Source: Pseudanabaena sp. (GTDB lineage: Bacteria > Cyanobacteriota > Cyanobacteriia > Pseudanabaenales > Pseudanabaenaceae). From it: 64,000 nt of DNA. The stretch's first letter is position 1, and each line of letters begins with the position of its first letter. Shown piece after piece: positions 1 to 64,000 of the stretch. Below the pieces are notes generated by a model. The model was not told the DNA's origin. It worked only from the letters and a program-made list of their open reading frames with translations, and did not search any database. The translations under genes were made by a program, and so were the position numbers. Where the stretch lies: contig QBMK01000001.1 of assembly GCA_003249035.1 (NCBI GenBank), forward strand, positions 1 to 64,000. Reading direction: 5' to 3'.

Positions 1-106
1 TGAGACATGGGAAGGTTGCTTAACTTTAGTGTAACAATGGGGCAATATGAGAGTGCCTTGTCTCCTCTTTATTTCCGATGAAGTCTAATTATCATTCCTA
101 ATCAGA

Positions 107-778
107 TCACAAAAGGTCAAATTTTCCTAATCCTTGTCGCACAATCTGAGGGTGAAGATCATCTGTTAAGTCAAGGATTGTTGATACTTCATAGGTATGG
201 TCAGAACCATCATCAATAATCAAATCGACTAATTTAGAGAAGTAATCGAAGAGTTCCATTTTAGGCAATTCGCAAACATTACGCCGTTTCCCATTCTGTT
301 TGCGATCAAAATCTTCTTCATTTATATCATCTTCCACTAAATTCGCAGATGTAGAAATAATTGGATTATCCAATGCATCAATCAATGCTTGTGATACTCC
401 ATGATCGGGAACTCGAATTCCAGTGGTTTTACGTTTTGGATTCAATACTAATTTCGGGACAAGCTTAGTTGCTGGCAAAATGAACGTGAATGGACCAGGA
501 ACAAGACTTTTCATAGTTCGATAGTTGACATCAGAGACATTCGCATATTCGGCAATATTAGAGAGTGACGAACATAAAAATGTTAGTGGCTTATCGTTAG
601 ACATCTGCTTTAGTTTGCGAACTCGCTCCAAGGCAGACTTTGACATTAAGTCGCAACCGATCGCATAAACAGTATCCGTCGGGTAGAGCATGATCGCACC
701 ACCACGTAAAGCAGATACGATTTGAGCGATCGAGCGTGGTTGTGGATTGTCAGGATGCAGTCGATAGATCGTAGACAT
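107..778 (-). CDS. Sua5/YciO/YrdC/YwlC family protein (YciO-type)
   Basis: This 223-residue protein has the YrdC fold signature: YPTDTVYAIGCDL near residue 32, then a KPLTFLC strand, PGPFTFILPATK, KRKTTGIRVPDH and a STSANL segment. The family includes L-threonylcarbamoyl-AMP synthases, which act in t6A tRNA modification. The pattern here, with a C-terminal TxxDLTDD and IVRQGLG ending, is closer to E. coli YciO than to TsaC or Sua5, and the extra Sua5 domain is absent. Threonylcarbamoyl-AMP synthase activity is therefore not certain. It lies 75 nt downstream of serS on the same strand, so the two may be co-transcribed. ATG start. Confidence 0.85.
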   Translation of the reverse strand: MSTIYRLHPDNPQPRSIAQIVSALRGGAIMLYPTDTVYAIGCDLMSKSALERVRKLKQMSNDKPLTFLCSSLSNIAEYANVSDVNYRTMKSLVPGPFTFILPATKLVPKLVLNPKRKTTGIRVPDHGVSQALIDALDNPIISTSANLVEDDINEEDFDRKQNGKRRNVCELPKMELFDYFSKLVDLIIDDGSDHTYEVSTILDLTDDLHPQIVRQGLGKFDLL

Positions 779-853
779 GGTTGCGCCTCGCGCTAAGTTT
801 TTTTAACAGCAAGCGCTGTGTGCTGTCTAGGAATCACAAGAAATGTGCTTCTC

Positions 854-2128
854 TTAGAGATATTCTTTGTTCATTAGAGGTTGCAGCACTTCAGGAATTA
901 AGATGCGTCCGTCAGGTTGCTGATAGTTTTCGAGAATAGCAGACATAGTGCGTCCAACAGCCAAGCCTGAACCATTAAGTGTGTGCAGAAACTCGGTTCC
1001 TTTCTTTCCCTTACTCTTAAAGCGAATATTTGCCCGACGAGCCTGAAAATCGTGGAAATTCGAGCAGCTAGAAATTTCGCGATAGGTATTTGCGGTCGGT
1101 AGCCAAACTTCGAGGTCATAGCATTTAGCAGCACTGAAGCCGATATCACCTGTGCAGAGTTCGACGACACGATAGGGAAGTTTTAATGCTTGCAAAATCG
1201 ATTCAGCATCGCGCACTAGTTTTTCATGCTCATCTGACGAGTTTTCAGGAAGCACAAATTTGACCAGCTCGACTTTATTGAACTGGTGCAGTCTGATTAA
1301 GCCTCTAGTATCGCGTCCATAGCTCCCCGCTTCACGGCGAAAACAAGGTGTATAGGCACAATGATGAACTGGTAGAGTCTCACTATCAAAGATTTCATCA
1401 CGATACAAATTCGTAACGGGAACTTCGGCTGTAGGAATCAACCATAGTTCATCTTCCACACATTTAAATAGGTCTTCAGCAAACTTGGGTAATTGTCCCG
1501 TGCCAGTCATGCTTACCGTATTCACCAAAAGTGGGGGTGCAACTTCCACATAAGCATTGGCGGTATGAGTATTCAGCATGAACTGAATAAGCGCTCGTTC
1601 AAGAGCAGCACCTGCTCCGATTAAGTTAACAAAGCGAGCTTGAGCAATTTTGACAGCGCGTTCAAAGTTGAGAATTCCTAATTTCTCACCGATTTCCCAG
1701 TGAGGCAGAATGTCGGTGCGTGTAGTTTTATATTCATCTCCCCAACGCCGCACTTCGACATTTTCGGTTTCATTCGCGCCAATGGGAGTTGTTTCGCTCG
1801 GCAAATTTGGCAAAGTCATCAAAATGGCATTGCTTTCTTCTCGAAGTGCTCTTTCCTTGGGTTCTAGTTCCGCTAGCAATTGTTTGACTTCAGGCGATCG
1901 CGCTTTTAAAGCTTGGATTTCTGATTCTGGCGCACCAGATTTCATTTTGATGCCAACTTGCTTGCCGATGTCATTGCTTTCCGCTTGCAAATGCGATCGC
2001 TGAGTTTCTAATGCACGAACTTCCTGCTCTAGTTCGACCAATCTACTAATGTCGTAACCTTTGCCTCGAGTGTTGAGGCGAGCTTGCACCTGTTCGGGCT
2101 GCGATCGCACGAGCTTAATGTCTAACAC
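854..2128 (-). CDS. serS: Seryl-tRNA synthetase
   Basis: A 424-residue class II aminoacyl-tRNA synthetase that charges tRNA-Ser in the cytoplasm. The N-terminal third is the expected long coiled-coil arm, starting [15 protein letters not shown] and rich in E, R, K and Q. The catalytic core shows TAEVPVTNL, the motif 2 region [22 protein letters not shown] and the motif 3 region [19 protein letters not shown]. Length is normal for the family. The start is GTG at 2128, chosen because it gives the usual MLDIK N-terminus. The gene is divergent from the ribosomal operon across a roughly 500 nt spacer. Confidence 0.97.
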
Positions 2129-2634
2129 GGACTTTTATTTACCTAAACGCACTCAAAGCATCATAACGCAGAGTATTACAGTTATGGCGTATTGCCTGAC
2201 CATCGCTAAGATCCTTATTTGATGTGGGAAATGACCGCAGCAATTAGCCTTATTTTCTATATTTTCAATTATTTTACAAAAAATATAGACAAAACATCTC
2301 ACATAGAGTTATGATTGCTAATCGTGACTAAAAACAGAAACTAAGTGAAATAAACCAATGCGTTTGCTTCCTTAAGTCTGAGTCACGCTTTGGTATAGCA
2401 AAACAAAGAAATTCAAAATTCTTTTAACCTATAACAACCAACCCAAGAGATTGAGTTTCTCACGTCTAGTAGTTTGACTAGACATCTTCTGTAAGTCGTC
2501 TCGAAGTCCGTTAAATAGCCTTCAAAAACAATACTTCTTACTAAGATCGAAACCGATCTCTTTTGAGCCTGTCAAAAATCGGCAGATTTCTTTCTGCGCG
2601 AAAATTTGAAGTCAAGCAAGCGGAGCTAATTTTA
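2129..2634. other. Divergent intergenic region upstream of the ribosomal operon
   Basis: About 500 nt of AT-rich sequence between the serS start (minus) and the rplC start (plus). It holds no convincing gene. Two inverted repeats are visible close to rplC: GTCTAGT/ACTAGAC at 2464-2483, and AGATCG/CGATCT at 2543-2558. They could shape the mRNA leader of the operon, where many bacteria have autoregulatory sites, but neither matches a leader I can name. An in-frame TTG extension of rplC back to 2563 falls in this region and is not favoured as a start. Confidence 0.5.
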
Positions 2635-3276
2635 ATGACTGTCGGAATTCTCGGCACAAAACTTGGGATGACCCAAGTATTCGATTCGGATGGCAACGCT
2701 GTTCCTGTAACCGTTGTCCTAGCAGGTCCCTGCACAATCACTCAAGTCAAGACCGAAACCAAAGAGGGCTACAAAGCCATTCAAATTGGTTTCGGGAAGA
2801 CTCGCGAAAAACTTCTCAGTAAGCCAGAGCTGGGACATTTGAAAGTCTCAGGCGCTGAACCTGTTAAGCATCTTCGTGAATATCGTCTTGATAATGTTAG
2901 TGATTTCACTATTGGTCAGACTCTAGATGTAAGTCAGTTCAAGGATGGAGACATCGTTGATGTGATTGGAACTAGCATCGGTAAAGGTTTTGCTGGTTAC
3001 CAAAAGCGCCACAACTTTGCTCGTGGTCCAATGGCTCACGGTTCTAAGAACCACAGGCAACCTGGCTCGACTGGAGCGGGTACAACCCCTGGTCGTGTAT
3101 ATCCTGGTAAGCGCATGGCTGGTCGTCTTGGCGGTAAGCAAATCACCGTAAAGAAACTAGTTATAGTCAAAGTCGATGCAGCGAACAATGTGCTGCTAAT
3201 CAAAGGAGCAGTCCCTGGTAAGCCCGGCGCATTGCTTAACGTCATTCCTACCGTGATTATCGGCAAGGCTAAATAA
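2635..3276 (+). CDS. rplC: 50S ribosomal protein L3
   Basis: A 213-residue L3, an early-assembly 23S rRNA-binding protein near the peptidyl-transferase centre. The N-terminus [16 protein letters not shown] and the signature [17 protein letters not shown] are diagnostic. The frame stays open upstream to a TTG at 2563, but the family start is the ATG at 2635, preceded by a purine-rich CGGAGC at 2621. It is the first gene of the S10-spc cluster here. rpsJ, which precedes rplC in many bacteria, is not directly upstream, as is common in cyanobacteria. Confidence 0.97.
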
Positions 3277-3343
3277 AGGCGCAAGTAAAGGCGCGAAATA
3301 AAGACTAGGTAGTTTGTTCGTGAGATCGAGAGAATATTAAGTT

Positions 3344-4018
3344 ATGCCTACAGTAATAGATTGGACAGGGAATGAAGTCGGTGAAGTAAGCCTTGATTTG
3401 CGCGTTGCTAAAGAAGCAAGTGCAAAGGGTTTAGTTCATCGCGCCCTCGTCAGACAGTTAGCCAATGCCCGTCAAGGCACAGCCAGCAGTAAGACTCGCT
3501 CTGAAGTCCGTGGTGGTGGTCGCAAGCCTTTTAGACAAAAAGGCACTGGTCGTGCCCGCCAAGGTTCCACAAGGTCGCCCCTCACCCGTGGTGGTGGTGC
3601 AATCTTTGGACCTAAGCCTAGAGATTACGAAACCAAGATGAACCGAAAGGAACGTCGTCTGGCTCTTCGTACTGCATTTATCGGTCGTAGCGCCGATTTG
3701 ATTATTGTTGAAGATTTTGCCGTAAATCTTACTCAGCCTAAGACGAAAGAATTATGTCAAGCTCTCGAGCGTTGGGGTGTGACGGTTGGTAAAAAGACCC
3801 TGATCATTACCGATCGCAAAGAAGAAAACATTGTTCTGTCGGCACGTAACATTCAAAAGTTGCAATTAATTGCCGCCGATCAGCTCAACATGTTCGACAT
3901 TCTTAATTCTGAAAAAATTGTGGCAACTCGCTCAGCGATCGCCAAAATTCATGAAGTATATGGTGGCGATGCAAAGTTGGCAACCGAGATCGTAACTACG
4001 GTCGAAGACGCAGAATAA
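3344..4018 (+). CDS. rplD: 50S ribosomal protein L4
   Basis: A 224-residue L4 lining the peptide exit tunnel. The extended basic loop that reaches into the tunnel is clear: [19 protein letters not shown], then [14 protein letters not shown]. It begins 67 nt after rplC. That spacer holds a short imperfect direct repeat (GGCGCAAGTAAA, then GGCGCGAAATAAA). In E. coli L4 autoregulates the S10 operon. No matching leader can be identified here, so regulation is unknown. Confidence 0.97.
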
Positions 4019-4046
4019 CGGAATCTAAGTAGAAGAAAGAAACACC

Positions 4047-4361
4047 ATGGCTAAGATCCCCACCGAGTTCGACCCCCGTCGTTTGCCCGACATCATTCGT
4101 CGCCCTCTGCTCAATGAAAAAGCAACTCGACAACTGGAAAGCAACAAGTACACATTTGATGTTTTTCATGATGCTACTAAACCTGAGATCAAGGCAGCTA
4201 TCGAAAGCCTCTTCTCAGTTACGGTCAAGAAAGTGAACACCCATAACCCACCCGCACAAGCGCGCCGGATCGGTAAGTTCGCAGGCAAACGCGCTCAAAT
4301 CAAAAGAGCGATCGTCACCCTCGCAGAAGGCAGCAAAATCGATTTGTTCCCCGATGTGTAA
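4047..4361 (+). CDS. rplW: 50S ribosomal protein L23
   Basis: A 104-residue L23, located at the tunnel exit where trigger factor and SRP dock. The N-terminal [18 protein letters not shown] and the central [20 protein letters not shown] match the family. It has a short N-terminal lead ([15 protein letters not shown]). It is 28 nt from rplD and 62 nt from rplB, within the co-directional cluster. Confidence 0.96.
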
Positions 4362-4423
4362 GCAATAGCTTTTTACGAAAAAGGCAAAATCAGAGAACTG
4401 TTCTTTAACAAAATCAGACAATT

Positions 4424-5290
4424 ATGGGCGTTCGTGCATATAAACCGTATACCGCTAGTACAAGACAAACCGTTGTCTCGGACTTCTCGGAAATCACCAA
4501 ATCAGAACCCGAAAAGTCTCTAACCAGCCATGTCCATCGTAAAAGAGGACGCAATAACCGTGGTGTCATCACTAGCCGCAGACGTGGCGGTGGTCACAAG
4601 CGTCTATATCGAATCATCGATTTCAAACGCAACAAACGCGACATCATCGCCGAAGTAATTGCGATCGAGTACGATCCTAACCGCACTTCTCGGATTGCAC
4701 TTCTCCAGTATGAAGATGGCGAAAAGAGATACATCCTTGCACCAAAAGGCATTGCTGTCGGCAACAAAATCCTAGCTGGCTCAAGTAACGTCCCCTTTGA
4801 AATCGGTAACGCGATGCCATTGGTAAACATCCCCCTCGGTACGATTGTTCACAACGTTGAACTCGTTCCTGGTAAGGGTGGACAAATTGTGCGATCGGCT
4901 GGTGCTGGCGCTCAAATTGCTGCGAAAGAAGGAGATTTCGTTACCCTCAAGCTTCCTTCTAGCGAAGTTCGCTTGATTCGTAAAGATTGTTTTGCCACCA
5001 TCGGACAGGTTGGCAACCTCGATCACAGCAATACCAGTCTTGGTAAAGCGGGTCGTAGTCGTTGGTTGAACCGTCGTCCAAAAGTCCGTGGTATGGCGAT
5101 GAACCCCATCGACCACCCTCATGGTGGCGGAGAAGGTTGCGCTCCGATTGGACGCAGTGGTCCTGTTACACCTTGGGGCAAGCCAACCTTGGGCTACAAG
5201 ACGCGCAAGAAAGGTAAACTCAGCGATGCCTTGATTGTACGTCGCCGTCGCAAGTCCTCGAAGCGCGGTAAGGGCGGACGAAACGCCTAA
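4424..5290 (+). CDS. rplB: 50S ribosomal protein L2
   Basis: A 288-residue L2, required for subunit association and peptidyl-transferase activity. The N-terminus [15 protein letters not shown] is typical. The C-terminal [12 protein letters not shown] loop holds the conserved histidine implicated in peptidyl transfer. The very basic tail ends in [12 protein letters not shown]. It is followed by a 12-bp hairpin in the 62 nt gap before rpsS. Confidence 0.97.
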
Positions 5291-5292
5291 TC

Positions 5293-5323
5293 ATATATTT
5301 TCCCACGAAGCGGGAAAATATAT
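5293..5323. other. Intra-operon hairpin between rplB and rpsS
   Basis: A perfect 12-bp inverted repeat (ATATATTTTCCC with GGGAAAATATAT, loop ACGAAGC) sits inside the ribosomal operon. It has no run of T after the stem and lies between two essential co-directional genes. It is more likely an RNA processing, stability or partial attenuation element than a full terminator. Confidence 0.6.
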
Positions 5324-5352
5324 ATCCAAAGTTTTTACAGAGAGAACAAATT

Positions 5353-5631
5353 ATGACGCGATCGCTAAAAAAAGGTCCCTTTGTTGCCGATCACCTAATG
5401 ACCAAAATTGAAAAGCTGAACGCCAAAGGCGAAAAGCAAGTTATCAAAACATGGTCACGCGCTTCCACAATTCTTCCTCAAATGATCGGGCACACCATTG
5501 CTTGTCACAACGGAAAACAGCACGTTCCTGTATATGTCACGGAGCAAATGGTAGGACACAAACTCGGTGAGTTTGCCCCTACCCGCACCTTCCGTGGTCA
5601 TGCCAAGAGCGACAAAAAGGCAAAGAGATAG
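5353..5631 (+). CDS. rpsS: 30S ribosomal protein S19
   Basis: A 92-residue S19 of the 30S head. Diagnostic segments are [13 protein letters not shown] at the N-terminus and [20 protein letters not shown] with [10 protein letters not shown] toward the C-terminus. ATG start with AGAGAGAAC upstream. It lies 18 nt before rplV. Confidence 0.97.
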
Positions 5632-5649
5632 GTAGACAGGTAAATAAAA

Positions 5650-6006
5650 ATGATCCTTGCCCAAAACGAAATTCCTGCCGTAGCCAAATATATTCGGATG
5701 TCACCTCACAAGGTGCGTCGAGTACTCGACCAAATCCGTGGTCGTAGCTACCGCGAAGCATTGATGATTCTTGAGTTCATGCCTTATCGTTCCTGCGAAC
5801 CAATCACGAAAGTGTTGCGTTCCGCTGTAGCTAATGCTGAGCACAATTCAGGACTCGATCCTGCATCTCTATTTGTTAATCAAGCCTACGCTGACATGGG
5901 ACCTAGCCTCAAACGCTTCCGTCCTCGCGCCCAAGGTCGCGCTTATCAAATTCGTAAGCCGACTTGCCACATTACGATTACCGTCAAACCATCGGAGGAA
6001 GAATAG
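5650..6006 (+). CDS. rplV: 50S ribosomal protein L22
   Basis: A 118-residue L22 that contributes to the narrow part of the exit tunnel. The motif [20 protein letters not shown] and the C-terminal [20 protein letters not shown] loop and strand are as expected. It ends 2 nt before the rpsC ATG, so the two are probably translationally coupled. Confidence 0.97.
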
Positions 6007-6008
6007 GT

Positions 6009-6755
6009 ATGGGTCAGAAGATTCACCCAACAGGGTTACGCCTCGGCATCACCAAGTCTCATCTTTCCCGTTGGTATGCTGATGTCAATCGCTACGGCAT
6101 TCTTGCAGAAGAAGATAGCAAAATTCGTAAGTTTATCGAAAAAACTTTGAGTAATGCTGGTATCGCTGAAATCTTGATCGATCGCAAAGCCGATCAAGTA
6201 GATCTCGAAATCCGTACTGCTCGCCCAGGAGTTGTTGTCGGTCGTGGTGGTGCTGGTATTGAACAACTGCGTGTTGGACTAGTCAAGTACCTTGAACAAG
6301 ATGGTTCTCTAAAAAAGACAGGGACTAGTCAAGTTCGAATTAATGTCACCGAAGTAACCAGAGTTGATGCGGAGGCGCCTCTCATCGCTGAATACATAGC
6401 GCAACAAATCGAACGTCGTGTTTCCTTCCGCCGTGTTGTTCGCCAAGCAATCCAAAGAGCACAGCGTGCAGGCATTGAAGGAATCAAGGTGCAAATCAGT
6501 GGTCGTTTGAACGGTGCTGAAATCGCCAGAACTGAGTGGGTGCGCGAAGGTCGTGTTCCTTTGCATACATTGCGTGCTGACATTGACTATAGCTACAAAA
6601 CTTCTAGAACTATTTATGGTGTCATTGGCATCAAGGTCTGGATCTTTAAAGGCGAAATCATCCAAGGCGAAGAAGCCCCTGCTCCAGCCGCACAACCCCG
6701 TCGTCGCCAGCAACGTCGTCCCCAATTTGAGGATCGTTCTAGCGCTGAAGGATAA
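6009..6755 (+). CDS. rpsC: 30S ribosomal protein S3
   Basis: A 248-residue S3 at the mRNA entry site of the 30S subunit. It starts [16 protein letters not shown]. The KH domain carries the [18 protein letters not shown] loop, and the S3 C-terminal domain includes [17 protein letters not shown]. The tail is rich in arginine and glutamine (RRRQQRRPQ). An open extension back to a TTG at 5964 overlaps rplV and is rejected because the family start MGQK is at 6009. Confidence 0.97.
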
Positions 6756-6781
6756 ACTTCTGTTATCTAGAGTTTTGAATC

Positions 6782-7195
6782 ATGTTAAGTCCTAAACGTA
6801 CAAAATTTCGTAAGCAGCAACGCGGACGGATGGCGGGTCCCGCTACCAGAGGAGCTGAAATCAACTTTGGTGATTACGCCATGCAGGCTTTAGAGCCTTC
6901 TTGGATTACCGCCCGTCAAATCGAAGCTGCAAGACGCGCCATGAACCGCTACATCCGTCGCGGAGGCAAAATTTGGATTCGCATTTTCCCTGACAAACCC
7001 GTAACTATGCGTCCTGCTGAAACCCGCATGGGTTCTGGTAAAGGGGCTCCAGAGTTTTGGGTGTCAGTCGTCAAGCCCGGCCGCATCATGTTTGAAGTGG
7101 CAGGCGTGAGCGAAGAAACTGCAAGAGAAGCAATTCGGTTGGCTGCAGCTAAGATGCCAATCAAAACCAAATTTGTTATCCGCGAGAAGGAGTAA
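6782..7195 (+). CDS. rplP: 50S ribosomal protein L16
   Basis: A 137-residue L16 beside the A-site t[22 protein letters not shown] at the N-terminus and the signature [20 protein letters not shown] are diagnostic. It is 26 nt after rpsC and ends 4 nt before the rpmC start. Confidence 0.97.
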
Positions 7196-7199
7196 GAAT

Positions 7200-7403
7200 A
7201 TGGCACTCCCAAAAGTCCAAGAAACTAGAGAGCTATCTGATGATGAGTTGCAAGCTCAGATCTTGACCGTCAAGAAAGAGCTATTTGATCTGCGCTTCAA
7301 GCAGGCAACTAGACAACCCGTCCAGCCACATCAGTTCCAACATGCTAAGCATCGTTTGTCTCAGCTGATGACCGTCGAACGTGAACGTCAGTCCAGAGCT
7401 TAA
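7200..7403 (+). CDS. rpmC: 50S ribosomal protein L29
   Basis: A 67-residue L29, a two-helix protein near the tunnel exit. The sequence after the start reads [20 protein letters not shown], then [15 protein letters not shown], which is the family signature. An upstream in-frame start at 7173 overlaps rplP; the ATG at 7200, preceded by GAGAAGGAG, is the better choice. Confidence 0.95.
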
Positions 7404-7436
7404 GAAAGCTATTTACAAAACATAGGAATTTTAGCA

Positions 7437-7688
7437 ATGGCAGTTAAAGAAAAAGTTGGCGTTGTCGTCAGCGACAAAATGCAGAAAACGGTGGTTGTCG
7501 CGGTTGAAAACCGTACATCTCACCCCAAATATGGAAAAATCGTGGTCAAGACTACTAAGTTTAAAGCCCACGATGAAGAAGATAAAACCCGTGAAGGCGA
7601 TCGCGTCAAAATTCGGGAAACCCGTCCCCTCAGCCGTACAAAGCGATGGGAAGTTGTAGAGATTCTCTCATCTAGCTCGGAAGCATAA
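7437..7688 (+). CDS. rpsQ: 30S ribosomal protein S17
   Basis: An 83-residue S17, an OB-fold 16S rRNA-binding protein. [17 protein letters not shown] and [19 protein letters not shown] are characteristic. It lies between rpmC (33 nt gap) and rplN (3 nt gap), the conserved order. Confidence 0.96.
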
Positions 7689-7691
7689 GCC

Positions 7692-8060
7692 ATGATTCAA
7701 CAAGAGTCTTATTTAAATGTGGCGGATAATAGTGGAGCTAAAAAACTACTATGTATCCGCGTACTGGCTGGTGGTAACCGTGCCTTTGGCGGAGTTGGTG
7801 ATGTGATTATCGCCACTGTCAAAGATGCGGCTCCTAACATGCCAGTCAAAAAATCGGATGTTGTCCGCGCTGTCATTGTTCGTACAAGAGCATCTATCAA
7901 CCGTGAGAGCGGCATGAGAATTCGTTTTGACGACAATGCTGCCGTAATCATTAACCAAGACGGCAACCCCAAAGGAACCCGCGTATTTGGTCCAGTTGCG
8001 CGTGAGTTGCGGGATAAAAATTTCACTAAAATTATCTCCCTAGCGCCAGAGGTACTGTAA
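7692..8060 (+). CDS. rplN: 50S ribosomal protein L14
   Basis: A 122-residue L14 at the subunit interface. [19 protein letters not shown] and the central [20 protein letters not shown] match the family. Its stop overlaps the rplX start by one nucleotide (TAATG), showing translational coupling. Confidence 0.97.
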
Positions 8061-8443
8061 TGTCATTCAAGTCAAAGCCTGCCTATCGCGGCAACCGTAA
8101 GTCTTTCAAGATTCACGTCAAGAAAGACGATGTAGTACAAGTGATTTCGGGAAGTTCAAAGGGGACTGTTGCTAAAGTTCTTCAAGTTTTCCCAAAGGAC
8201 AGCACCATCCTAGTTGAAGGTGTGAATGTCAAGACCAAGCATATCAAGCCTCAAGCTGATGGCGAGTCTGGGCAAATCATCACCCGCGAATTTCCGATTC
8301 ACAGTTCTAAAGTATTGTTGTATTCCGAAAAGGAAAAGATCGCTAGCCGTTCTTGCTACACCTTTACGGACGATGGCAAAAAAGTAAGAATGTTGAAAAA
8401 GACTGGCGAAATCGTTGATTCCGTCCAGACTGAAAAGAAATAA
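8060..8443 (+). CDS. rplX: 50S ribosomal protein L24
   Basis: A 127-residue L24, an assembly-initiator protein. The KOW motif is visible as [20 protein letters not shown] near residue 23, followed by [14 protein letters not shown]. It is slightly longer than the E. coli protein because of a C-terminal extension ending SVQTEKK. The start overlaps the rplN stop. Confidence 0.96.
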
Positions 8444-8491
8444 TTCTATGCAACCTGACCAAGACCAGGAAAACTCATTGAGGAAGATAAA

Positions 8492-9037
8492 ATGCTAACA
8501 AGATTTACCGAAGTCTATAAGAATCAAGCTGTTCCCAAGTTGATGGAGCAATTTAAATACACCAACATCCACCAAGTTCCTACATTTGAAAAAGTAGTGA
8601 TCAACCGTGGTCTCGGTGAAGCTGCTCAGAATGCTAAATCTTTGGAAGCTTCTTTGATCGAAATTGCCACGATCGCTGGTCAAAAGCCCGTGGTAACTAG
8701 AGCGAAGAAAGCGATCGCTGGGTTTAAATTGCGTCAAGGAATGCCTGTCGGTATGATGGTCACTCTACGTCGCGACAAGATGAACAACTTCTTGGATCGT
8801 CTGATCAACTTCTCTTTGCCTCGCATCCGTGACTTTCGCGGTGTTAGTCCTAAGAGTTTTGACGGACGTGGTAACTATACCCTCGGTGTCCGCGAGCAAC
8901 TTATCTTCCCCGAAATCAGCTACGACAGTATTGAGCAAATTCGGGGGCTTGATATTTCCATCATTACCACTGCCAACACGGACGAAGAAGGACGTGCGCT
9001 CCTGAAAGCAGTTGGTATGCCCTTTAGAGAATCATAA
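8492..9037 (+). CDS. rplE: 50S ribosomal protein L5
   Basis: A 181-residue L5 that binds 5S rRNA in the central protuberance. Family segments are [37 protein letters not shown] and the C-terminal [20 protein letters not shown]. rpsN does not follow it; rpsH is next after 23 nt, the usual cyanobacterial arrangement. Confidence 0.97.
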
Positions 9038-9060
9038 GTAGATCGAATTAGGAGATAAGG

Positions 9061-9462
9061 ATGGCTACCAACGACACCATCTCGGACATGCTGACCCGCA
9101 TTCGCAATGCAACACTTGCAAAGCACCAGACAACTTCAATCCCTGCCACAAGGATGACGTTGAGCATTGCCCGAGTGATGAAACAAGAAGGTTTTATCGC
9201 AGATTTTGAAGAAACAGGCGAAAGTATCGACCGCGCCTTGGTCGTTGCCCTCAAGTATGAAGGCAAAACTCGTCAATCGATTATCAAGCGCCTCAAGCGC
9301 GTTAGCAAACCTGGATTACGGGTTTACTCAAACTCTAAAGAATTACCTCGTGTATTGGGTGGAATTGGCGTTGCCATTATTTCCACATCAAAAGGCATCA
9401 TGACCGATCGCGAAGCACGCAAGCAAGGTGTCGGCGGTGAAGTCCTTTGCTATATCTGGTAA
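9061..9462 (+). CDS. rpsH: 30S ribosomal protein S8
   Basis: A 133-residue S8, a primary 16S rRNA binder. [18 protein letters not shown] at the N-terminus and the C-terminal [19 protein letters not shown] with GGEVLCYIW are diagnostic. The preceding TTAGGAGATAAGG is a good ribosome binding site. Confidence 0.97.
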
Positions 9463-9498
9463 TTCAGCAAACAACATCACAAGCAACGGAAAACAGAT

Positions 9499-10062
9499 AT
9501 GTCTCGTATTGGAAAACGTCCTATCCCCCTACCTCCTAAGGTTGCGGTGTCCATCGTAGGACAAGAAGTGACAGTAAAAGGACCTAAAGGTGAACTAAAA
9601 CGTTTGCTTCCAGGTACCGTGGAAATTCTCCAAGAAGAAAGCAACTTGGTTGTCAATCGTGCTAATGATTCGCGTCCAGCTCGACAACAGCATGGTCTTT
9701 TTCGCACCCTCGTTGCCAATATGGTTGAAGGTGTGTCAACTGGCTTTAAACGGCGTTTAGAGATCCAAGGCGTTGGTTATCGTGCTAACAAAAGCGGTAG
9801 CAATATCGTTCTTACTGTTGGCTATAGTCACACTGTCGATATCGTTCCTCCTGCGGGAGTCTCGCTGGAAGTCGAAGATGCCACTGGTAAGCAAGTCAAC
9901 CAAGGAACATTTATTTCCGTCAATGGTATTGACAAAGAAATCGTCGGTAACTTAGCAGCAAAAATTCGCGCTGTGCGTCCACCTGAAGTTTACAAAGGTA
10001 AAGGCATCCGCTACCTAGGCGAATTCGTCAGACGTAAGGCTGGGAAGACTGGTAAAAAATAA
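9499..10062 (+). CDS. rplF: 50S ribosomal protein L6
   Basis: A 187-residue L6 near the factor-binding site. It starts [12 protein letters not shown] and has the duplicated L6 fold, with GPKGELKR in the first half and the C-terminal signature [20 protein letters not shown]. It is 11 nt upstream of rplR. Confidence 0.97.
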
Positions 10063-10073
10063 GGTATAGAAAT

Positions 10074-10436
10074 ATGAGTGTCAGTCGTAGACAAGCAACC
10101 ATAAGCCGCCATAAGCGAATTCGTAAAGGTATGTCAGGCACACCCGAACGTCCTCGCCTAGCAATTTATCGCTCCAACAATCACATCGTGGCGCAAGTGA
10201 TTGATGATGTGGCACAGCATACGCTCGTTGCTGCATCGACCCTCGAATCCGATATCCGTGAAGGTCTCAGCACTACTGCCAACTCTGAAGCTTCGGCTAA
10301 GGTTGGTGCTTTGATTGCTGAAAGAGCGATCGCGCAGGGAATTACCAAAGTTGTGTTCGACCGTGGTGGTAACCTCTATCATGGAAGAGTCCAAGCTCTC
10401 GCTGAAGCTGCCCGCGAAGCAGGTCTAGATTTCTAA
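10074..10436 (+). CDS. rplR: 50S ribosomal protein L18
   Basis: A 120-residue L18 that binds 5S r[22 protein letters not shown] with the [14 protein letters not shown] strand, and the C-terminal [24 protein letters not shown], are clear family marks. Confidence 0.97.
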
Positions 10437-10479
10437 CGCATCGAATCATCCAGCAGTGAATCAGTAGATAGAAACAAAT

Positions 10480-11097
10480 ATGGCTAAGAATAGAGAATCA
10501 AGACCCGGTGGTGGTCGCGACAGTGGCAGCGGCGACAGTGGCGATAACAACCGCGATGAAAAACGTAAAGGCAAGCGCGATAGTAGAAAAAGTGATCGCG
10601 CTCGTACTGAGAAAGAATCTGAATGGCAAGAACGTGTTGTCCAAATCCGCCGCGTAACCAAGGTTGTTAAAGGTGGTAAAAAGCTCAGCTTCCGTGCGAT
10701 CGTGGTCGTCGGTAATGAGAAAGGACAGGTCGGTGTTGGCGTTGGTAAAGCTGCCGATGTTATTAACGCCGTCAAAAAAGGTGTCGCTGATGCTAGAAAG
10801 CACGCGATCGATGTACCTTTGACCAAGAGTAACTCCATTCCACATCCTACTAACGGGATCGGCGGTGGCGCTAAAGTGATGATTCGTCCTGCATCTCCAG
10901 GTACCGGCGTAATTGCTGGGGGCGCTGTCAGAACTGTATTAGAACTAGCTGGTGTCAAGAACATTTTGGCAAAGCAGCTCGGTTCTAGCAGCCCTCTGAA
11001 CAATGCTCGTGCAGCGATCAATGCGCTAGCAACATTGCGTACCTTTGGCGAAGTTGCCAGATCTCGTGGCATTACATTGGAACAGTTATTCAACTAA
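10480..11097 (+). CDS. rpsE: 30S ribosomal protein S5
   Basis: A 205-residue S5, involved in translational fidelity. The first roughly 48 residues are low-complexity and highly charged (G, S, D, R, K, E), an extension beyond the minimal bacterial S5. The S5 double-stranded-RNA-binding domain then begins [18 protein letters not shown]. The [16 protein letters not shown] and [21 protein letters not shown] segments are diagnostic. rpmD does not follow it; rplO is next. Confidence 0.97.
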
Positions 11098-11106
11098 ATG
11101 AAGCAA

Positions 11107-11141
11107 GGTGTAATTATGTCGCTTCGCGTCGCAATTACACC
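11107..11141. other. Hairpin between rpsE and rplO
   Basis: A 9-bp outer stem GGTGTAATT/AATTACACC encloses a GC-rich inner part containing CGCTTCGCG. It lies 9 nt after the rpsE stop. There is no T-run, so it is an intra-operon structure rather than a classical terminator. Its loop region resembles those of other intergenic hairpins in this window. Confidence 0.55.
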
Positions 11142-11162
11142 GATGATAAACTAGGAAAAACT

Positions 11163-11606
11163 ATGAGAATTGACGATCTTCAGCCCCAAGAAGGCTCTCA
11201 GCACCGCAAGCGTCGTATAGGACGTGGTATTGCCGCAGGGCAAGGTGCTAGCGGTGGTTTCGGTATGCGTGGTCAAAAATCTCGTTCAGGTCGCCCCACC
11301 AGACCTGGTTTTGAAGGTGGACAAATCCCCCTTTACAGACGAGTACCCAAACTTAAGCATTTTACAATTGTTAATCCTAAGCATTTTACAATTGTTAATC
11401 TCGATCAATTAAGCGGATTACCTAAAGGCACTGTAGTAACTCTTGAGTCCTTAATGGATGCAGGAATAGTTACTCAAAATGATGGACTATTGCGCATATT
11501 AGGAAGAGGCGACGTAAATGTTGCACTTACTGTACGCGCTCATTCCACTACTGCATCTGCTAAGAGCAAAATCGAAGCGGCTGGCGGCACTGTAGAAGCT
11601 GCCTAG
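11163..11606 (+). CDS. rplO: 50S ribosomal protein L15
   Basis: A 147-residue L15, a late-assembly 23S rRNA-binding protein. The glycine/arginine-rich N-terminal arm ([27 protein letters not shown]) and [20 protein letters not shown] are diagnostic. Residues about 65-80 contain KHFTIVN twice, encoded by a 23-nt sequence repeated exactly with a 24-nt period (11354-11376 and 11378-11400). The two KHF/KHY-like stretches are normal in L15; their identity at DNA level is unusual. Confidence 0.96.
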
Positions 11607-11611
11607 TCATA

Positions 11612-11663
11612 AAGAGAATATGTGGCGGAGCGCTGCTAGGCGTTTCGCCACATATTCTCTTTT
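11612..11663. terminator. Long hairpin after rplO
   Basis: A perfect 17-bp stem (11612-11628 with 11647-11663) follows the rplO stop by 5 nt and is followed by TGTTGTTTT. It could attenuate or terminate transcription between the ribosomal genes and secY. A second GC-rich hairpin follows at 11728-11754 (GTTAGG...CCTAAC with a GGCGC/GCGCC core), so the 179 nt gap before secY holds two structures. Confidence 0.6.
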
Positions 11664-11785
11664 GTTGTTTTAGAAGAACCTCGCGTTACGCTTTTCTCTA
11701 TGCAACTACAATATTTAAATATCTTAAGTTAGGCGGCGCGATGCGCCACCTAACCCATAATCACTAGCTTGAGGTAAGTTTAGTT

Positions 11786-13126
11786 ATGGTTGTCAGTAAG
11801 GGAAAGAACCCAACAGCGCAAGAAACTTTTATGCAAATGGCTCAAGCCGCAGGGCTAAGAGGACGTTTGCTAGTTACTGTTGGTGTTTTGATATTAGTTA
11901 GACTTGGCATTTATTTGCCATTACCAGGAGTCGATCGACTCCGATTTACGGAAATTGTCAAAAATAATGCCGTAGTTAACTTCTTAGATATTTTCTCTGG
12001 TGGTGGCTTGTCACTATTGGGTATTTTCGCCCTAGGCATTTTGCCCTTTATTAATGCCTCGATCATCATGCAATTGATGACTTCGGCACTGCCATCCTTA
12101 GAAAATCTTCAAAAAAATGAAGGTGAAGCAGGACGCAGAAAAATTTCCCAATACACTCGCTATGTTGCCTTTGTTTGGGGTGTAATCCAAAGTTGGGGTC
12201 TGGCTGTTTGGGTACAGAACGCAGGCGTGTTATCGGATGCCAGCGCTAATTGGATCACCATTGGCGATGGTCGTGTGATTTTCTCCAGCTTCATTTTTCA
12301 GTCAACAGTGGCACTTGCGGCCGGTTCAATGTTTGTGATGTGGGCTGGAGAACTAATTACCGAGAAAGGGGTTGGGAATGGTGCATCTTTGCTGATTTTT
12401 ATTAGCATTGTTGCAAACTTGCCGACATCTCTAGGTGCCACCATAGCTCTTGCGCAAAAAGATAGCTCACGAGTTGCTGGAGTAATCTTGCTGCTTGTAG
12501 TATTTTTAGTAATGATTGTTGGCATTGTCTTCGTTCAAGAAGGAACGCGGCGAATTCCGATTATTTCAGCACGCCGGCAAGTCGGTCGTAAGCTCTATCG
12601 CGAACAAGCTTCTTATTTGCCTTTGCGCTTAAATCAGGGTGGGGTTATGCCAATCATTTTCGCTTCATCGGTGATGATTTTACCTGCCTATCTAAGCCAG
12701 AGTATCAATAATGAGGTGTTTGTGGCGATCGCTACTTGGATTTCACCTAGTGGCCCTGGTCATATTCCAGTGTATATGTTGCTGATTTTAGGATTTAGCT
12801 TCTTTTATTCGACTCTAGTTCTCAATCCTGTGGAACTATCGCAGAACCTGAAGAAGATGGGAAGCAGCATTCCCACAGTAAGACCTGGCACAGCAACTTC
12901 GGACTATATCAGTCGTATTCTTAACCGCTTGACCTTACTTGGCTCGGTCTTCTTGTGTGGCATTGCGATTATCCCTAGTGCTCTCGAGAAAGCCACTGGC
13001 GTATCGACTTTTAGCGGCATTGGTGCAACTTCGTTACTGATTTTGGTTGGTGTCGCGATTGAAACTTCGAAACAGATCCAAACCTATGTGATCTCTCAAC
13101 GTTATGAAGGTATGGTGAAACAATAA
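11786..13126 (+). CDS. secY: Preprotein translocase subunit SecY
   Basis: A 446-residue, ten-helix SecY, the core channel for protein export and membrane insertion at the plasma and thylakoid membranes. AAGLRGRLLVTVGVLILVRLG begins helix 1. Helix 2 includes GGGLSLLGIFALGILPFINA, followed by the Q.(L/M)TSALP plug region. The cytosolic loops carry EGTRRIPI and NPVELSQNLKKMG. GAGGTAAG precedes the ATG. The stop overlaps the adk start by one nucleotide (TAATG). Confidence 0.97.
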   Translation: MVVSKGKNPTAQETFMQMAQAAGLRGRLLVTVGVLILVRLGIYLPLPGVDRLRFTEIVKNNAVVNFLDIFSGGGLSLLGIFALGILPFINASIIMQLMTSALPSLENLQKNEGEAGRRKISQYTRYVAFVWGVIQSWGLAVWVQNAGVLSDASANWITIGDGRVIFSSFIFQSTVALAAGSMFVMWAGELITEKGVGNGASLLIFISIVANLPTSLGATIALAQKDSSRVAGVILLLVVFLVMIVGIVFVQEGTRRIPIISARRQVGRKLYREQASYLPLRLNQGGVMPIIFASSVMILPAYLSQSINNEVFVAIATWISPSGPGHIPVYMLLILGFSFFYSTLVLNPVELSQNLKKMGSSIPTVRPGTATSDYISRILNRLTLLGSVFLCGIAIIPSALEKATGVSTFSGIGATSLLILVGVAIETSKQIQTYVISQRYEGMVKQ

Positions 13127-13683
13127 TGCCTAGAGTAATTTTGATGGGGCCACCAGGAGCTGGCAAAGGCACTCAAGGCGAAATCTTGGCTGAATCTTGG
13201 CAAGTACCAAGGATTGCTCCAGGTGATATTTTTCGCGCTGAAATTAAGCAGGGTACTGAGTTAGGGCTAAAAGTTAAGTCTTTCAGTGATTCGGGGACAT
13301 TGGTTCCCGATGCTGTCGTGATTGAGGTAATTGAGGCACGATTGAGACAGCCTGATACTCAAGTTGGTTGGATTCTTGATGGATTTCCTCGCACTGTAGC
13401 TCAAGCTGAGGCTCTAGATACTTTATTAGCAGAGATCAATCAGCCCTATGACTCAGTTGTAAATCTCGATGTACCCGATCAGTTCTTAATTGATCGCTTA
13501 CTAGCAAGAGCGGTCGATCAAGGGCGTGCTGATGACACTGAGGAGGTTATCAAAAATCGGCTGCAAGAGTACAATGCCAAAACCAGGCCTTTGCTAGAAT
13601 TTTATGGAAAGAAGGTTACACAAATTGATGGCACACCGTCGATGCCAGAAGTAACTGAGACAATCAAAAAATTCTTTGCATAG
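13126..13683 (+). CDS. adk: Adenylate kinase
   Basis: A 185-residue adenylate kinase catalysing ATP + AMP to 2 ADP. The P-loop is GPPGAGKGTQ at residues 8-17. The AMP-binding DGFPRTVAQA and the LID-side arginines follow. The LID is the short form, with no zinc-binding insertion (LLARAVDQGRADDTEEVIKNRL), which explains the length. Translationally coupled to secY. Confidence 0.96.
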   Translation: MPRVILMGPPGAGKGTQGEILAESWQVPRIAPGDIFRAEIKQGTELGLKVKSFSDSGTLVPDAVVIEVIEARLRQPDTQVGWILDGFPRTVAQAEALDTLLAEINQPYDSVVNLDVPDQFLIDRLLARAVDQGRADDTEEVIKNRLQEYNAKTRPLLEFYGKKVTQIDGTPSMPEVTETIKKFFA

Positions 13684-13688
13684 ATGAG

Positions 13689-13725
13689 TAAATATTTGAT
13701 TAAGCAGCACTTAATCAAATATTTA
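13689..13725. other. Hairpin between adk and infA
   Basis: A perfect 16-bp AT-rich inverted repeat (loop CAGCA) begins 5 nt after the adk stop. No T-run follows. It resembles the other perfect hairpins after genes in this window and may mark an mRNA 3' end or processing site upstream of infA. Confidence 0.6.
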
Positions 13726-13762
13726 AATACAGAGAAATCATACTAAATTTGGGAGAGTTTGT

Positions 13763-14002
13763 TTGTCAAAAGAAGATTCTATTGAAATGGAAGGGACGGT
13801 AACTGAGTCACTTCCTAATGCTATGTTTCGGGTTACCCTCGATAATGGCTTTAATGTACTTGCTCACATTTCGGGCAAGATCCGTCGGAACTATATCAAA
13901 ATTTTGCCAGGCGATCGCGTTAAGGTGGAACTAACGCCCTATGACCTTACAAAAGGACGTATTACCTACCGCCTCAAAAATCAAGGCGGCGGCAAGAAAT
14001 AA
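13763..14002 (+). CDS. infA: Translation initiation factor IF-1
   Basis: A 79-residue OB-fold IF-1 that binds the 30S A site during initiation. [19 protein letters not shown] and [15 protein letters not shown] are near-invariant in the family. The start is TTG at 13763, preceded by GGGAGAG. No ATG or GTG would give the expected [12 protein letters not shown]-terminus, so the rare start codon is real and may limit expression. Confidence 0.95.
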
Positions 14003-14008
14003 AAAAAC

Positions 14009-14049
14009 AAAAAGGAGGCAACTTTATTAGGTAAAGTTGCCTCCTTTTT
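14009..14049 (+). terminator. Strong terminator after infA
   Basis: An 18-bp perfect stem (14009-14026 with 14032-14049, loop TTAGG) starts 7 nt after the infA stop and ends in a run of T. It closes the S10-spc operon at infA, so rpmJ, rpsM, rpsK, rpoA and rplQ, which often follow infA, must lie elsewhere. Confidence 0.85.
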
Positions 14050-14086
14050 TATGGAAATGAGTATGCTTTTTGTCTAGGATTAAATC

Positions 14087-14193
14087 TAATACCAATTCGC
14101 GAAAGTGTGACAACACTTTTATGAATTAAAAACCAAACCCAATAAGGGTTTTGAAAACTAAAAATGGCTACGCCATTTTTAGTTTTGGTATAA
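14087..14193 (-). repeat. MITE-like interspersed repeat, copy 1
   Basis: A roughly 107-bp element with ends TAATACCAA and TTTGGTATAA. Read on the minus strand it has a hairpin around AAAATGGC/GCCATTTT, a short AACCC...GGGTTTGGTTTT segment and a hairpin of the AAAAGTGT...ACACTTTT type. Other copies are at 18162, 19546, 29890 and 50697, with a fragment at 61066. This is the only notable content of the infA to 14302 interval. Confidence 0.75.
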
Positions 14194-14301
14194 CACAAAA
14201 ACACAAGGTAAAGACGACAGATGATTACTTCAAAAATGCACGTAAAAACAAGACTAATCTAACGTCAGTTCGGTTTAAGATTGCTTTTTATCTATGCTTT
14301 T

Positions 14302-14637
14302 TTAAACACTGCCTATACTTAGGGGCACCCAATCGCCATTGCTGGTTAATCCTAAAAACATGGACTCTTGCGATCGAATCGATTTACCTGTGAGGGCGCA
14401 AGACTCATTTCTTTGAGCTGTAGCTGTGACACTAGCTCTAATTTGTTCTGGGGAGATCCGCTTTTGTGTCGATGACGGTTGCCTCTGATCGATGTAATCC
14501 CACAAGACCAATCGGATAAGAGCCTGATAGCCTTGCCCTCCAGCTAATTCCTTGAGCTTTTCCTTCAATTCGCGCTCAAGACGAATACTGGTAACTTCCA
14601 TCTCGGTGGTCGCAGGCATTTGGTGTAGTGTCTGCAT
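14302..14637 (-). CDS. Small ribbon-helix-helix-like regulator
   Basis: A 111-residue protein whose segment MEVTSIRLERELKEKLKELAG (about residues 13-33) looks like a CopG/Arc-type ribbon-helix-helix module (one strand and two helices), followed by QALIRLVLWDYIDQR. The C-terminal half (CALTGKSIRSQESMFLGLTS) is not recognised. It probably binds DNA. Upstream of the start, TACTACAAGTGTAGTATGA at 14683-14701 contains the inverted repeat TACTACA...TGTAGTA, a possible operator. No toxin partner is next to it. Confidence 0.6.
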   Translation of the reverse strand: MQTLHQMPATTEMEVTSIRLERELKEKLKELAGGQGYQALIRLVLWDYIDQRQPSSTQKRISPEQIRASVTATAQRNESCALTGKSIRSQESMFLGLTSNGDWVPLSIGSV

Positions 14638-14682
14638 AAATATTTCTCCTAGTTAATTTACAAAGTTTGATATCTATGTTTA

Positions 14683-14699
14683 TACTACAAGTGTAGTAT
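14683..14699. promoter_or_regulatory. Inverted repeat upstream of the RHH-like gene
   Basis: ATACTACA and TGTAGTAT form an inverted repeat about 45-60 nt upstream of the RHH-like start and 30 nt upstream of the divergent gene at 14730. Its placement fits an operator for an autoregulated RHH protein. This is inference from position and symmetry only. Confidence 0.35.
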
Positions 14700-14729
14700 G
14701 ACTATCCAAAAAATTCCAAGTACATTCCC

Positions 14730-15017
14730 ATGAAATTCTATTCGCCCATCGGTCAGCATCAGATCGGATATCCCCAAGTTTGGCAAAGAGCCAATTGCTT
14801 GGCAGTGTCTAGATTTGTCGCGACCATTTTGGGCAGAGATATTGAGCTTTATGGCGATGTTTTTGGCGATCGCGAAAATTTAGTATCTCCTGCACATCCA
14901 GCAAAACAAGACTTGCGGATAGATACTTTCAACAGTATTAGCAGCTTTAATGCATTTATTAATCCAGAGACATACCCACTAAGCGGGAGGTACAGGCACA
15001 TTGCTGTACCCACATAA
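14730..15017 (+). CDS. Hypothetical protein
   Basis: A 95-residue open frame beginning MKFYSPIGQHQIGYPQVWQ, with DIELYGDVFGDRENL in the middle. I do not recognise the family. It has no membrane segment and no cysteine cluster. It is divergent from the RHH-like gene across the inverted repeat at 14683 and is followed by a terminator at 15038. Its last codons overlap a short hairpin (GGTACAG/CTGTACC). It may be a real small gene, but coding status is uncertain. Confidence 0.4.
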   Translation: MKFYSPIGQHQIGYPQVWQRANCLAVSRFVATILGRDIELYGDVFGDRENLVSPAHPAKQDLRIDTFNSISSFNAFINPETYPLSGRYRHIAVPT

Positions 15018-15037
15018 ATAGACATTTAGTCTTTTGC

Positions 15038-15077
15038 CCCCCGCTTTCAAAATCAAGAAAGCGGGGGTATTTTTTTT
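15038..15077 (+). terminator. Terminator upstream of the HNH gene
   Basis: A 10-bp GC-rich stem CCCCCGCTTT/AAAGCGGGGG followed by TATTTTTTTT. It ends transcription from the small gene at 14730. It also argues against the upstream TTG (15034) as the HNH start, because that start would put the terminator inside the coding region. Confidence 0.8.
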
Positions 15078-15096
15078 GAATCGTGAGGAGAATCCA

Positions 15097-15630
15097 GTGC
15101 AATCTATAAACCAATATGAACCAGAAGCATTGAGGCAATCGGTAGTTGTGTTTTCGCAAAACTATTTGCCAGTTAGCCGTATCAATATTAAGCGTGCGAT
15201 CACGCTGCTAGTCACAGGTCGCGCCGAACCATTAGAACTAATAAGTCAGCAAACTTGGCAAATTATTTCTCCCAGACTCGTTCTGCAAGTGCCAGAATAT
15301 ATCCGTCTGACGCTGACGAAATCAGAACGTTTTTGGCGAGTTCCACCCGTTGCACGTAGAGAAATTTTGCGCCGTGATAATCATACTTGCCAATATTGCG
15401 GCAGTACCAAACATCTGACGATCGATCACGTCATTCCCCGCGCTAAGGGCGGACTAAGTACATGGGGAAACGTCGTCATTGCTTGCGAAATCTGCAATCA
15501 AAAGAAGGGAAATCGTACGCCGATGGAAGCAAATATGACTTTGCGGACTAAGCCCAAAGCTCCTATGCATCCCACCGTTGCTTTCGCGGAATTGTTCTGG
15601 CGATCGCAACAAGAAATAAACAGCGGATAG
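15097..15630 (+). CDS. HNH endonuclease family protein
   Basis: About 177 residues. The HNH module is RRDNHTCQYCGSTKHLTIDH, then VIPRAKGG, then NVVIACEICNQKKGNRTP. It has two CxxC zinc knuckles and the catalytic His of the IDHVIP strand. The N-terminal half (NYLPVSRINIKRAITLLVTGRAEPLE) matches the domain usually in front of HNH in the widespread cyanobacterial HNH proteins, whose cellular role is poorly defined. The GTG at 15097 with GAGGAG six nt upstream is preferred over the longer TTG start. Confidence 0.8.
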   Translation: MQSINQYEPEALRQSVVVFSQNYLPVSRINIKRAITLLVTGRAEPLELISQQTWQIISPRLVLQVPEYIRLTLTKSERFWRVPPVARREILRRDNHTCQYCGSTKHLTIDHVIPRAKGGLSTWGNVVIACEICNQKKGNRTPMEANMTLRTKPKAPMHPTVAFAELFWRSQQEINSG

Positions 15631-15641
15631 CAATCCATATA

Positions 15642-15678
15642 GCGATTTTCAAGATGTCTTAGACATCCTGAAAATCGC
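15642..15678. other. Inverted repeat after the HNH gene
   Basis: GCGATTTTCAAGATGTCT pairs with AGACATCCTGAAAATCGC, with one mismatch and almost no loop. The leading CCATATAGCGATTTTCAAGA (15636-15655) recurs exactly near 29992-30011, so this is part of a dispersed repeat. There is no T-run, so terminator function is uncertain. Confidence 0.5.
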
Positions 15679-15707
15679 CCCCTATTCAATCTGGAGAATC
15701 AATCACA

Positions 15708-16100
15708 ATGTTGAAACTCACTTACACTGATGCTGGATTGTATTTAGAGAAATTAGATATCTCCCTAGAGGAGTTTGTCTCAAATCGGGGTTTGCTCAGC
15801 TTGCGTTCTGGATTACCAATCCATATCGAATCCAGTCGAGCAGCCTTTCTTTTAACTGCTGATGTTGTTGATTTGTTGTTATTAAAGTCGGTAATGTCCG
15901 ATCAGCTTTCTAACAAGTTAAGTGTGGATAGAGTTGACGATCGCTATGTTGAAGTTTGCTTTAGCAGTACTTGGATTTCTAGCGATCTTGGTGCCGAAGA
16001 AGGAACTCTTGTGACCGCATTAGGCGATCGCGTAGAGACCTATCTTCACAAGCTCTGGAAGATCAGCGAGTCAGCTTTGGCATTCTCGAATATTAGATAA
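15708..16100 (+). CDS. alr0857-like conserved cyanobacterial protein
   Basis: A 130-residue protein beginning MLKLTYTDAGLYLEKLDISLEEF. It resembles the cyanobacterial alr0857 family (MLKLTYTE..., central LRVGQ/LRSGLPIHIESS, and a TWISSD segment). Function is unknown for the family. No membrane segment or signal peptide is seen. The stop codon lies inside the 17-bp hairpin at 16091-16127. Confidence 0.6.
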   Translation: MLKLTYTDAGLYLEKLDISLEEFVSNRGLLSLRSGLPIHIESSRAAFLLTADVVDLLLLKSVMSDQLSNKLSVDRVDDRYVEVCFSSTWISSDLGAEEGTLVTALGDRVETYLHKLWKISESALAFSNIR

Positions 16101-16127
16101 ACAGCGCAAAGCGCTGTTTATCTAATA
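16091..16127. terminator. Perfect hairpin at the end of the alr0857-like gene
   Basis: A 17-bp perfect stem TATTAGATAAACAGCGC/GCGCTGTTTATCTAATA with loop AAA. It contains the stop codon of the upstream gene. T-tracts are absent. It is one of the family of perfect stem-loops seen after genes in this window. Confidence 0.6.
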
Positions 16128-16732
16128 TGTACAGAAATTTACGATAGGGAGTAAATTAAATTGGAGTGAGTCTGGAAGGTATTCAGAACAATAATTTATA
16201 AAAGAAGAAAACTGTAGTGTTTCGGACTTTTTAAACAGCAAATAAAAGTCATAGTCTCTATGAGAATACCCGCTCTAACCTTGCAGTTTTGTCAGATTTT
16301 TTGTACGGCAAATCTGGAGCGTCACTCTGTTGTCTAGTGAATGTTTTGGGTCTTGTTTGTAAATTGGAAAGATACTTGTACAATTGCCTTAAGAAATAGT
16401 CAAATCTTAATGAAAGTTAGTTTAAAAGTAGTTATCTGAGTTCAAATTAAAATATTTAGTCTAGAAGACAAGTCAAATCTTATAGGCATTTATTTCGTGA
16501 TTCTAGATATTTACTAAAATGCAATGGCATTATTAAATGCATTCTGACAAATCTGACTTAAAATACAAAAAATATGTTTATATATTGGCTAATATTTTGT
16601 CCAATATGTTTGAAAATGTACGAGAATTGAGATAGTAATTCTATGTGGATTAAAATCCAAAGATTTGCAAATTTCCTCCTACTTTTAGAGAGAAATTCTC
16701 AATTTTGAAATCTTGAAATTTCTGATAATCAT
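16128..16732. other. Long AT-rich leader upstream of cyAbrB1
   Basis: About 600 nt without a convincing gene, AT-rich and with almost no HIP1 octamer. It probably holds the promoter and a long 5' leader of the cyAbrB1 gene. I see no named riboswitch or small RNA. Confidence 0.4.
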
Positions 16733-17125
16733 ATGACAGACAATGTAACTTATCCTTTAACAGGAAAGGCGCTTCTTCAAAAAGCAAAAGAGCTAAATAA
16801 CTTGCCAAAGCGCGAGCAAGCTAAGAAATGCGGGTACTTCACTCGTGGAAAAGATGGTATAGATCGCGTTAATCTGACTGAATTTTATGAAGCAGTACTC
16901 GCTGCTAGAGGGTTTGCAATAAATCCCGAACAGAATAAAGATGGTCGCGGTCGCGAGCCAACCTTTCGGGTTAGCGTTCATAAAAATGGACAAATCGTAA
17001 TTGGTTCTACCTATACAAGATCAATGGGTTTAAATGAAGGTGATGAGTTTGAAATTAAGCTTGGTTACAAGCACATTCATCTGATCCAGTTGAGTACTGA
17101 GCAAGCAGAAGATAAGGAAGAGTAA
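16733..17125 (+). CDS. cyAbrB1-type transcriptional regulator
   Basis: A 130-residue member of the cyanobacterial AbrB family, DNA-binding regulators of carbon/nitrogen and redox genes. The N-terminal part TGKALLQKAKELNNLPKRE and the C-terminal AbrB domain GREPTFRVSVHKNGQIVIGS with GDEFEIKLGYKHIHLIQ match cyAbrB1 (Synechocystis Sll0359 type) better than cyAbrB2. In this family the AbrB fold is at the C-terminus, unlike Bacillus AbrB. It is monocistronic, with a terminator downstream. Confidence 0.85.
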   Translation: MTDNVTYPLTGKALLQKAKELNNLPKREQAKKCGYFTRGKDGIDRVNLTEFYEAVLAARGFAINPEQNKDGRGREPTFRVSVHKNGQIVIGSTYTRSMGLNEGDEFEIKLGYKHIHLIQLSTEQAEDKEE

Positions 17126-17257
17126 GCAGATATAACAACTTATATCTATTTTTGATGAGGTCAAGATTAAAAGTTAATCCTCAAGAATAAAACTTTAGTT
17201 TTTAGATGTTAAGTTTTAGGCTGAAACCATTCAAGTTACTTGACCAAAAAATTTGAG

Positions 17258-17312
17258 CGAGAAGATTAATACTACTTTATGGGGGAGTGTTTAATCTTCT
17301 CGTTGTTTTTTG
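17258..17312 (+). terminator. Terminator after cyAbrB1
   Basis: A 12-bp stem CGAGAAGATTAA/TTAATCTTCTCG (17258-17269 with 17291-17302) followed by TTGTTTTTTG. It separates cyAbrB1 from the tatD gene. Confidence 0.75.
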
Positions 17313-17356
17313 CAATTTGAGTTTCGATATGATTTTAATTTTTAGGTTTTCTTCAT

Positions 17357-18151
17357 ATGCAACTAGTAGACACACATGTACATATCAACTTTAAGGATTT
17401 TCAACCGGATCTTGAGGCTGTTCGCGATCGCTGGCTAAGTAATGGGGTAACGCGGTTAGTGCATTCTTGTGTGAGTCCTGATGAATTTACGCAAATTCAG
17501 ACGATTGCCGATCAATTTCCTGAAGTGAGTTTTGCAGTTGGTTTACATCCCCTAGACAAAAACTTAAATACGGCAGGTTGGAATCCTGAAATTGGCGATC
17601 GTATCAAGTCTCTAGCAAATAGCGATCAACGGGTAGTTGCCATTGGCGAAACGGGTTTAGATTTTTTTAAATCTGATAATAAAACTGCTCAAATTGAAGC
17701 TTTTAAGTCGCAACTCCGAACTGCGCGATCGCTAAATTTGCCTGTGATTATTCATTCTCGCGAAGCCTCGGCTGCAACCCGTGAAGTCTTGCAATGCATC
17801 AATGCAGAATCACCACAAGAGCCAGTTCGCGGAGTGATGCATTGCTGGGCTGGCAATCCTGAAGAAACACAATGGTTTATAGATTTGGGGATGTATATTA
17901 GCTTTAGTGGTGTGGTTACGTTTAAGAACGCTCATGATTTACATGAGTCCGCCAAAATTGTGCCAAACGATCGCATCTTAGTGGAGACCGATTGTCCATT
18001 TCTCGCCCCAGTCCCAAAGCGTGGCAAGCGCAACGAACCCGCCTATGTGCTGCATGTAGCCGAAAGTGTTGCTAAGTTACGAGAAGTGGAGTTAGAGACG
18101 CTAGCTTTAGAAACCACTAATAATGCTTTTAAGCTGTTTTCGCTATCCTAA
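17357..18151 (+). CDS. TatD family metal-dependent hydrolase (DNase)
   Basis: A 264-residue TIM-barrel protein of the TatD family, with 3'-5' exonuclease activity in characterised members. All metal ligands are visible: DTHVHI at residues 4-9, [10 protein letters not shown] (Glu), PVIIHSREA (His), [12 protein letters not shown] (His) and [11 protein letters not shown] (Asp). Length is normal. It is a single gene, followed by MITE-like repeat copy 2 and a terminator. Confidence 0.92.
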
Positions 18152-18161
18152 AACATGCACC

Positions 18162-18268
18162 TATACCAAATCACAAAATGGCTATGCCATTTTTACGATC
18201 TTAAAACCCTTACTGGGTTTGGTTTTTAATTTACAAAAGTGTTTTCACACTTCTGTAAATTGGCATTA
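18162..18268 (+). repeat. MITE-like interspersed repeat, copy 2
   Basis: Same element as at 14087, in plus orientation: ATACCAAA end, CAAAATGGC/GCCATTTT arm, AACCCTTACTGGGTTTGG segment, then TTTACAAAAGTG/CACTTCTGTAAA hairpin and a TGGCATTA end. It lies between tatD and the cysteine desulfurase gene. Copy 3 follows that gene in the same orientation. Confidence 0.75.
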
Positions 18269-18272
18269 AAAA

Positions 18273-18303
18273 AGGCGAGGTGTTTTGCACCTCCTCTTTT
18301 TTT
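18273..18303 (+). terminator. Terminator following tatD
   Basis: The stem GAGGTG/CACCTC, with flanking AAAAAAGGC and CTCTTTTTTT partly paired, ends in a T-run. It lies immediately after repeat copy 2 and 25 nt before the cysteine desulfurase start. Confidence 0.65.
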
Positions 18304-18327
18304 GAGCGATTAAGATAAAATTGTTTT

Positions 18328-19470
18328 ATGCAAATATACCTAGACCATGGAGCTACAACCCCTACGCGTCACGAAGTCATCGACTTGATGGCGGAAGTGC
18401 TGCGATCGCAATGGGGAAATCCCTCTAGTCTGCATTGGTGGGGCGAACGCTCAACTATGACGATCGAGAGATCTCGCTTACAGGTGGCTAGTTTGATTAA
18501 CGCCGATCCTGAAGGTATTATTTTCACGTCGGGTGGAACAGAGTCAGACAATATGGTGATGATGGGAATTGCAAGGCAATACCGCACACCACAGCATATG
18601 GTTATTTCCTCGGTTGAGCACTCGGCAGTAAGATTACCAGCCCATTATCTAGAACAACATGGCTGGGAAATTACGCGGTTACCTGTCGATCGGCAAGGGC
18701 GCATAAATCCAAAGGATCTTGCCAGAGCTCTCCGCCCTAATACCGTACTTGTATCGATCATCACTGCCCAAAATGAAGTGGGGACGATTCAACCGATTGA
18801 GAAACTAGGGCAAATTTGTCGTAATGCTGATGTGCTGTTCCATACTGACGCAGTACAAGCGATCGGCAAGATGTCTATTGATGTGCAAGCTTTACCGATT
18901 GATCTTCTTTCGCTATCTGCACATAAGTTCTATGGCGCTCAGGGCATTGGAGCAATATATATCAATCCTCTAACGACTAAGAAGCGATCTCTTATCCCGT
19001 TAATTCAGGGTGGTGGACAAGAACGAGGCTATCGTTCGGGCACACAGGCAGTTGCGGCAATCGCAGGTTTAGGTTTAGCCGCCGAGCTTGCTGAAAAAGA
19101 ACTACCGTTAGAATCTCTACGTTTAGCCAAGTTGCGCGATCGCTTATACCTATTGCTCGCCGACATACCCGATCTGCTTCCCACTGGCATGATGGGAGGC
19201 GATAGGCTACCTCACCATCTTAGTTTTTATCATCAGTATATTGATGGTCGCCATCTTGTGCGCGAAATGAATTTTGCTGGTATTGCCATTAGCTCTGGTT
19301 CGGCATGTAGTAGCGGTGCGATCGAGCCAAGCTCAATATTATTGGAAATGGGATATTCGCAATTAGAAGCCCAAAATAGTATTCGTCTTACCTTTGGCAA
19401 ATCCAACACTGATGCCGATATTGAATGGACATCTGTAGTCATACACCAAATTCTTAGTCGCCAATCGTAA
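18328..19470 (+). CDS. Cysteine desulfurase (IscS/NifS-type)
   Basis: A 380-residue PLP enzyme of the class V aminotransferase fold that mobilises sulfur from cysteine for Fe-S clusters and thio-modification. MQIYLDHGATTPTR opens the protein. SSVEHSAVRLPA gives the PLP-stacking His, HTDAVQAIGK the Asp, and SLSAHKFYGAQGIGA the Schiff-base Lys. SSGSACSSG carries the catalytic Cys. Length and motifs fit the IscS/NifS group, not SufS. No iscU, nifU or sufE lies beside it. MITE-like repeats flank it on both sides. Confidence 0.92.
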   Translation: MQIYLDHGATTPTRHEVIDLMAEVLRSQWGNPSSLHWWGERSTMTIERSRLQVASLINADPEGIIFTSGGTESDNMVMMGIARQYRTPQHMVISSVEHSAVRLPAHYLEQHGWEITRLPVDRQGRINPKDLARALRPNTVLVSIITAQNEVGTIQPIEKLGQICRNADVLFHTDAVQAIGKMSIDVQALPIDLLSLSAHKFYGAQGIGAIYINPLTTKKRSLIPLIQGGGQERGYRSGTQAVAAIAGLGLAAELAEKELPLESLRLAKLRDRLYLLLADIPDLLPTGMMGGDRLPHHLSFYHQYIDGRHLVREMNFAGIAISSGSACSSGAIEPSSILLEMGYSQLEAQNSIRLTFGKSNTDADIEWTSVVIHQILSRQS

Positions 19471-19490
19471 GGATAATTAACCCATGGATT

Positions 19491-19527
19491 TTGATCTCAA
19501 AAGTCAAAATTCATGGGTGACGCAACG
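19491..19527. terminator. Hairpin after the cysteine desulfurase gene
   Basis: CCCATGGATTTTGA pairs with TCAAAATTCATGGG, with one mismatch, 20 nt after the stop. There is no T-run. It may serve as an mRNA 3' end. Confidence 0.45.
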
Positions 19528-19545
19528 TCTAAACCCTAGATTGAA

Positions 19546-19652
19546 TAATACCAAAACACAAAATGGCTACGCCATTTTATGTTTTTAACACCCTTACTGA
19601 GTTTGGTTTTCAATTCACAAAAGTGTCGTCACACTTTTGTGAATTGGGATAA
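19546..19652 (+). repeat. MITE-like interspersed repeat, copy 3
   Basis: Best-preserved copy: TAATACCAAAACAC end, AAAATGGC/GCCATTTT arm, AACACCCTTACTGAGTTTGG, a near-perfect AATTCACAAAAGTGT/ACACTTTTGTGAATT hairpin, and GGGATAA at the end. It sits between two convergent genes. Confidence 0.75.
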
Positions 19653-19675
19653 GGTAGGACTTTGCGGAGACTTTT

Positions 19676-20065
19676 TTAAGGAACGACTAACACAGGACAT
19701 GGCGAAAGATTAATCACTTTTTGGCTCACACTGCTGCCATCAGGATGTTCCTCAGTCAAGCTCATTCCCCGCGAACCCATCACAATTAAGTCAGCATTAA
19801 TTTCATCGGCAAAATCACAAATAACAAAAGCAGTTTTACCCTCAGCTATTTTGCTCTTAATGGCAATGCCAACTTCCGCAAAGTGAGTCTCAACTTCTTT
19901 GATAAGATCTTGAGATGAAGCGCGATCGCTATCAGTGGCATCATGGTCAGCAACCGACAGGACATATAGCTGCGAATGATATTTTTGAATAAGATCGACC
20001 ACTATAGCTACAGCTTGGCGGGTTTCTTGACTTCTGTTTAAAGGAAATAAAACAGTTTTAAACAT
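19676..20065 (-). CDS. Universal stress protein (UspA family)
   Basis: A 129-residue single-domain Usp. It starts MFKTVLFPLNRSQETR. The C-terminal ATP-binding signature is VMGSRGMSLTEEHPDGSS followed by a CPVLVVP end strand, consistent with an ATP-binding Usp though the spacing after GSRG is slightly unusual. The role is a stress response in the general sense. Monocistronic on the minus strand. Confidence 0.88.
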   Translation of the reverse strand: MFKTVLFPLNRSQETRQAVAIVVDLIQKYHSQLYVLSVADHDATDSDRASSQDLIKEVETHFAEVGIAIKSKIAEGKTAFVICDFADEINADLIVMGSRGMSLTEEHPDGSSVSQKVINLSPCPVLVVP

Positions 20066-20337
20066 AATTCCTACCTAGCACTGTAATTCGGATATTAGAT
20101 TATGAATTCAAGAATTTTTTTCTTAACTCTATTGTAATGAGCAAAAGAGCCTGACAAGATTTAAATTTCTTAATTTTTAACATGCAATCCTTAATAAAGG
20201 GGACTAGAGGTTATCGGTAGAGCATCTACCTTCATTTTTTGCCGCGATCTCGCTTAACAAACTGCAGACCTTACTACATCAGTGCTAACATTGCGAGATA
20301 TATAACGAGAAAAAGTCAAAACGGAAGTAGATTATAG

Positions 20338-22485
20338 ATGGAAGCCGTAACAAAAATTATCCCTTTTTATGGCAGGGAAATTAAATTAAGAATTGGCACG
20401 TTTGCACCTCAAGCTGGCGGCTCAGTATTAGTCCAGTGTGGTGAGACGGCAATATTAGTGACAGCGACCAGAGGTCCTGCTCGTGACGGTGTAGATTTTG
20501 TGCCCCTGCTTGTTGATTATGAAGAGCGTCTATATGCAGCAGGTCGCATTCCAGGTGGATTCTTGCGCCGTGAAGGTCGTCCCCCCGAAAAGGCAACTCT
20601 CACTTGTCGCTTAATCGATCGCCCCATGCGACCTTTGTTCCCCAATTGGTTGCGTGATGACGTGCAGATTGTTGCCACCACCATGGCGATCGATGAAAAA
20701 TCACCACCCGATGTCTTAGCCGTAACTGGTGCATCGATCGCAGCGCTAATTGCTGGACTGCCCTTTATGGGACCAATGGCGGGTGTGCGTGTTGGTTTGG
20801 TGGGTGATGAATTTATCATTAACCCCACTTACGCTGAAGTGGAAGCAGGTGACCTTGACCTAGTGGTTGCGGGAACTGCTGAAGGCATCATCATGGTTGA
20901 AGCTGGCGCAAATCAATTGCCAGAAGCCGACATGATCGAAGCGATCGACTTTGGTTATGAAGCCGTACTAGAACTGATCAAAGCTCAAATTGATTTGCTA
21001 CAAGAGTTAGGGATTGCTCTGCCAGAAATAGTCAATCCCGAAACCGATCCCACTTTAGAAAACTTTATTGCCAATACGGTCAAAGATAAAGTTGCTCAAG
21101 TTGTGGCAAGTTGTGAAAAAGATCGCAATGTGCGCGACGCGAACCTCGATGCTATTAAAGCTGAGCTTTTAGCTGCGATCGCGGCTTTACCCGATGAAGA
21201 TCCTGTAAAACTGGTCGCTGACAAAAAAGTGATTAGCGCTACTTACAAGGAACTCACCAAAAAGCTGATGCGCCTTCAAGTAATTGAGCAAAGCGTTCGT
21301 ATTGACGGACGCAAACTTGACGAAGTTCGCCCCATCTGGACAGAAGTAAGTGTCATTCCTCGCGTCCATGGTAGTGGGCTGTTTAATCGTGGTTTGACCC
21401 AAGTTTTGACGATCGCCACCCTTGGTACACCCGGTGATGCACAAGAAATGGACGATTTGCATCCTGACGCGAAGAAGCGTTATATGCACCACTACAACTT
21501 CCCGCCCTACTCGGTTGGTGAAGCTAGACCAATGCGATCGGCTGGTCGTCGCGAAATTGGTCACGGCGCATTAGCAGAACGCGCTCTTTTACCTGTCTTA
21601 CCACCCAAGTCAGAATTCCCCTATGTTCTGCGGCTAGTATCGGAAGTTTTGTCTTCCAATGGCTCGACCTCAATGGGTTCTGTCTGTGGTTCGACTCTTG
21701 CGTTGATGGATGCGGGTGTTCCAATCTCCAAGCCTGTAAGCGGTGTAGCGATGGGCTTGATCAAAGAAGGCGATGAAGTTCGTATTCTCACTGACATTCA
21801 AGGTATTGAAGATTTCCTTGGCGACATGGACTTCAAGGTTGCGGGCACAGACACAGGCATCACCGCTCTGCAAATGGACATGAAGATTACTAGCATCTCC
21901 ATGGATACAGTCCGTGCTGCCGTAATGCAAGCTAAGACTGGTCGCGCTCACATCATGGGCAAGATGCTGGAATTACTCTCTGCCCCTAGACCTCAGCTTT
22001 CTCCCTATGCACCACGATTGCTCACGATTCGTATCGATCCTGAACAAATCGGCATGATCATTGGACCTGGTGGGAAGAACATTAAGGGCATCACTGAGGA
22101 GACTGGAGCCAAGATCGATATTGAAGACGATGGTACAGTCATGATTTCTTCAATGAGTGGCGAAGGCGCACTCAAAGCCAAGCGCATCATCGAAAATATG
22201 ACCCGCCGTGTCGGTTCTGGTGATGTTTATCTCGGTCATGTGACAAGGATTATTCCGATTGGTGCATTTGTGGAGTTCCTACCTGGAAAGGAAGGAATGG
22301 TACATATTTCCCAGTTGGCGGAAGGGCGTGTGGGTAAAGTGGAAGATGAAGTTGCCGTTGGTGATGAAGTCTTGATTAAAATCCGCGAAGTTGATAATCG
22401 TGGACGCTTTAACTTAACTCGTCTGGGCATTCATCCCGACGAAGCCGCCGCCGCGCGTCTCGCTGCTGCTGCATCTGCCGAATAA
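20338..22485 (+). CDS. pnp: Polyribonucleotide nucleotidyltransferase (PNPase)
   Basis: A 715-residue PNPase, a phosphorolytic 3'-5' exoribonuclease and, in cyanobacteria, also the tail-adding polymerase. Domains in order: RNase PH-like 1 (about 15-145, with [20 protein letters not shown]), the helical linker, RNase PH-like 2 (about 310-545, [13 protein letters not shown]-type core near 438), KH ([18 protein letters not shown] near 565) and S1 ([20 protein letters not shown] near 625). rpsO is not adjacent. A strong terminator follows. Confidence 0.96.
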
Positions 22486-22487
22486 AT

Positions 22488-22528
22488 AAAAAATAGGAGG
22501 ATGTGCAAAACACATCCTCCTATTTTTT
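22488..22528 (+). terminator. Terminator after pnp
   Basis: An 18-bp perfect stem AAAAAATAGGAGGATGTG/CACATCCTCCTATTTTTT with loop CAAAA starts 3 nt after the stop. It is symmetrical enough to work in both directions. Confidence 0.85.
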
Positions 22529-22549
22529 ATTTGTAGCTATAAGGGCATA

Positions 22550-22600
22550 AACCCCAAAAGAGAATTGCGGCGCTTTGCGCTGCAATTCTCTTTTGGGGTT
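22550..22600. repeat. Large intergenic palindrome (AACCCC type)
   Basis: A 24-bp stem with a single G-T wobble, outer part AACCCCAAAAGAG and inner part GCGGCGC TTT GCGCTGC. It lies 60 nt beyond the pnp terminator. It resembles the palindromes at 24776 and 27234 in having an A/C-rich outer end and a GCGGCGC core, but the middle of the stem is different. Confidence 0.65.
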
Positions 22601-22685
22601 CTAAATATTGCCGACCATACACAATAGTTTTGTGCTAGAAAGTAAAAAGCACTAAGTTAAAGAGCGTTTAGGGGAGGCTGGAATA

Positions 22686-23756
22686 ATGATTATTAAAGAA
22701 TTAGAGAATATTGAAAAAAGTGATAAATTTGAACAGGCGGGATACATTGCGGAATCTCAGTTAGCTTTTTATCTCAACCGAGAATTTAAAGATGATCCTC
22801 TGTTTCTAGTTTTCAATAATCTGCGTCTTGAAAAAGCTGGTGATGCTTGCCAGATCGATCATTTAGTACTTCATCGTTATGGAATGGTAATCATTGAGAG
22901 CAAGAGCGTTACAACTCGCGTTGAAGTAAATGAACTCGGAGAGTGGAAGCGTTGGTTTAATGCTTGGCAAGGAATGCCCTCGCCAATTTTGCAAGCTCAA
23001 CGTCAAGGAAAATTTCTCAAAGACTATTTAGAGGAGCATGTTGAAACGCTCCTGAATAAGAAACTTTTTGGTATGCAATCACATTTTGCGAAAATGCCAA
23101 TAGATGTATTGGTAGCAATTTCTGATTCTGGCATTATCAATCGCCCAAAAAATGACAAGCTTGATATTGTCTGTAAAGCCGATCAAATTTCAGATAAGGT
23201 CAAAGCGATCGCTACAGAATATCGAAAAAAAGATAGCTTATTAAGCCTTAGTTTGGAGATTCCTTATGAGCTAGCAAAGGATGAATTGCCAAGAATTAGT
23301 CAGTTTTTATTGACGCACCACAAACCAGCGAAAATTAAGGGAGCTTCAATCAATACAAATGTTAAACCAACAAATAATCCACCTCAATCCATTTCAGAGA
23401 GTGAAGTTCCTCCAGCCTCGAACCAGATCGCAGCAGTCAAACCAATAGCACCGCAGAAAAAGATTATTTCCGCCGTTCCTAGCGATACTCAGAAACCAGA
23501 CATTAAACCTAAGCCCATCTTCGAATCCGTGAAGCTAGCTTCAACAAGCACTTGCTCTCATTGCCAAAGCTCAAATTTGACATTGCTATACGTTCATAGT
23601 TATTTCTTTAAATGTAACGATTGTGGCAAGAATACGGCGATCAAAAATATTTGTTCTTCCTGTGGCGATCGCGAAAAAATCAGAAAAAGTGGCTTACAGT
23701 TTTTTTGTGAATGTGAAAAATGCGGTACTTCAAAGTTGTTTCATACTAATCCCTAA
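22686..23756 (+). CDS. NERD-domain protein with C-terminal zinc-ribbon-like region
   Basis: A 356-residue protein. Residues about 20-130 form a NERD (nuclease-related) domain of the PD-(D/E)XK superfamily, with AESQLAFYL, then QIDHLVLHRYGMVIIESKS giving the D...ExK set. A low-complexity proline-rich linker (about 215-285) follows. The C-terminus has CxxC pairs (STCSHCQ, FKCNDCGK, NICSSCGD, CECEKCGT), as in topoisomerase I-type zinc ribbons. The architecture suggests nucleic acid binding and cleavage; the substrate is unknown. It has a good GGGGAGG site and stands alone. Confidence 0.78.
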   Translation: MIIKELENIEKSDKFEQAGYIAESQLAFYLNREFKDDPLFLVFNNLRLEKAGDACQIDHLVLHRYGMVIIESKSVTTRVEVNELGEWKRWFNAWQGMPSPILQAQRQGKFLKDYLEEHVETLLNKKLFGMQSHFAKMPIDVLVAISDSGIINRPKNDKLDIVCKADQISDKVKAIATEYRKKDSLLSLSLEIPYELAKDELPRISQFLLTHHKPAKIKGASINTNVKPTNNPPQSISESEVPPASNQIAAVKPIAPQKKIISAVPSDTQKPDIKPKPIFESVKLASTSTCSHCQSSNLTLLYVHSYFFKCNDCGKNTAIKNICSSCGDREKIRKSGLQFFCECEKCGTSKLFHTNP

Positions 23757-23788
23757 ATTAGTAGGGGAATGATTCATTTGCTTCTTCT

Positions 23789-24712
23789 TTAAAGCTCATT
23801 TCCGAGCCAAATTCTTAATCCCCACATTGCAGCCAACAGAACCAGCAAAATAATATCTCGTGGTAAAAATTTGAGAGGATTCCAAACTACAATGTGAGTA
23901 TTGGGAGTAGTAAAGCCCCTTACTTGCATGGCACTAGCTGTCTGCTCGGCTCGGATGAAGAGATTGTCGATCAGACGCTCTGCAAGAATTAACCAGATTT
24001 GAGTGGTACGTTTAAAACCAAGTCTTTTCCAATTAATCGAACGAGTCCGCATCGCTCTTCCGAGATTCTGTACTTCTTCTAAAACCAAAGGCACAAAACG
24101 GAGTGCAAGGGTTAATGTAAGGACGATTTCAACAACTGGAACTTTTAGCGCTTTTAACGGAGAAAAAATTGAAGCTAGGGCGGCAGTAATTTCTTCAGGA
24201 GCAGTGACAAGCAAAAATAGAGTTGGCGCATAGAGATATGTAAAAATTAACGTACATACTCGCACACCCAAATCCAAAGATCTACGAGTAATGGTGATGC
24301 TGCCAGCTCTCCAAACCACATAACTATAGGGAGTTGGTTGAGGTAACTTAAGTGTCAAAGTAGGAGAGCTTTGCACCTTGTCAGGTGTGATATTTACTTC
24401 AGGGATCGGGCGACGTGGCTGAATAGTTGCATTAAAACCATCTGGGGAAATGGTCGCGATCGCAAAAGTCATAAAGGCAAGCAGTAACAAAATCCCCATT
24501 TGCTGTTTCCAAACTCGCATCGGAATTTGTGAAGCTAGGGTCAGGACAATTAGTAAGACTGAGATCGCCACACGCCACAGCCCATTAGCTTGAATCGGCG
24601 ATAGTAATAACGTAAGTAGTCCAAAGAGTTTGATGCGTGGATCGATTCGATGTAGCCATGTAATCGGCTGTTCGAGGTAAAGTCCGATGGGAAGCGATCG
24701 CAGTATATCCAC
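23789..24712 (-). CDS. CbiQ/EcfT-type energy-coupling factor transmembrane protein
   Basis: A 307-residue integral membrane protein, the T component of ECF vitamin or metal transporters. The N-terminal HRIDPRIKLFGLLTLLL is characteristic. There are about five to six hydrophobic segments and two short arginine motifs in coupling helices (LGRAMRTRS and SAMQVRGF), which contact the ATPases in EcfT. A hydrophilic insert with many prolines lies at about 85-120. No EcfA or S component is nearby, so it may serve several S components. The transported substrate cannot be read from this sequence. Confidence 0.85.
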   Translation of the reverse strand: MDILRSLPIGLYLEQPITWLHRIDPRIKLFGLLTLLLSPIQANGLWRVAISVLLIVLTLASQIPMRVWKQQMGILLLLAFMTFAIATISPDGFNATIQPRRPIPEVNITPDKVQSSPTLTLKLPQPTPYSYVVWRAGSITITRRSLDLGVRVCTLIFTYLYAPTLFLLVTAPEEITAALASIFSPLKALKVPVVEIVLTLTLALRFVPLVLEEVQNLGRAMRTRSINWKRLGFKRTTQIWLILAERLIDNLFIRAEQTASAMQVRGFTTPNTHIVVWNPLKFLPRDIILLVLLAAMWGLRIWLGNEL

Positions 24713-24775
24713 TATGTTCTGATATTTCTCGGAAATTTAATTCTGGCAATTTACAATATAGCAAAGATTAAACCC

Positions 24776-24814
24776 AGAAATGAGATGCGGCGCTTCGCGT
24801 CGCATCTCATTTCT
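24776..24814. terminator. Palindrome at the 3' end of the molybdopterin oxidoreductase gene
   Basis: A 14-bp stem AGAAATGAGATGCG/CGCATCTCATTTCT around GCGCTTCGCGT. On the minus strand it starts immediately after the stop codon of the gene at 24815, so it probably forms its transcript end. Confidence 0.65.
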
Positions 24815-27097
24815 TTAGAGAGTGCTGTTAGCAGAATAAACAGCGACAGGAACGCGCTTAAACGCGGGTGTGCCACAACGCTCATCAATGGGAGCGCGAA
24901 AAATAGCATTGACTTCAGGATAAAACATCAGCGCTGAACCTTCACGAATTGATCCATAGATAATTTCCACATTTTCCATTTTGCCTGCATTTCCTTTCAC
25001 AGTGACAGTTTGATGCTCTTGAAACCCTGCGCGATCGCCATCGCTACGATTCATCAAAATGCAATTGCGATGAGGCATCCCACGATAATAATCACCATCT
25101 TTATAAACAACAGTATTATGTTGTGAATAACTGCGACCAGTGCCAAGGACAAGCACGATCGCTTTGATATGCTGAGGTATATCAAAACTAGAAAGAGTCG
25201 GTAAATCGAGCTTTGGCAAGGGTGTGACAAACATATGCGCTTTACCCGATGCGGTGGGAAATTTGGGCGTATGGAAGACTCGATTAGCGATGGTAAATTC
25301 TTGATTGCTCCGATCGATTTCGCCAATTTTCTCGTAATCTGGAATGGTCTTGGCGATCAACTGACGGATATATTTTGTGTCTTGTAGCGATCTCCAATTG
25401 ACAACATCGTCACTATGCAAGCGATCGGCAAGTTCTGTTAGAAATTCAACTTCTGAGATTAATTCTGTCCCTTCCCTCTCACTGAGATGGGATTTTCCCT
25501 CATCATTTAGGCGAACAAAATTATTGCCAGATTCAGTCGTGGTCTTGTGGGGATTTTCAAAACGAGCTAAGACAGGCAGAATTAAGGTGTTCTCTTTAGC
25601 CAGTCCATGAAAATGTCCGAGGTTAGGCTTTGTAGAAATATAAATAACGGTTTCAATATTACCAAGAGCACGTTTAGCTTGAGTTAAATCAGGATTTGCG
25701 GCGTAGATATTGCCACCAAGACAGAGCAATGTATCGATCTTATTGCGATCGCTTGCTTCGATCAGAGCGCGAGTATCATAGCCTTGAACTCGACTGAGAG
25801 GTCGTTGTAATAGTTTCTCTAAAGCCTGCATAATCTCTTCTTTGAGGAGAATTGTCACCCCCATCGAACCAAATCCCTGCACATTAGAATGTCCACGAAT
25901 CGGCATTGTTCCTGCACCTTCTTTGCCCGCATTACCAGTCAAGAGCGCAGTATTGGCAATACTAAACACATTATCCACGGCATTTGAATGTTGCGTAATG
26001 CCCATCGCCCAAGCAAAGATCACCCGTTGAGAAGTGCCAATCATCTTGGCAGCGATTTCGATTTCCTCGCGTGAGACTCCACAAGTATTTAGAATCTCTA
26101 ACCAATCTAGCGATCGCACATGCTCAATTACTACTTCCCAATCCTCGGTATATTGTTTGAGAAAGTCATAATTAACGAGTCCATTCTCAATTAGAGCCTT
26201 TTGAATTCCCAGAAATACAGCCGTATCGCTACCTGAAATTGGCTGAATATAGTGAGAAGAAATATCTGAGCCTTTGAGAAAAGATTTAATCGGATAAGCA
26301 GGAGAAGCGAATTTAATTAAGCCAACTTCGATCAGAGGATTGATAACAATCACTTTACCGCCGCGATCGCGCAGTTGAATCAATTCATTCATCAAGCGAG
26401 GATGATTTGCAGGTGCATTGGAGCCAATCAGTACGATACAATCGCTTTGCTTGAGATCGGAGAGGCTAACCATTGACGTACCAGAGCCAAACATTTGCTT
26501 TAATCCAACGGTCGATGGCGCATGGCAGAGATCGGAGCAGTCAGCAAGGTTATTCGAGCCAAGCGATCGCATTAGCAATTGCAACAGATAGGCGGCTTCA
26601 TTCGATGAGCGTCCCGAACTATAGGAAGCAAGACGTTCAGGAGCTTTCTGAAAAGCTTGAGTGACAATTTCGTATACATCTGTCCATGAGATTCGTTCGT
26701 AGCGATCGTTATTAGCCCGTTTAATCACTGGGAAACTCAAACGGCCTAAGCAATCGGCTGACCTTGAGCTTAGTTTTTGTAATTCAGATATTGGGTAACG
26801 CTCAAAGAAATGCTTAGGAATTGGCTCCATTAACTCTGATGCGATCGCTTCGACACTTTTAGCACAGCGCTGCAAATTCTCTTCATCCTCATTCTGAAAT
26901 CCGCCTTTTTGTCCGCCTGTTCCCCATGCACAAGATAAACAAGCGCTCTTATGCAACAGAGTTTTCCAAAGCAATCCACCCTTCGGATCAACTGTCTTTT
27001 CTGCCCAATAACCAATTATTGGCAATCCTCCGCCCATCTGCGGTTGATTACCATTTGTCGATGATCTTGTTGTCTCCGAAGGGTTAAAGTCAGCCAT
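24815..27097 (-). CDS. FdhF/YdeP-family molybdopterin oxidoreductase
   Basis: About 760 residues. The N-terminal SACLSCAWGTGG segment holds cysteines expected to bind an iron-sulfur cluster. The molybdopterin core follows (ERISWTDVYEIVTQAF, SYSSGRSSNEAAYLLQ, GSNAPANHPRLMNEL, NTALLTGNAGKEGAGTMPIRGHSNVQG). A dinucleotide-binding C-terminal domain ends SANSTL. This resembles the FdhF/YdeP group (formate-dehydrogenase-like), whose substrate is often unknown. It has no adjacent fdhD or electron-transfer subunit. The ATG at 27097 is preferred; the frame stays open to a TTG at 27142. Confidence 0.85.
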   Translation of the reverse strand: MADFNPSETTRSSTNGNQPQMGGGLPIIGYWAEKTVDPKGGLLWKTLLHKSACLSCAWGTGGQKGGFQNEDEENLQRCAKSVEAIASELMEPIPKHFFERYPISELQKLSSRSADCLGRLSFPVIKRANNDRYERISWTDVYEIVTQAFQKAPERLASYSSGRSSNEAAYLLQLLMRSLGSNNLADCSDLCHAPSTVGLKQMFGSGTSMVSLSDLKQSDCIVLIGSNAPANHPRLMNELIQLRDRGGKVIVINPLIEVGLIKFASPAYPIKSFLKGSDISSHYIQPISGSDTAVFLGIQKALIENGLVNYDFLKQYTEDWEVVIEHVRSLDWLEILNTCGVSREEIEIAAKMIGTSQRVIFAWAMGITQHSNAVDNVFSIANTALLTGNAGKEGAGTMPIRGHSNVQGFGSMGVTILLKEEIMQALEKLLQRPLSRVQGYDTRALIEASDRNKIDTLLCLGGNIYAANPDLTQAKRALGNIETVIYISTKPNLGHFHGLAKENTLILPVLARFENPHKTTTESGNNFVRLNDEGKSHLSEREGTELISEVEFLTELADRLHSDDVVNWRSLQDTKYIRQLIAKTIPDYEKIGEIDRSNQEFTIANRVFHTPKFPTASGKAHMFVTPLPKLDLPTLSSFDIPQHIKAIVLVLGTGRSYSQHNTVVYKDGDYYRGMPHRNCILMNRSDGDRAGFQEHQTVTVKGNAGKMENVEIIYGSIREGSALMFYPEVNAIFRAPIDERCGTPAFKRVPVAVYSANSTL

Positions 27098-27233
27098 GTC
27101 GTTTGCGAAAAATTTGTAGCTCAGAAATCTTACATTTATCAAGCAATGCTAACTCTAATAATAACAGTGCTATTTCTTAGAGTTGTTACGAAGCTGCTAT
27201 AACAAGATTTGATATAAGAACCTCTGCATAATT

Positions 27234-27286
27234 AAACCCCAAGATCTGTACCGCCCGCATATTGGGCGGTACAGATCTTGGGGTTT
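27234..27286. repeat. 23-bp perfect palindrome (AAACCCC type)
   Basis: AAACCCCAAGATCTGTACCGCCC pairs perfectly with its reverse complement around GCATATT. It lies between the kinase gene end and the oxidoreductase gene start. The sequence just before it (ACCTCTGCATAATTA) resembles the flank of the palindromes at 30092 and 50641. Confidence 0.6.
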
Positions 27287-27333
27287 TGTATTAAATTGTG
27301 ATTAGGTACTGAGCTATCAGTTACAGCGAAATG

Positions 27334-29631
27334 TTAAGCAAGCTGGCAAGTATCATCATCACTGCTTAAGGGAGCACTAGGCTGGGTGAAGTCTGTGTCT
27401 TCTGATGGCGATAAACTCCCTTCCGCAGGATGTAGCATAGATTTAGCTTCAAGCTGATCGTATAAGATCTTAACTACTTGGAGGATGTAACTAGCTGACT
27501 GATCGTAGGCATTGGGTTCTCTAAGCGATCGCGCAACTTGCCAGATCAATTTTTCGGCTTTTTCAAAAGAGGGATAAGTATAAAAGAATTGCCTTAGTAG
27601 TCCATCTAGAGTATGAGTCCTCAAATCATGCCAATTGTCGCGATCGGGATCGAATGGATAGTAAAACACAGAAAACAGTAAAATCTTCGCTCGCATGGAA
27701 CTCGTAAACCGCATTAGTTCCAATCGCAAGTCAAACAAATCACTAGCAACTTTTGGATCGAAAGGAATTTTACTGGCGCTTTTGATGTTTAAGTTAGGAA
27801 TTGGTTGGTTAATAATTGGTGCAATTTGTGGCGCGATCGCTGCCAGATCATTGCCATAAATATCGGGATAAAGCGGCTCTAATTTAGTAAGTAACAAATT
27901 TCCGATCGCGATATATTCTGCCGGTTTAGAAACTCTTTGCACGGACTCATTAAGTAAAGCTTCCAATTGCAAAAAAGTGGGCATAAAGGAGACTAGCTCT
28001 CTTAATAAACCTGCCCAATCTACGCTATTTAATTGGCGCAAATCGCTTTCCCAAATATCTTGATAGGTATAAAACAAGAGCTTCTTTAGACGAATTTGTT
28101 GAGCATCTGTATTAATTTCATGGGCTACCCAGGCATAAATATCCGAGTCATCGTTGAGGTAAGGATCGAGAAGCAATAACTCATCTTCCGTAAAACCGAA
28201 TTGAGGCTCCGATGATGATTCTGCAATCAGCGATTCGCTTAATAGTTCTTCTGCCAAGCTATTTTGTGAAGTTTCAAGCGGTGCAATCAGTTGCGCTGAA
28301 CCTGCATTAATTACTAGATGATTTACTGAATAAGCAAAGGATTGACTGTCCGTTTGGGAATTGGGATTAAATTGCGGAGAGCTTTCAGGTTCAACAATTA
28401 CGGATACTGATGACTGTTGGTAAAGTCTAGAAGCTGCATTAAAAACTATTTTGGCAACAATTAAATATTGTCGCTGTTTTTGGACAGCAATAGTTTTGAC
28501 TGACTTTACTAAGTTTTCTTTTAGAGCTTCAATACTTGGGAATTGTTGATATAAGTCTTCAAATAATTCTCCAAAACTAAAATTATTTAAACGATTGAGA
28601 TCGTTTTCCAAAATACCAGTACATACTAGACATACCAACTTCTTAGCTCGTATTGGATCTTCACTCATTTCAAGGTCATCTGAGACTTCTGCGATTAGCT
28701 TTTCTAGAGGACTTTTAACAGTCTCTTCAATGGAATTGGTAATCGATGGCAACTCGGGAAGGATTAACGGTGTGGCTTCGCTAAAAATAGTTTGAGCTTG
28801 CGATCGCACTAGTAAAGGCTTTAGAGCTTCCAATACTTCATTAGCCGATTGATAGCGCTGCCGAAAATCATAACGCACCATTTTATCGATTACATCTGCC
28901 AATGTCGGAGCAACTTTAGCGCGATCGCGCCAAAAAAGCTCACTAGTAGTCGGATCTTCAGGAATTTGGTTTGGAGATAATCCTGTCAAAGCTTGGATGG
29001 CGATTACCCCGATCGCATAGATATCACTGGCAAACAAGGTCTTGCCGCTAAACTGCTCATTGGGCATATACCCTGGTGAGCCAATCACCAAGCTAGATGT
29101 ATGTCCTAGCTGACTCATTGGCTGGGTGCTAACTTCTTTGACCGCGCCAAAATCTATTAAGACAATTTTTCCATCACTAAAGCGGCGGATCAGATTACTG
29201 GGTTTAATGTCTCGATGGATTACTTGTTGCCGATGAACAAAATCGAGGGTAAGCAAGATATCTGTGAGAAAATCAATTGTGTATTGCTCTCCTAAACATT
29301 GACCACGCTTAATTTCTTGAGTCAATACATTGCCTTCAATTAATTCCTGAGCCAGAAAAAATTCTTCATCTTCTTCAAAGTGCGCCAACAAACTTGGAAT
29401 ACATTCATGTTTGCCCAATCGATAAAGTACCTTAGCCTCTTTATCAAATAGTTCGCGGGAGATTTTTAAAATTTCTGCTTGTGATGAGGCAGGCTTAAGC
29501 TGCTTGATCACACAGGTGGGGCGATCGGGCAGATATCCATCTTCGGCAATAAATGTTTGGCTAAAACCGCCGCCGCCTAGTTGTTTGACGATTTTATAGC
29601 GCCCAGTCAGAGTTTTACCGAGCATAATCAT
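27334..29631 (-). CDS. Hanks-type Ser/Thr protein kinase with three C-terminal repeats
   Basis: A 765-residue protein. The kinase domain (about 9-280) has GGGGFSQTF (19-27), VIKQL with Lys43, HRDIKPSN (139-146), DFG (160-162) and GSPGYMP in the activation segment, so it should be active. The C-terminus has no membrane span. It contains three similar blocks of about 75-80 residues (about 328-405, 513-590, 646-726), each K/RxxLL...DLRxL...LL(F)xxxxxxP(S/T)FxxxExL...YxxxxxxxLxxLY. This repeat is not one I can name and could be a ligand- or partner-binding helical domain. Confidence 0.88.
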   Translation of the reverse strand: MIMLGKTLTGRYKIVKQLGGGGFSQTFIAEDGYLPDRPTCVIKQLKPASSQAEILKISRELFDKEAKVLYRLGKHECIPSLLAHFEEDEEFFLAQELIEGNVLTQEIKRGQCLGEQYTIDFLTDILLTLDFVHRQQVIHRDIKPSNLIRRFSDGKIVLIDFGAVKEVSTQPMSQLGHTSSLVIGSPGYMPNEQFSGKTLFASDIYAIGVIAIQALTGLSPNQIPEDPTTSELFWRDRAKVAPTLADVIDKMVRYDFRQRYQSANEVLEALKPLLVRSQAQTIFSEATPLILPELPSITNSIEETVKSPLEKLIAEVSDDLEMSEDPIRAKKLVCLVCTGILENDLNRLNNFSFGELFEDLYQQFPSIEALKENLVKSVKTIAVQKQRQYLIVAKIVFNAASRLYQQSSVSVIVEPESSPQFNPNSQTDSQSFAYSVNHLVINAGSAQLIAPLETSQNSLAEELLSESLIAESSSEPQFGFTEDELLLLDPYLNDDSDIYAWVAHEINTDAQQIRLKKLLFYTYQDIWESDLRQLNSVDWAGLLRELVSFMPTFLQLEALLNESVQRVSKPAEYIAIGNLLLTKLEPLYPDIYGNDLAAIAPQIAPIINQPIPNLNIKSASKIPFDPKVASDLFDLRLELMRFTSSMRAKILLFSVFYYPFDPDRDNWHDLRTHTLDGLLRQFFYTYPSFEKAEKLIWQVARSLREPNAYDQSASYILQVVKILYDQLEAKSMLHPAEGSLSPSEDTDFTQPSAPLSSDDDTCQLA

Positions 29632-29730
29632 TTTAGCCAGTACTAACAGGGATTTACATGTATTTCTGTATTTAGGTATTTTGACATCTCATTAACGTAC
29701 TAGCAAGTTAATCAGCAATTCGCATTACCA

Positions 29731-29783
29731 AAATAGGTTTAGATGAAAGTCAGCCTATAGCTAACTTTCATCTAAACCTATTT
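29731..29783. other. 20-bp perfect hairpin upstream of the kinase gene
   Basis: AAATAGGTTTAGATGAAAGT pairs perfectly with its reverse complement across a 13-nt loop. It lies 100 nt upstream of the kinase start on the opposite side from its coding sequence. It may be a terminator-like remnant or part of a palindromic element. Confidence 0.5.
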
Positions 29784-29889
29784 GAGGTTTTCTAGTGCCT
29801 AAGGTGCCGACAAGCCGAAATTAGTCTCATAACTTAGAATTACTGCAAGTTAATATTCATAAAATATTACGAAATATTTAGCATTAAAA

Positions 29890-29996
29890 TAATACTAAAG
29901 CACAAAATGGCTGAGCTATTTTGTGCTTTCAAACCCGTCACTTGGTTTGATTTCCAATTTACAAAATTGTCGTCACACTTTTGCAAATTGCCATAT
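29890..29996 (+). repeat. MITE-like interspersed repeat, copy 4
   Basis: A more diverged copy: AATACTAAAGCACAAAATGG end, arm altered to GGCTGAGC, AAACCCGTCACTTGGTTTGA, AATTTACAAAATTG/ACACTTTTGCAAATT. It abuts the dispersed 20-mer CCATATAGCGATTTTCAAGA and lies 95 nt from the large palindrome at 30092. The 29632-30170 interval holds only repeats. Confidence 0.65.
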
Positions 29997-30091
29997 AGCG
30001 ATTTTCAAGAAAGCGCTTTAATGAAGGGAGGTTCCACACCTCTAGACTTGAAGATGCTAATGCCAAGTAGATGCGCTTAATTAATTACACT

Positions 30092-30142
30092 CCCAAACCC
30101 GTAATGTTGTGCCCCTACGGGGCGCAACATTACGGGTTTGGG
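30092..30142. repeat. Palindrome (CCCAAACCCGTAA type), copy 1
   Basis: A roughly 24-bp stem CCCAAACCCGTAATGTTG...CAACATTACGGGTTTGGG with a GCCCC TAC GGGGC core, located 28 nt beyond the trhO stop (minus strand). Together with the adjoining AATTTATTTGCACAGGTACTT it is related to the palindrome at 50641 and its flank. Confidence 0.7.
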
Positions 30143-30170
30143 TAATTTATTTGCACAGGTACTTATAAAG

Positions 30171-30956
30171 CTAGCTAATTTTGTCGATACTGACGCGATC
30201 GTCAAAAACAAAACAATCACCTTCCCAAATGCTTTCTTCTTTAGGAACTTCTTCGATATATTTAAGAATTCCACCTTTGAGATGATATACCTCATTAAAC
30301 CCTTGAGAGAGCATATAGGCACTTGCCTTTTCACAACGAATTCCGCCTGTGCAGAACATGGCAACCTTTTGATGCTTTTCTGGATCTAGCTGCTCACGTA
30401 CATATTTCGGAAATTCACCAAAGGTTTCTAGATTCGGATTAATGGCTCCTTTAAAAGTGCCAAGTTCTATCTCATAAGTATTGCGCGTATCGATCACAAT
30501 CACGTCAGGCTCCGCAATCAAATCATTCCAATCTTTAGCATCCACATATGTACCAACACGATACCGAGGATCAATATCGGGAACGCCCAAAGTGACAATC
30601 TCTTTTTTGAGCCTCACTTTCATTCTTTGAAATGGAATTCCTTGGCAGTGGGATTCTTTGTGTTCTAAGTTCTGAAGACGAGGATCTCTGCGTAAATATT
30701 CTAGTAAAGAATCGATCGCATTACGGGTACCTGCGATCGTGGAGTTAATACCTTCTTTGGCAAGCAGGATCGTTCCTTTGAGTTGATGTGCATCACAAAA
30801 TTCTTTAAGCGGATTCCGCAGTGCTTCATAATCTGACAATTCTGTGAAATGATAAAAAGCGGCAACAACACAAGGCTCTATAGCCTCTTGTTGATGGGCT
30901 TGAATTGTTTGGCTAATTTGTGCCTGCAGTCGGTTTAATAGTTTGATCCTAGTCAT
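30171..30956 (-). CDS. trhO: tRNA uridine(34) hydroxylase (rhodanese-like)
   Basis: A 261-residue YceA/TrhO-type protein. Family members hydroxylate U34 of tRNA to ho5U using oxygen. The N-terminal acylphosphatase-like part contains [17 protein letters not shown]. The rhodanese domain has [20 protein letters not shown] and the catalytic loop [11 protein letters not shown] with the active Cys. ATG start at 30956, at the expected MTRIKLLN-type position. Monocistronic. Confidence 0.92.
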
Positions 30957-31455
30957 TTGCCCAGAAATTTGCCAGAGATTTGTTTAAAGGCGATCGCGTT
31001 TTATATCTCTCCAATATAGCGCTTTGCGTTATACAAGAATCTGGTTCTACTCAAAGCTTTAGATCGGAAATCTTCTGAGTCAAAACCAGATATGAGTATC
31101 TAGCACAATTATTTCAGATATTCCCAATCCTCTTTATCGACTATAGGACTGACAATATAGCCTAATGTTCTGCCTTTATCTGCGATCGCTTTTGGTAGTG
31201 TGCCACATTTGTTGGCAGAGTCATTGCTCAAAGTAGAGAAGAAAAAGCGGGTTAAGAAAATCCCTGAAACGCAGGGAAAAGTAATGAATTGCCGCTATGT
31301 TTCTAATCAATATCAATCATGGGGGCGTGGATTGAATAAATATATAAATGGATTGATTAGATAGCTCTATTCCAAAAAAGTAAACTTTAAAATAGTGAAA
31401 GAAGAAGATTCTCAGACAGCTGTAGATTAGAGCAATCACAGACAGAGAGAATCTC
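30957..31455. other. Intergenic region with a short open remnant on the minus strand
   Basis: About 500 nt between trhO and the lipid kinase gene. On the minus strand a frame runs from about 31240 down to a stop near 31105 and would read SNDSANKCGTLPKAIADK, ending KEDWEYLK. It lacks a good start and could be a gene tail left by decay. Otherwise only AT-rich sequence is seen. Confidence 0.35.
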
Positions 31456-31485
31456 TTGACTCTCGTAACCCTTACGAAGTATTCT
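31456..31485 (+). promoter_or_regulatory. Putative sigma-70-type promoter of the lipid kinase gene
   Basis: TTGACT (31456-31461), an 18-nt spacer and TATTCT (31480-31485) lie 55 nt upstream of the ATG at 31540. The same TTG could be read as a start codon, but promoter use is more plausible. Confidence 0.45.
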
Positions 31486-31539
31486 TTGCTTCATCAAACC
31501 GCGTTGCGTTTCATCCTTGAATTAGCGGCGAACAATAAC

Positions 31540-32886
31540 ATGTCAATCTCGATCGCTTTAATTGCGCATGACTCACAAAAAGCTGACATAGTTGCTTTGG
31601 CACAAAAGCATCAAGCCACATTGTCTCGCTACAATTCCATAGCAACAGCCAATACTGGAAAACAGATTCAAGTCGCGACTGGTCTTCATATTGAGCTAAT
31701 GCGATCGCAGCATGATGGAGGGGATATTGAAATTGCCGCTCGTGTAATTGCGGGAGAGGTTGCTTGTGTCATTTGGCTCTTAGATCCCGATCAGATGCAG
31801 GTTTTCGCTTCTAATCTTTTACCTTTATTGCGGATCTGCAAAATATATAACGTTCCCCTAGCTATTAACTTAGCAACAGCAGATGCTGTGCTGCAATCGC
31901 TAGGCAAATGCCTTGTCGCCCATCTGATATTTAATCCTGTGGCTGGACAAGGAAACCCAGATTGGGATCTTGCCATGATTCGTCAAACTTTGGAACCTCA
32001 GATTCAACTGAAGGTTATTTTCACAAAGCCAGATGTTAATCCTGCTGACCAAGCAAAAGATGCGATCGCTTCAATTCAAGAGCGTAAATCAACATCCCCT
32101 AACACTGATTTTATTATCGCGTCTGGTGGCGATGGCACTATTTCTGCTGTGGCTAATGCTTTAATTGGCACAGGTATTCCCCTTGGGATTATTCCTAGAG
32201 GGACTGCAAACGCATTCTCTGTAGCATTGGGAATTCCAACTGGTATAAAACTAGCTTGCGAGAATATTCTCACGGGTAATACTTGCACTGTCGATGCTGC
32301 TCGCTGCAATGGTTTTCCGATGATTTTGCTTGCCGGTATTGGCTTTGAAGCAGAAACTGTTGAACGAGCTAATCGTGACATGAAGAATCTTTTGGGAGCG
32401 CTTGCTTATTTGATTGCGGGGGCGCAGCAACTTTTACAGCAGCAGCTATTTGCCGTTGAGGTTGATATTGATGGCTCAATTACTCAGTTTCGTTGTGGCG
32501 CGATGACTATTGCTAATGCTGCGCCTCCTACTTCAGTGCTGGCTCAAGGATTTGGAGAAGTAATTCCCAATGATGGATTACTTGATGTGACGATTGCCGT
32601 TTCCAAAAATGAGAGTCTTAATCTTTCAGAGCGACTATTAGCGATCGATGCTATTGGCAAATTATTTACTTCTGCGTTAGCTAAAACTCCTATTGAGAAT
32701 GAAGGTTTAGTTTGCTTTAGAACTAACAAAATCAAGGTTACGGCAACCCCACCTCAAAAAGTTGTAGTTGACGGCGAAATAATTGGGACAACACCTGTTG
32801 AAATAGTCTGTATCCCTGATGGATTGACTATTTTTGCTCCATTGGTTAATAGTCTAGCTCCAGTGAGAAAACCAGCCGAGCTGTAG
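31540..32886 (+). CDS. Methylglyoxal-synthase-like domain fused to a YegS/DgkB-type lipid kinase
   Basis: About 448 residues. The first roughly 120 residues match methylglyoxal synthase (IALIAHDSQK, ANTGKQIQVATGLHIEL, HDGGDIEIAARVIAG, NVPLAINLATADAV). The rest is a diacylglycerol/lipid kinase catalytic domain (LIFNPVAGQGNPD, ASGGDGTISAVANAL, PLGIIPRGTANAF, GIGFEAETVERA, VVVDGEIIGTTPVE). The GGD aspartate of the synthase is kept. The catalytic His and second Asp (His98 and Asp101 in E. coli MgsA) are Phe and Asn here (VFASN), so the domain is probably a non-catalytic ligand sensor. A longer TTG start at 31456 is possible. Confidence 0.85.
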   Translation: MSISIALIAHDSQKADIVALAQKHQATLSRYNSIATANTGKQIQVATGLHIELMRSQHDGGDIEIAARVIAGEVACVIWLLDPDQMQVFASNLLPLLRICKIYNVPLAINLATADAVLQSLGKCLVAHLIFNPVAGQGNPDWDLAMIRQTLEPQIQLKVIFTKPDVNPADQAKDAIASIQERKSTSPNTDFIIASGGDGTISAVANALIGTGIPLGIIPRGTANAFSVALGIPTGIKLACENILTGNTCTVDAARCNGFPMILLAGIGFEAETVERANRDMKNLLGALAYLIAGAQQLLQQQLFAVEVDIDGSITQFRCGAMTIANAAPPTSVLAQGFGEVIPNDGLLDVTIAVSKNESLNLSERLLAIDAIGKLFTSALAKTPIENEGLVCFRTNKIKVTATPPQKVVVDGEIIGTTPVEIVCIPDGLTIFAPLVNSLAPVRKPAEL

Positions 32887-33204
32887 TATGAAAAGATCTT
32901 CAATTAGAACTCACTTTCATGTATTTTAAGTGCTTAAAAGGAATTGTTTTAAGCGCTTAAAGCTTTCCCATATTTGCCTTCATAATGAATCTCTCAAGGG
33001 TGACAATCTCTACGCGATCGCCATAGGGAATATATTGCTGCTAAATCACCTGAAATATAGAACTCTCGCAAAGTCCAACCTTCACCACCAAGCACTAAAT
33101 GGCATAAAATCCAACCCTAAGAATAACGCACAATATTCATAAATTGGAGCTGGTTTTGTTGTAATATAATTGTCCTTTGCATTTAAGCATGTGCAAGAAT
33201 TTCT
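32887..33204. other. Intergenic region upstream of the restriction-modification pair
   Basis: About 320 nt. It contains a possible promoter for the methyltransferase: TATAAT at 33165-33170 with TTGGAG 15 nt upstream (33144). A 70-codon open frame at 32930-33142 has no recognisable content and is not called. Confidence 0.4.
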
Positions 33205-34131
33205 GTGAGTAACTCAATAACAGCGATGACTGAAATTTATCTGCCTGAAAAAGTAGCATCTCGGCGTAGATCAGAAAATCGCATTTTGCGTCCTTTCCTA
33301 AAGTGGGCTGGTGGAAAGAGGCAGCTTCTTCCAATATTGCGCAAATACATTCCTAAAAACTTTAGTTCTACAACATACTTTGAACCTTTTGTAGGAGCTG
33401 GTGCTTTTCTTTTCGACTTACAACCTAAAAAAGCATTTATTAATGATGCAAACAAGGAGCTAATTAACTGTTATCAGACAATCAAAGACAAGCCCAATGA
33501 ACTTTTAGAATTGACTAGGGAATATCAAAAAAACATCTCAAGAGAACGTTATTACCAATTGCGTGAATTAGATCGAAAATCAGACTTTAATGAACTTTCC
33601 GATGTACAAAGAGCGGCTAGAATTATTTATTTAAATAAAACCTGTTTTAATGGGTTATTTCGCGTCAACAGTCAAGGTCAATTTAATGTGCCTTATGGAG
33701 ATAATAAAAACCCAATAGTTGCTGATGAAGTTGTTATTGGTGCGATAAGCAAATATTTGAACGAAAATAATATTCAAATTACAAACAAAGATTTTCAAGA
33801 ATCAGTTTCTAATGCTAAAAAAGGTAGTTTTATATATTTCGATCCACCATATGATCCTGTCTCTGATTCATCATCCTTTACAGGTTACGATCTAAGTGGA
33901 TTTGGCAAGGATGAACAACGCCGTCTACAGGATGTATGTGATAGTTTAGTAAAGCGTGGTTGTAAAGTATTGCTTAGTAACTCTGCAACAGATTTTATTA
34001 AGGAGCTTTATAGCAATGAAGAATATTATTCAATAATTGAAGTTGCAGCAACTCGAAGCATTAATGCTGTAGGAACATCAAGGGGAAAAATTAATGAGGT
34101 ACTAATTTTTAGTAAATATGATGTCAAATAA
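33205..34131 (+). CDS. Dam-family DNA adenine methyltransferase (restriction-modification)
   Basis: A 308-residue alpha-class N6-adenine methyltransferase. Motif X/I: FLKWAGGKRQLL (31-42) and FVGAGAF (62-68). Family segment YLNKTCFNGLFRVNSQGQF. Catalytic motif DPPYDP (213-218). Dam-family enzymes modify GATC or, as in EcoRV, GATATC; the site cannot be decided here. GTG start at 33205, or ATG at 33226. It overlaps the next gene by 14 nt, and neither gene contains the GCGATCGC octamer common elsewhere, which suggests transfer. Confidence 0.9.
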   Translation: MSNSITAMTEIYLPEKVASRRRSENRILRPFLKWAGGKRQLLPILRKYIPKNFSSTTYFEPFVGAGAFLFDLQPKKAFINDANKELINCYQTIKDKPNELLELTREYQKNISRERYYQLRELDRKSDFNELSDVQRAARIIYLNKTCFNGLFRVNSQGQFNVPYGDNKNPIVADEVVIGAISKYLNENNIQITNKDFQESVSNAKKGSFIYFDPPYDPVSDSSSFTGYDLSGFGKDEQRRLQDVCDSLVKRGCKVLLSNSATDFIKELYSNEEYYSIIEVAATRSINAVGTSRGKINEVLIFSKYDVK

Positions 34132-35422
34132 TTCAGACAAATCAAAAAATGATATTGCTTGGGAAATTTTATTCGAGACACATCATATTCTAGATGAAAT
34201 CAATAAAAATGGGGTATATAAAATCTCCGCACAAGTGATAAATGAAGAGCGTGAAGCGAGGTTAATGACGAAATTTGATCATCTTATTCAGCTACCCAAG
34301 ATTTTCACTCAAAATCATCTAACCATTCAGCCTGATTCACGAGGAACTTATGTTATTGGACAGTTTCAAAGCTATGAAAAGATTCCTAATAACTCATCCA
34401 TAAAGATCCAAGAATTTGCTTTTCCTGAGTATATTGAAACTCTTAATCCAACAAATATATATTCAGAAGCTGCTTCTATTCTCTGTGCCTTTAATAGTGG
34501 AATTATAAGTGACCTTCTTGGACAGGAAGTTTCGTTTACTGTTTTAGGAAGAATGTCAACAGGGAAGTTTAGCTATTTTATAAACAACTCTCAACAAAAT
34601 ACTGACTGTGAAATTAACGTAGAGAATTCGCAATGTGAAATTGACGCAGGTTTTGAAGGAGGTGATATTTTTGCAATTGTAGAGGCAAAACTTCAAGATG
34701 TAGAGGATTTCTTAATTCGTCAGCTTTATTATCCATATAGACTTTGGCGTAGCAAAACCACAAAAAAAGTTATTCCAATTTTTCTTTCCTATTCTAATGA
34801 CATATTTTCTTTTCATGTATATAGATTTAAAAATGATAATAACTATAATTCAATTGAATTAGTAGAACAAAAAAGGTATCAGATAGGCTCAAATGTTATT
34901 GAGTTAGAGGACATTACCGATATACTTGCAAACATTAAAATCACATCTGACCCAACTGGAATACCATTCCCTCAAGCTAATGTTTTTAATAGAGTTGTAG
35001 ATCTACTTATGCAAGTTCATGGCGTTAGTCCCACAATATCAAAAGAGGAGATAACTATTAACTACGCTTTTAATATCAGGCAAGCTGGATATTATGCTGA
35101 TGCAGCTAGATACCTTGGTCTTTTAAAGAAAAGTCGTGATAAAGAGCAAGGGGTATTCTATTCGATGACAGAAAAAGGTCATATTATCATGGCAAAAACT
35201 CCTAGGAATAGGAATCTAGCTTTAGCTAAATGCATTCTCGAGAAAAAAATTTTTAACAACACTTTAGAAACTTATCTAAATGAAGGAGGAAAACTAAATC
35301 GGCATCTAATTTGCGAAATAATGACAAATGAAAAACTTGGGCTTAATGAAACAACTATTGAACGGCGATTATCGACTGTTTTTGGTTGGATAAACTGGAT
35401 AATGGAACTTACTCAGAGATAA
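34118..35422 (+). CDS. Type II restriction endonuclease (partner of the Dam-family methyltransferase)
   Basis: A 434-residue protein. A PD-(D/E)XK-like active site is visible as IDAGFEGGDIFAIVEAKLQD, with Asp183, Glu189 and Lys191. The C-terminal region (about 330-434) reads like a DNA-binding winged-helix domain, with NIRQAGYYADAARYLGLL, and ends FGWINWIMELTQR. The coding sequence is AT-rich. The start ATGATG overlaps the methyltransferase stop, so expression is coupled. Recognition sequence is unknown; partner identity is inferred from position and motif. Confidence 0.8.
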   Translation: MMSNNSDKSKNDIAWEILFETHHILDEINKNGVYKISAQVINEEREARLMTKFDHLIQLPKIFTQNHLTIQPDSRGTYVIGQFQSYEKIPNNSSIKIQEFAFPEYIETLNPTNIYSEAASILCAFNSGIISDLLGQEVSFTVLGRMSTGKFSYFINNSQQNTDCEINVENSQCEIDAGFEGGDIFAIVEAKLQDVEDFLIRQLYYPYRLWRSKTTKKVIPIFLSYSNDIFSFHVYRFKNDNNYNSIELVEQKRYQIGSNVIELEDITDILANIKITSDPTGIPFPQANVFNRVVDLLMQVHGVSPTISKEEITINYAFNIRQAGYYADAARYLGLLKKSRDKEQGVFYSMTEKGHIIMAKTPRNRNLALAKCILEKKIFNNTLETYLNEGGKLNRHLICEIMTNEKLGLNETTIERRLSTVFGWINWIMELTQR

Positions 35423-35466
35423 CACAAATTTAAGCCATTAGCATCTGAGTAAGTTAAATATTCTAG

Positions 35467-36183
35467 CTAAGCTGCAACTAGCAAACCTGCACTTGATTGC
35501 TTGGGCAATACATCAACAACATCAATTTTTGCACAATAGGCAATATCTTCAGCACCATTAAGATTTAACAGGCGTTTGCCATGACTGGCTTGATAAAATA
35601 ACTCCTCAACCTCACCTTTCCATGACTTATACAGAGCCGCAGCGGCAATCGCCTCATCGTTACCAAAATCAGCCTCATCTTCAAGATTAGCCGCGATCGC
35701 ACCTGCACAGGTTGTATCTTCGAGAGAGTAGCTACCTTCCCAGCCAGAACCAACTATCCAAACAATTTCAGGCTTAGTTGCGCGCAAATACTTCAGCACA
35801 GAACCAAGATTAATCATCGCACAAGCTAAAACACTCTTAGCCTTCTCGATTTTTTGCAGCGATCGCGTGCCATTAGTAGTACTCATAAAAATCCGCTTAC
35901 CTTTAACGACTTCAGGCGTAAAGTCAAATGGCGAATTCCCCAAATCACAACCCTCTACCGTTTTACCGCCGCGCTCGCCAACGCGAATTCTTAACTCTGG
36001 CGGATGCTCTTCGCTGACTCGCATTAACTCTTCAAGATCGGAAAACACCTGAACTCCCTCAGCTCCAGCAGCCAATGCAGTTGCAATCGTGGTGGTTGCT
36101 CGCAAAATATCAACAGCGATCGCGCAATCTGGATTTCCTTCCGCAGGTACTAACTCAGGCGTGTGATAAACAAAGATTTTCAT
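35467..36183 (-). CDS. comB: 2-phosphosulfolactate phosphatase (ComB family)
   Basis: A 238-residue ComB-family protein. [43 protein letters not shown] and [19 protein letters not shown] match the family. In methanogens ComB acts in coenzyme M synthesis; in cyanobacteria the substrate is less certain. Monocistronic on the minus strand, convergent with the restriction gene. Confidence 0.88.
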
Positions 36184-36321
36184 TTATAGATCTAATGGTT
36201 TAGCTGTCTACAATAAATTAAACTCTATGTCTGTGTGTTTTGCAAGAGAGTCAGCCTAAGCACCGTTTCTTTTCCTAGCAGCAAAATACACCTGTTGTCT
36301 TGATAATTCGCGGACAACCAC

Positions 36322-36699
36322 ATGATTGTTACTACTGAATCGTCGCTACAGTCTCGATGAATATCTTGCGATCGCTGAAACAGCCGTAGAAAAATGAGAA
36401 TACCATGATGGAGGAATTATTGCGATAACTGGCGGAACTCTGAACCACAGTGTGAAAGTACTTTCTCCATCAACTGAAGAATACGATCGCACCGATAAGT
36501 TTCGGATGTATCGTTCTATTCCTAGGTCTTGGGAATATCTATTAGTTTCGTCAAAACAAAGTTTTTGTGGAGCGCTATAGCAAGCAGGGATAGGATTGGA
36601 TGTATTGTGATTTTGATCGTTTAGACCAGTCTGTTTTTGCTGGAGTCAATGCATATGGACTTAGCGATCGCCGAGATTTATAGCAATATTGTTTTTTAA
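36322..36699 (+). pseudogene. Decayed Uma2-family endonuclease gene
   Basis: Pieces of a Uma2 (DUF820) protein occur in order but in different frames: MIVTTESS at 36322; RRYSLDEYLAIAETAVEK, a stop, then EYHDGGIIAITGGTLNHS from 36341; directly joined to KVLSPSTEEYDRTDKFRMYR and SIPRSWEYLLV; then FVERYSKQG, a stop, DWMYCDFDRLDQSVF; and finally AIAEIYSNIVF with a stop at 36699. There are at least three frame changes, two in-frame stops and an internal deletion of the central catalytic part, so it is not functional. Confidence 0.8.
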
Positions 36700-37057
36700 T
36701 CTAAAAATATAGACTTTGCGTCTACGAATTATTTTTTCTGTGTGTTTTATGATTTTCTAATGAGATTAGAATATTTTATAGGATGTATTCTGAGATGTAA
36801 TAAATCTTAGATAACGATAGTAAATTCGAGATTGGCTTAGTTAAATGACTAAATTGCTCATTTTAGATGTATTTTCAAATTAGACATTAAGACTTATCAA
36901 AATATTTAGAGTATTAACTTTTTCTGTAGAATTAACTAGAAAGGCTACAGCTTTAGAAGTTTTTTTAATGATCGCGATGATTGCACTAGCAATCGTCATT
37001 ACCAATTAAAAGTTTTTGAGCATATCTTGAATATAAAATTTTTGAGGAAAGTAAAGC
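36700..37057. other. AT-rich region upstream of the repeat protein gene
   Basis: About 360 nt, very AT-rich, with no HIP1 octamer and no recognisable gene. It presumably carries the promoter of the gene at 37058. Confidence 0.4.
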
Positions 37058-37624
37058 ATGAGTACTAGTAACGAAAGCACTAAGCCAGAAAGCACCAAGC
37101 CAGAAGAAAAATCCTCTCGCCCAACTAAAGCCAAATCTGACAGTGAAACGACTGCAAAAACAGGTACAGTGGATATCTCAGCTTTGGCGGTGAAGGAAGA
37201 ATCTAAACCCGTCGCAGCATCAATCGAACAAAAAGGTTCATTAATTGTGACTGAAACCCTTAAGCATTATGGCGATCGCCCCATTGTTGATGGCGGCTTT
37301 CGTGCAGTTGAATATTTCAACAGTTCAGGCGAGCGTCCAATCGAAGCTAGCAAGTTAGCAATTAGCAGCACCTACACCACTATGGGTGGAGATCGTCCGA
37401 TTGTCAGTGGCGGTGTGCATGTAGTTGGCACATTTTTCGATGCTGGCGAACGTCCTATTGTTGAAGATGGATTTGTAATTGTTGAGAAGTTTTTTGCGGC
37501 AGGTGAACGTCCTGTGGGTTCAGCTGGATTGGTGATTAACGAAACTTACTCCCAAATGGGTGAGACCAGACCTGTTGCATCCAATGCGATCGACAATGCA
37601 GGACTAATGGGTTACATCGACTAA
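37058..37624 (+). CDS. Uncharacterised protein with six RP-centred repeats
   Basis: A 188-residue protein. Residues 1-60 are disordered and rich in S, T, K and E. From about 61 the chain is built of units of 19-20 residues, each turning on G(D/E)RPI: positions 74, 93, 113, 132, 151 and 171, with the form GERPIVxxGFxVVExFxxx. No membrane segment, signal peptide or cysteine is present. I do not know this family. The regular hydrophobic pattern between turns suggests stacked beta strands. A terminator follows at 37635. Confidence 0.7.
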   Translation: MSTSNESTKPESTKPEEKSSRPTKAKSDSETTAKTGTVDISALAVKEESKPVAASIEQKGSLIVTETLKHYGDRPIVDGGFRAVEYFNSSGERPIEASKLAISSTYTTMGGDRPIVSGGVHVVGTFFDAGERPIVEDGFVIVEKFFAAGERPVGSAGLVINETYSQMGETRPVASNAIDNAGLMGYID

Positions 37625-37634
37625 TCGGTGTAGG

Positions 37635-37673
37635 CTTCAAAAAGCAGCATCCATCGGGTGCTGCTTTTTGAAG
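37635..37673 (+). terminator. Terminator after the repeat protein gene
   Basis: CTTCAAAAAGCAGCA pairs with TGCTGCTTTTTGAAG (15 bp) around TCCATCGGG, starting 11 nt after the stop. The T5 tract is inside the stem's 3' arm. Confidence 0.75.
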
Positions 37674-37736
37674 TCTTTAGACTAGTTAAGGGTATAAATT
37701 CAAAGTGGTGCGATTTTTGCGACTTTTAAGATTCTG

Positions 37737-38426
37737 ATGGATACAAAACTAACTACGTTAAAAGATAAGTTGTTTTCTGGTAAAGAGGCAAACCAATTAC
37801 CAGCGATCGCTGAATTAGCCACTTTGGGAGAGGATGGATTACAAGTACTAGATGAATTTATTCAAGCTCGTAAAGCCGCAAATACTGATGTGACATGGAT
37901 CGATGGTAAAATTCATCAAACTTTATTGCAAAACGATCTGCCAAGAGCGATCGAATTAGCCCAAATTCATTACCCTAATGGTGTCGTCACCTTAAAATCA
38001 GAAAAGGCGATCGATTATCAACAAATTCAAATTTTGCTAGCGAAACAAGACTTTGAAGAAGCGGATCGTGTTACCAGCAAAAAACTATGTGAGGCGGCTG
38101 GTACAGCTGCTTTGACGCGAGGCTGGCTATACTTTACAGACGCAAAGTCAATTCCCATAAGTGATTTACAAACGATTAATCAGCTTTGGCTAGTGTATTC
38201 CGAGGGTAAGTTTGGATTTTCAGTGCAACGAAAAATTTGGCTCAATCTTGGTAAAGGGTGGGAAAAATTTTGGTTGAAAATTGGCTGGAAAAAAGATGGA
38301 TCTTTTACCCGCTATCCTAATGAGTTTATTTGGAGTCTTGATGCTCCGAGAGGGCATTTACCTCTTTCCAACCAATTACGCGGCAATAAAACTATGCAGG
38401 CAATTTTTTCACATCCTGCTTGGTGA
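37737..38426 (+). CDS. gun4: GUN4 porphyrin-binding regulator
   Basis: A 229-residue Gun4, the porphyrin-binding activator of magnesium chelatase in chlorophyll synthesis. The N-terminal helical domain (about 1-85) is followed by the GUN4 core: AIDYQQIQILLAKQDFEEAD, GWLYFTDAKSIPISDLQTIN, QLWLVYSEGKFGFSVQRKIW and the FTRYPNEFIWSLDAPRGHLP loop. It is the full two-domain form, as in Synechocystis Gun4. Confidence 0.93.
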   Translation: MDTKLTTLKDKLFSGKEANQLPAIAELATLGEDGLQVLDEFIQARKAANTDVTWIDGKIHQTLLQNDLPRAIELAQIHYPNGVVTLKSEKAIDYQQIQILLAKQDFEEADRVTSKKLCEAAGTAALTRGWLYFTDAKSIPISDLQTINQLWLVYSEGKFGFSVQRKIWLNLGKGWEKFWLKIGWKKDGSFTRYPNEFIWSLDAPRGHLPLSNQLRGNKTMQAIFSHPAW

Positions 38427-38516
38427 TCGTAAAAATGCAAGCTCTGTATGCAATTTTATGCAGAAGTTAGTGGTCGCTTAGTTTTCGGCTCCAAGTTCTG
38501 ATAAAGTTCGACGACT

Positions 38517-38726
38517 TCAGTGCTTGAGGATATGCTCAATTAATCTGGTCAATCGTGATTCTATTTCGCGCCGATCTCTACCCGCCAAACCTTCTAACTC
38601 CTCAATTAGGTTTTCTACATCTAGATTCTTAAAATCACCAACTTTTAACTTCGCGATCGCCTCTTCTAACCACAAATTAAGATCGCGATCGTACAGCGTA
38701 GATTTTTGCTCGATAGTTTGTGTCAT
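38517..38726 (-). pseudogene. Truncated DUF29 gene copy
   Basis: Encodes 69 residues matching the N-terminal half of the two DUF29 genes beside it (MTQTIEQKSTLYDRDLNLWL to RLIEHILK), then stops where the others continue CYVNLPECYRGWE. The sequence beyond (38457-38516) has a different reading frame giving EVVELYQNLEPKTKRPLTSA, which looks like the tail of another gene. A deletion has therefore joined two genes here. Confidence 0.7.
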
Positions 38727-38732
38727 AAGTTT

Positions 38733-39191
38733 CTAAACACTTGTCCAAAGATTTAAATTTAAAACTTTCTTATCATCTCGGCTAAATTGCCATACATTAG
38801 GAAAAGTAGTATCAGAATATTCTAGCTTTACGAGTTTGAGTGCAGTGTCAAAAGCACGGTCAAAAACCTGTGAGAAATGACCTTTGAGACTGGGAGACTG
38901 TTCTAATAATGTAGTTAATTCAGCCCGTTGGTTAACGATTGTAATTTCCCAACCTCGATAACATTCAGGTAGGTTGACATAGCAACGCTTGAGGATATGT
39001 TCAATCAATCTAGTCAAACGTGACTCTAATTCGCGCCGATCTCTACCCGCCAACCCTTCTAACTCCTCAATTAAGTTTTCGACATCTAGATTTTGAAAAT
39101 CACCTGCTTTTAACTTAGCGATCGCCTCTTCTAACCACAAATTAAGATCGCGATCATATAGGGTTGTTTTTTGATCAATAGTCTGAGTCAT
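38733..39191 (-). CDS. DUF29 family protein
   Basis: A 152-residue DUF29 protein. The N-terminus TLYDRDLNLWLEEAIAKLK is followed by DVENLIEELEGLAGRDRREL, RLIEHILKRCYVNLPECYRGWE and a divergent C-terminal half ending LNLWTSV. The function of DUF29 is unknown; it is common in cyanobacteria and often multicopy. It is the middle of three tandem copies. Confidence 0.85.
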   Translation of the reverse strand: MTQTIDQKTTLYDRDLNLWLEEAIAKLKAGDFQNLDVENLIEELEGLAGRDRRELESRLTRLIEHILKRCYVNLPECYRGWEITIVNQRAELTTLLEQSPSLKGHFSQVFDRAFDTALKLVKLEYSDTTFPNVWQFSRDDKKVLNLNLWTSV

Positions 39192-39226
39192 AGGTTTAGG
39201 CGATGCAATACATCATCCATCAAGGT

Positions 39227-39685
39227 TTAAGATTTTTTCCAAAAATTAGCGGTTAATAACAAGTCAATCTCATAGGTAAATTGCCATGTTTTAGGAAAAA
39301 TCGTATTTTCATATTCTGTTTGTACGATTTCTAGTGCGTCATTAAACAATTCGTCAAATACTGAGATTATGTGACTTTTTAGGCTAGGAGACTGTTTGAC
39401 GATTTTTTTAATCTCGTTCCTTTGTCCGATGATTGTTAACTCCCAACCTCGATAACATTCAGGTAAGTTGACGTAGCAACGCTTGAGGATATGTTCAATT
39501 AATCTAGTCAAACGTGACTCTAATTCGCGCCGATCTCTACCCGCCAAACCCTCTAACTCCTCAATTAAGTTTTCTACATCTAGATTTTGAAAATCACCTA
39601 CTTTTAATTTCGCGATCGCCTCTTGTAACCACAAATTAAGATCGCGATCGTATAGCGTAGATTTTTGCTCAATAGTCTGGGGCAT
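39227..39685 (-). CDS. DUF29 family protein
   Basis: A 152-residue DUF29 protein, near-identical to its neighbour over the first roughly 95 residues and different in the last 55 (ending LTANFWKKS). The ATG at 39685 gives an N-terminus aligned with the other copy. The conserved first half and diverged second half suggest recent conversion or duplication confined to the 5' part. Confidence 0.85.
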   Translation of the reverse strand: MPQTIEQKSTLYDRDLNLWLQEAIAKLKVGDFQNLDVENLIEELEGLAGRDRRELESRLTRLIEHILKRCYVNLPECYRGWELTIIGQRNEIKKIVKQSPSLKSHIISVFDELFNDALEIVQTEYENTIFPKTWQFTYEIDLLLTANFWKKS

Positions 39686-39732
39686 AGGTTTAGGCAATGC
39701 GATACAGCATTTATCAAGTATATCGCAAAGAA

Positions 39733-39752
39733 CAAGGGGCTTAAGCCCCTTG
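39733..39752. terminator. Hairpin after the proline dehydrogenase gene
   Basis: CAAGGGGCTTAAGCCCCTTG is a perfect palindrome 12 nt beyond the putA stop on the minus strand. It is a probable 3' end structure for that gene. Confidence 0.5.
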
Positions 39753-39763
39753 CCTGACTTTAA

Positions 39764-42700
39764 TTACTCAATTCCATCAAGAGGCGCAAAGCCCTGACGC
39801 TGAGTGTTTTCGGTGATTGACCTTGGCTCTAGGAATTGCAATAGATAATCGCGTCCGCCAGCTTTGGAACCGATACCGCTTAGCTTGAAACCGCCGAAGG
39901 GATGGCGATCTACCAATGCGCCTGTGATGCCGCGATTGATGTAGAGATTGCCCACTTCAAACTCGCGATAGGCGCGTTCGATATGGGAAGGTGTGCGCGA
40001 ATATAAGCCGCCAGTGAGCGCGAAGTCAGTACCATTCGCGATCGCCAATGCCTCATCAAAACTCTGTGCCTTGATTACCGCCAATACTGGGCCAAAGATT
40101 TCCTCTTGGGCGATCGCACTTTCAGAATCAACATCACCAAAAATAGTTGGACTGACATAGAAACCGTGATTGGGAACTTCACCTTCATAGGCGAGTGTCG
40201 CGGTTTCCTTACCTTTAGCGATGTAGTTTTGGATATTGCGTTGGGCAGCAGCGTCAATCACGGCACTGAGTTTGGTGTCTGGAAGATGAGCTTCACCGAC
40301 AATGAGGGAACGGGTGGCTTCTACTAGACGCTCCATGAAATTGTCGTAGACCGGAGCCAGCACGATTGCTCTCGAACAGGCGGAACATTTTTGACCAGCG
40401 AAACCGAAGGCGGAATTCATTACACCCACGACGGCTTGATCGAGGTCGGCGCTCTCATCGACGATGATGCCATTTTTGCCACCCATTTCGGCGATGACGC
40501 GCTTCATGTGCTTCTGTTTAGGGCGCAAGATCGAGGCTTCCGTGACGATTTGACAGCCGACTTGTTGGGAACCTGTAAAGGCGATTAGATGCACATCGGG
40601 ATGTTTGACTAAATGGGAACCAACGGTGGAACCTTTGGTGGGAAGATAGGTAAATACGCCTGTGGGCAGTCCTGCGGCTTGGAGAACTTCGGCAATTTTT
40701 GCACCGATAACCGAGGACTGCTCGGCAGGTTTGAGAATGACCGTATTGCCTGCGGCGATCGCAGCCACGCTCATACCTAGTGCGATCGCAAAGGGAAAGT
40801 TCCAAGGTGAAATTACGACCACAACGCCGCGAGGTTGATAGATGTAAGTATTATCTTCCCCAGGGATATTGCGCTGTACGCCTGATTCAATCCGTTCCAT
40901 TTCTTTAGCATAGTAGCGACAGAAATCGATCGCTTCGGAAACTTCGCCATCACCTTCGCGGATAGGTTTAGCAACTTCCCAACAAATCCACGCAATCAAT
41001 TCTTCGCGCTTCTCTTCCATGATGTCCGCAGCCCTACGGAGAATATCACCCCGCTCTTTAGCGCTAAGTTTTTTCCATGAGGTAAAGGCGGATTTTGCAG
41101 ACTTCACGGCTTCTTCGGCTTGGTTGATGCTGGCTAAACCGATTTTACCGACTACCTGTGAGGAATTAGCGGGATTGACGGATTCGACATAGGTTTCCGT
41201 TTCTACAGCTTGACCATTAATAATTGGTAGATAGGTTTTACCAAGTTGGCGGCGAACCTTTTCTAATGCAGTTTGGGCAGCTTCTCTCTCTTCATTAATC
41301 GCATAGTCGCGATCGCTAGAGTTAACGAAGTTATCAAACACATTTTGAACAGGTGCGCCGTTGTAACTCAAATCGCGATCGGTTTTAATAGGCGCAGCAA
41401 TCAATTTACCGATATCGCTACTTTCACCACTGAGTCTCAAAAATGAACTGTTGGCAGTATTTTCCAACAATCGGCGAATCAAATAAGACATCCCTGGAAT
41501 GAGATCGCCAAAGGGACAGTACACGCGCACGCGATAACCCATATCGGCGATCGCTTTGGCGAACTTGTCACCCATGCCATAGAGACATTGGGCTTCAAAG
41601 GCGCGGCTAGGAATATTTAGAGTTTGGACGATCGAGATCGCCTTAGCGAGAGAACGGGCATTATGGCTACCGATCGCAGCATAGAGATATTGATGATTTT
41701 CGAGTAGAATCTGAATCAAGCGCTCATAGTTGGCATCAGTGGAAACCTTGTCCGAAAATACTGGCAAACTCCAACCCTGTTGATAAGAACGAATGGTTTC
41801 CCGATCCCAATAGGCTCCTTTAACCAAGCGCACAGTGACAGGCTTACCGCGTTGCTTTGCCCATTCGACTAGTTCAAGTAAATCCTGTTCACTATCGCGG
41901 AGATAGCCTTGGATGGTGATACCGACATCAGTGCGATCGCGAAATTCTGGTTCCGTTAAAACCTGTTTGAGAATTTGCAATGTAAGTGATTTGAATTCAT
42001 ACTGCTCCATATCAAAATGGATGCCGCAGCCTAAAGCTTGCGCTTTACGCAATAGAACTCTAGCAGGTTCGCTGACCTTCTCTGTCGTTTTAATCGGATC
42101 AAGCGGATCAAACTGCGAATAGAAAGCACTAAGCTTTACGGAAACCTGAACACGCTTTAGTTGTTCGCTGTCAGCTTTATCAATCTGATCGATCAAGCCC
42201 CAATTCTTTGCCTTATTAGACAAATCTTCCATCATGCCGATGTAGCGATTTAGATATTCACCCGCCTCTACTTCGCTAATCACCGCCTCACCCAGCAAAT
42301 CCATCGTAAAGCCAAAGCGATCGCGCCTTAGTTTCTCAATTGATTTGGTCGCTTCATTCAAGTTCTCACCGCAGATATAGCGCTTAGCCAGAGTCCCCAC
42401 GGCAGTCGAGAGAGTAGTTGCGGCGGCGATCGCCGTAATCGAGTTGGGATTGTCGGTACTGAAATTTAGCAAAGCGCGTAAGGCAGGAACTTCGACGGCA
42501 TCGCTGGCGAGATATTCTTGCATATGCCTTGCAATCTCGGCTTTGCTCTGTAACGCTGGCAAGCAATCGATCAATCGAAACAACTGCACCCGCAGGCCTT
42601 CATTTTCCATCGTCCAAGCCATCAGCTTGTCATCGAGGCGCAAATCATCTTTTAGTTGCGATAGTTTTGCCCAAAGAGAATTTTTTTCAGTTCCACTTAA

Positions 42701-42796
42701 AATCTTCTTAGCTATCTCCTGCGTTTTCGCTTCATACTTAGAGATATCTAGAGAACTTTCAAACTTGCTATTTGCTTGCTGCGTTTGGCTAACCAC
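39764..42796 (-). CDS. putA: Bifunctional proline dehydrogenase / glutamate-semialdehyde dehydrogenase
   Basis: A 1010-residue two-domain enzyme that oxidises proline to glutamate. The FAD-dependent PRODH domain (about 80-470) shows GYLRDSEQDLLELVEWAKQR and VRLVKGAYWDRE. The ALDH domain (about 530-990) shows VVVISPWNFPFAIALGM, FTGSQQVGCQI, AEMGGKNGIIVD (general-base Glu) and GFAGQKCSACSR (catalytic Cys), then EEIFGPVLAVI. There is no RHH DNA-binding domain, so it is not a PutA repressor. GTG start at 42796. Confidence 0.93.
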   Translation of the reverse strand: MVSQTQQANSKFESSLDISKYEAKTQEIAKKILSGTEKNSLWAKLSQLKDDLRLDDKLMAWTMENEGLRVQLFRLIDCLPALQSKAEIARHMQEYLASDAVEVPALRALLNFSTDNPNSITAIAAATTLSTAVGTLAKRYICGENLNEATKSIEKLRRDRFGFTMDLLGEAVISEVEAGEYLNRYIGMMEDLSNKAKNWGLIDQIDKADSEQLKRVQVSVKLSAFYSQFDPLDPIKTTEKVSEPARVLLRKAQALGCGIHFDMEQYEFKSLTLQILKQVLTEPEFRDRTDVGITIQGYLRDSEQDLLELVEWAKQRGKPVTVRLVKGAYWDRETIRSYQQGWSLPVFSDKVSTDANYERLIQILLENHQYLYAAIGSHNARSLAKAISIVQTLNIPSRAFEAQCLYGMGDKFAKAIADMGYRVRVYCPFGDLIPGMSYLIRRLLENTANSSFLRLSGESSDIGKLIAAPIKTDRDLSYNGAPVQNVFDNFVNSSDRDYAINEEREAAQTALEKVRRQLGKTYLPIINGQAVETETYVESVNPANSSQVVGKIGLASINQAEEAVKSAKSAFTSWKKLSAKERGDILRRAADIMEEKREELIAWICWEVAKPIREGDGEVSEAIDFCRYYAKEMERIESGVQRNIPGEDNTYIYQPRGVVVVISPWNFPFAIALGMSVAAIAAGNTVILKPAEQSSVIGAKIAEVLQAAGLPTGVFTYLPTKGSTVGSHLVKHPDVHLIAFTGSQQVGCQIVTEASILRPKQKHMKRVIAEMGGKNGIIVDESADLDQAVVGVMNSAFGFAGQKCSACSRAIVLAPVYDNFMERLVEATRSLIVGEAHLPDTKLSAVIDAAAQRNIQNYIAKGKETATLAYEGEVPNHGFYVSPTIFGDVDSESAIAQEEIFGPVLAVIKAQSFDEALAIANGTDFALTGGLYSRTPSHIERAYREFEVGNLYINRGITGALVDRHPFGGFKLSGIGSKAGGRDYLLQFLEPRSITENTQRQGFAPLDGIE

Positions 42797-42925
42797 GACT
42801 TTAACTCATAATCCTTTCAATTATTTAGTATAGCTAGTAACCATCCTCTACTTATTAGCCGCTTTGGTAGTTTGGGTTGCAAATCTAGGGGCGGTGATTG
42901 TTGCTATTTATAGGTTGTCAGCGAT

Positions 42926-42989
42926 CGCTATAGTCTAAAATTTCATGCCAATTGTAGACAAGTCATGACAAAAATCGGTGCGTGATGGC
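42926..42989 (+). repeat. Duplicated inverted-repeat segment, copy A
   Basis: GTCTAAAATT TCATGCC AATTGTAGAC (an inverted repeat with one mismatch) followed by AAGTCATGACAAAAATCGGTGCGTG. Nearly the same sequence occurs at about 47910-47973, where the inverted repeat is perfect. Both follow an AGCGATCGC box. Function unknown. Confidence 0.65.
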
Positions 42990-43079
42990 GATCGCAGATT
43001 TGCTTATGGAAACTATATAGCCTTGTAATTAATCAAAAAATTGATGATAATTTGGTTTAGTCAGATAATATTTACCTTT

Positions 43080-43448
43080 ATGATCGATCCTTTGTCTGAA
43101 AAACTTGGTATTAACATGCAAGGCGGAACGGTAAATGTGCAAAACCTCAATCTTGTTATTGCAGAAAGGCTTGAGCAGTCGGGCGATCGCGTCATAATTT
43201 TGGTGGTAGCTGCTAACCTATTGGGATCATCACCTCTGAAGCTCGACCATGAGGTGAAAACCATCCAAGAGGCATTAAGGAGATTGCGCAAAAGTGATGA
43301 TTTTGTGATGGAATATCGGCTGGCGGCTGCACTGTCAGAATTGCGCCGTGCTTCAACCGCATCCCTGATTGCATGGCGCTGCAACAGCAAGGAAACACGA
43401 TTGGCTCTGTCACTTTTTAGAATCTACCATCAAGCAAATTGGGCGTAA
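43080..43448 (+). pseudogene. Remnant of a CHAT-domain (caspase-like) gene
   Basis: Residues RVIILVVAANLLGSSPLKL and DHEVKTIQEALRRLRKSDDF, then LAAALSELRRA, match the N-terminal strand-helix part of CHAT protease domains. The conserved His (HFxGHG) and Cys (CxS) parts are missing: the frame moves into unrelated sequence and stops at 43448. The N-terminal NMQGGTVNVQNLNL looks like part of a preceding linker. It is likely a fragment of an effector gene, not functional. Confidence 0.55.
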
Positions 43449-43609
43449 AATCAAAATATATAGCAATCAGCGGAATCGAAATGATCTTCCCCAAGTTTTC
43501 GAACATCACTCTGCTTATATTAAACCTCAATCTTGCCTAAGTATATCTACTCATTACGCGAATGTCGTGTTCCCGTTTTTCTTTGAAAAAATCTTGAGGG
43601 TCTAAATTT

Positions 43610-44641
43610 ATGACTTGGCGTTTTCTCGTTCTCATAGCCTTAGTTTCTGCAATTTCTCTAGAAAATGGAACATCTATTCGAGCCGAAGATTTTGCCCACT
43701 CGGAGTCGCTAGAACAAAGCATTCCTATGTTAGCCCAAGCAATGTCAGCTAGGGATTATCTCAATCGCGGGTATGCAAAGTATGATTTAGGAGACAAAGA
43801 AGGCGCAATCGCTGACTACAGCGAAGCTATTCGACTCAATCCTAATGATGCTGATGTCTATTACGATCGTGGATTTATGAAGGATGAATTAGGGGACAAA
43901 CAAGGAGCAATCGCTGACTACAGTGAAGCTATCCGACTCAATCCTAATTATGCTGATGCCTATTACAATCGTGGAATTAAGAAGGATGATTTAGGGGACA
44001 AACAAGGAGCGATCGCTGACTACAGCAAAGCTATCCGACTGAATCCTAATAAAGCTAATGCCTACATCAATCGTGGGCTTCTAAAGAATGATTTAGGAGA
44101 CAAACAAGGAGCGATCGCCGACTACAACGAAGCCATCCGCCTCAATCCTAATGATGCTGATGCCTATTACAATCGTGGAATTACGAAGGATGATTTAGGG
44201 GACAAAAAAGGAGCGATCGCTGACTACAGCGAAGCTATCCGACTCAATCCTAATGATGCTGATGCCTATATCAATCGTGGGCTTCTAAAGAATGATTTAG
44301 GAGACAAACAAGGAGCGATCGCCGACTACAACGAAGCCATCCGCCTCAATCCTAATTTTGCTCTTGCATACTCCAATCGTGGGTATGCGAAGTATGGTGC
44401 GGGAGACAAACAAGGAGCGATCGCTGACTTCAACGAAGCCATCCGCCTCGATCCTAATTTTGCTGATGCTTACTACAACAAAGCTTGTTACTATTCTTTG
44501 CAAAACAACTTGGAACTTGCACTATTGAATCTTCAAAAAGCAATTCAGCTTTACCCTGACAGTTTTCGTCAATTAGCAAAGACCGACAAAGATTTTGACA
44601 ATATTCGTGGTGAGGCGCGTTTTCAAGAACTACTTCGTTAA
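43610..44641 (+). CDS. Secreted or periplasmic TPR repeat protein
   Basis: A 343-residue protein. The N-terminus MTWRFLVLIALVSAISLEN looks like a signal peptide or anchor. From about residue 45 there are seven regular 34-residue TPR units (LGDKQGAIADYSEAIRLNPN) plus a divergent eighth and the usual cap (DKDFDNIRGEARFQELL). It is a scaffold for protein interactions. At DNA level units 4 and 6 (about 44067 and 44271) are identical over more than 80 nt at a 204-nt period, showing a recent two-unit duplication. Confidence 0.88.
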   Translation: MTWRFLVLIALVSAISLENGTSIRAEDFAHSESLEQSIPMLAQAMSARDYLNRGYAKYDLGDKEGAIADYSEAIRLNPNDADVYYDRGFMKDELGDKQGAIADYSEAIRLNPNYADAYYNRGIKKDDLGDKQGAIADYSKAIRLNPNKANAYINRGLLKNDLGDKQGAIADYNEAIRLNPNDADAYYNRGITKDDLGDKKGAIADYSEAIRLNPNDADAYINRGLLKNDLGDKQGAIADYNEAIRLNPNFALAYSNRGYAKYGAGDKQGAIADFNEAIRLDPNFADAYYNKACYYSLQNNLELALLNLQKAIQLYPDSFRQLAKTDKDFDNIRGEARFQELLR

Positions 44642-44827
44642 GAGCTAAAAAGGTGACAGATAAGAATCATTGACTGGTTCTCGGAAAGCATCGGAACTAT
44701 ATCAACAGCAAGGCAATACAGAATGGTATAATAACTCTCGCGATAGGATTAGAGAGATAGGGGAATAATGACTGAGGCGATCAAATACAATGTTAAGACC
44801 CAAGCAATGAGGCAATGGAGGTAAATT

Positions 44828-45085
44828 ATGAGTCCTTTATTAACTAAAGTTTTAGCCGACGCGACGCAACTCACCCCCCAAGAGCAATTACAACTAGTTT
44901 CGCATCTGATGAATATTTGGCAGCAACCACCACACCTCAATGAAATATCTAATCAAATATCTACCGATAAAACCACTACAAGCCCACCATTAAGCCGTAA
45001 ACATCTTTTTGGCTGTATGCAAGGCAAAATAAAAATGGCTCCAGATTTCGATGCTCCCCTTGCTGATTTTGCTGAGTATATGTGA
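44828..45085 (+). CDS. Antitoxin of a VapC-type toxin-antitoxin pair
   Basis: An 85-residue protein. SPLLTKVLADATQLTPQEQL with QLVSHLM is typical of cyanobacterial DUF2281-like antitoxins. The C-terminal FGCMQGKIKMAPDFDAPLAD matches the conserved tail (GxxKGxxxxxxDFDxPLxDF) that wraps the PIN toxin. Its stop codon overlaps the toxin start. Confidence 0.85.
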   Translation: MSPLLTKVLADATQLTPQEQLQLVSHLMNIWQQPPHLNEISNQISTDKTTTSPPLSRKHLFGCMQGKIKMAPDFDAPLADFAEYM

Positions 45086-45477
45086 TGAAATTATTACTGG
45101 ATACTCATATTTTGATTTGGTTGTTAGAGGGCAATCAAAACCTTAGCCCTAAAGTCAGACAGGTAATAGAAGATGAAACTAATAGTCTGTATATCAGCAT
45201 AGTGAGCTTATGGGAAATTGCGATCAAAACCAGCCTTGGTAAACTCCAATTAGAAACTCCACTAGAAAAAATTATCTGTGATTTTGTGTTGCCTAGTGGA
45301 ATCAAGATTTTACCAATTGATATTGCACATTTACTAACACTACAAAACCTACCGTTTCACCATCGAGATCCATTTGATCGTCTATTAATTGCTCAAGCAA
45401 AATCAGAAACTTTAACCTTAGTTTCAGAAGATCGCGTCTTTCGTCAATATCAGGTAAATGTACTCGGACAGAACTAA
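45085..45477 (+). CDS. VapC-family PIN-domain toxin
   Basis: A roughly 130-residue PIN ribonuclease toxin. Acidic active-site residues are visible in LLLDTHILIWLLEG, SIVSLWEIAIKTS and HHRDPFDRLLIAQA, and the C-terminal LTLVSEDRVFRQY. The antitoxin stop (TGA, 45083-45085) overlaps the ATG at 45085; a GTG one codon earlier is also possible. The module is complete and probably functional. Confidence 0.88.
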   Translation: MKLLLDTHILIWLLEGNQNLSPKVRQVIEDETNSLYISIVSLWEIAIKTSLGKLQLETPLEKIICDFVLPSGIKILPIDIAHLLTLQNLPFHHRDPFDRLLIAQAKSETLTLVSEDRVFRQYQVNVLGQN

Positions 45478-45556
45478 AACAGATGACTTCACAATTTACA
45501 GAAAAAATAGCAAGGCAACGACCCCCATCATAATTCCCATTTTAGGCAGCTAAACT

Positions 45557-45775
45557 ATGCAAATTACCATTGAAATCCCCGATGAAATTAGCAATATTAT
45601 CCAAAACAAAGGGAAATCCCTTAATGTTGCGATTATTGAAGCACTAGGGCTATATACCCAGCATGACACACCAATCAACACCATCCCAAATCCCAAACAG
45701 CCAGAAATCGACTGGTCAGCAAAATGGGAACAATGGTTTGCAGAATGTGAAACTATTTCAAGCAGAAGACTATGA
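45557..45775 (+). pseudogene. Truncated antitoxin of a decayed toxin-antitoxin locus
   Basis: A 72-codon frame that begins like an antitoxin (MQITIEIPDEISNIIQNKGK, then WSAKWEQWFAECE) but loses its usual tail and ends ISSRRL. Directly after it, in another frame, comes the C-terminal half of a PIN toxin. The junction looks like a deletion that removed the antitoxin tail and the toxin N-terminus. Confidence 0.6.
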
Positions 45776-45962
45776 AAGATTATTTGCTTTGATGGCACAA
45801 TATCGCGATCGCCCAATGGATCTTGCTAATGCAACCTTAGTCATTGCCGCCGAAAAGACAGGTATAAAGCAGATTTTAACTTTAGATTCAGATTTTCTGT
45901 TTTATCGAATTAGCGTTGCAAAGCAACACTTTTACAACACCTCTATTGGTTCATTTTTATGA
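45750..45962 (+). pseudogene. PIN toxin C-terminal fragment
   Basis: KLFQAEDYERLFALMAQY, then RDRPMDLANATLVIAAEKTG and ILTLDSDFLFYRI are the C-terminal half of a PIN toxin, with the third and fourth acidic residues present. The N-terminal strand with the first Asp is absent. The open frame extends upstream to 45663, but that part is out-of-frame antitoxin sequence. Confidence 0.65.
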
Positions 45963-47249
45963 AACTTCAAGCAGATCTCCCCAACAAGTTGTATATTGTG
46001 GCGATCGCTGCTCAGATTTGCTTTTCCAGACCTGAATTACTCCAGTAGAAGCAAACCGCAACGTATCTCTTCTGTACATGTCGTTAATCGTATCCATTAC
46101 GCTCATCAGACTGCGCGATCGCGCCTTTGCCTCATCATTGCCAACATCAAAAAGATTGCCTTGGATCTGACTCTCAGAAACCAATCCAGTCATAATCACA
46201 CCCGCTTTTTTGAAGTTGTGACCTTGGCGGTAGATACTTTCGCCCAAATGCGTGGCTGTTCGCGACAGTTCGTGCGTGTAGTTACTTGACAAAGCCAATT
46301 CTGCGGTAGCGCTGTTCGAGTAAAAGTCATCTCGAAAAGGACTAGTTCTGGCAAAGACAGTAATTACACTCGCAACTTGTTTTTGTCGTCGCAACTTTTC
46401 TGCAGCTCGATGCGTAAAGGTAGCGATCGCTTCTTTTAGCTCAGGTAGATTAGTGATGGACTTGGGGAAAGAGCGCGAGACACAGGTTCCTTTTTTGGGA
46501 CTGTCAACCAATTCCATCGCCAAGCAAGATTCGCCGCGTAGTTCCATTTGTAATTTAACGCCGACAATACCCATCTTGGAACGAATTACAGCTTCATCTT
46601 CATTTTTTAAATGCAAGGCTGTAGTTATTCCTCTTTCCCGTAACCAATTAGCATATTTTGAACCAATACCCCACAGATCGCCCACATCTACTTGCGAGAG
46701 GATATTATCAATCGACGGATAGATGCTGAGATCGCAAACACCAAATTTAGACTGCTTGGCAAGGCGATTGGCTAATTTTGCTAAGGTTTTGGTCGGTGCA
46801 ATTCCCACCGAAACTGGAATGCCCACCCATTGCATCACCCTTTGACGGATTTCGCTGCCATATTCTGTTAAGTCACGGTAGCGAAACCCTGATAAATCGA
46901 TAAAGGCTTCATCAATTGAGTAGATTTCTACATCAGGCGCGAAGTAAGCCAATGTAGACATAACTCTACCCGACAAATCGCCGTAAAGACTGTAGTTAGA
47001 GGAATAGACTTGAATATTATGGCGCTTGATGAGTTCGTAGATTCGGAAGATAGGCACTCCCATTTTAATGCCGAGATCCTTGACTTCCTGCGATCGCGCA
47101 ACCACACATCCGTCATTATTGGATAGCACCACCACGGGTTTTCCGATGAGTGCGGGATTAAACAATCGCTCGCAGGAAACGTAAAAGTTATTGCAATCGA
47201 CTAGGGCGAATCTTTTTTCGGCTTTTCGGTCTAACGCAGTGGATGACAT
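45957..47249 (-). CDS. umuC: Error-prone DNA polymerase V subunit UmuC
   Basis: About 430 residues, a Y-family translesion polymerase. RFALVDCNNFYVSCERLF holds the first catalytic Asp and the steric region. EIYSIDEAFIDLSGF holds the second Asp-Glu pair. GIGSKYANWLRERGI is the helix-hairpin-helix. The C-terminal little-finger domain is followed by the usual UmuC extension. It overlaps umuD by about 62 nt; the ATG at 47249 is chosen, and a TTG at 47258 is also open. Confidence 0.92.
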   Translation of the reverse strand: MSSTALDRKAEKRFALVDCNNFYVSCERLFNPALIGKPVVVLSNNDGCVVARSQEVKDLGIKMGVPIFRIYELIKRHNIQVYSSNYSLYGDLSGRVMSTLAYFAPDVEIYSIDEAFIDLSGFRYRDLTEYGSEIRQRVMQWVGIPVSVGIAPTKTLAKLANRLAKQSKFGVCDLSIYPSIDNILSQVDVGDLWGIGSKYANWLRERGITTALHLKNEDEAVIRSKMGIVGVKLQMELRGESCLAMELVDSPKKGTCVSRSFPKSITNLPELKEAIATFTHRAAEKLRRQKQVASVITVFARTSPFRDDFYSNSATAELALSSNYTHELSRTATHLGESIYRQGHNFKKAGVIMTGLVSESQIQGNLFDVGNDEAKARSRSLMSVMDTINDMYRRDTLRFASTGVIQVWKSKSEQRSPQYTTCWGDLLEVS

Positions 47250-47802
47250 TGGTGACAACTCCCCAGATATGTAGTTCTGAATGTTCGTTAATGAAAATTT
47301 TTTTATAGCTATCGTTTTCAGGAATTAGGGCAACTTCACCTCTTAGGTAATGCAATCGTTTTACAGTGATTTCTCCATGCACCACAGCGATTACAATGTC
47401 GCCATGGGTGGCTTCAAGAGCGCGATCGACAATCAATAAGTCACCGTCGTGAATATTCGCCCCAGTCATCGAATTTCCCGAAGCTCTCACAAAAAAAGTC
47501 GCCGCAGGATGCGTTACCAAGTAACTATTAAGATCGAGCTTGTGTTCTACATAGTCTTCCGCTGGAGAGGGAAAACCAGCTGGAACCGAGCAGTTTTGTA
47601 ATGGCAGTTCCAATTTAGTTCTGAAATCGGGAATATAAACTTCTCTAACACTCTCCGCAAGACCGCAAATTTGCTCTTTTGTCCAAGAATTAATGTTGAT
47701 GACAACCTTATTTACGGGCAATTGTAGGTTTGGAAAGACTCGATCTCGCCGACCAGATCTTAATTTCCTAACCTTACTTTGGCGGATTTCACCGCTTTCC
47801 AT
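47188..47802 (-). CDS. umuD: UmuD/LexA-type self-cleaving protein
   Basis: A 204-residue S24 peptidase. The C-terminal domain has the cleavage region VPAGFPSPAEDYVEHKLDLN, Ser in RASGNSMTGANIHDGD and Lys in EITVKRLHYL. An extra N-terminal stretch of about 65 residues (QSKVRKLRSGRRDRVFPNLQ) precedes it; E. coli UmuD is much shorter there. RecA-induced cleavage would activate translesion synthesis with UmuC. No clear SOS box was found upstream. Confidence 0.88.
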   Translation of the reverse strand: MESGEIRQSKVRKLRSGRRDRVFPNLQLPVNKVVININSWTKEQICGLAESVREVYIPDFRTKLELPLQNCSVPAGFPSPAEDYVEHKLDLNSYLVTHPAATFFVRASGNSMTGANIHDGDLLIVDRALEATHGDIVIAVVHGEITVKRLHYLRGEVALIPENDSYKKIFINEHSELHIWGVVTNVIHCVRPKSRKKIRPSRLQ

Positions 47803-47909
47803 AAGCTTATTTTTGATTAAAGTACAATATTCAAAAACTATATCACGATCGCATGTCTATAGCAAGATCGAAATTTACAGACTTAAAATCTCTGCTATCT
47901 GATCGGTTT

Positions 47910-47973
47910 TCAGCGATCGCGATCGTCTAAAATTTAACGCCAATTTTAGACAAGTCATGACGAAAATCGGTGC
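47910..47973 (+). repeat. Duplicated inverted-repeat segment, copy B
   Basis: GTCTAAAATT TAACGCC AATTTTAGAC is a perfect 10-bp inverted repeat followed by AAGTCATGACGAAAATCGGTGCGTG. It matches copy A at 42926 over about 60 nt with few changes. It lies upstream of umuD (divergent side) and beyond the ychF terminator. Confidence 0.65.
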
Positions 47974-48067
47974 GTGTTGCATCGTGGGATTCGAAAAACT
48001 TCTCAATCGAGTGGTTGTGAAAAGTGGAGATCGACATATTCAGAAGAAGATTACTGCTACAAAAATA

Positions 48068-48113
48068 TTGAAAACAAAAAGACCTAGCCAATGGCTAGGT
48101 CTTTTTGTTTTCA
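48068..48113 (-). terminator. Terminator after ychF
   Basis: A 22-bp stem (TTGAAAACAAAAAGACCTAG with its complement) around AAT. On the minus strand the stem's 3' arm includes TTTTTGTTTTC, so it works as a terminator for ychF and could serve both strands. Confidence 0.8.
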
Positions 48114-48138
48114 ATAACAGCAGCGATAAGCTCAACTT

Positions 48139-49230
48139 TTATGCACTGGTGAGGAATAAAACTACATCACCTTCTTGCACTACATATTCTTTACCTTCAC
48201 TGCGTAACAATCCCTTAGAACGGGCTGCACTCATTGAGCCACATTCCACAAGGTCTTTAAAAGCAACAGTTTCTGCTCGAATAAAGGCTTTCTCAAAATC
48301 TGAGTGAATTACGCCTGCGGCTTGAGGAGCTTTCATGCCTGCATGAATTGTCCATGCACGCGCCTCTTTGGGCCCAACTGTGAAATAGGTACGCAGTCCT
48401 AAGAGGTGGTAAGTAGCGCGAATCAAAGATTTTAATCCGCCCTCTTGGACACCAAGAGATTCCAAAAAGTCTTGACGCTCATCGTCTGGTAATTCTAAAA
48501 GTTCTGATTCGACTTGAGCAGAGACAATAGTTACTTCGGCATTTTCGGCAGCCGCGATCGCCTTCACTTTATCGACAAATGCATTGCCAGTGGCAAGATC
48601 ATCCTCAGAGACATTGGCAGCATAGATTGTAGGCTTGAGAGTTAGCAACTGCAAGACTGAAATTGCTTCTTTTTCCTCATTGGTGAGATTAGCTAAACGA
48701 GCAGGTTTGCCAGCATCTAGAGTCTCGCGTACTTTCTCAAGAGCTGCTAATTCGATTTTCGCATCAGCATCTGCACGAGCAGCCTTACGGGTGCGATCAA
48801 TGCGCCGATCCACTTGAGATAGGTCAGATAGAGCGAGTTCTAAAGTAATGATTTCAATATCCCGAGCAGGATCAATCGATGCCTCAACATGGATAATGTC
48901 GTCATTTTCAAAACAACGCACGACATGGACGATCGCATCACATACTCGAATATTTCCTAAAAATTGATTTCCCAGTCCTTCCCCCTTACTTGCACCTCTG
49001 ACTAGTCCCGCAATATCGACAAATTCGACTCTGGTGGCGATGATTTGCGCGGATTTACCGATTGTAGCGAGAGTGTTTAAGCGATCGTCAGGGACGGACA
49101 CTGAGCCAACGTTGGGTTCAATCGTACAAAAAGGAAAGTTTGCTGCTTCCGCCTTGGCGTTGGCAACTAGGGCATTAAATAACGTAGACTTTCCCACATT
49201 GGGTAGTCCGACAATCCCAGCTTTGAGCAT
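48139..49230 (-). CDS. ychF: Ribosome-binding ATPase YchF
   Basis: A 363-residue Obg-family protein. G1 is GLPNVGKST, the switch is DIAGLVRGASKGEGLGNQFL, and the G4 position reads NVSEDD instead of NKxD, which fits ATP preference. The C-terminal TGS domain (RTYFTVGPKEARAW, AGVIHSDFEKAFIRAE) is complete. Length is normal. It binds ribosomes and is linked to stress responses in other bacteria. Confidence 0.96.
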   Translation of the reverse strand: MLKAGIVGLPNVGKSTLFNALVANAKAEAANFPFCTIEPNVGSVSVPDDRLNTLATIGKSAQIIATRVEFVDIAGLVRGASKGEGLGNQFLGNIRVCDAIVHVVRCFENDDIIHVEASIDPARDIEIITLELALSDLSQVDRRIDRTRKAARADADAKIELAALEKVRETLDAGKPARLANLTNEEKEAISVLQLLTLKPTIYAANVSEDDLATGNAFVDKVKAIAAAENAEVTIVSAQVESELLELPDDERQDFLESLGVQEGGLKSLIRATYHLLGLRTYFTVGPKEARAWTIHAGMKAPQAAGVIHSDFEKAFIRAETVAFKDLVECGSMSAARSKGLLRSEGKEYVVQEGDVVLFLTSA

Positions 49231-49405
49231 GATGGCTATCTAAACGAAAACTTTTTGACATTGTGCCTATAAATTTTGTCATAAAAGTCTCACTTGATGG
49301 GACTTTTACCAAAATTGCTAGTGTCATTGAAGCTCACGCGAGACAATTTCTATATTTAGCGTCTGATATGATGGCTATTGGAAAATTAAACACTAGATTT
49401 TGTTT

Positions 49406-49999
49406 ATGGTGGCTCAAATTAAGACGGCTCAGATTAAGACGAATCCAACAAAAAACAATCAAAATCAGACCAATACTAACCCAACAGATCCTACTCTGCC
49501 TAAAAGCGCATCTATGGTGACTCCAATTAAAGGCAATGTGCAAGTGTTTATTGCGCCCCATCGTAATCTTTACGCTGATATCATCGCGCAAGGCTTGCGA
49601 GTAGCAGGTCAAGGCACAAAGGTATTACTCGTGCAACCGTTTCAAACAGGCATTAATCAAGGTTTGAAAAATCCTAGACGGCTTGTCGAAAATTTGGAAT
49701 GGCTACGTTGCGAAGCTGAGCGTGATTTGTCTAAAGACGATGTCGAATTGACAGATGTGGAAAAACTTTCGGTCTTGGAGCTATGGGACTATGCCAAAGT
49801 TACGATTAAGTCAGCGCGTGCAGGTTTAGTGATTTTAGACGAGGCGAATTTACTTGTGGCGCGATCGCTGATTACAGAGGAAGAATTGCTAGAGGTGCTA
49901 GAAACGCGAGCAACCAAGGTGAATATCATCTTGACAGGTACATCTATGCCTTCTCGGATTGCCGACTATGTCGATCAAGTTACCCATCGCCGTAACTAG
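49406..49999 (+). CDS. CobO-like P-loop-fold protein with a degenerate Walker A
   Basis: About 197 residues. The fold and motifs follow CobO/CobA corrinoid adenosyltransferase: VQVFIAPHRNLYADIIAQGL, RVAGQGTKVLLVQPFQTG, LVILDEANLLVARSLI and VNIILTGTSMPSRIADYVDQV. The Walker A loop GxGKGKTT is replaced by APHRNLYAD, so classical ATP binding is doubtful. The N-terminal 35 residues are a low-complexity lead (AQIKTAQIKTNPT). Cyanobacteria commonly have such a paralogue; its activity is not established. It is 3 kb from cobN but not in an operon with it. Confidence 0.72.
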   Translation: MVAQIKTAQIKTNPTKNNQNQTNTNPTDPTLPKSASMVTPIKGNVQVFIAPHRNLYADIIAQGLRVAGQGTKVLLVQPFQTGINQGLKNPRRLVENLEWLRCEAERDLSKDDVELTDVEKLSVLELWDYAKVTIKSARAGLVILDEANLLVARSLITEEELLEVLETRATKVNIILTGTSMPSRIADYVDQVTHRRN

Positions 50000-50056
50000 A
50001 TTAAATTGATTTGCACTTGCAACCAAGACAAGATTTTTATTGATCTCAAATTGCTA

Positions 50057-50085
50057 TAAGAAAGCTCGCTATGCGAGCTTTCTTA
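50057..50085. terminator. Bidirectional terminator between convergent genes
   Basis: TAAGAAAGCTCGC/GCGAGCTTTCTTA, a 13-bp perfect stem with loop TAT, stands between the CobO-like gene (plus) and ycf20-like gene (minus). It has A and T tracts at the ends. Confidence 0.7.
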
Positions 50086-50086
50086 A

Positions 50087-50440
50087 TTATGAGCCCAGTT
50101 TAAAGGCTTCGAGGAATAGTCCATAAAGCAAACCTAACTTAATTGAATTCAATATTTCCGAAGTTAAGAGTTTAGGGGAACGGTTATCATCAGCAATTTT
50201 GCCCCGTCGAGCGCCATAAACGTAGAAGTTAATAATTTCTACTAAAAAAAGTGTAACTGCAGCGGTTACGATATCTTGCTCAGATTTGGCTCCAGATACA
50301 GTAGAAATCACTGATGCTAAAAAAAATCCTAGCAATAGACTAATCAATATGAAAGAGCTTCTTCGCCAAGGATTTCGTGACCACCGCGATAATTGACCGA
50401 CGCTGACATTGATGATTGTGCTAAGCCGAGTATTTTGCAT
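50087..50440 (-). CDS. ycf20: Ycf20/DUF565 family membrane protein
   Basis: A 117-residue protein. MQNTRLSTIINVSVGQL, then RNPWRRSSFILISLLLGFFL and VTLFLVEIINFYVYG are the Ycf20 pattern, with two or three membrane segments. Plant and algal homologues are linked to non-photochemical quenching. The ATG at 50440 aligns with family starts; the frame extends upstream through an unlikely cysteine-rich stretch. Confidence 0.85.
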   Translation of the reverse strand: MQNTRLSTIINVSVGQLSRWSRNPWRRSSFILISLLLGFFLASVISTVSGAKSEQDIVTAAVTLFLVEIINFYVYGARRGKIADDNRSPKLLTSEILNSIKLGLLYGLFLEAFKLGS

Positions 50441-50640
50441 GAAAACCATTTGATTAGAGCAACAACAACATAAAAACAAAGATTTTATGTTGGAGCAATT
50501 CGTTAATTGCTACTATATTTTAAAATAGAACAACGAGCAAAATCTATGTTCGAGCCTAAGTAATCTAAAGACAGAGAAAAAATTGTAGGCACATCAAGCA
50601 AGCAACCTCTTCACCAATAAGTACTTGTGCAAAATAAATT

Positions 50641-50693
50641 ACCCAAACCCGTAAAGTTGCGCCCCGAAGGGGCGCAACTTTACGGGTTTGGGT
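50641..50693. repeat. Palindrome (ACCCAAACCCGTAA type), copy 2
   Basis: A perfect 25-bp stem ACCCAAACCCGTAAAGTTG...GCCCC around GAA. The flank AAGTACTTGTGCAAAATAAATT (50618-50640) matches the flank of the palindrome at 30092 in reverse complement, so the two are copies of one element of about 75 bp. Confidence 0.75.
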
Positions 50694-50696
50694 TTT

Positions 50697-50796
50697 AACT
50701 CAAAAAAGTGCCGTCACACTTCTTTGAATTAAAACCCAAACCCAGTAAAGGTTGTAAAAGCATAAATTGGCTACGCAATTTTATGCTTTGGCATAA
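50697..50796 (-). repeat. MITE-like interspersed repeat, copy 5
   Basis: Minus-orientation copy: CAAAAAAGTG/CACACTTCTTTG, then ACCCAAACCCAGTAAAGGTT and the AAATTGGC/GCAATTT arm, ending CTTTGGCATAA. It directly adjoins the palindrome at 50641. Copy 4 at 29890 is also beside the related palindrome at 30092, in the same relative order. Confidence 0.7.
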
Positions 50797-51198
50797 AGAA
50801 ATGACTATTATCTGAAGTTGCTCACAACAGTTCAATCTGAATTTATTATGGATAGTCTATAGCCTCTGAGTGCCACGTAGTTCTGAAAACGATATTCATA
50901 GGAATCTGCTGGACAAATAACGAAGAAGTATTAGACGACAATTAACTTATCTGGTTTAGAACAAAGGAGGAAAACGAAAGTACTAATTGTCAGCTACCAA
51001 AAAAGCGATCGCTAAATGAGAGCCTTATGCCGTTCCCAAATGAGTTACAGGGAACAGCACAATGCTAGGCAGATATATTCAACCACAACAAATCCAAAGC
51101 TATATAACCCATTTGGCATCTTAAGAAGCCAGAGCAAGATCGGCTATAATTGATAGCTGCCTTGGCAGCTAATCAAACTTGAGCTTCACTGACTGACT

Positions 51199-52812
51199 AT
51201 GTTACGGCTAACTGAAATTAAACTTCCACTCGATCATCCTGAAGATGCGATCAAATCTGCGATTCTTAAAAAGTTGCAAATCAAATCAGAAGAATTAACA
51301 AGTTATTCTATTTTTAAGCGTAGTTATGATGCCAGAAGAAAGACAGATATCTATTTAGTTTACATCGTCGATATCGAAACACCTTTAGAGAAGCAATTAA
51401 GCGATCGCTTCTCTAAAGATCCTCATGTTATGCTCACTCCTGACACCAGTTATCACTATGTAGCCAAGGCTCCTAGCAATCTAAATACTCGCCCGATTGT
51501 AATCGGTATGGGGCCAGCAGGGATGTTTGCGGGGTTGATGTTGGCGCAAATGGGATTTCGTCCAATTATTTTGGAACGAGGTAAGGCAGTACGCGATCGC
51601 ACGGCTGATACGTTTAATTTCTGGAAGGGAAGAGCCGAATTTAATCCAGAATCTAATGCTCAATTTGGTGAAGGTGGCGCAGGTACTTTTTCCGATGGCA
51701 AACTCTACAGCCAAGTCAAAGATCCGCATCATTACGGGCGCAAAGTTCTGCATGGATTCGTGAACGCTGGTGCATCTCCCGAAATTCTTTACATCAATAA
51801 ACCGCATATTGGCACACTTAAGCTCGTCGGGATAGTCCAAAGTTTTCGTGCCCAAATCCAAGCCCTCGGTGGAGAAATTCGCTTTCAAAGTCGGGTGGAA
51901 GATATTGACATTCAAGATGGTAAAGCGAAGGGAGTGACACTAGCAAATGGAGAATATATCGCCAGCAATCAGATCGTTCTTGCGATCGGACATAGCGCCC
52001 GAGACACTTTTCAAATGCTCTACGATCGCGGCGTATATATTGAAGCTAAACCTTTCTCGATTGGATTTAGAATTGAGCATCCTCAAGATTTGATCGATCG
52101 CGCCAGATTTGGCGATTATGCGGGACATAAGATTTTAGGTGCTGCTGATTATAAATTGGTGCATCATTGTAAAAATGGACGTTCTGTTTATAGCTTCTGC
52201 ATGTGTCCAGGGGGGCTAGTTGTGGCAGCAACTTCAGAGGTCGGGCGTGTGGTGACTAATGGTATGAGTCAATATTCGCGCAATGAACGCAATGCTAATA
52301 GCGGCATTGTCGTGGGGATTTCGCCAGAAGATTATCCAGAGCATCCTCTCGCGGGGATTGATCTTCAGCGCCGTTTAGAATCTCGCGCCTTTGAGCTTGG
52401 TGGCGGAACCTATGCGGCTCCCGCTCAACTCGTTGGTGATTTTCTTGCCGATCGCCCTTCTCAAGATCTAGGCAAAGTGCATCCTTCCTATGCTCCCAAT
52501 GTCCATTTGGGGGATTTGAGCGAGAGTTTGCCAGAATATGCGATCGCTGCTATTCGAGAAGCACTTCCTGTTTTTAACAAACAAATCAAAGGATTTGCAA
52601 TGGATGATGCGATGCTCACGGGTGTAGAAACGCGCACTTCTTCCCCAATCAGGATTAAACGCAATGAGAAATATCAAAGTTTAAATGTGGAGGGACTTTT
52701 TCCTACAGGTGAAGGTGCTGGCTATGCAGGAGGAATTCTCTCGGCGGGGATTGATGGGATTAAAGTCGCTGAGGCTGTGGCTTTGAGCATAGCTGCTAAG
52801 ACAGCGATATAA
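51199..52812 (+). CDS. FAD-dependent dehydrogenase (COG2509-type)
   Basis: A 537-residue flavoprotein. The N-terminal roughly 95 residues form a small domain (MLRLTEIKLPLDHPEDAI, SYSIFKRSYDARRK). The FAD-binding dinucleotide fold follows at VIGMGPAGMFAGLMLAQMG with ERGKAVRDR. GEGGAGTFSDGKLYSQ is characteristic of the COG2509 group, and the C-terminal FPTGEGAGYAGGILSAG closes the FAD site. Substrate unknown. cobN follows after 33 nt, so the two may be co-transcribed. Confidence 0.85.
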   Translation: MLRLTEIKLPLDHPEDAIKSAILKKLQIKSEELTSYSIFKRSYDARRKTDIYLVYIVDIETPLEKQLSDRFSKDPHVMLTPDTSYHYVAKAPSNLNTRPIVIGMGPAGMFAGLMLAQMGFRPIILERGKAVRDRTADTFNFWKGRAEFNPESNAQFGEGGAGTFSDGKLYSQVKDPHHYGRKVLHGFVNAGASPEILYINKPHIGTLKLVGIVQSFRAQIQALGGEIRFQSRVEDIDIQDGKAKGVTLANGEYIASNQIVLAIGHSARDTFQMLYDRGVYIEAKPFSIGFRIEHPQDLIDRARFGDYAGHKILGAADYKLVHHCKNGRSVYSFCMCPGGLVVAATSEVGRVVTNGMSQYSRNERNANSGIVVGISPEDYPEHPLAGIDLQRRLESRAFELGGGTYAAPAQLVGDFLADRPSQDLGKVHPSYAPNVHLGDLSESLPEYAIAAIREALPVFNKQIKGFAMDDAMLTGVETRTSSPIRIKRNEKYQSLNVEGLFPTGEGAGYAGGILSAGIDGIKVAEAVALSIAAKTAI

Positions 52813-52845
52813 TGGCATAGCTGCTCATTGCTATTTGGATAACTA

Positions 52846-55800
52846 ATGCATCGTATTGCCACTATTTCTGGGGGTTGGAACCAGTCCACCGACAGCGTTG
52901 TTTTTGTCGATCAGCAACCTGCACCGATTATCATCATCACCGCCGCCGATACGGATATCCAAACTCTCGCTGCTGCTACAGCAAGATTGCCCGAAGATTT
53001 TCCGCAAATTAGAGTGGCAAATGTATTGCAATTGCAGCAACAAATAGCGATCGATACCTATGCAGAAGAAGTCTTGGCACTTGCCAAGGTGATTATTGTT
53101 CGATTGATTGGCGGTCAATCTTATTGGAGTTATGGATTAGAAGTAGTTAAGGAAACAGTAGCAAATACGGGTGCGATTTTAATTGTGTTGCCAGGGGATG
53201 AGCGTCCTGACCCAAATTTGACTAGTCATTCCACAACGACGCTGACTTTGGTCAATCAAGCTTGGCAATATTTCATCGAAGCAGGAGTTGAGAATTATCA
53301 CAACTTGTTGAAATTTGTCGCCATCGAATTTCTTGAGTTTGGAACAGTTTATGAAACGCCTCAATCAGTTCCACGCATTGGGATATATGAAGTTACAAAT
53401 CCTCAATCTTCTGTCTCCGTTTTAGAGTTAGATCCCCCTCAATCCCCCTTAGAAAGGGGGAAGAAGAAAGAAATTCTCCCCCCTTTCTCAAGGGGGGCTG
53501 GGGGGGATCTCGGACAAGTGGCGATTCTTTTTTATCGTGCTCATTATTTATCGGGAAACACGGCAGCGATCGCATCTTTATGTGAAGCTCTCGCTGAGCG
53601 CAATCTTAAGCCTTTACCGATCTATGTTTCATCATTAAAAGAACCTGATATCCAAGCGGAACTAATTCGCTACTGCTTGCCAGAATCGGGTCAAAAAGTC
53701 GATGTGATATTGAATACTACTAGCTTCTCTTTGGCTAGCCTCAAAACTGACACCCCCCAAGTCGATCTTTGGGAGGCTCTGAATGTGCCAGTCTTTCAAG
53801 TGATTTTTAGCGGTGGACTTCGCAAAACATGGGCAAATGGCACACAGGGACTAGCTCCCCGCGATATGGCGATGAATGTGGTCTTGCCTGAAGTTGACGG
53901 CAGGATTATTACGAGAGCAGTTTCGTTTAAGGCAATGCAGGGACAGAATTCAGCTTTGCAAACGGAAGTACTAACCTATGAACCTGTGCGATCGCGGATT
54001 AATTTTGTAGCTGACCTTGCGGCTAAATGGGTGAATCTAAAACATACGGAGGTAGGCGATCGCAAAGTTGCCTTAATCCTCGCTAACTATCCCAACCGTG
54101 ATGGCAGATTAGCAAATGGCGTGGGTTTAGATACACCAGCGAGTTGTTTAGAGATTCTCAAAGCCTTACGAAGTTCAGGATATAGCGTTGGCGAGATTCC
54201 TGAGACTAGCGATGAATTGATGAAATTATTAACTACAGGCGTGACTAACGATCGCGAATCCTTTGGTATACGTCAGGTCTATCAATCGCTATCTCTAGCC
54301 GATTATCAAAATTATTTCCAGAAGTTGCCTGAACCCGTTCAAAGTGGAATTAGTACAAGATGGAATCAACCTAAGCAAGAACAAGAATTTGCGATCGCAG
54401 GGATGCAATTCGGCAATATTTTTGTTGGTATTCAACCATCACGGGGTTACGATATCGATCCGACACTCAATTACCATGCGCCAGATTTAGAGCCGACCCA
54501 TGACTATATGGCTTTCTATCATTGGGTGCGCGACAAGTTTAACGCCCATGCGATCGCCCATATCGGCAAACATGGGAACCTCGAATGGCTCCCAGGAAAA
54601 AGTGTGGCACTATCGGAAAATTGCTATCCTGAAGCCGCCTTTGGTGCGATGCCGCATTTCTATCCCTTTATTGTAAACGACCCTGGGGAAGGCTCTCAAG
54701 CAAAAAGGCGATCGCAAGCAGTCATTCTCGACCATCTCACGCCACCGATGACTCGCGCAGAGTTATACGGCGGTTTGCAACAATTGGAAAGCTTAATCGA
54801 TGAATATTACGAAGCTGAAACCCTCGATCCTTCGCGTTTGGGGATGATTCGCGATCGCTTAACAGCCTTAATCAAGCAGGAAAATCTCCATCAAGATTTG
54901 GGGATTCCCCTAGACCGTTTAGAAGATTCTTTAAATACTATTCTTACGACTGCGGATGGTTATCTCTGCGAAATCAAGGAGGCTCAAATTCGTGACGGTT
55001 TGCATATCTTTGGGCAATGTCCAGAAGGTCGGCAGTTAAGAGATTTAGTCGTTGCGATCGCTAGAAATCCTAATGCTAATCGGATGGGACTGACTAGAGC
55101 GATCGCGCAGGATTGGCAGCTAGAATTCGATCCATTGACTGCGGATTTAGGTGAGTTACTTGAATCAAGTTCTCATCCACGCATAGCGAATTGTCGAATT
55201 ATTGGGGATGCGGTTGATGCGATCGAGGAATATGCGGCGGAGTTGGTGGGCGCTCTAATTTCCCCTATAGAGGTTAACAAATATATCGTGAGTTACCAAG
55301 GATCTCCCTCAATCCCCCTTAAAAAGGGGGAAGAAGAAAATTCTCCTCCCTTTTTAAGGGGGGCTGGGGGGGATCTCAACCTTGAAACGCAGACAGAAAT
55401 AACATGGATTCGCGATCGCCTTCTACCATCTCTCTATAAAACCAAACAAGAAATCACTAATCTCCTGCGCGGACTCAATGGCGAATATATTGCTAGTGGT
55501 GCATCAGGAGCGCCAACAAGAGGCAGACCCGAAGTACTACCCACAGGACGTAATTTCTATTCTGTAGATATTAGGGCAGTGCCTACGGAAACAGCTTGGG
55601 ATATTGGGCGCAAGGCTGCGGATGTGTTGATCGAAACTTACACTCAAGAACATGGCGAATATCCACAAACCTTGGGACTATCGATTTGGGGAACATCGAC
55701 AATGCGAACGGGTGGCGATGATCTTGCCGAGGCTCTGGCTCTGCTTGGCGTGCAACCTGTTTGGGATGGCGTATCGCGGCGTGTGATTGACTTTGAAATC

Positions 55801-56757
55801 TTGCCATTGTCGATTCTTGGTCGTCCTCGTGTGGATGTGACCTTGCGGATTTCGGGATTCTTTAGGGATGCATTCCCAAATCTCATCGATTTATTTGATA
55901 GTGCAGTGAATGCTGTGGCAAATCTCAATGAACCCGCCGATCAAAATCCGCTTGCGGCAAAAGTCCAAGAAGAATCTACTCGCTGGCAAGCTGAAGGACT
56001 GACCCTAGAACAAGCCGAAGAGCGATCGCGTTATCGGGTATTTGGCTCAAAACCGAGTGCCTATGGTGCTGGTTTGCAGGGTTTAATCGAGTCACAAAAC
56101 TGGGAAAGTGAGCAGGATTTAGCTAGGGCATATATCAATTGGAGTGCCTACGCCTACACTAGCAAGTCTGAGGGTAAATCAGCTCCAGAAGCATTCAATC
56201 AACGCCTCGGCAATATGCAAATCGTGCTACAAAATCAAGACAATCGCGAGCATGATATTCTCGATTCCGATGATTATTATCAGTTTCAGGGTGGGATGAC
56301 AGCAGCGATCGCTTCTGTATCTGGCAATGCTCCAGAGGTATACTTTGGCGATAATTCACGGATGGCGCAGCCCAAGGTTCGCAAATTGAGTGAAGAGATT
56401 GCGCGAGTCTATCGATCGCGTGTCGTCAATCCCAAATGGATAGCGGGAGCGATGCGTCACGGTTATAAAGGAGCTTTTGAGATGTCGGCAACGCTTGATT
56501 ATCTGTTTGCCTATGATGCTACAACTAACTGCGTTTCCGACTTCATGTATGAGGGAATTGCGGAGGCATATATTTTCAATCCTGAAGTCCAGAATTTTAT
56601 TAAATCTAGCAATCCTTGGGCGTTGCGAGATATGTCTGAGCGCTTGCTAGAAGCAAATCAGCGTGGGATGTGGCAAGACGTGACTGCGAATATGTTGGAT
56701 CGTTTAAAGGCGATCGCTAATGATGCCGAAGGTGCGATCGAATCGCAAATAAGTTAA
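52846..56757 (+). CDS. cobN: Cobaltochelatase subunit CobN
   Basis: A 1303-residue CobN-type chelatase large subunit. MHRIATISGGWNQ, PGDERPDPNL, YWSYGLEVVKETVANTGAIL and IAHIGKHGNLEWLPGKSVAL are diagnostic, as is GLSIWGTSTMRTGGDDLAEAL near the end. It inserts Co2+ into hydrogenobyrinate diamide with CobS/CobT, or with ChlI/ChlD in cyanobacteria. Two in-frame insertions of about 26 residues, at about 195-222 and 820-845 (PPQSPLERGKKKEILPPFS and PSIPLKKGEEENSPPF), are translations of palindromic repeats. The 3' end is copied twice downstream. Confidence 0.93.
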   Translation: MHRIATISGGWNQSTDSVVFVDQQPAPIIIITAADTDIQTLAAATARLPEDFPQIRVANVLQLQQQIAIDTYAEEVLALAKVIIVRLIGGQSYWSYGLEVVKETVANTGAILIVLPGDERPDPNLTSHSTTTLTLVNQAWQYFIEAGVENYHNLLKFVAIEFLEFGTVYETPQSVPRIGIYEVTNPQSSVSVLELDPPQSPLERGKKKEILPPFSRGAGGDLGQVAILFYRAHYLSGNTAAIASLCEALAERNLKPLPIYVSSLKEPDIQAELIRYCLPESGQKVDVILNTTSFSLASLKTDTPQVDLWEALNVPVFQVIFSGGLRKTWANGTQGLAPRDMAMNVVLPEVDGRIITRAVSFKAMQGQNSALQTEVLTYEPVRSRINFVADLAAKWVNLKHTEVGDRKVALILANYPNRDGRLANGVGLDTPASCLEILKALRSSGYSVGEIPETSDELMKLLTTGVTNDRESFGIRQVYQSLSLADYQNYFQKLPEPVQSGISTRWNQPKQEQEFAIAGMQFGNIFVGIQPSRGYDIDPTLNYHAPDLEPTHDYMAFYHWVRDKFNAHAIAHIGKHGNLEWLPGKSVALSENCYPEAAFGAMPHFYPFIVNDPGEGSQAKRRSQAVILDHLTPPMTRAELYGGLQQLESLIDEYYEAETLDPSRLGMIRDRLTALIKQENLHQDLGIPLDRLEDSLNTILTTADGYLCEIKEAQIRDGLHIFGQCPEGRQLRDLVVAIARNPNANRMGLTRAIAQDWQLEFDPLTADLGELLESSSHPRIANCRIIGDAVDAIEEYAAELVGALISPIEVNKYIVSYQGSPSIPLKKGEEENSPPFLRGAGGDLNLETQTEITWIRDRLLPSLYKTKQEITNLLRGLNGEYIASGASGAPTRGRPEVLPTGRNFYSVDIRAVPTETAWDIGRKAADVLIETYTQEHGEYPQTLGLSIWGTSTMRTGGDDLAEALALLGVQPVWDGVSRRVIDFEILPLSILGRPRVDVTLRISGFFRDAFPNLIDLFDSAVNAVANLNEPADQNPLAAKVQEESTRWQAEGLTLEQAEERSRYRVFGSKPSAYGAGLQGLIESQNWESEQDLARAYINWSAYAYTSKSEGKSAPEAFNQRLGNMQIVLQNQDNREHDILDSDDYYQFQGGMTAAIASVSGNAPEVYFGDNSRMAQPKVRKLSEEIARVYRSRVVNPKWIAGAMRHGYKGAFEMSATLDYLFAYDATTNCVSDFMYEGIAEAYIFNPEVQNFIKSSNPWALRDMSERLLEANQRGMWQDVTANMLDRLKAIANDAEGAIESQIS
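53430..53510. repeat. Palindromic repeat inserted in frame in cobN, copy 1
   Basis: An 81-nt element with ends AGATCCCCCTCAATCCCCCTT and AAGGGGGGCTGGGGGGGATCT-type inverse, that is, imperfect inverted C-run/G-run arms. It is read through as LDPPQSPLERGKKKEILPP and then FSRGAGGDLG. The reading frame continues intact on both sides. Similar C/G-run repeats giving PPxPLxKGG-type peptides are known to be scattered in cyanobacterial genomes. Confidence 0.8.
55300..55376. repeat. Palindromic repeat inserted in frame in cobN, copy 2
   Basis: A 77-nt relative of the element at 53430: GGATCTCCCTCAATCCCCCTT, AAAAAGGGGGAAGAAG, then CTTTTTAAGGGGGGCTGGGG and GGATCT. Read through as GSPSIPLKKGEEENSPPFLR and GAGGDLN. 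The 4-nt length difference is tolerated because the frame is kept by the local junctions. Confidence 0.8.
56709..56748 (+). repeat. cobN-tail direct repeat, copy A (within the gene)
   Basis: The core GCGATCGCTAATGATGCCGA and following AGGTGCGATCGAATCGCAA encode the last residues of CobN (AIANDAEGAIESQ). The same sequence with one to four changes recurs at 57408 and 60212 in the same orientation. Confidence 0.85.
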
Positions 56758-56813
56758 TGATAAAGCTAAGGTTTTTACTAATGTTATATTTAAGTATAAC
56801 TACAAGAAAAATT

Positions 56814-57068
56814 ATGCACACCACAAATCTTCGTAAGGTCGGTGGCTCGATCATGTTGGCGATTCCCCCAGCCGTTCTCGAAATTTTGAACCTACAATCA
56901 GGTACAACCGTAGGGGTTGCTGTTGACAATGGCAGACTGATTATTGAACCTCAACCGAAACCAATATATTCACTAGATGAGCTTTTGGCGCAATGCAATC
57001 CTAATGCTCCGATAACGGAAGATGATCGTGTTTGGCTAGATGTCAAACCTGTGGGTAATGAACTGTGA
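56814..57068 (+). CDS. MazE/AbrB-type antitoxin
   Basis: An 84-residue protein with an N-terminal swapped-hairpin AbrB/MazE domain (TTNLRKVGGSIMLAIPPAVL, then GTTVGVAVDNGRLIIEP). The C-terminal tail (PIYSLDELLAQCNPNAPI) should wrap the toxin. The frame opens further upstream inside the cobN stop region, but the ATG at 56814 gives the domain start. It is coupled to the next gene. Confidence 0.88.
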   Translation: MHTTNLRKVGGSIMLAIPPAVLEILNLQSGTTVGVAVDNGRLIIEPQPKPIYSLDELLAQCNPNAPITEDDRVWLDVKPVGNEL

Positions 57069-57403
57069 AACGTGGTGATATTTATCTTGTTTCGCTTGAT
57101 CCAACTGAAGGGCATGAACAACAGGGGACTAGACCAGTTTTGATTGTCTCTCCCGATAAATTTAATGCCTTAACCAAAGTTCCTATAGTTGTCCCAATTA
57201 CATCGGGTGGGAATTTTGCGAGAACCGCAGGTTTTGTTGTTTCTCTAGATTCTGCTGGAATCCGCACTAAAGGTGTAGTTCGTTGCGATCAACCTCGTCC
57301 TATTGATTTGTCTGCTCGTAAGGCTCGAAAGTTGGAGAGTGTGCCAGATGAGATCGTTGATGATGTGTTGGCTAAAATTGTTACTCTATTTAGCGCCCAG
57401 TAA
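57065..57403 (+). CDS. MazF/PemK-type mRNA interferase toxin
   Basis: A 112-residue toxin: MKRGDIYLVSLDPTEGHEQQ, then GTRPVLIVSPDKFNAL, VPIVVPITSGG and GVVRCDQPRPIDLSAR are the MazF pattern, including the conserved Arg and Thr of the active site. GTG start overlapping the antitoxin stop. It forms a complete type II module with the gene before it. Confidence 0.9.
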   Translation: MKRGDIYLVSLDPTEGHEQQGTRPVLIVSPDKFNALTKVPIVVPITSGGNFARTAGFVVSLDSAGIRTKGVVRCDQPRPIDLSARKARKLESVPDEIVDDVLAKIVTLFSAQ

Positions 57404-57407
57404 TTTC

Positions 57408-57446
57408 GCGATCGCCAATGATGCCGAAGGTGCGATCGTATCTCAG
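57408..57446 (+). repeat. cobN-tail direct repeat, copy B
   Basis: GCGATCGCCAATGATGCCGA, then AGGTGCGATCGTATCTCA: a non-coding copy of the cobN end starting 5 nt after the mazF stop. It closes the MazEF module opened by copy A (spacing 699 nt). Confidence 0.8.
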
Positions 57447-57518
57447 ACCTAACTGTGTATAGCTAACTTTGAGATCGCCTATTCCCTACAAGCTCAAATA
57501 ATCTGATACAGAAAACAA

Positions 57519-57740
57519 TTATTCATCATCAGCCAGAATTGATTCTAATATTTGAGGGGTTAGCCCATTACGTTCAGCCACTTCTGCAAGAGCATTCATG
57601 CTTTGCAGAAGTGATATTCTTTTTAATTCTTGTTGTACTAATTGGGTAAATAGAGATTCAATTCTTTTTCGTTGCTCTGGAGTTATTTTGTTGTACTCCC
57701 TAGCAATTTCTTCATCTACTTGAATGGCGATCGTTTTCAT
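57519..57740 (-). CDS. Small antitoxin-like protein
   Basis: A 73-residue protein: MKTIAIQVDEEIAREYNKIT, PEQRKRIESLFTQLVQQEL, and a tail RNGLTPQILESILADDE. This is the shape of small cyanobacterial antitoxins (a short strand, two helices and an acidic tail). No toxin is adjacent; it is divergent from the methyltransferase gene across about 73 nt. It may be an orphan antitoxin or a regulator of its neighbour. Confidence 0.6.
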   Translation of the reverse strand: MKTIAIQVDEEIAREYNKITPEQRKRIESLFTQLVQQELKRISLLQSMNALAEVAERNGLTPQILESILADDE

Positions 57741-57813
57741 ATTTCAGGATTTTGTTTTTTTTTACATTTTTTGAAATTATACTCAAGATAGCCTGAACTA
57801 AAACCTATAGATC

Positions 57814-60159
57814 ATGATTGCCGTTAAACCCTTTGATTATCTTGCTATTCAACCGATCGCTGCACCTATTGAGCCAAAAAAGCAAGGGGCAAAAAGGCAT
57901 TGGGGCAGTCATCCCTATTTCACGCGCCGAGCTTGGAATGTGGTTCAGGAATATATTCGTACTTTTAGCCAAGTTGGGGATGTGGTTCTCGATCCTTTTG
58001 GTGGATCGGGGGTAACGGCGGTTGAGGCATTGGTGCTAAAGCGTCAGGCGATCCACTGCGATATTAATCCTTTAGCCAATTTTATTTGTTCGCAAATCGC
58101 GGTTAGTCCCATTGATATAGATGTTTTTCGGGATGCTTTTGATGAGATTGAGAGAAATTGCAAAGATTCCATTAATGATGTCTATGCGATGTCCAATGAG
58201 GATGTAGAGAGCCTTGAAATTAAGTATTGGTATCCCAGAGGAGTTAAATTACCTAAAAAAGCAAATGTAGATTTTGTTGAGGAATTGCATAGTAAGCGCC
58301 AACTCTTTTCTCTATCATTATTGCTTCATCATATAAATCAGATTAGCGATCCTACCATTAGAGAATTAATGAGATTTGTTTTCTCTGCAACTCTAAACAA
58401 GACTAATTTAACTTTCTGTGGAACTGTTGGCAGGAGTGCAAGTCGAGGGAATAGTGAAATTATGCGCTCTTACAGGTATCTAGTGCTTCGTAAAGGAGTT
58501 GATCTAAATTCTTGGGAGCAGTTTGAACAGAAATTTAAAAATACTGTCAAATTTAAGCTTGAAACTAATCTCCTAATTGAACAATCTAAGGGTGATTTCT
58601 CTTTGATTGAAAAATCTGCAACACAACTGAATCATTCTATACCAGCAGAATCTGTTGATTACATCTATACCGATCCTCCCTATGGTCAAAACATCCATTA
58701 TCTAGATTTGTCAACAATGTGGACAGCATGGCTAGGATTTGAGGTAACAGATAGAGCAAAAGAACTTGAAGCTGTTGAAGGAGGGGACTTAAACAAATCC
58801 AAAGAAAACTATATTGATCTGCTATCAGAATCAATAGAAGAGATGTTTAAAGTGTTGAAATTTGATCGTTGGCTTAGTATTGTATTTGCCCATAAAGATC
58901 CCGCCTATTGGGATGCAATCGTGAAATCTGCACAAAAAGCAGGCTTTGAATATGTGAATACTGCTGTTCAACATTCGGTAGTTCTTTCTTGGCACAAAAG
59001 AGAAAATCCGCTTAAAGTTCTATCAGGTGAACTTGTTCTCAAGTTTCGTAAAGTTAGAAATCCCAGAGCGATTGCCATTAGCAAAGTCGGCACAGATGTA
59101 GTACAGCTAATCAAAGAAGTTTCAGAATTAACCATTGTCATAAATGCAGGTGCAAGCACAGAGGATATTTATAACGCCCTAATTCCTAAACTTTTAGAAA
59201 ATGGATTGTTAGGACAAGTCAAAAAGCAACTCGATGATATTACGCCGATTCTCAAGCAAGAATTTGTATTTTCTGACCTTGATAACCTATGGCGCATCAA
59301 ACCAAATACAAAAATTGGCTGCTTTGTCCCCCTTGACGATCGCATACGCTTTTATCTAATCGACTATTTGCAACTAATGGAAAGAGAAGGGAGAGAAGTT
59401 CCCTTTGATCAGATTATCTTTAATGTCATGCCTAACTTGATCAACGGTCAAACTCCTGCTAGTCAAACAATTCTCAATGTTTTAGAAAAAATTGGCTTTT
59501 CTCCTGATGGCAAGCACTGGCAACTAGGTAAAGCCGAAGGAACCCAAATTGAACTAAACTTGGGTGTCACTCAAAACTCAGTATTGCCCAGCCTAACTTT
59601 TCCTAAAGATGCTAACAAAATCGAACATGATTCAATTATTTATGCTCTTGCTAAAATCGGCATAGCTATTGGTTTACAGATTCATATTGGTAAAAAAGAG
59701 CAAGGCACTAGTTCATGGAATGGTGAAGCCTTTAGTAAGTTGTCCTTATCTAAATTGCCAATTCAAAAATCGTTAAAAGATTGGGAAAGAGATAAAATCC
59801 AGCAAATAGATTTAATTTGGTTTGACTCATTAAATGATGCTGTCTATGCCTTTGAAGTTGAAACAACCACACCAATTACTACAGGTATTGATCGCTTTAT
59901 GGAGTTGCTTAATATTTTCCCCAGCATGGCAAAAAAAACTGTACTAATTATCCCACCCAAACGCTTGAGTAAGATGAATAAATTATTACAAGAATCTCAT
60001 TATATCGGACATCCCTTATATATGGAAAATAAGCTCATGTACTGCTTTAGTGATCGCATTGCTCATTTGTATCAGACCCTATCTAATGAAAGCAATCTAA
60101 ATTTGCAAAAAGTCTTGCAGCAGATACCTAATCTCCTTACCAATCCACACCTCACTTAA
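57814..60159 (+). CDS. DNA methyltransferase fused to a nuclease-like C-terminal region
   Basis: 781 residues. Methyltransferase motif I is VVLDPFGGSGVTAVEAL (about 57-73) and the catalytic motif IV is YTDPPYGQNIHYLDLS (287-290 for DPPY), giving an N4/N6 amino-methyltransferase in permuted order. SHPYFTRRAW near residue 32 is a family lead. After a middle region of helices, the C-terminal part has IDLIWFD (Asp666) and AFEVETTTPITTGIDRF (Glu681-Val-Glu683). That resembles PD-(D/E)XK nuclease-like domains, but with E where the Lys is expected. Target and role unknown. AT-rich with few HIP1 sites. Confidence 0.78.
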   Translation: MIAVKPFDYLAIQPIAAPIEPKKQGAKRHWGSHPYFTRRAWNVVQEYIRTFSQVGDVVLDPFGGSGVTAVEALVLKRQAIHCDINPLANFICSQIAVSPIDIDVFRDAFDEIERNCKDSINDVYAMSNEDVESLEIKYWYPRGVKLPKKANVDFVEELHSKRQLFSLSLLLHHINQISDPTIRELMRFVFSATLNKTNLTFCGTVGRSASRGNSEIMRSYRYLVLRKGVDLNSWEQFEQKFKNTVKFKLETNLLIEQSKGDFSLIEKSATQLNHSIPAESVDYIYTDPPYGQNIHYLDLSTMWTAWLGFEVTDRAKELEAVEGGDLNKSKENYIDLLSESIEEMFKVLKFDRWLSIVFAHKDPAYWDAIVKSAQKAGFEYVNTAVQHSVVLSWHKRENPLKVLSGELVLKFRKVRNPRAIAISKVGTDVVQLIKEVSELTIVINAGASTEDIYNALIPKLLENGLLGQVKKQLDDITPILKQEFVFSDLDNLWRIKPNTKIGCFVPLDDRIRFYLIDYLQLMEREGREVPFDQIIFNVMPNLINGQTPASQTILNVLEKIGFSPDGKHWQLGKAEGTQIELNLGVTQNSVLPSLTFPKDANKIEHDSIIYALAKIGIAIGLQIHIGKKEQGTSSWNGEAFSKLSLSKLPIQKSLKDWERDKIQQIDLIWFDSLNDAVYAFEVETTTPITTGIDRFMELLNIFPSMAKKTVLIIPPKRLSKMNKLLQESHYIGHPLYMENKLMYCFSDRIAHLYQTLSNESNLNLQKVLQQIPNLLTNPHLT

Positions 60160-60546
60160 ATATCATTTATTAAAGTTGCAATCGCCTTGCTAATTCGTGA
60201 TGATGGATTTAGGCGATCGCTAATGATTCCGAAGGTGCGATCGATTCGCAATCATAGCTGAGGGCACTGGTCGCGAATCGGGGATAAGTACTGAAATATC
60301 CATTTCATGTCTAAAAAAGACTAAAATACGCCGATGATGCTTTAACTTTCCAGTACAAGGGTTTGCAGTTTTTAGAAGTTAACACGCGCAAAATTTCGGC
60401 TAAAGTCAATTAATTCTCCCTCTAAGCCCCCAATTCCGAGAGGATCAAATCTAGTTCGCCCCAGAATTTTGCAGCTAGGGAGGAGCAAAAAAAACTTCTC
60501 AAACTCACTCTTACAGTGTATTTCGATTAAACGAAACTCAATAAAT
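60160..60546. other. Region after the methyltransferase module
   Basis: About 390 nt without a gene. It contains cobN-tail copy C at 60212, then AT-rich sequence with the direct motif GACTAAAATACGCC and a GGAGGAGC-rich stretch near 60478. Beyond copy C I see nothing else to name. Confidence 0.45.
60212..60251 (+). repeat. cobN-tail direct repeat, copy C
   Basis: GGCGATCGCTAATGATTCCG, then AAGGTGCGATCGATTCGCAA. It differs from copy A at only one position in the first 32 nt. It lies 53 nt after the methyltransferase stop and closes the second module (2804 nt from copy B). Confidence 0.85.
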
Positions 60547-60993
60547 TTAGGAAACTAATCCTTTGTGATAGAGTTCAGTTAATTCAAGCAAAAAGCTCAA
60601 ACTCTGCTTTCCAGTCATCGAGATTGGGGAAAATATTTCTGAACTTGAGTATTTCAAGATAATATTGCGCACTTGAGCCTGATTACCAAATTGGACAACC
60701 TTCATCGACCATAGATCAAAATCACGATGCTCAATTTCTGAGAAATCTATCAGTTCAGCATTAACATGACGCTTATCTAGCAGAATGCGATTATAGGTTT
60801 GGCTAATCACTCGCCGACTGCCCTCAAGCACCTGCAAAAACATTGAATCACCAAAACTCAACATTCCCGTGATTCCGACGTTTTTGTTGTTGCGTTCCGA
60901 CTTCTCCATAATTTCAACTAGGTCGGGATATTCTAGTCCCGACACCGCCTGACTTACATAGATTAAACGATAGAGAGCCATAGATTTGTTCAT
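60547..60993 (-). CDS. BLUF-domain blue-light photoreceptor (PixD-type)
   Basis: About 148 residues. The BLUF domain holds the flavin-site residues: Tyr in LYRLIYVSQ, RNNKNVGITG (Asn), FLQVLEG (Gln) and FDLWSMK (Trp and Met). The short C-terminal helices match the PixD/Slr1694 type without an effector domain. In Synechocystis PixD works with the response regulator PixE in phototaxis; no pixE is adjacent here. ATG at 60993 chosen; 60981 is also possible. Confidence 0.9.
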   Translation of the reverse strand: MNKSMALYRLIYVSQAVSGLEYPDLVEIMEKSERNNKNVGITGMLSFGDSMFLQVLEGSRRVISQTYNRILLDKRHVNAELIDFSEIEHRDFDLWSMKVVQFGNQAQVRNIILKYSSSEIFSPISMTGKQSLSFLLELTELYHKGLVS

Positions 60994-61065
60994 TACCAAG
61001 TAATGTATATAAGACTACCAAAAATTGACGATGATTTGTAGTACTAATTTAGCAAAAGCATCGTA

Positions 61066-61095
61066 GCGCTCTTGTGAATTAAAAACCAACACCAG
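61066..61095 (-). repeat. MITE-like repeat fragment
   Basis: GCTCTTGTGAATTAAAAACC, then AACACCAG matches the middle of the minus-orientation repeat (as at 14117-14140). The rest is missing. A T-run follows. Confidence 0.45.
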
Positions 61096-61210
61096 TCTTT
61101 TTTTTTGCGTTATGGCTGAAATGCTTTCTGGGTAAAAAATTTGGCGATCGCCTTAATCGTTTGATTGGGCATCGTGGCGCGTTCAATATATAAGGCTCGT
61201 GATAGAAATT

Positions 61211-62047
61211 ATGCGATCGCAATGGGAATGTTTACTACAAAACCTGGGCTGCTGGCAAGGTTCATTCACTCGATTATCAGCAAAGGGAGAGATCCTAGAA
61301 GATATTCCTAGTGAAACAAGTTTAGAACTTAATAGCGGCAATCAAACTGTGCGGCAAGTTGTGCGGCGTTTTTACGACGGTCAGCCGCAGGATTTAGTTT
61401 TGGAATATCGTTCACTCAATAAAAGCACCACTTTCTTTGAGAATGGAGCTTTTTCTCAAGGAGCATTGCAATTTGCACCCTACACAGAATTTGGCGCGGA
61501 GTTGGGATTAATTCATGGAGATTGCCGTTTGCGCCTAGTGCTGATCTATGACAAAGCTAGCCAACTCGATCGCATTACCTTCATTCGCGAACATTTACCC
61601 AATAACACCACGCCCACGCGTCCAGACTTAACCTTGTCTGATTTGCTAGGCAAATGGGAAGGTGAAGCAATTACGATCGCTGCTGATTGGCTAGAGCCAG
61701 AAGTCATGTCAACAGTTACCGAATGGAAACAAGAAGGCGATCGCGTGATTATGTCTTTACAAATACAAACCCCTATAGGAACAAAGACGATCGCCTCAAG
61801 CGCTAGGCTCGATCCACAAAATCCGCAAATACTGAATTTTGAGCAGGATACTTTGTCGATCCAAACCTTGTTTTTACCTGATGGTGCATCAGTTACTTGT
61901 CCCGTTGAGATCGCCACAGGTCAGCCATTTCGCATAGCTTTATCATGGCTAATCGAGCCAAGACAGCATCAACGGATGATCCGTTCCTATGATCGCAAAG
62001 GAGGATGGACTGACCTTACCCTAGTGACTGAGCGCAAAGTGGGGTAG
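61211..62047 (+). CDS. DUF3598 family protein
   Basis: About 278 residues. It begins MRSQWECLLQNLGCWQGSFT and contains RLSAKGEILEDIPSETSLEL, LGKWEGEAITIAADW and DGASVTCPVEI; the second half repeats the lipocalin-like fold. DUF3598 is a cyanobacterial and plastid family of unclear function with similarity to lipocalin/bilin lyase (CpcS-like) folds. The ATG at 61211 gives the family N-terminus; a GTG at 61199 precedes it. Confidence 0.85.
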   Translation: MRSQWECLLQNLGCWQGSFTRLSAKGEILEDIPSETSLELNSGNQTVRQVVRRFYDGQPQDLVLEYRSLNKSTTFFENGAFSQGALQFAPYTEFGAELGLIHGDCRLRLVLIYDKASQLDRITFIREHLPNNTTPTRPDLTLSDLLGKWEGEAITIAADWLEPEVMSTVTEWKQEGDRVIMSLQIQTPIGTKTIASSARLDPQNPQILNFEQDTLSIQTLFLPDGASVTCPVEIATGQPFRIALSWLIEPRQHQRMIRSYDRKGGWTDLTLVTERKVG

Positions 62048-62098
62048 TCTGAGTATTAATTTGCATAGCAAATAAATACTCACTTAGGCGAATTTTAT

Positions 62099-62983
62099 AT
62101 GGCAGATACTACTCGCAAACTACTAATTAAGCGCATTGTTATAATGCTGCTTTTATTAGCGCTTTTTGTAGGCGCGTTTTCGGGAGCCCTCTATTTTTAT
62201 CAGAATGATCGCACGCAGCGATCGGCTAATCTGACCTTTGGTGATGACAAAGAACCAAATCGGATCGATGTTGAAGTTAGTTTATTAGGAGTAGATCCGA
62301 TCAAATCTGAGATGAATCTTCGATTTGTCCCGATCCCTCAAGGCACATTTGCTAAAGATGCACGCCTCACCAGAGAGCTAAGATTCTTTACAGGTATTGA
62401 AAGTGGTAAAGCTGAAGTTACACTTGAGAAAAATCGTATTCCTGATGCTGTTACAGGCTCTTTAACACTAGCAACTGGCAGGGTCAGTGACTATCCTTTT
62501 GATGTTCATAGTACTGACTTCTTTCTCTTTTTTACTAATCCTAAGGATGAGAAAGAAGAGATTCCCATGTCAGTAGGCTTTTATGGAGCAATTTCGGGCT
62601 ATAACATTGATGTAGACTATATCCCCAAAACAGTATTCGAGTCTTCTGATAGTTATATTGGCTTGCGCGTAAATGTTTCGCGATCAATAATCACCAAGTC
62701 TTTCTCTATCTTCTTGATGATTGCAATGTGGTTGATTGGTTTGGTGATATTTACGATGACGATGTTAGTGGTTTGGCAACCACGTCCGATTGAATTCGGG
62801 ATGTTCACTCTTATTGCGGGTATGTTATTTGCGCTACCTGCGGTGCGAAATCTTCAGCCTAGTGTTCCTCCTCTTGGCGGTTTGTCAGATTTTCTCTCGT
62901 TTTTCTGGGCAGAGTCACTTGTGGCAATTTCGATGCCAATTCTTTTCTTCACATGGCTAACACGCTATAAAAAACCTAGCTAA
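62099..62983 (+). CDS. DUF4436 family membrane protein
   Basis: A 294-residue protein. One N-terminal membrane helix (about 12-34), a roughly 165-residue extracytoplasmic domain (RIDVEVSLLGVDPIKSEMNL, DYPFDVHSTDFFLFF) and three C-terminal helices, with WLIGLVIFTMTMLVVW and a PPLGGLSDFLSFFWAE loop. This matches DUF4436. Function unknown. It lies 51 nt after the DUF3598 gene and may be co-transcribed. Confidence 0.85.
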   Translation: MADTTRKLLIKRIVIMLLLLALFVGAFSGALYFYQNDRTQRSANLTFGDDKEPNRIDVEVSLLGVDPIKSEMNLRFVPIPQGTFAKDARLTRELRFFTGIESGKAEVTLEKNRIPDAVTGSLTLATGRVSDYPFDVHSTDFFLFFTNPKDEKEEIPMSVGFYGAISGYNIDVDYIPKTVFESSDSYIGLRVNVSRSIITKSFSIFLMIAMWLIGLVIFTMTMLVVWQPRPIEFGMFTLIAGMLFALPAVRNLQPSVPPLGGLSDFLSFFWAESLVAISMPILFFTWLTRYKKPS

Positions 62984-62990
62984 ATAAATA

Positions 62991-63017
62991 TTCGAGGCTT
63001 GCAATGCAGGCCTCGAA
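62991..63017 (+). terminator. Hairpin after the DUF4436 gene
   Basis: TTCGAGGC pairs with GCCTCGAA around TTGCAATGCAG, 7 nt after the stop. No strong T-run. It lies 30 nt before the next gene and may be partial. Confidence 0.4.
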
Positions 63018-63046
63018 ATCACTCAAAAACTAACATTAATCTAACT

Positions 63047-64000
63047 ATGTCCTTACCGCCGATCATTGAGCAAATGCTCACTCCAGAGTTTTACGATCAT
63101 CCTGTTACTGAGCCTATCCAACTTCTACAAACCCATATTTCCTTTGTGCTGCTAACTGGAGCCTATGCCTACAAAGTCAAGAAACCAATGAACTTTGGCT
63201 TCTTAGATTTTTCTAGATTGGAAAAACGCAAATATTTTTGTGATGAAGAACTTCGACTTAACCGCCGTTTAGCGCCTGACCTATATCTTTCAGTCTTGCC
63301 TATTATCGATACAGATGGGAAATATCACTTTGATAAGACTGGTACAGGCACACCTGTGGAATATGCGATCGCAATGCCAGAATTCGCACAAGAGGATTTA
63401 CTCATTGAGATGTTTGCTTCGGGCAGACTGACGGTTGACCATGTAAAACAGATTGGCGAACAGTTGGCGGTATTCCATCAAAATGCACTAACCAATGACC
63501 ATATCAATAGCTTTGGGACAATGGAAGCGGTTCGGGCGGTGGCAAATGATAACTATGCTTCTACAGAGAAATATGTTGGTATTGCTCAAACTGACGAGCA
63601 GCTTACTCAAACCCGCGCCTATACAGATAAATTCTTTGCAGAGAATGCTGAGTTATTTAGCGATCGCATTGCTAAGGGGAAAGTGCGCGAATGTCATGGC
63701 GATGTCCATTTAAAAAATATTTGTCTCTATCAAGATCAAATCCAGATTTTTGACTGTATCGAATTTAATGAGCCTTTTCGCAATAGTGATGTGCTGTACG
63801 ATGCCGCATTTCTATTAATGGATTTACAATTTCGCGGTAGAAGAGATCTCGCAAATATTTTCCTAAATACTTATCTAGAGCGCACTGGTGATTATGAAGG
63901 AGTAGTATTGCTGCCACTCCATTGCAGTATGCGTGCTTATATTCGCGCTAAGGTTACTTCATTCTTGCTAGACGATCCCAATATTCCTGCGGATGTGAAA
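63047..64000 (+). CDS. Aminoglycoside-phosphotransferase-like kinase/ATPase (partial)
   Basis: The first 318 codons of a gene running off the window. MSLPPIIEQMLTPEFYDHP, HISFVLLTGAYAYKVKKPMN (the ATP-binding Lys region), FGFLDFSRLEKRKYFCDEEL, and the catalytic pair CHGDVHLKNICLY with IFDCIEFNEPFR (Brenner-type HGDxHxxN...D) show the aminoglycoside phosphotransferase-like fold. In cyanobacteria this domain is usually followed by an AAA/P-loop domain in a protein of about 520 residues, which would lie beyond the edge. Substrate unknown. Confidence 0.8.
   Translation, partial: MSLPPIIEQMLTPEFYDHPVTEPIQLLQTHISFVLLTGAYAYKVKKPMNFGFLDFSRLEKRKYFCDEELRLNRRLAPDLYLSVLPIIDTDGKYHFDKTGTGTPVEYAIAMPEFAQEDLLIEMFASGRLTVDHVKQIGEQLAVFHQNALTNDHINSFGTMEAVRAVANDNYASTEKYVGIAQTDEQLTQTRAYTDKFFAENAELFSDRIAKGKVRECHGDVHLKNICLYQDQIQIFDCIEFNEPFRNSDVLYDAAFLLMDLQFRGRRDLANIFLNTYLERTGDYEGVVLLPLHCSMRAYIRAKVTSFLLDDPNIPADVK

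Follow-up and report, generated by a model that had tools for sequence, protein, structure and literature searches.

The window analysed here, a stretch of 64,000 nucleotides of Pseudanabaena sp. DNA, carries a gene for a protein built from six G-x-RP-[IV] units. To judge from the database searches, this GxRPI protein belongs to an undescribed family that most cyanobacteria outside the marine pico-lineage appear to have. We propose, with a probability of about 40%, that it acts as a soluble multivalent adaptor or scaffold in the photosynthetic carbon assimilation of cyanobacteria with beta-carboxysomes. The spread of the gene, its decay, its place in the genome and, if slr0476 of Synechocystis is the orthologue, its regulation lend moderate support to a link with photosynthesis and carbon fixation.

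Gene and repeat architecture

The open reading frame starts with ATG and runs for 188 codons, encoding 188 amino acids (Table 1); no reading frame of similar extent was found on the opposite strand of 37058–37624. The gene is real and subject to purifying selection, with dN/dS values of 0.08–0.12 in six of seven pairs within the genus and no computable dS in the seventh. The lead, residues 1–62, is rich in Lys, Glu, Ser, Thr and Pro and precedes the six units and a short tail. Arg-Pro pairs occur at residue 21, within the lead, and at residues 74, 93, 113, 132, 151 and 171, the six units being spaced by 19, 20, 19, 19 and 20 residues.

An initial annotation of this DNA had recognized six GxRPI units at these same positions behind a disordered lead; the units are confirmed, and the lead is probably disordered. 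When residues 63–188 were compared with themselves the strongest offset was 58 and the second 19, and the observed maximum was matched in none of 2000 shuffles, so the repeat is not a product of chance. The lead is of low complexity and its residues 1–60 have pLDDT values below 50 in both AlphaFold2 models. The offset of 58 indicates that units 1–3 and 4–6 are two copies of one three-unit block. This doubled 58-residue block and the conserved C-terminus, where the family signature reads G-x-RP[VI]ASN-x-ID...LMG[FY][IL]D-COOH, are additions to the initial annotation.

Table 1. Features of the GxRPI gene and its surroundings (positions in the window)
Feature	Position	Strand	Basis
Upstream block kept in most of the genus, possible hairpin	36890–37003	+	Upstream DNA alignment of genus members; hairpin by eye
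GAGGA ribosome-binding site	37044–37048	+	Sequence; kept within the genus
GxRPI-family gene	37058–37624	+	Reading frame and translation; dN/dS
Low-complexity, probably disordered lead, residues 1–62	37058–37243	+	Sequence; low pLDDT in residues 1–60
Six G-x-RP-[IV] units, 19–20 residues each, doubled three-unit block (58 residues)	37271–37585	+	Self-similarity
Best-kept part, C-terminal RPVASN-x-ID...LMGYID-COOH	37568–37621	+	Family alignment
Intrinsic-terminator hairpin	37632–37676	+	Folding compared with shuffles
GUN4 (activator of chlorophyll synthesis), downstream neighbour	37737–38426	+	PF05419 (E 4e-62); PF16416

The gene had also been credited with a long upstream region of its own and a strong terminator, and on these grounds with likely expression. 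The region is indeed long, but it is not regulatory throughout, since fragments of a Uma2-like gene occupy 36341–36696. This broken gene lies on the forward strand in pieces distributed over three frames with stops, and the pieces share 65–82% identity with a copy that is intact at the equivalent place in locus L060. The block at about 36890–37003 is probably the promoter and 5' UTR. It contains an inverted repeat (GATGATTGC/GCAATCGTC, forward strand) with CTGTAG/CTACAG arms, which may be a structure of the 5' UTR or the site of a regulator. The terminator is real: the stretch 37615–37690 folds at -38.3 kcal/mol (z = -8.2), with none of 200 shuffles equally good; a consensus terminator scan missed the hairpin. 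GUN4 lies behind this terminator, and a transcript shared with the GxRPI gene is thus not clear.

Elsewhere in the window, 33205–35422 on the forward strand encodes a D12-class adenine methyltransferase followed by an overlapping DUF6996/DUF6997/DUF7226 protein, a gene pair that looks like a restriction–modification pair. Three tandem DUF29-like genes, the first of them shortened, occupy 38517–39697 on the reverse strand.

An undescribed family

The initial annotation assigned the repeat to no known family, and the Pfam, NCBIfam and solved-structure searches are in agreement. With the window protein (E up to 10) no Pfam profile passed its cut-off, the best E being 0.27, and with 47 family members (E up to 0.1) nothing recurred, nine families each matching weakly in one or two members. 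Pentapeptide and hexapeptide repeat profiles of Pfam matched neither the window protein nor the 47 members. A Pfam match to GREB1 was rejected as far under the cut-off, as was the sole NCBIfam match of the window protein, to the AIDA-I autotransporter, at 17.1 bits against a cut-off of 1200. No match was found among the sequences of solved structures in the PDB, Rfam gave nothing usable, and phage records and viral contigs yielded no relative.

The profile search that had been suggested returned no described domain and plentiful homologues, so neither outcome named beforehand as contradicting the initial annotation arose: an 11-row profile matched 125 of 386 genomes of the phylum and a 47-row profile 279 of 388 genomes of the class. 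A single copy was found in the source genome, and 50 of 58 relatives have matches. The closest named matches, mostly from Pseudanabaena, are 75–93% identical across the whole protein or the greater part of it. A pattern scan of 84,980 species gave 107 fitting stretches, 44 of which encode relatives, all 44 named records being cyanobacterial; the patterns were biased towards Pseudanabaena, so distant relatives may exist elsewhere.

Fifty representatives were compared, with R and P present by definition in the unit count. Six units are found in 24 of them, five in 18, four in six and seven in one, and the single representative with three is a fragment at a contig end. The spacing between units is 19 residues in 163 of 218 cases and 20 in 42. 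The 47-row alignment has RP invariant at four units, and hydrophobic residues occupy unit positions 3, 8, 10 and 14. At the C-terminus all 50 representatives have a final Asp and Phe or Tyr at -3, and 49 have the preceding Met-Gly. A second, short member with an LMGYLD tail was noted in an S. elongatus-like genome (G045; L135:5713–6120), between genes for probable membrane proteins.

Plasmids of Nostoc and Calothrix (L123–L128) carry a divergent branch whose units read IDGQRPI. These proteins, hypothetical wherever annotation exists, resemble the GxRPI family in having RPI units of equal length and, in five of six, a C-terminal [DGS]Y[IMV]D, but they differ from it in the acidic IDG before RP and in lacking the ASN-x-ID...LMG motif. 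One short IDGQRPI protein, on p057_G, is encoded between genes for ArsR-type regulators, as is a chromosomal relative in locus L140.

Predicted fold

The stacked beta fold that the initial annotation envisaged is present in one prediction and gone from another. AlphaFold2 with 11 sequences (model A1) built a solenoid with three strands per unit, at a mean pLDDT of 56.3 and a pTM of 0.49, pLDDT reaching about 70–79 in units 2–5. With 47 sequences, in which the repeats are poorly aligned, the solenoid was lost (pTM 0.19). AlphaFold2 is prone to building solenoids from repeats. The hydrophobic unit positions would suit a solenoid with three inward faces, the alternative being a disordered multivalent chain. 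VIA-align placed model A1 on right-handed beta-helices, with a Z of 12.6 for tapirin and 10.8 for bactofilin, both at an rmsd of 2.3; rows with an rmsd near 12, probably left-handed helices and thus of the opposite hand, were left uncounted. The match to the bactofilin filament subunit covers all 101 residues of the chain. Foldseek returned no match below E 0.69.

Gene neighbourhoods

Of 51 neighbourhoods compared, 21, from the genus Pseudanabaena and near relatives, have GUN4 following on the strand of the GxRPI gene. In 14 of the 51, drawn from at least four families, and in further loci examined, uvrB lies divergently upstream. In the Synechocystis-like locus L130 the GxRPI gene and uvrB are divergently oriented, with purN and a ycf46-like gene downstream of the former (names given by eye), and the family signature and C-terminal tail are present in Synechocystis-like loci.

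In most genomes the gene is outside carboxysome operons. A search for RbcL and Ccm proteins in 86 loci of at least 6 kb found rbcL in two, which belong to two unrelated families. In G432, which we take to be S. elongatus PCC 6301 and whose locus was deliberately extended towards rbcL on the basis of the gene numbering, rbcL is 7.4 kb from the GxRPI gene, with ccmO and ccmM farther out. In G152 the distance is 2.7 kb, and rpiA is adjacent, tail-to-tail. The proximity to rbcL emerged after several targets had been tried, so the level expected by chance is only roughly small.

The slr0476 link and RbcR

Gene order makes slr0476 of Synechocystis sp. PCC 6803 the probable orthologue. We take purN of this strain to be slr0477, and the GxRPI gene would then be slr0476; a literature search for slr0477 found no paper naming it. 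Slr0476, an 'unknown protein', shares with the GxRPI gene of Synechocystis-like genomes its position between uvrB and purN, a likeness of gene order. The uvrB gene of PCC 6803 is given as sll0459 (PMC5101192). Slr0442, a first guess from its place near uvrB, was discarded, being described as the minor pilin PilX2 (PMC12313861). Synpcc7942_1435 is called a 2-OG decarboxylase (PMC4973221), which fits the menD gene beside the S. elongatus copy, and that copy would be Synpcc7942_1434.

A list of the RbcR regulon places slr0476 alongside rbcLXS, ccmK2K1LMN, sbtAB and ndhC-K-J, and reports a log2 value of -1.02 for it in the sll0528 mutant (PMC12014562). Its transcripts are reported to fall upon iron deprivation (PMC3516471) and its protein has been detected by proteomics (PMC4057619; PMC3479031), which bears indirectly on the expression that the initial annotation thought likely. 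The literature found to name slr0476 gives expression data alone, with no function among them. Through slr0476 the GxRPI gene would belong to the RbcR regulon. Direct control is unsupported: the motif ATTA(G/A)-N5-(C/T)TAAT, as given in PMC13249358, is not enriched in the 94 regions upstream of GxRPI genes, two of which contain it exactly, 20 with one mismatch, 61 with two and 11 with more. The window has it with one mismatch 293 bases upstream, as good as in 33% of shuffles, and the upstream regions of its GxRPI gene and of its own rbcL have no 10-base word in common.

Absence with CsoS2 and loss with RuBisCO

Among the 388 class genomes CsoS2_M (PF12288) matched 101, all of family f2 and of 1.5–3.7 Mb, which we take for marine and related picocyanobacteria with alpha-carboxysomes. 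None of the 388 has both CsoS2 and the GxRPI gene. All 101 fall in one family or clade, so the contrast amounts to one evolutionary event, of a type that would be common to many genes.

Neither gene was found in eight of the 388 genomes. Two of these, G027 and G098, are direct non-matches, and the place of the other six on the list (G202, G224, G527, G537, G541 and G557) was deduced; a recheck for GxRPI found no match in G202, G527, G537, G541 and G557 and a marginal one (0.00127) in G224. RuBisCO, shell and PSI genes are present, and no GxRPI copy was detected, in six genomes: G027, G202, G527, G537, G541 and G557, the assemblies of G202 and G557 being fragmented.

Thirty-seven genomes were searched for RuBisCO; many were picked for a reason, so they form no random sample. 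With G098 excluded, six of them have lost it. Its genes have stops in G190, G224 and G308, are reduced to a fragment with a stop in G632 and are missing from G603 and G604. Of these, G190 and G224 also have stops in the GxRPI gene, and the copy of G308 has lost the C-terminal signature and has the arginines of two units replaced, so that three copies are broken; in G632, G603 and G604 no copy was detected. Beside the broken copies uvrB and a gene of 984 aa are open, and PSI genes have been lost along with the decay of the GxRPI gene. We interpret G190, G224, G308 and G632 as spheroid bodies of diatoms, and G603 and G604 as UCYN-A. G098 had first looked like another independent loss of both genes but was dropped, since its sequence is given as N in part and a copy could be masked, and G032 and G034, incomplete at 74% and 85%, were left out of the count.

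In the endosymbiont of E. turgida rbcL and rbcS are described as pseudogenes, and that of R. gibberula is given about 3.02 Mbp (PMC5638926). The diatom endosymbionts and the UCYN-A groups are treated as separate acquisitions in PMC12903740, and by its table 1, as summed here, the Rhopalodian group has lost 507 of 1779 core proteins. Gene loss is thus cheap in the diatom endosymbionts and its base rate high, so the evidence from RuBisCO loss is moderate. The diatom endosymbionts have lost photosynthesis as well as RuBisCO, and carbon fixation and the light reactions are therefore indistinguishable there.

Possible functions

We infer an adaptor mechanism from two features, the repeated invariant Arg-Pro and the invariant free C-terminus. 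With its flexible lead and its four to six units, the protein would present a row of identical Arg-Pro faces. As the partner bound by these faces we envisage something repetitive or multi-subunit, such as RuBisCO, a component of the carboxysome or a photosynthetic complex, and the C-terminal [FY][IL]D-COOH tail would dock at one end. The GxRPI protein, presumably cytoplasmic, would thereby serve as a multivalent adaptor or scaffold.

A role in carbon assimilation has to be set against the points noted above: the f2 absence counts once, loss is cheap in the diatom endosymbionts (507 of 1779 core proteins; PMC12903740), no copy was detected in six genomes that have RuBisCO, shell and PSI genes, neither RbcR motif enrichment nor a 10-base word common with rbcL was found upstream, and slr0476 is a probable orthologue by gene order, no paper naming slr0477 having been found. 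The decay of the gene along with PSI genes in G190, G224 and G308 and the position of GUN4 as the next gene in the Pseudanabaena genus would suit a factor maintaining the photosystems, chlorophyll or thylakoids and having no part in carbon fixation. We regard such a factor as rather unlikely. The gene went undetected in G603 and G604, read as UCYN-A, which presumably keeps PSI; a terminator separates it from GUN4, which is not its neighbour in other families. The reported drop of slr0476 transcripts under iron deprivation (PMC3516471) would favour a maintenance factor, but the genes in the RbcR list are those of carbon assimilation (PMC12014562). The recurrence of divergent uvrB across families raises the idea of a DNA-repair or stress partner of uvrB. 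This is very improbable, as uvrB is open where the GxRPI gene is broken, GUN4 and not uvrB adjoins the gene in Pseudanabaena, and divergent ancestral neighbours need have no common function.

The predicted fold suggests a bactofilin-like cytoskeletal or scaffolding protein, its six coils of about 19 residues forming a right-handed triangular beta-helix that polymerizes end to end, with the lead as a tether. The lead and six coils recall what we take to be the bactofilin layout, and the three strands per unit of model A1, its Z scores and the spacing of hydrophobic positions all fit. The helix predicted in model A1 would resemble bactofilin (6rib) in its type and in its size behind a disordered lead. 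Nevertheless, this likeness was not reproduced with 47 sequences, the Foldseek result and the tendency of AlphaFold2 towards solenoids count against it, and the number of units varies from four to seven. The bactofilin profile of Pfam matched neither the window protein (E up to 10) nor the 47 members (E up to 0.1), and the GxRPI protein stands apart through its ladder of invariant RP and its [FY][IL]D C-terminus. We consider a bactofilin-like protein possible, if on the unlikely side; the adaptor proposed above might itself have this structure.

A bolder version of the adaptor proposal, which we think doubtful, is that the protein is a near-universal missing part of the beta-cyanobacterial CO2-concentrating machinery. 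It would be a multivalent linker under the control of RbcR, its units attaching to RuBisCO or to a component of the carboxysome or the thylakoid, in the role that the CsoS2-type repeats have in alpha-carboxysomes. CsoS2, the alpha-carboxysome scaffold, has repeated conserved motifs for which multivalent binding is described (PMC13249358), and its spread is complementary to that of the GxRPI gene. Unlike CsoS2, the GxRPI protein is far shorter and is encoded mostly outside carboxysome operons, and CsoS2_M did not match the window protein (E up to 10).

The GxRPI gene is kept in most beta-cyanobacteria, is broken or missing in those sampled genomes from which RuBisCO has been lost and is apparently co-regulated with RuBisCO and carboxysome genes. 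If the link is true, the GxRPI protein would be a new player in biological CO2 fixation.
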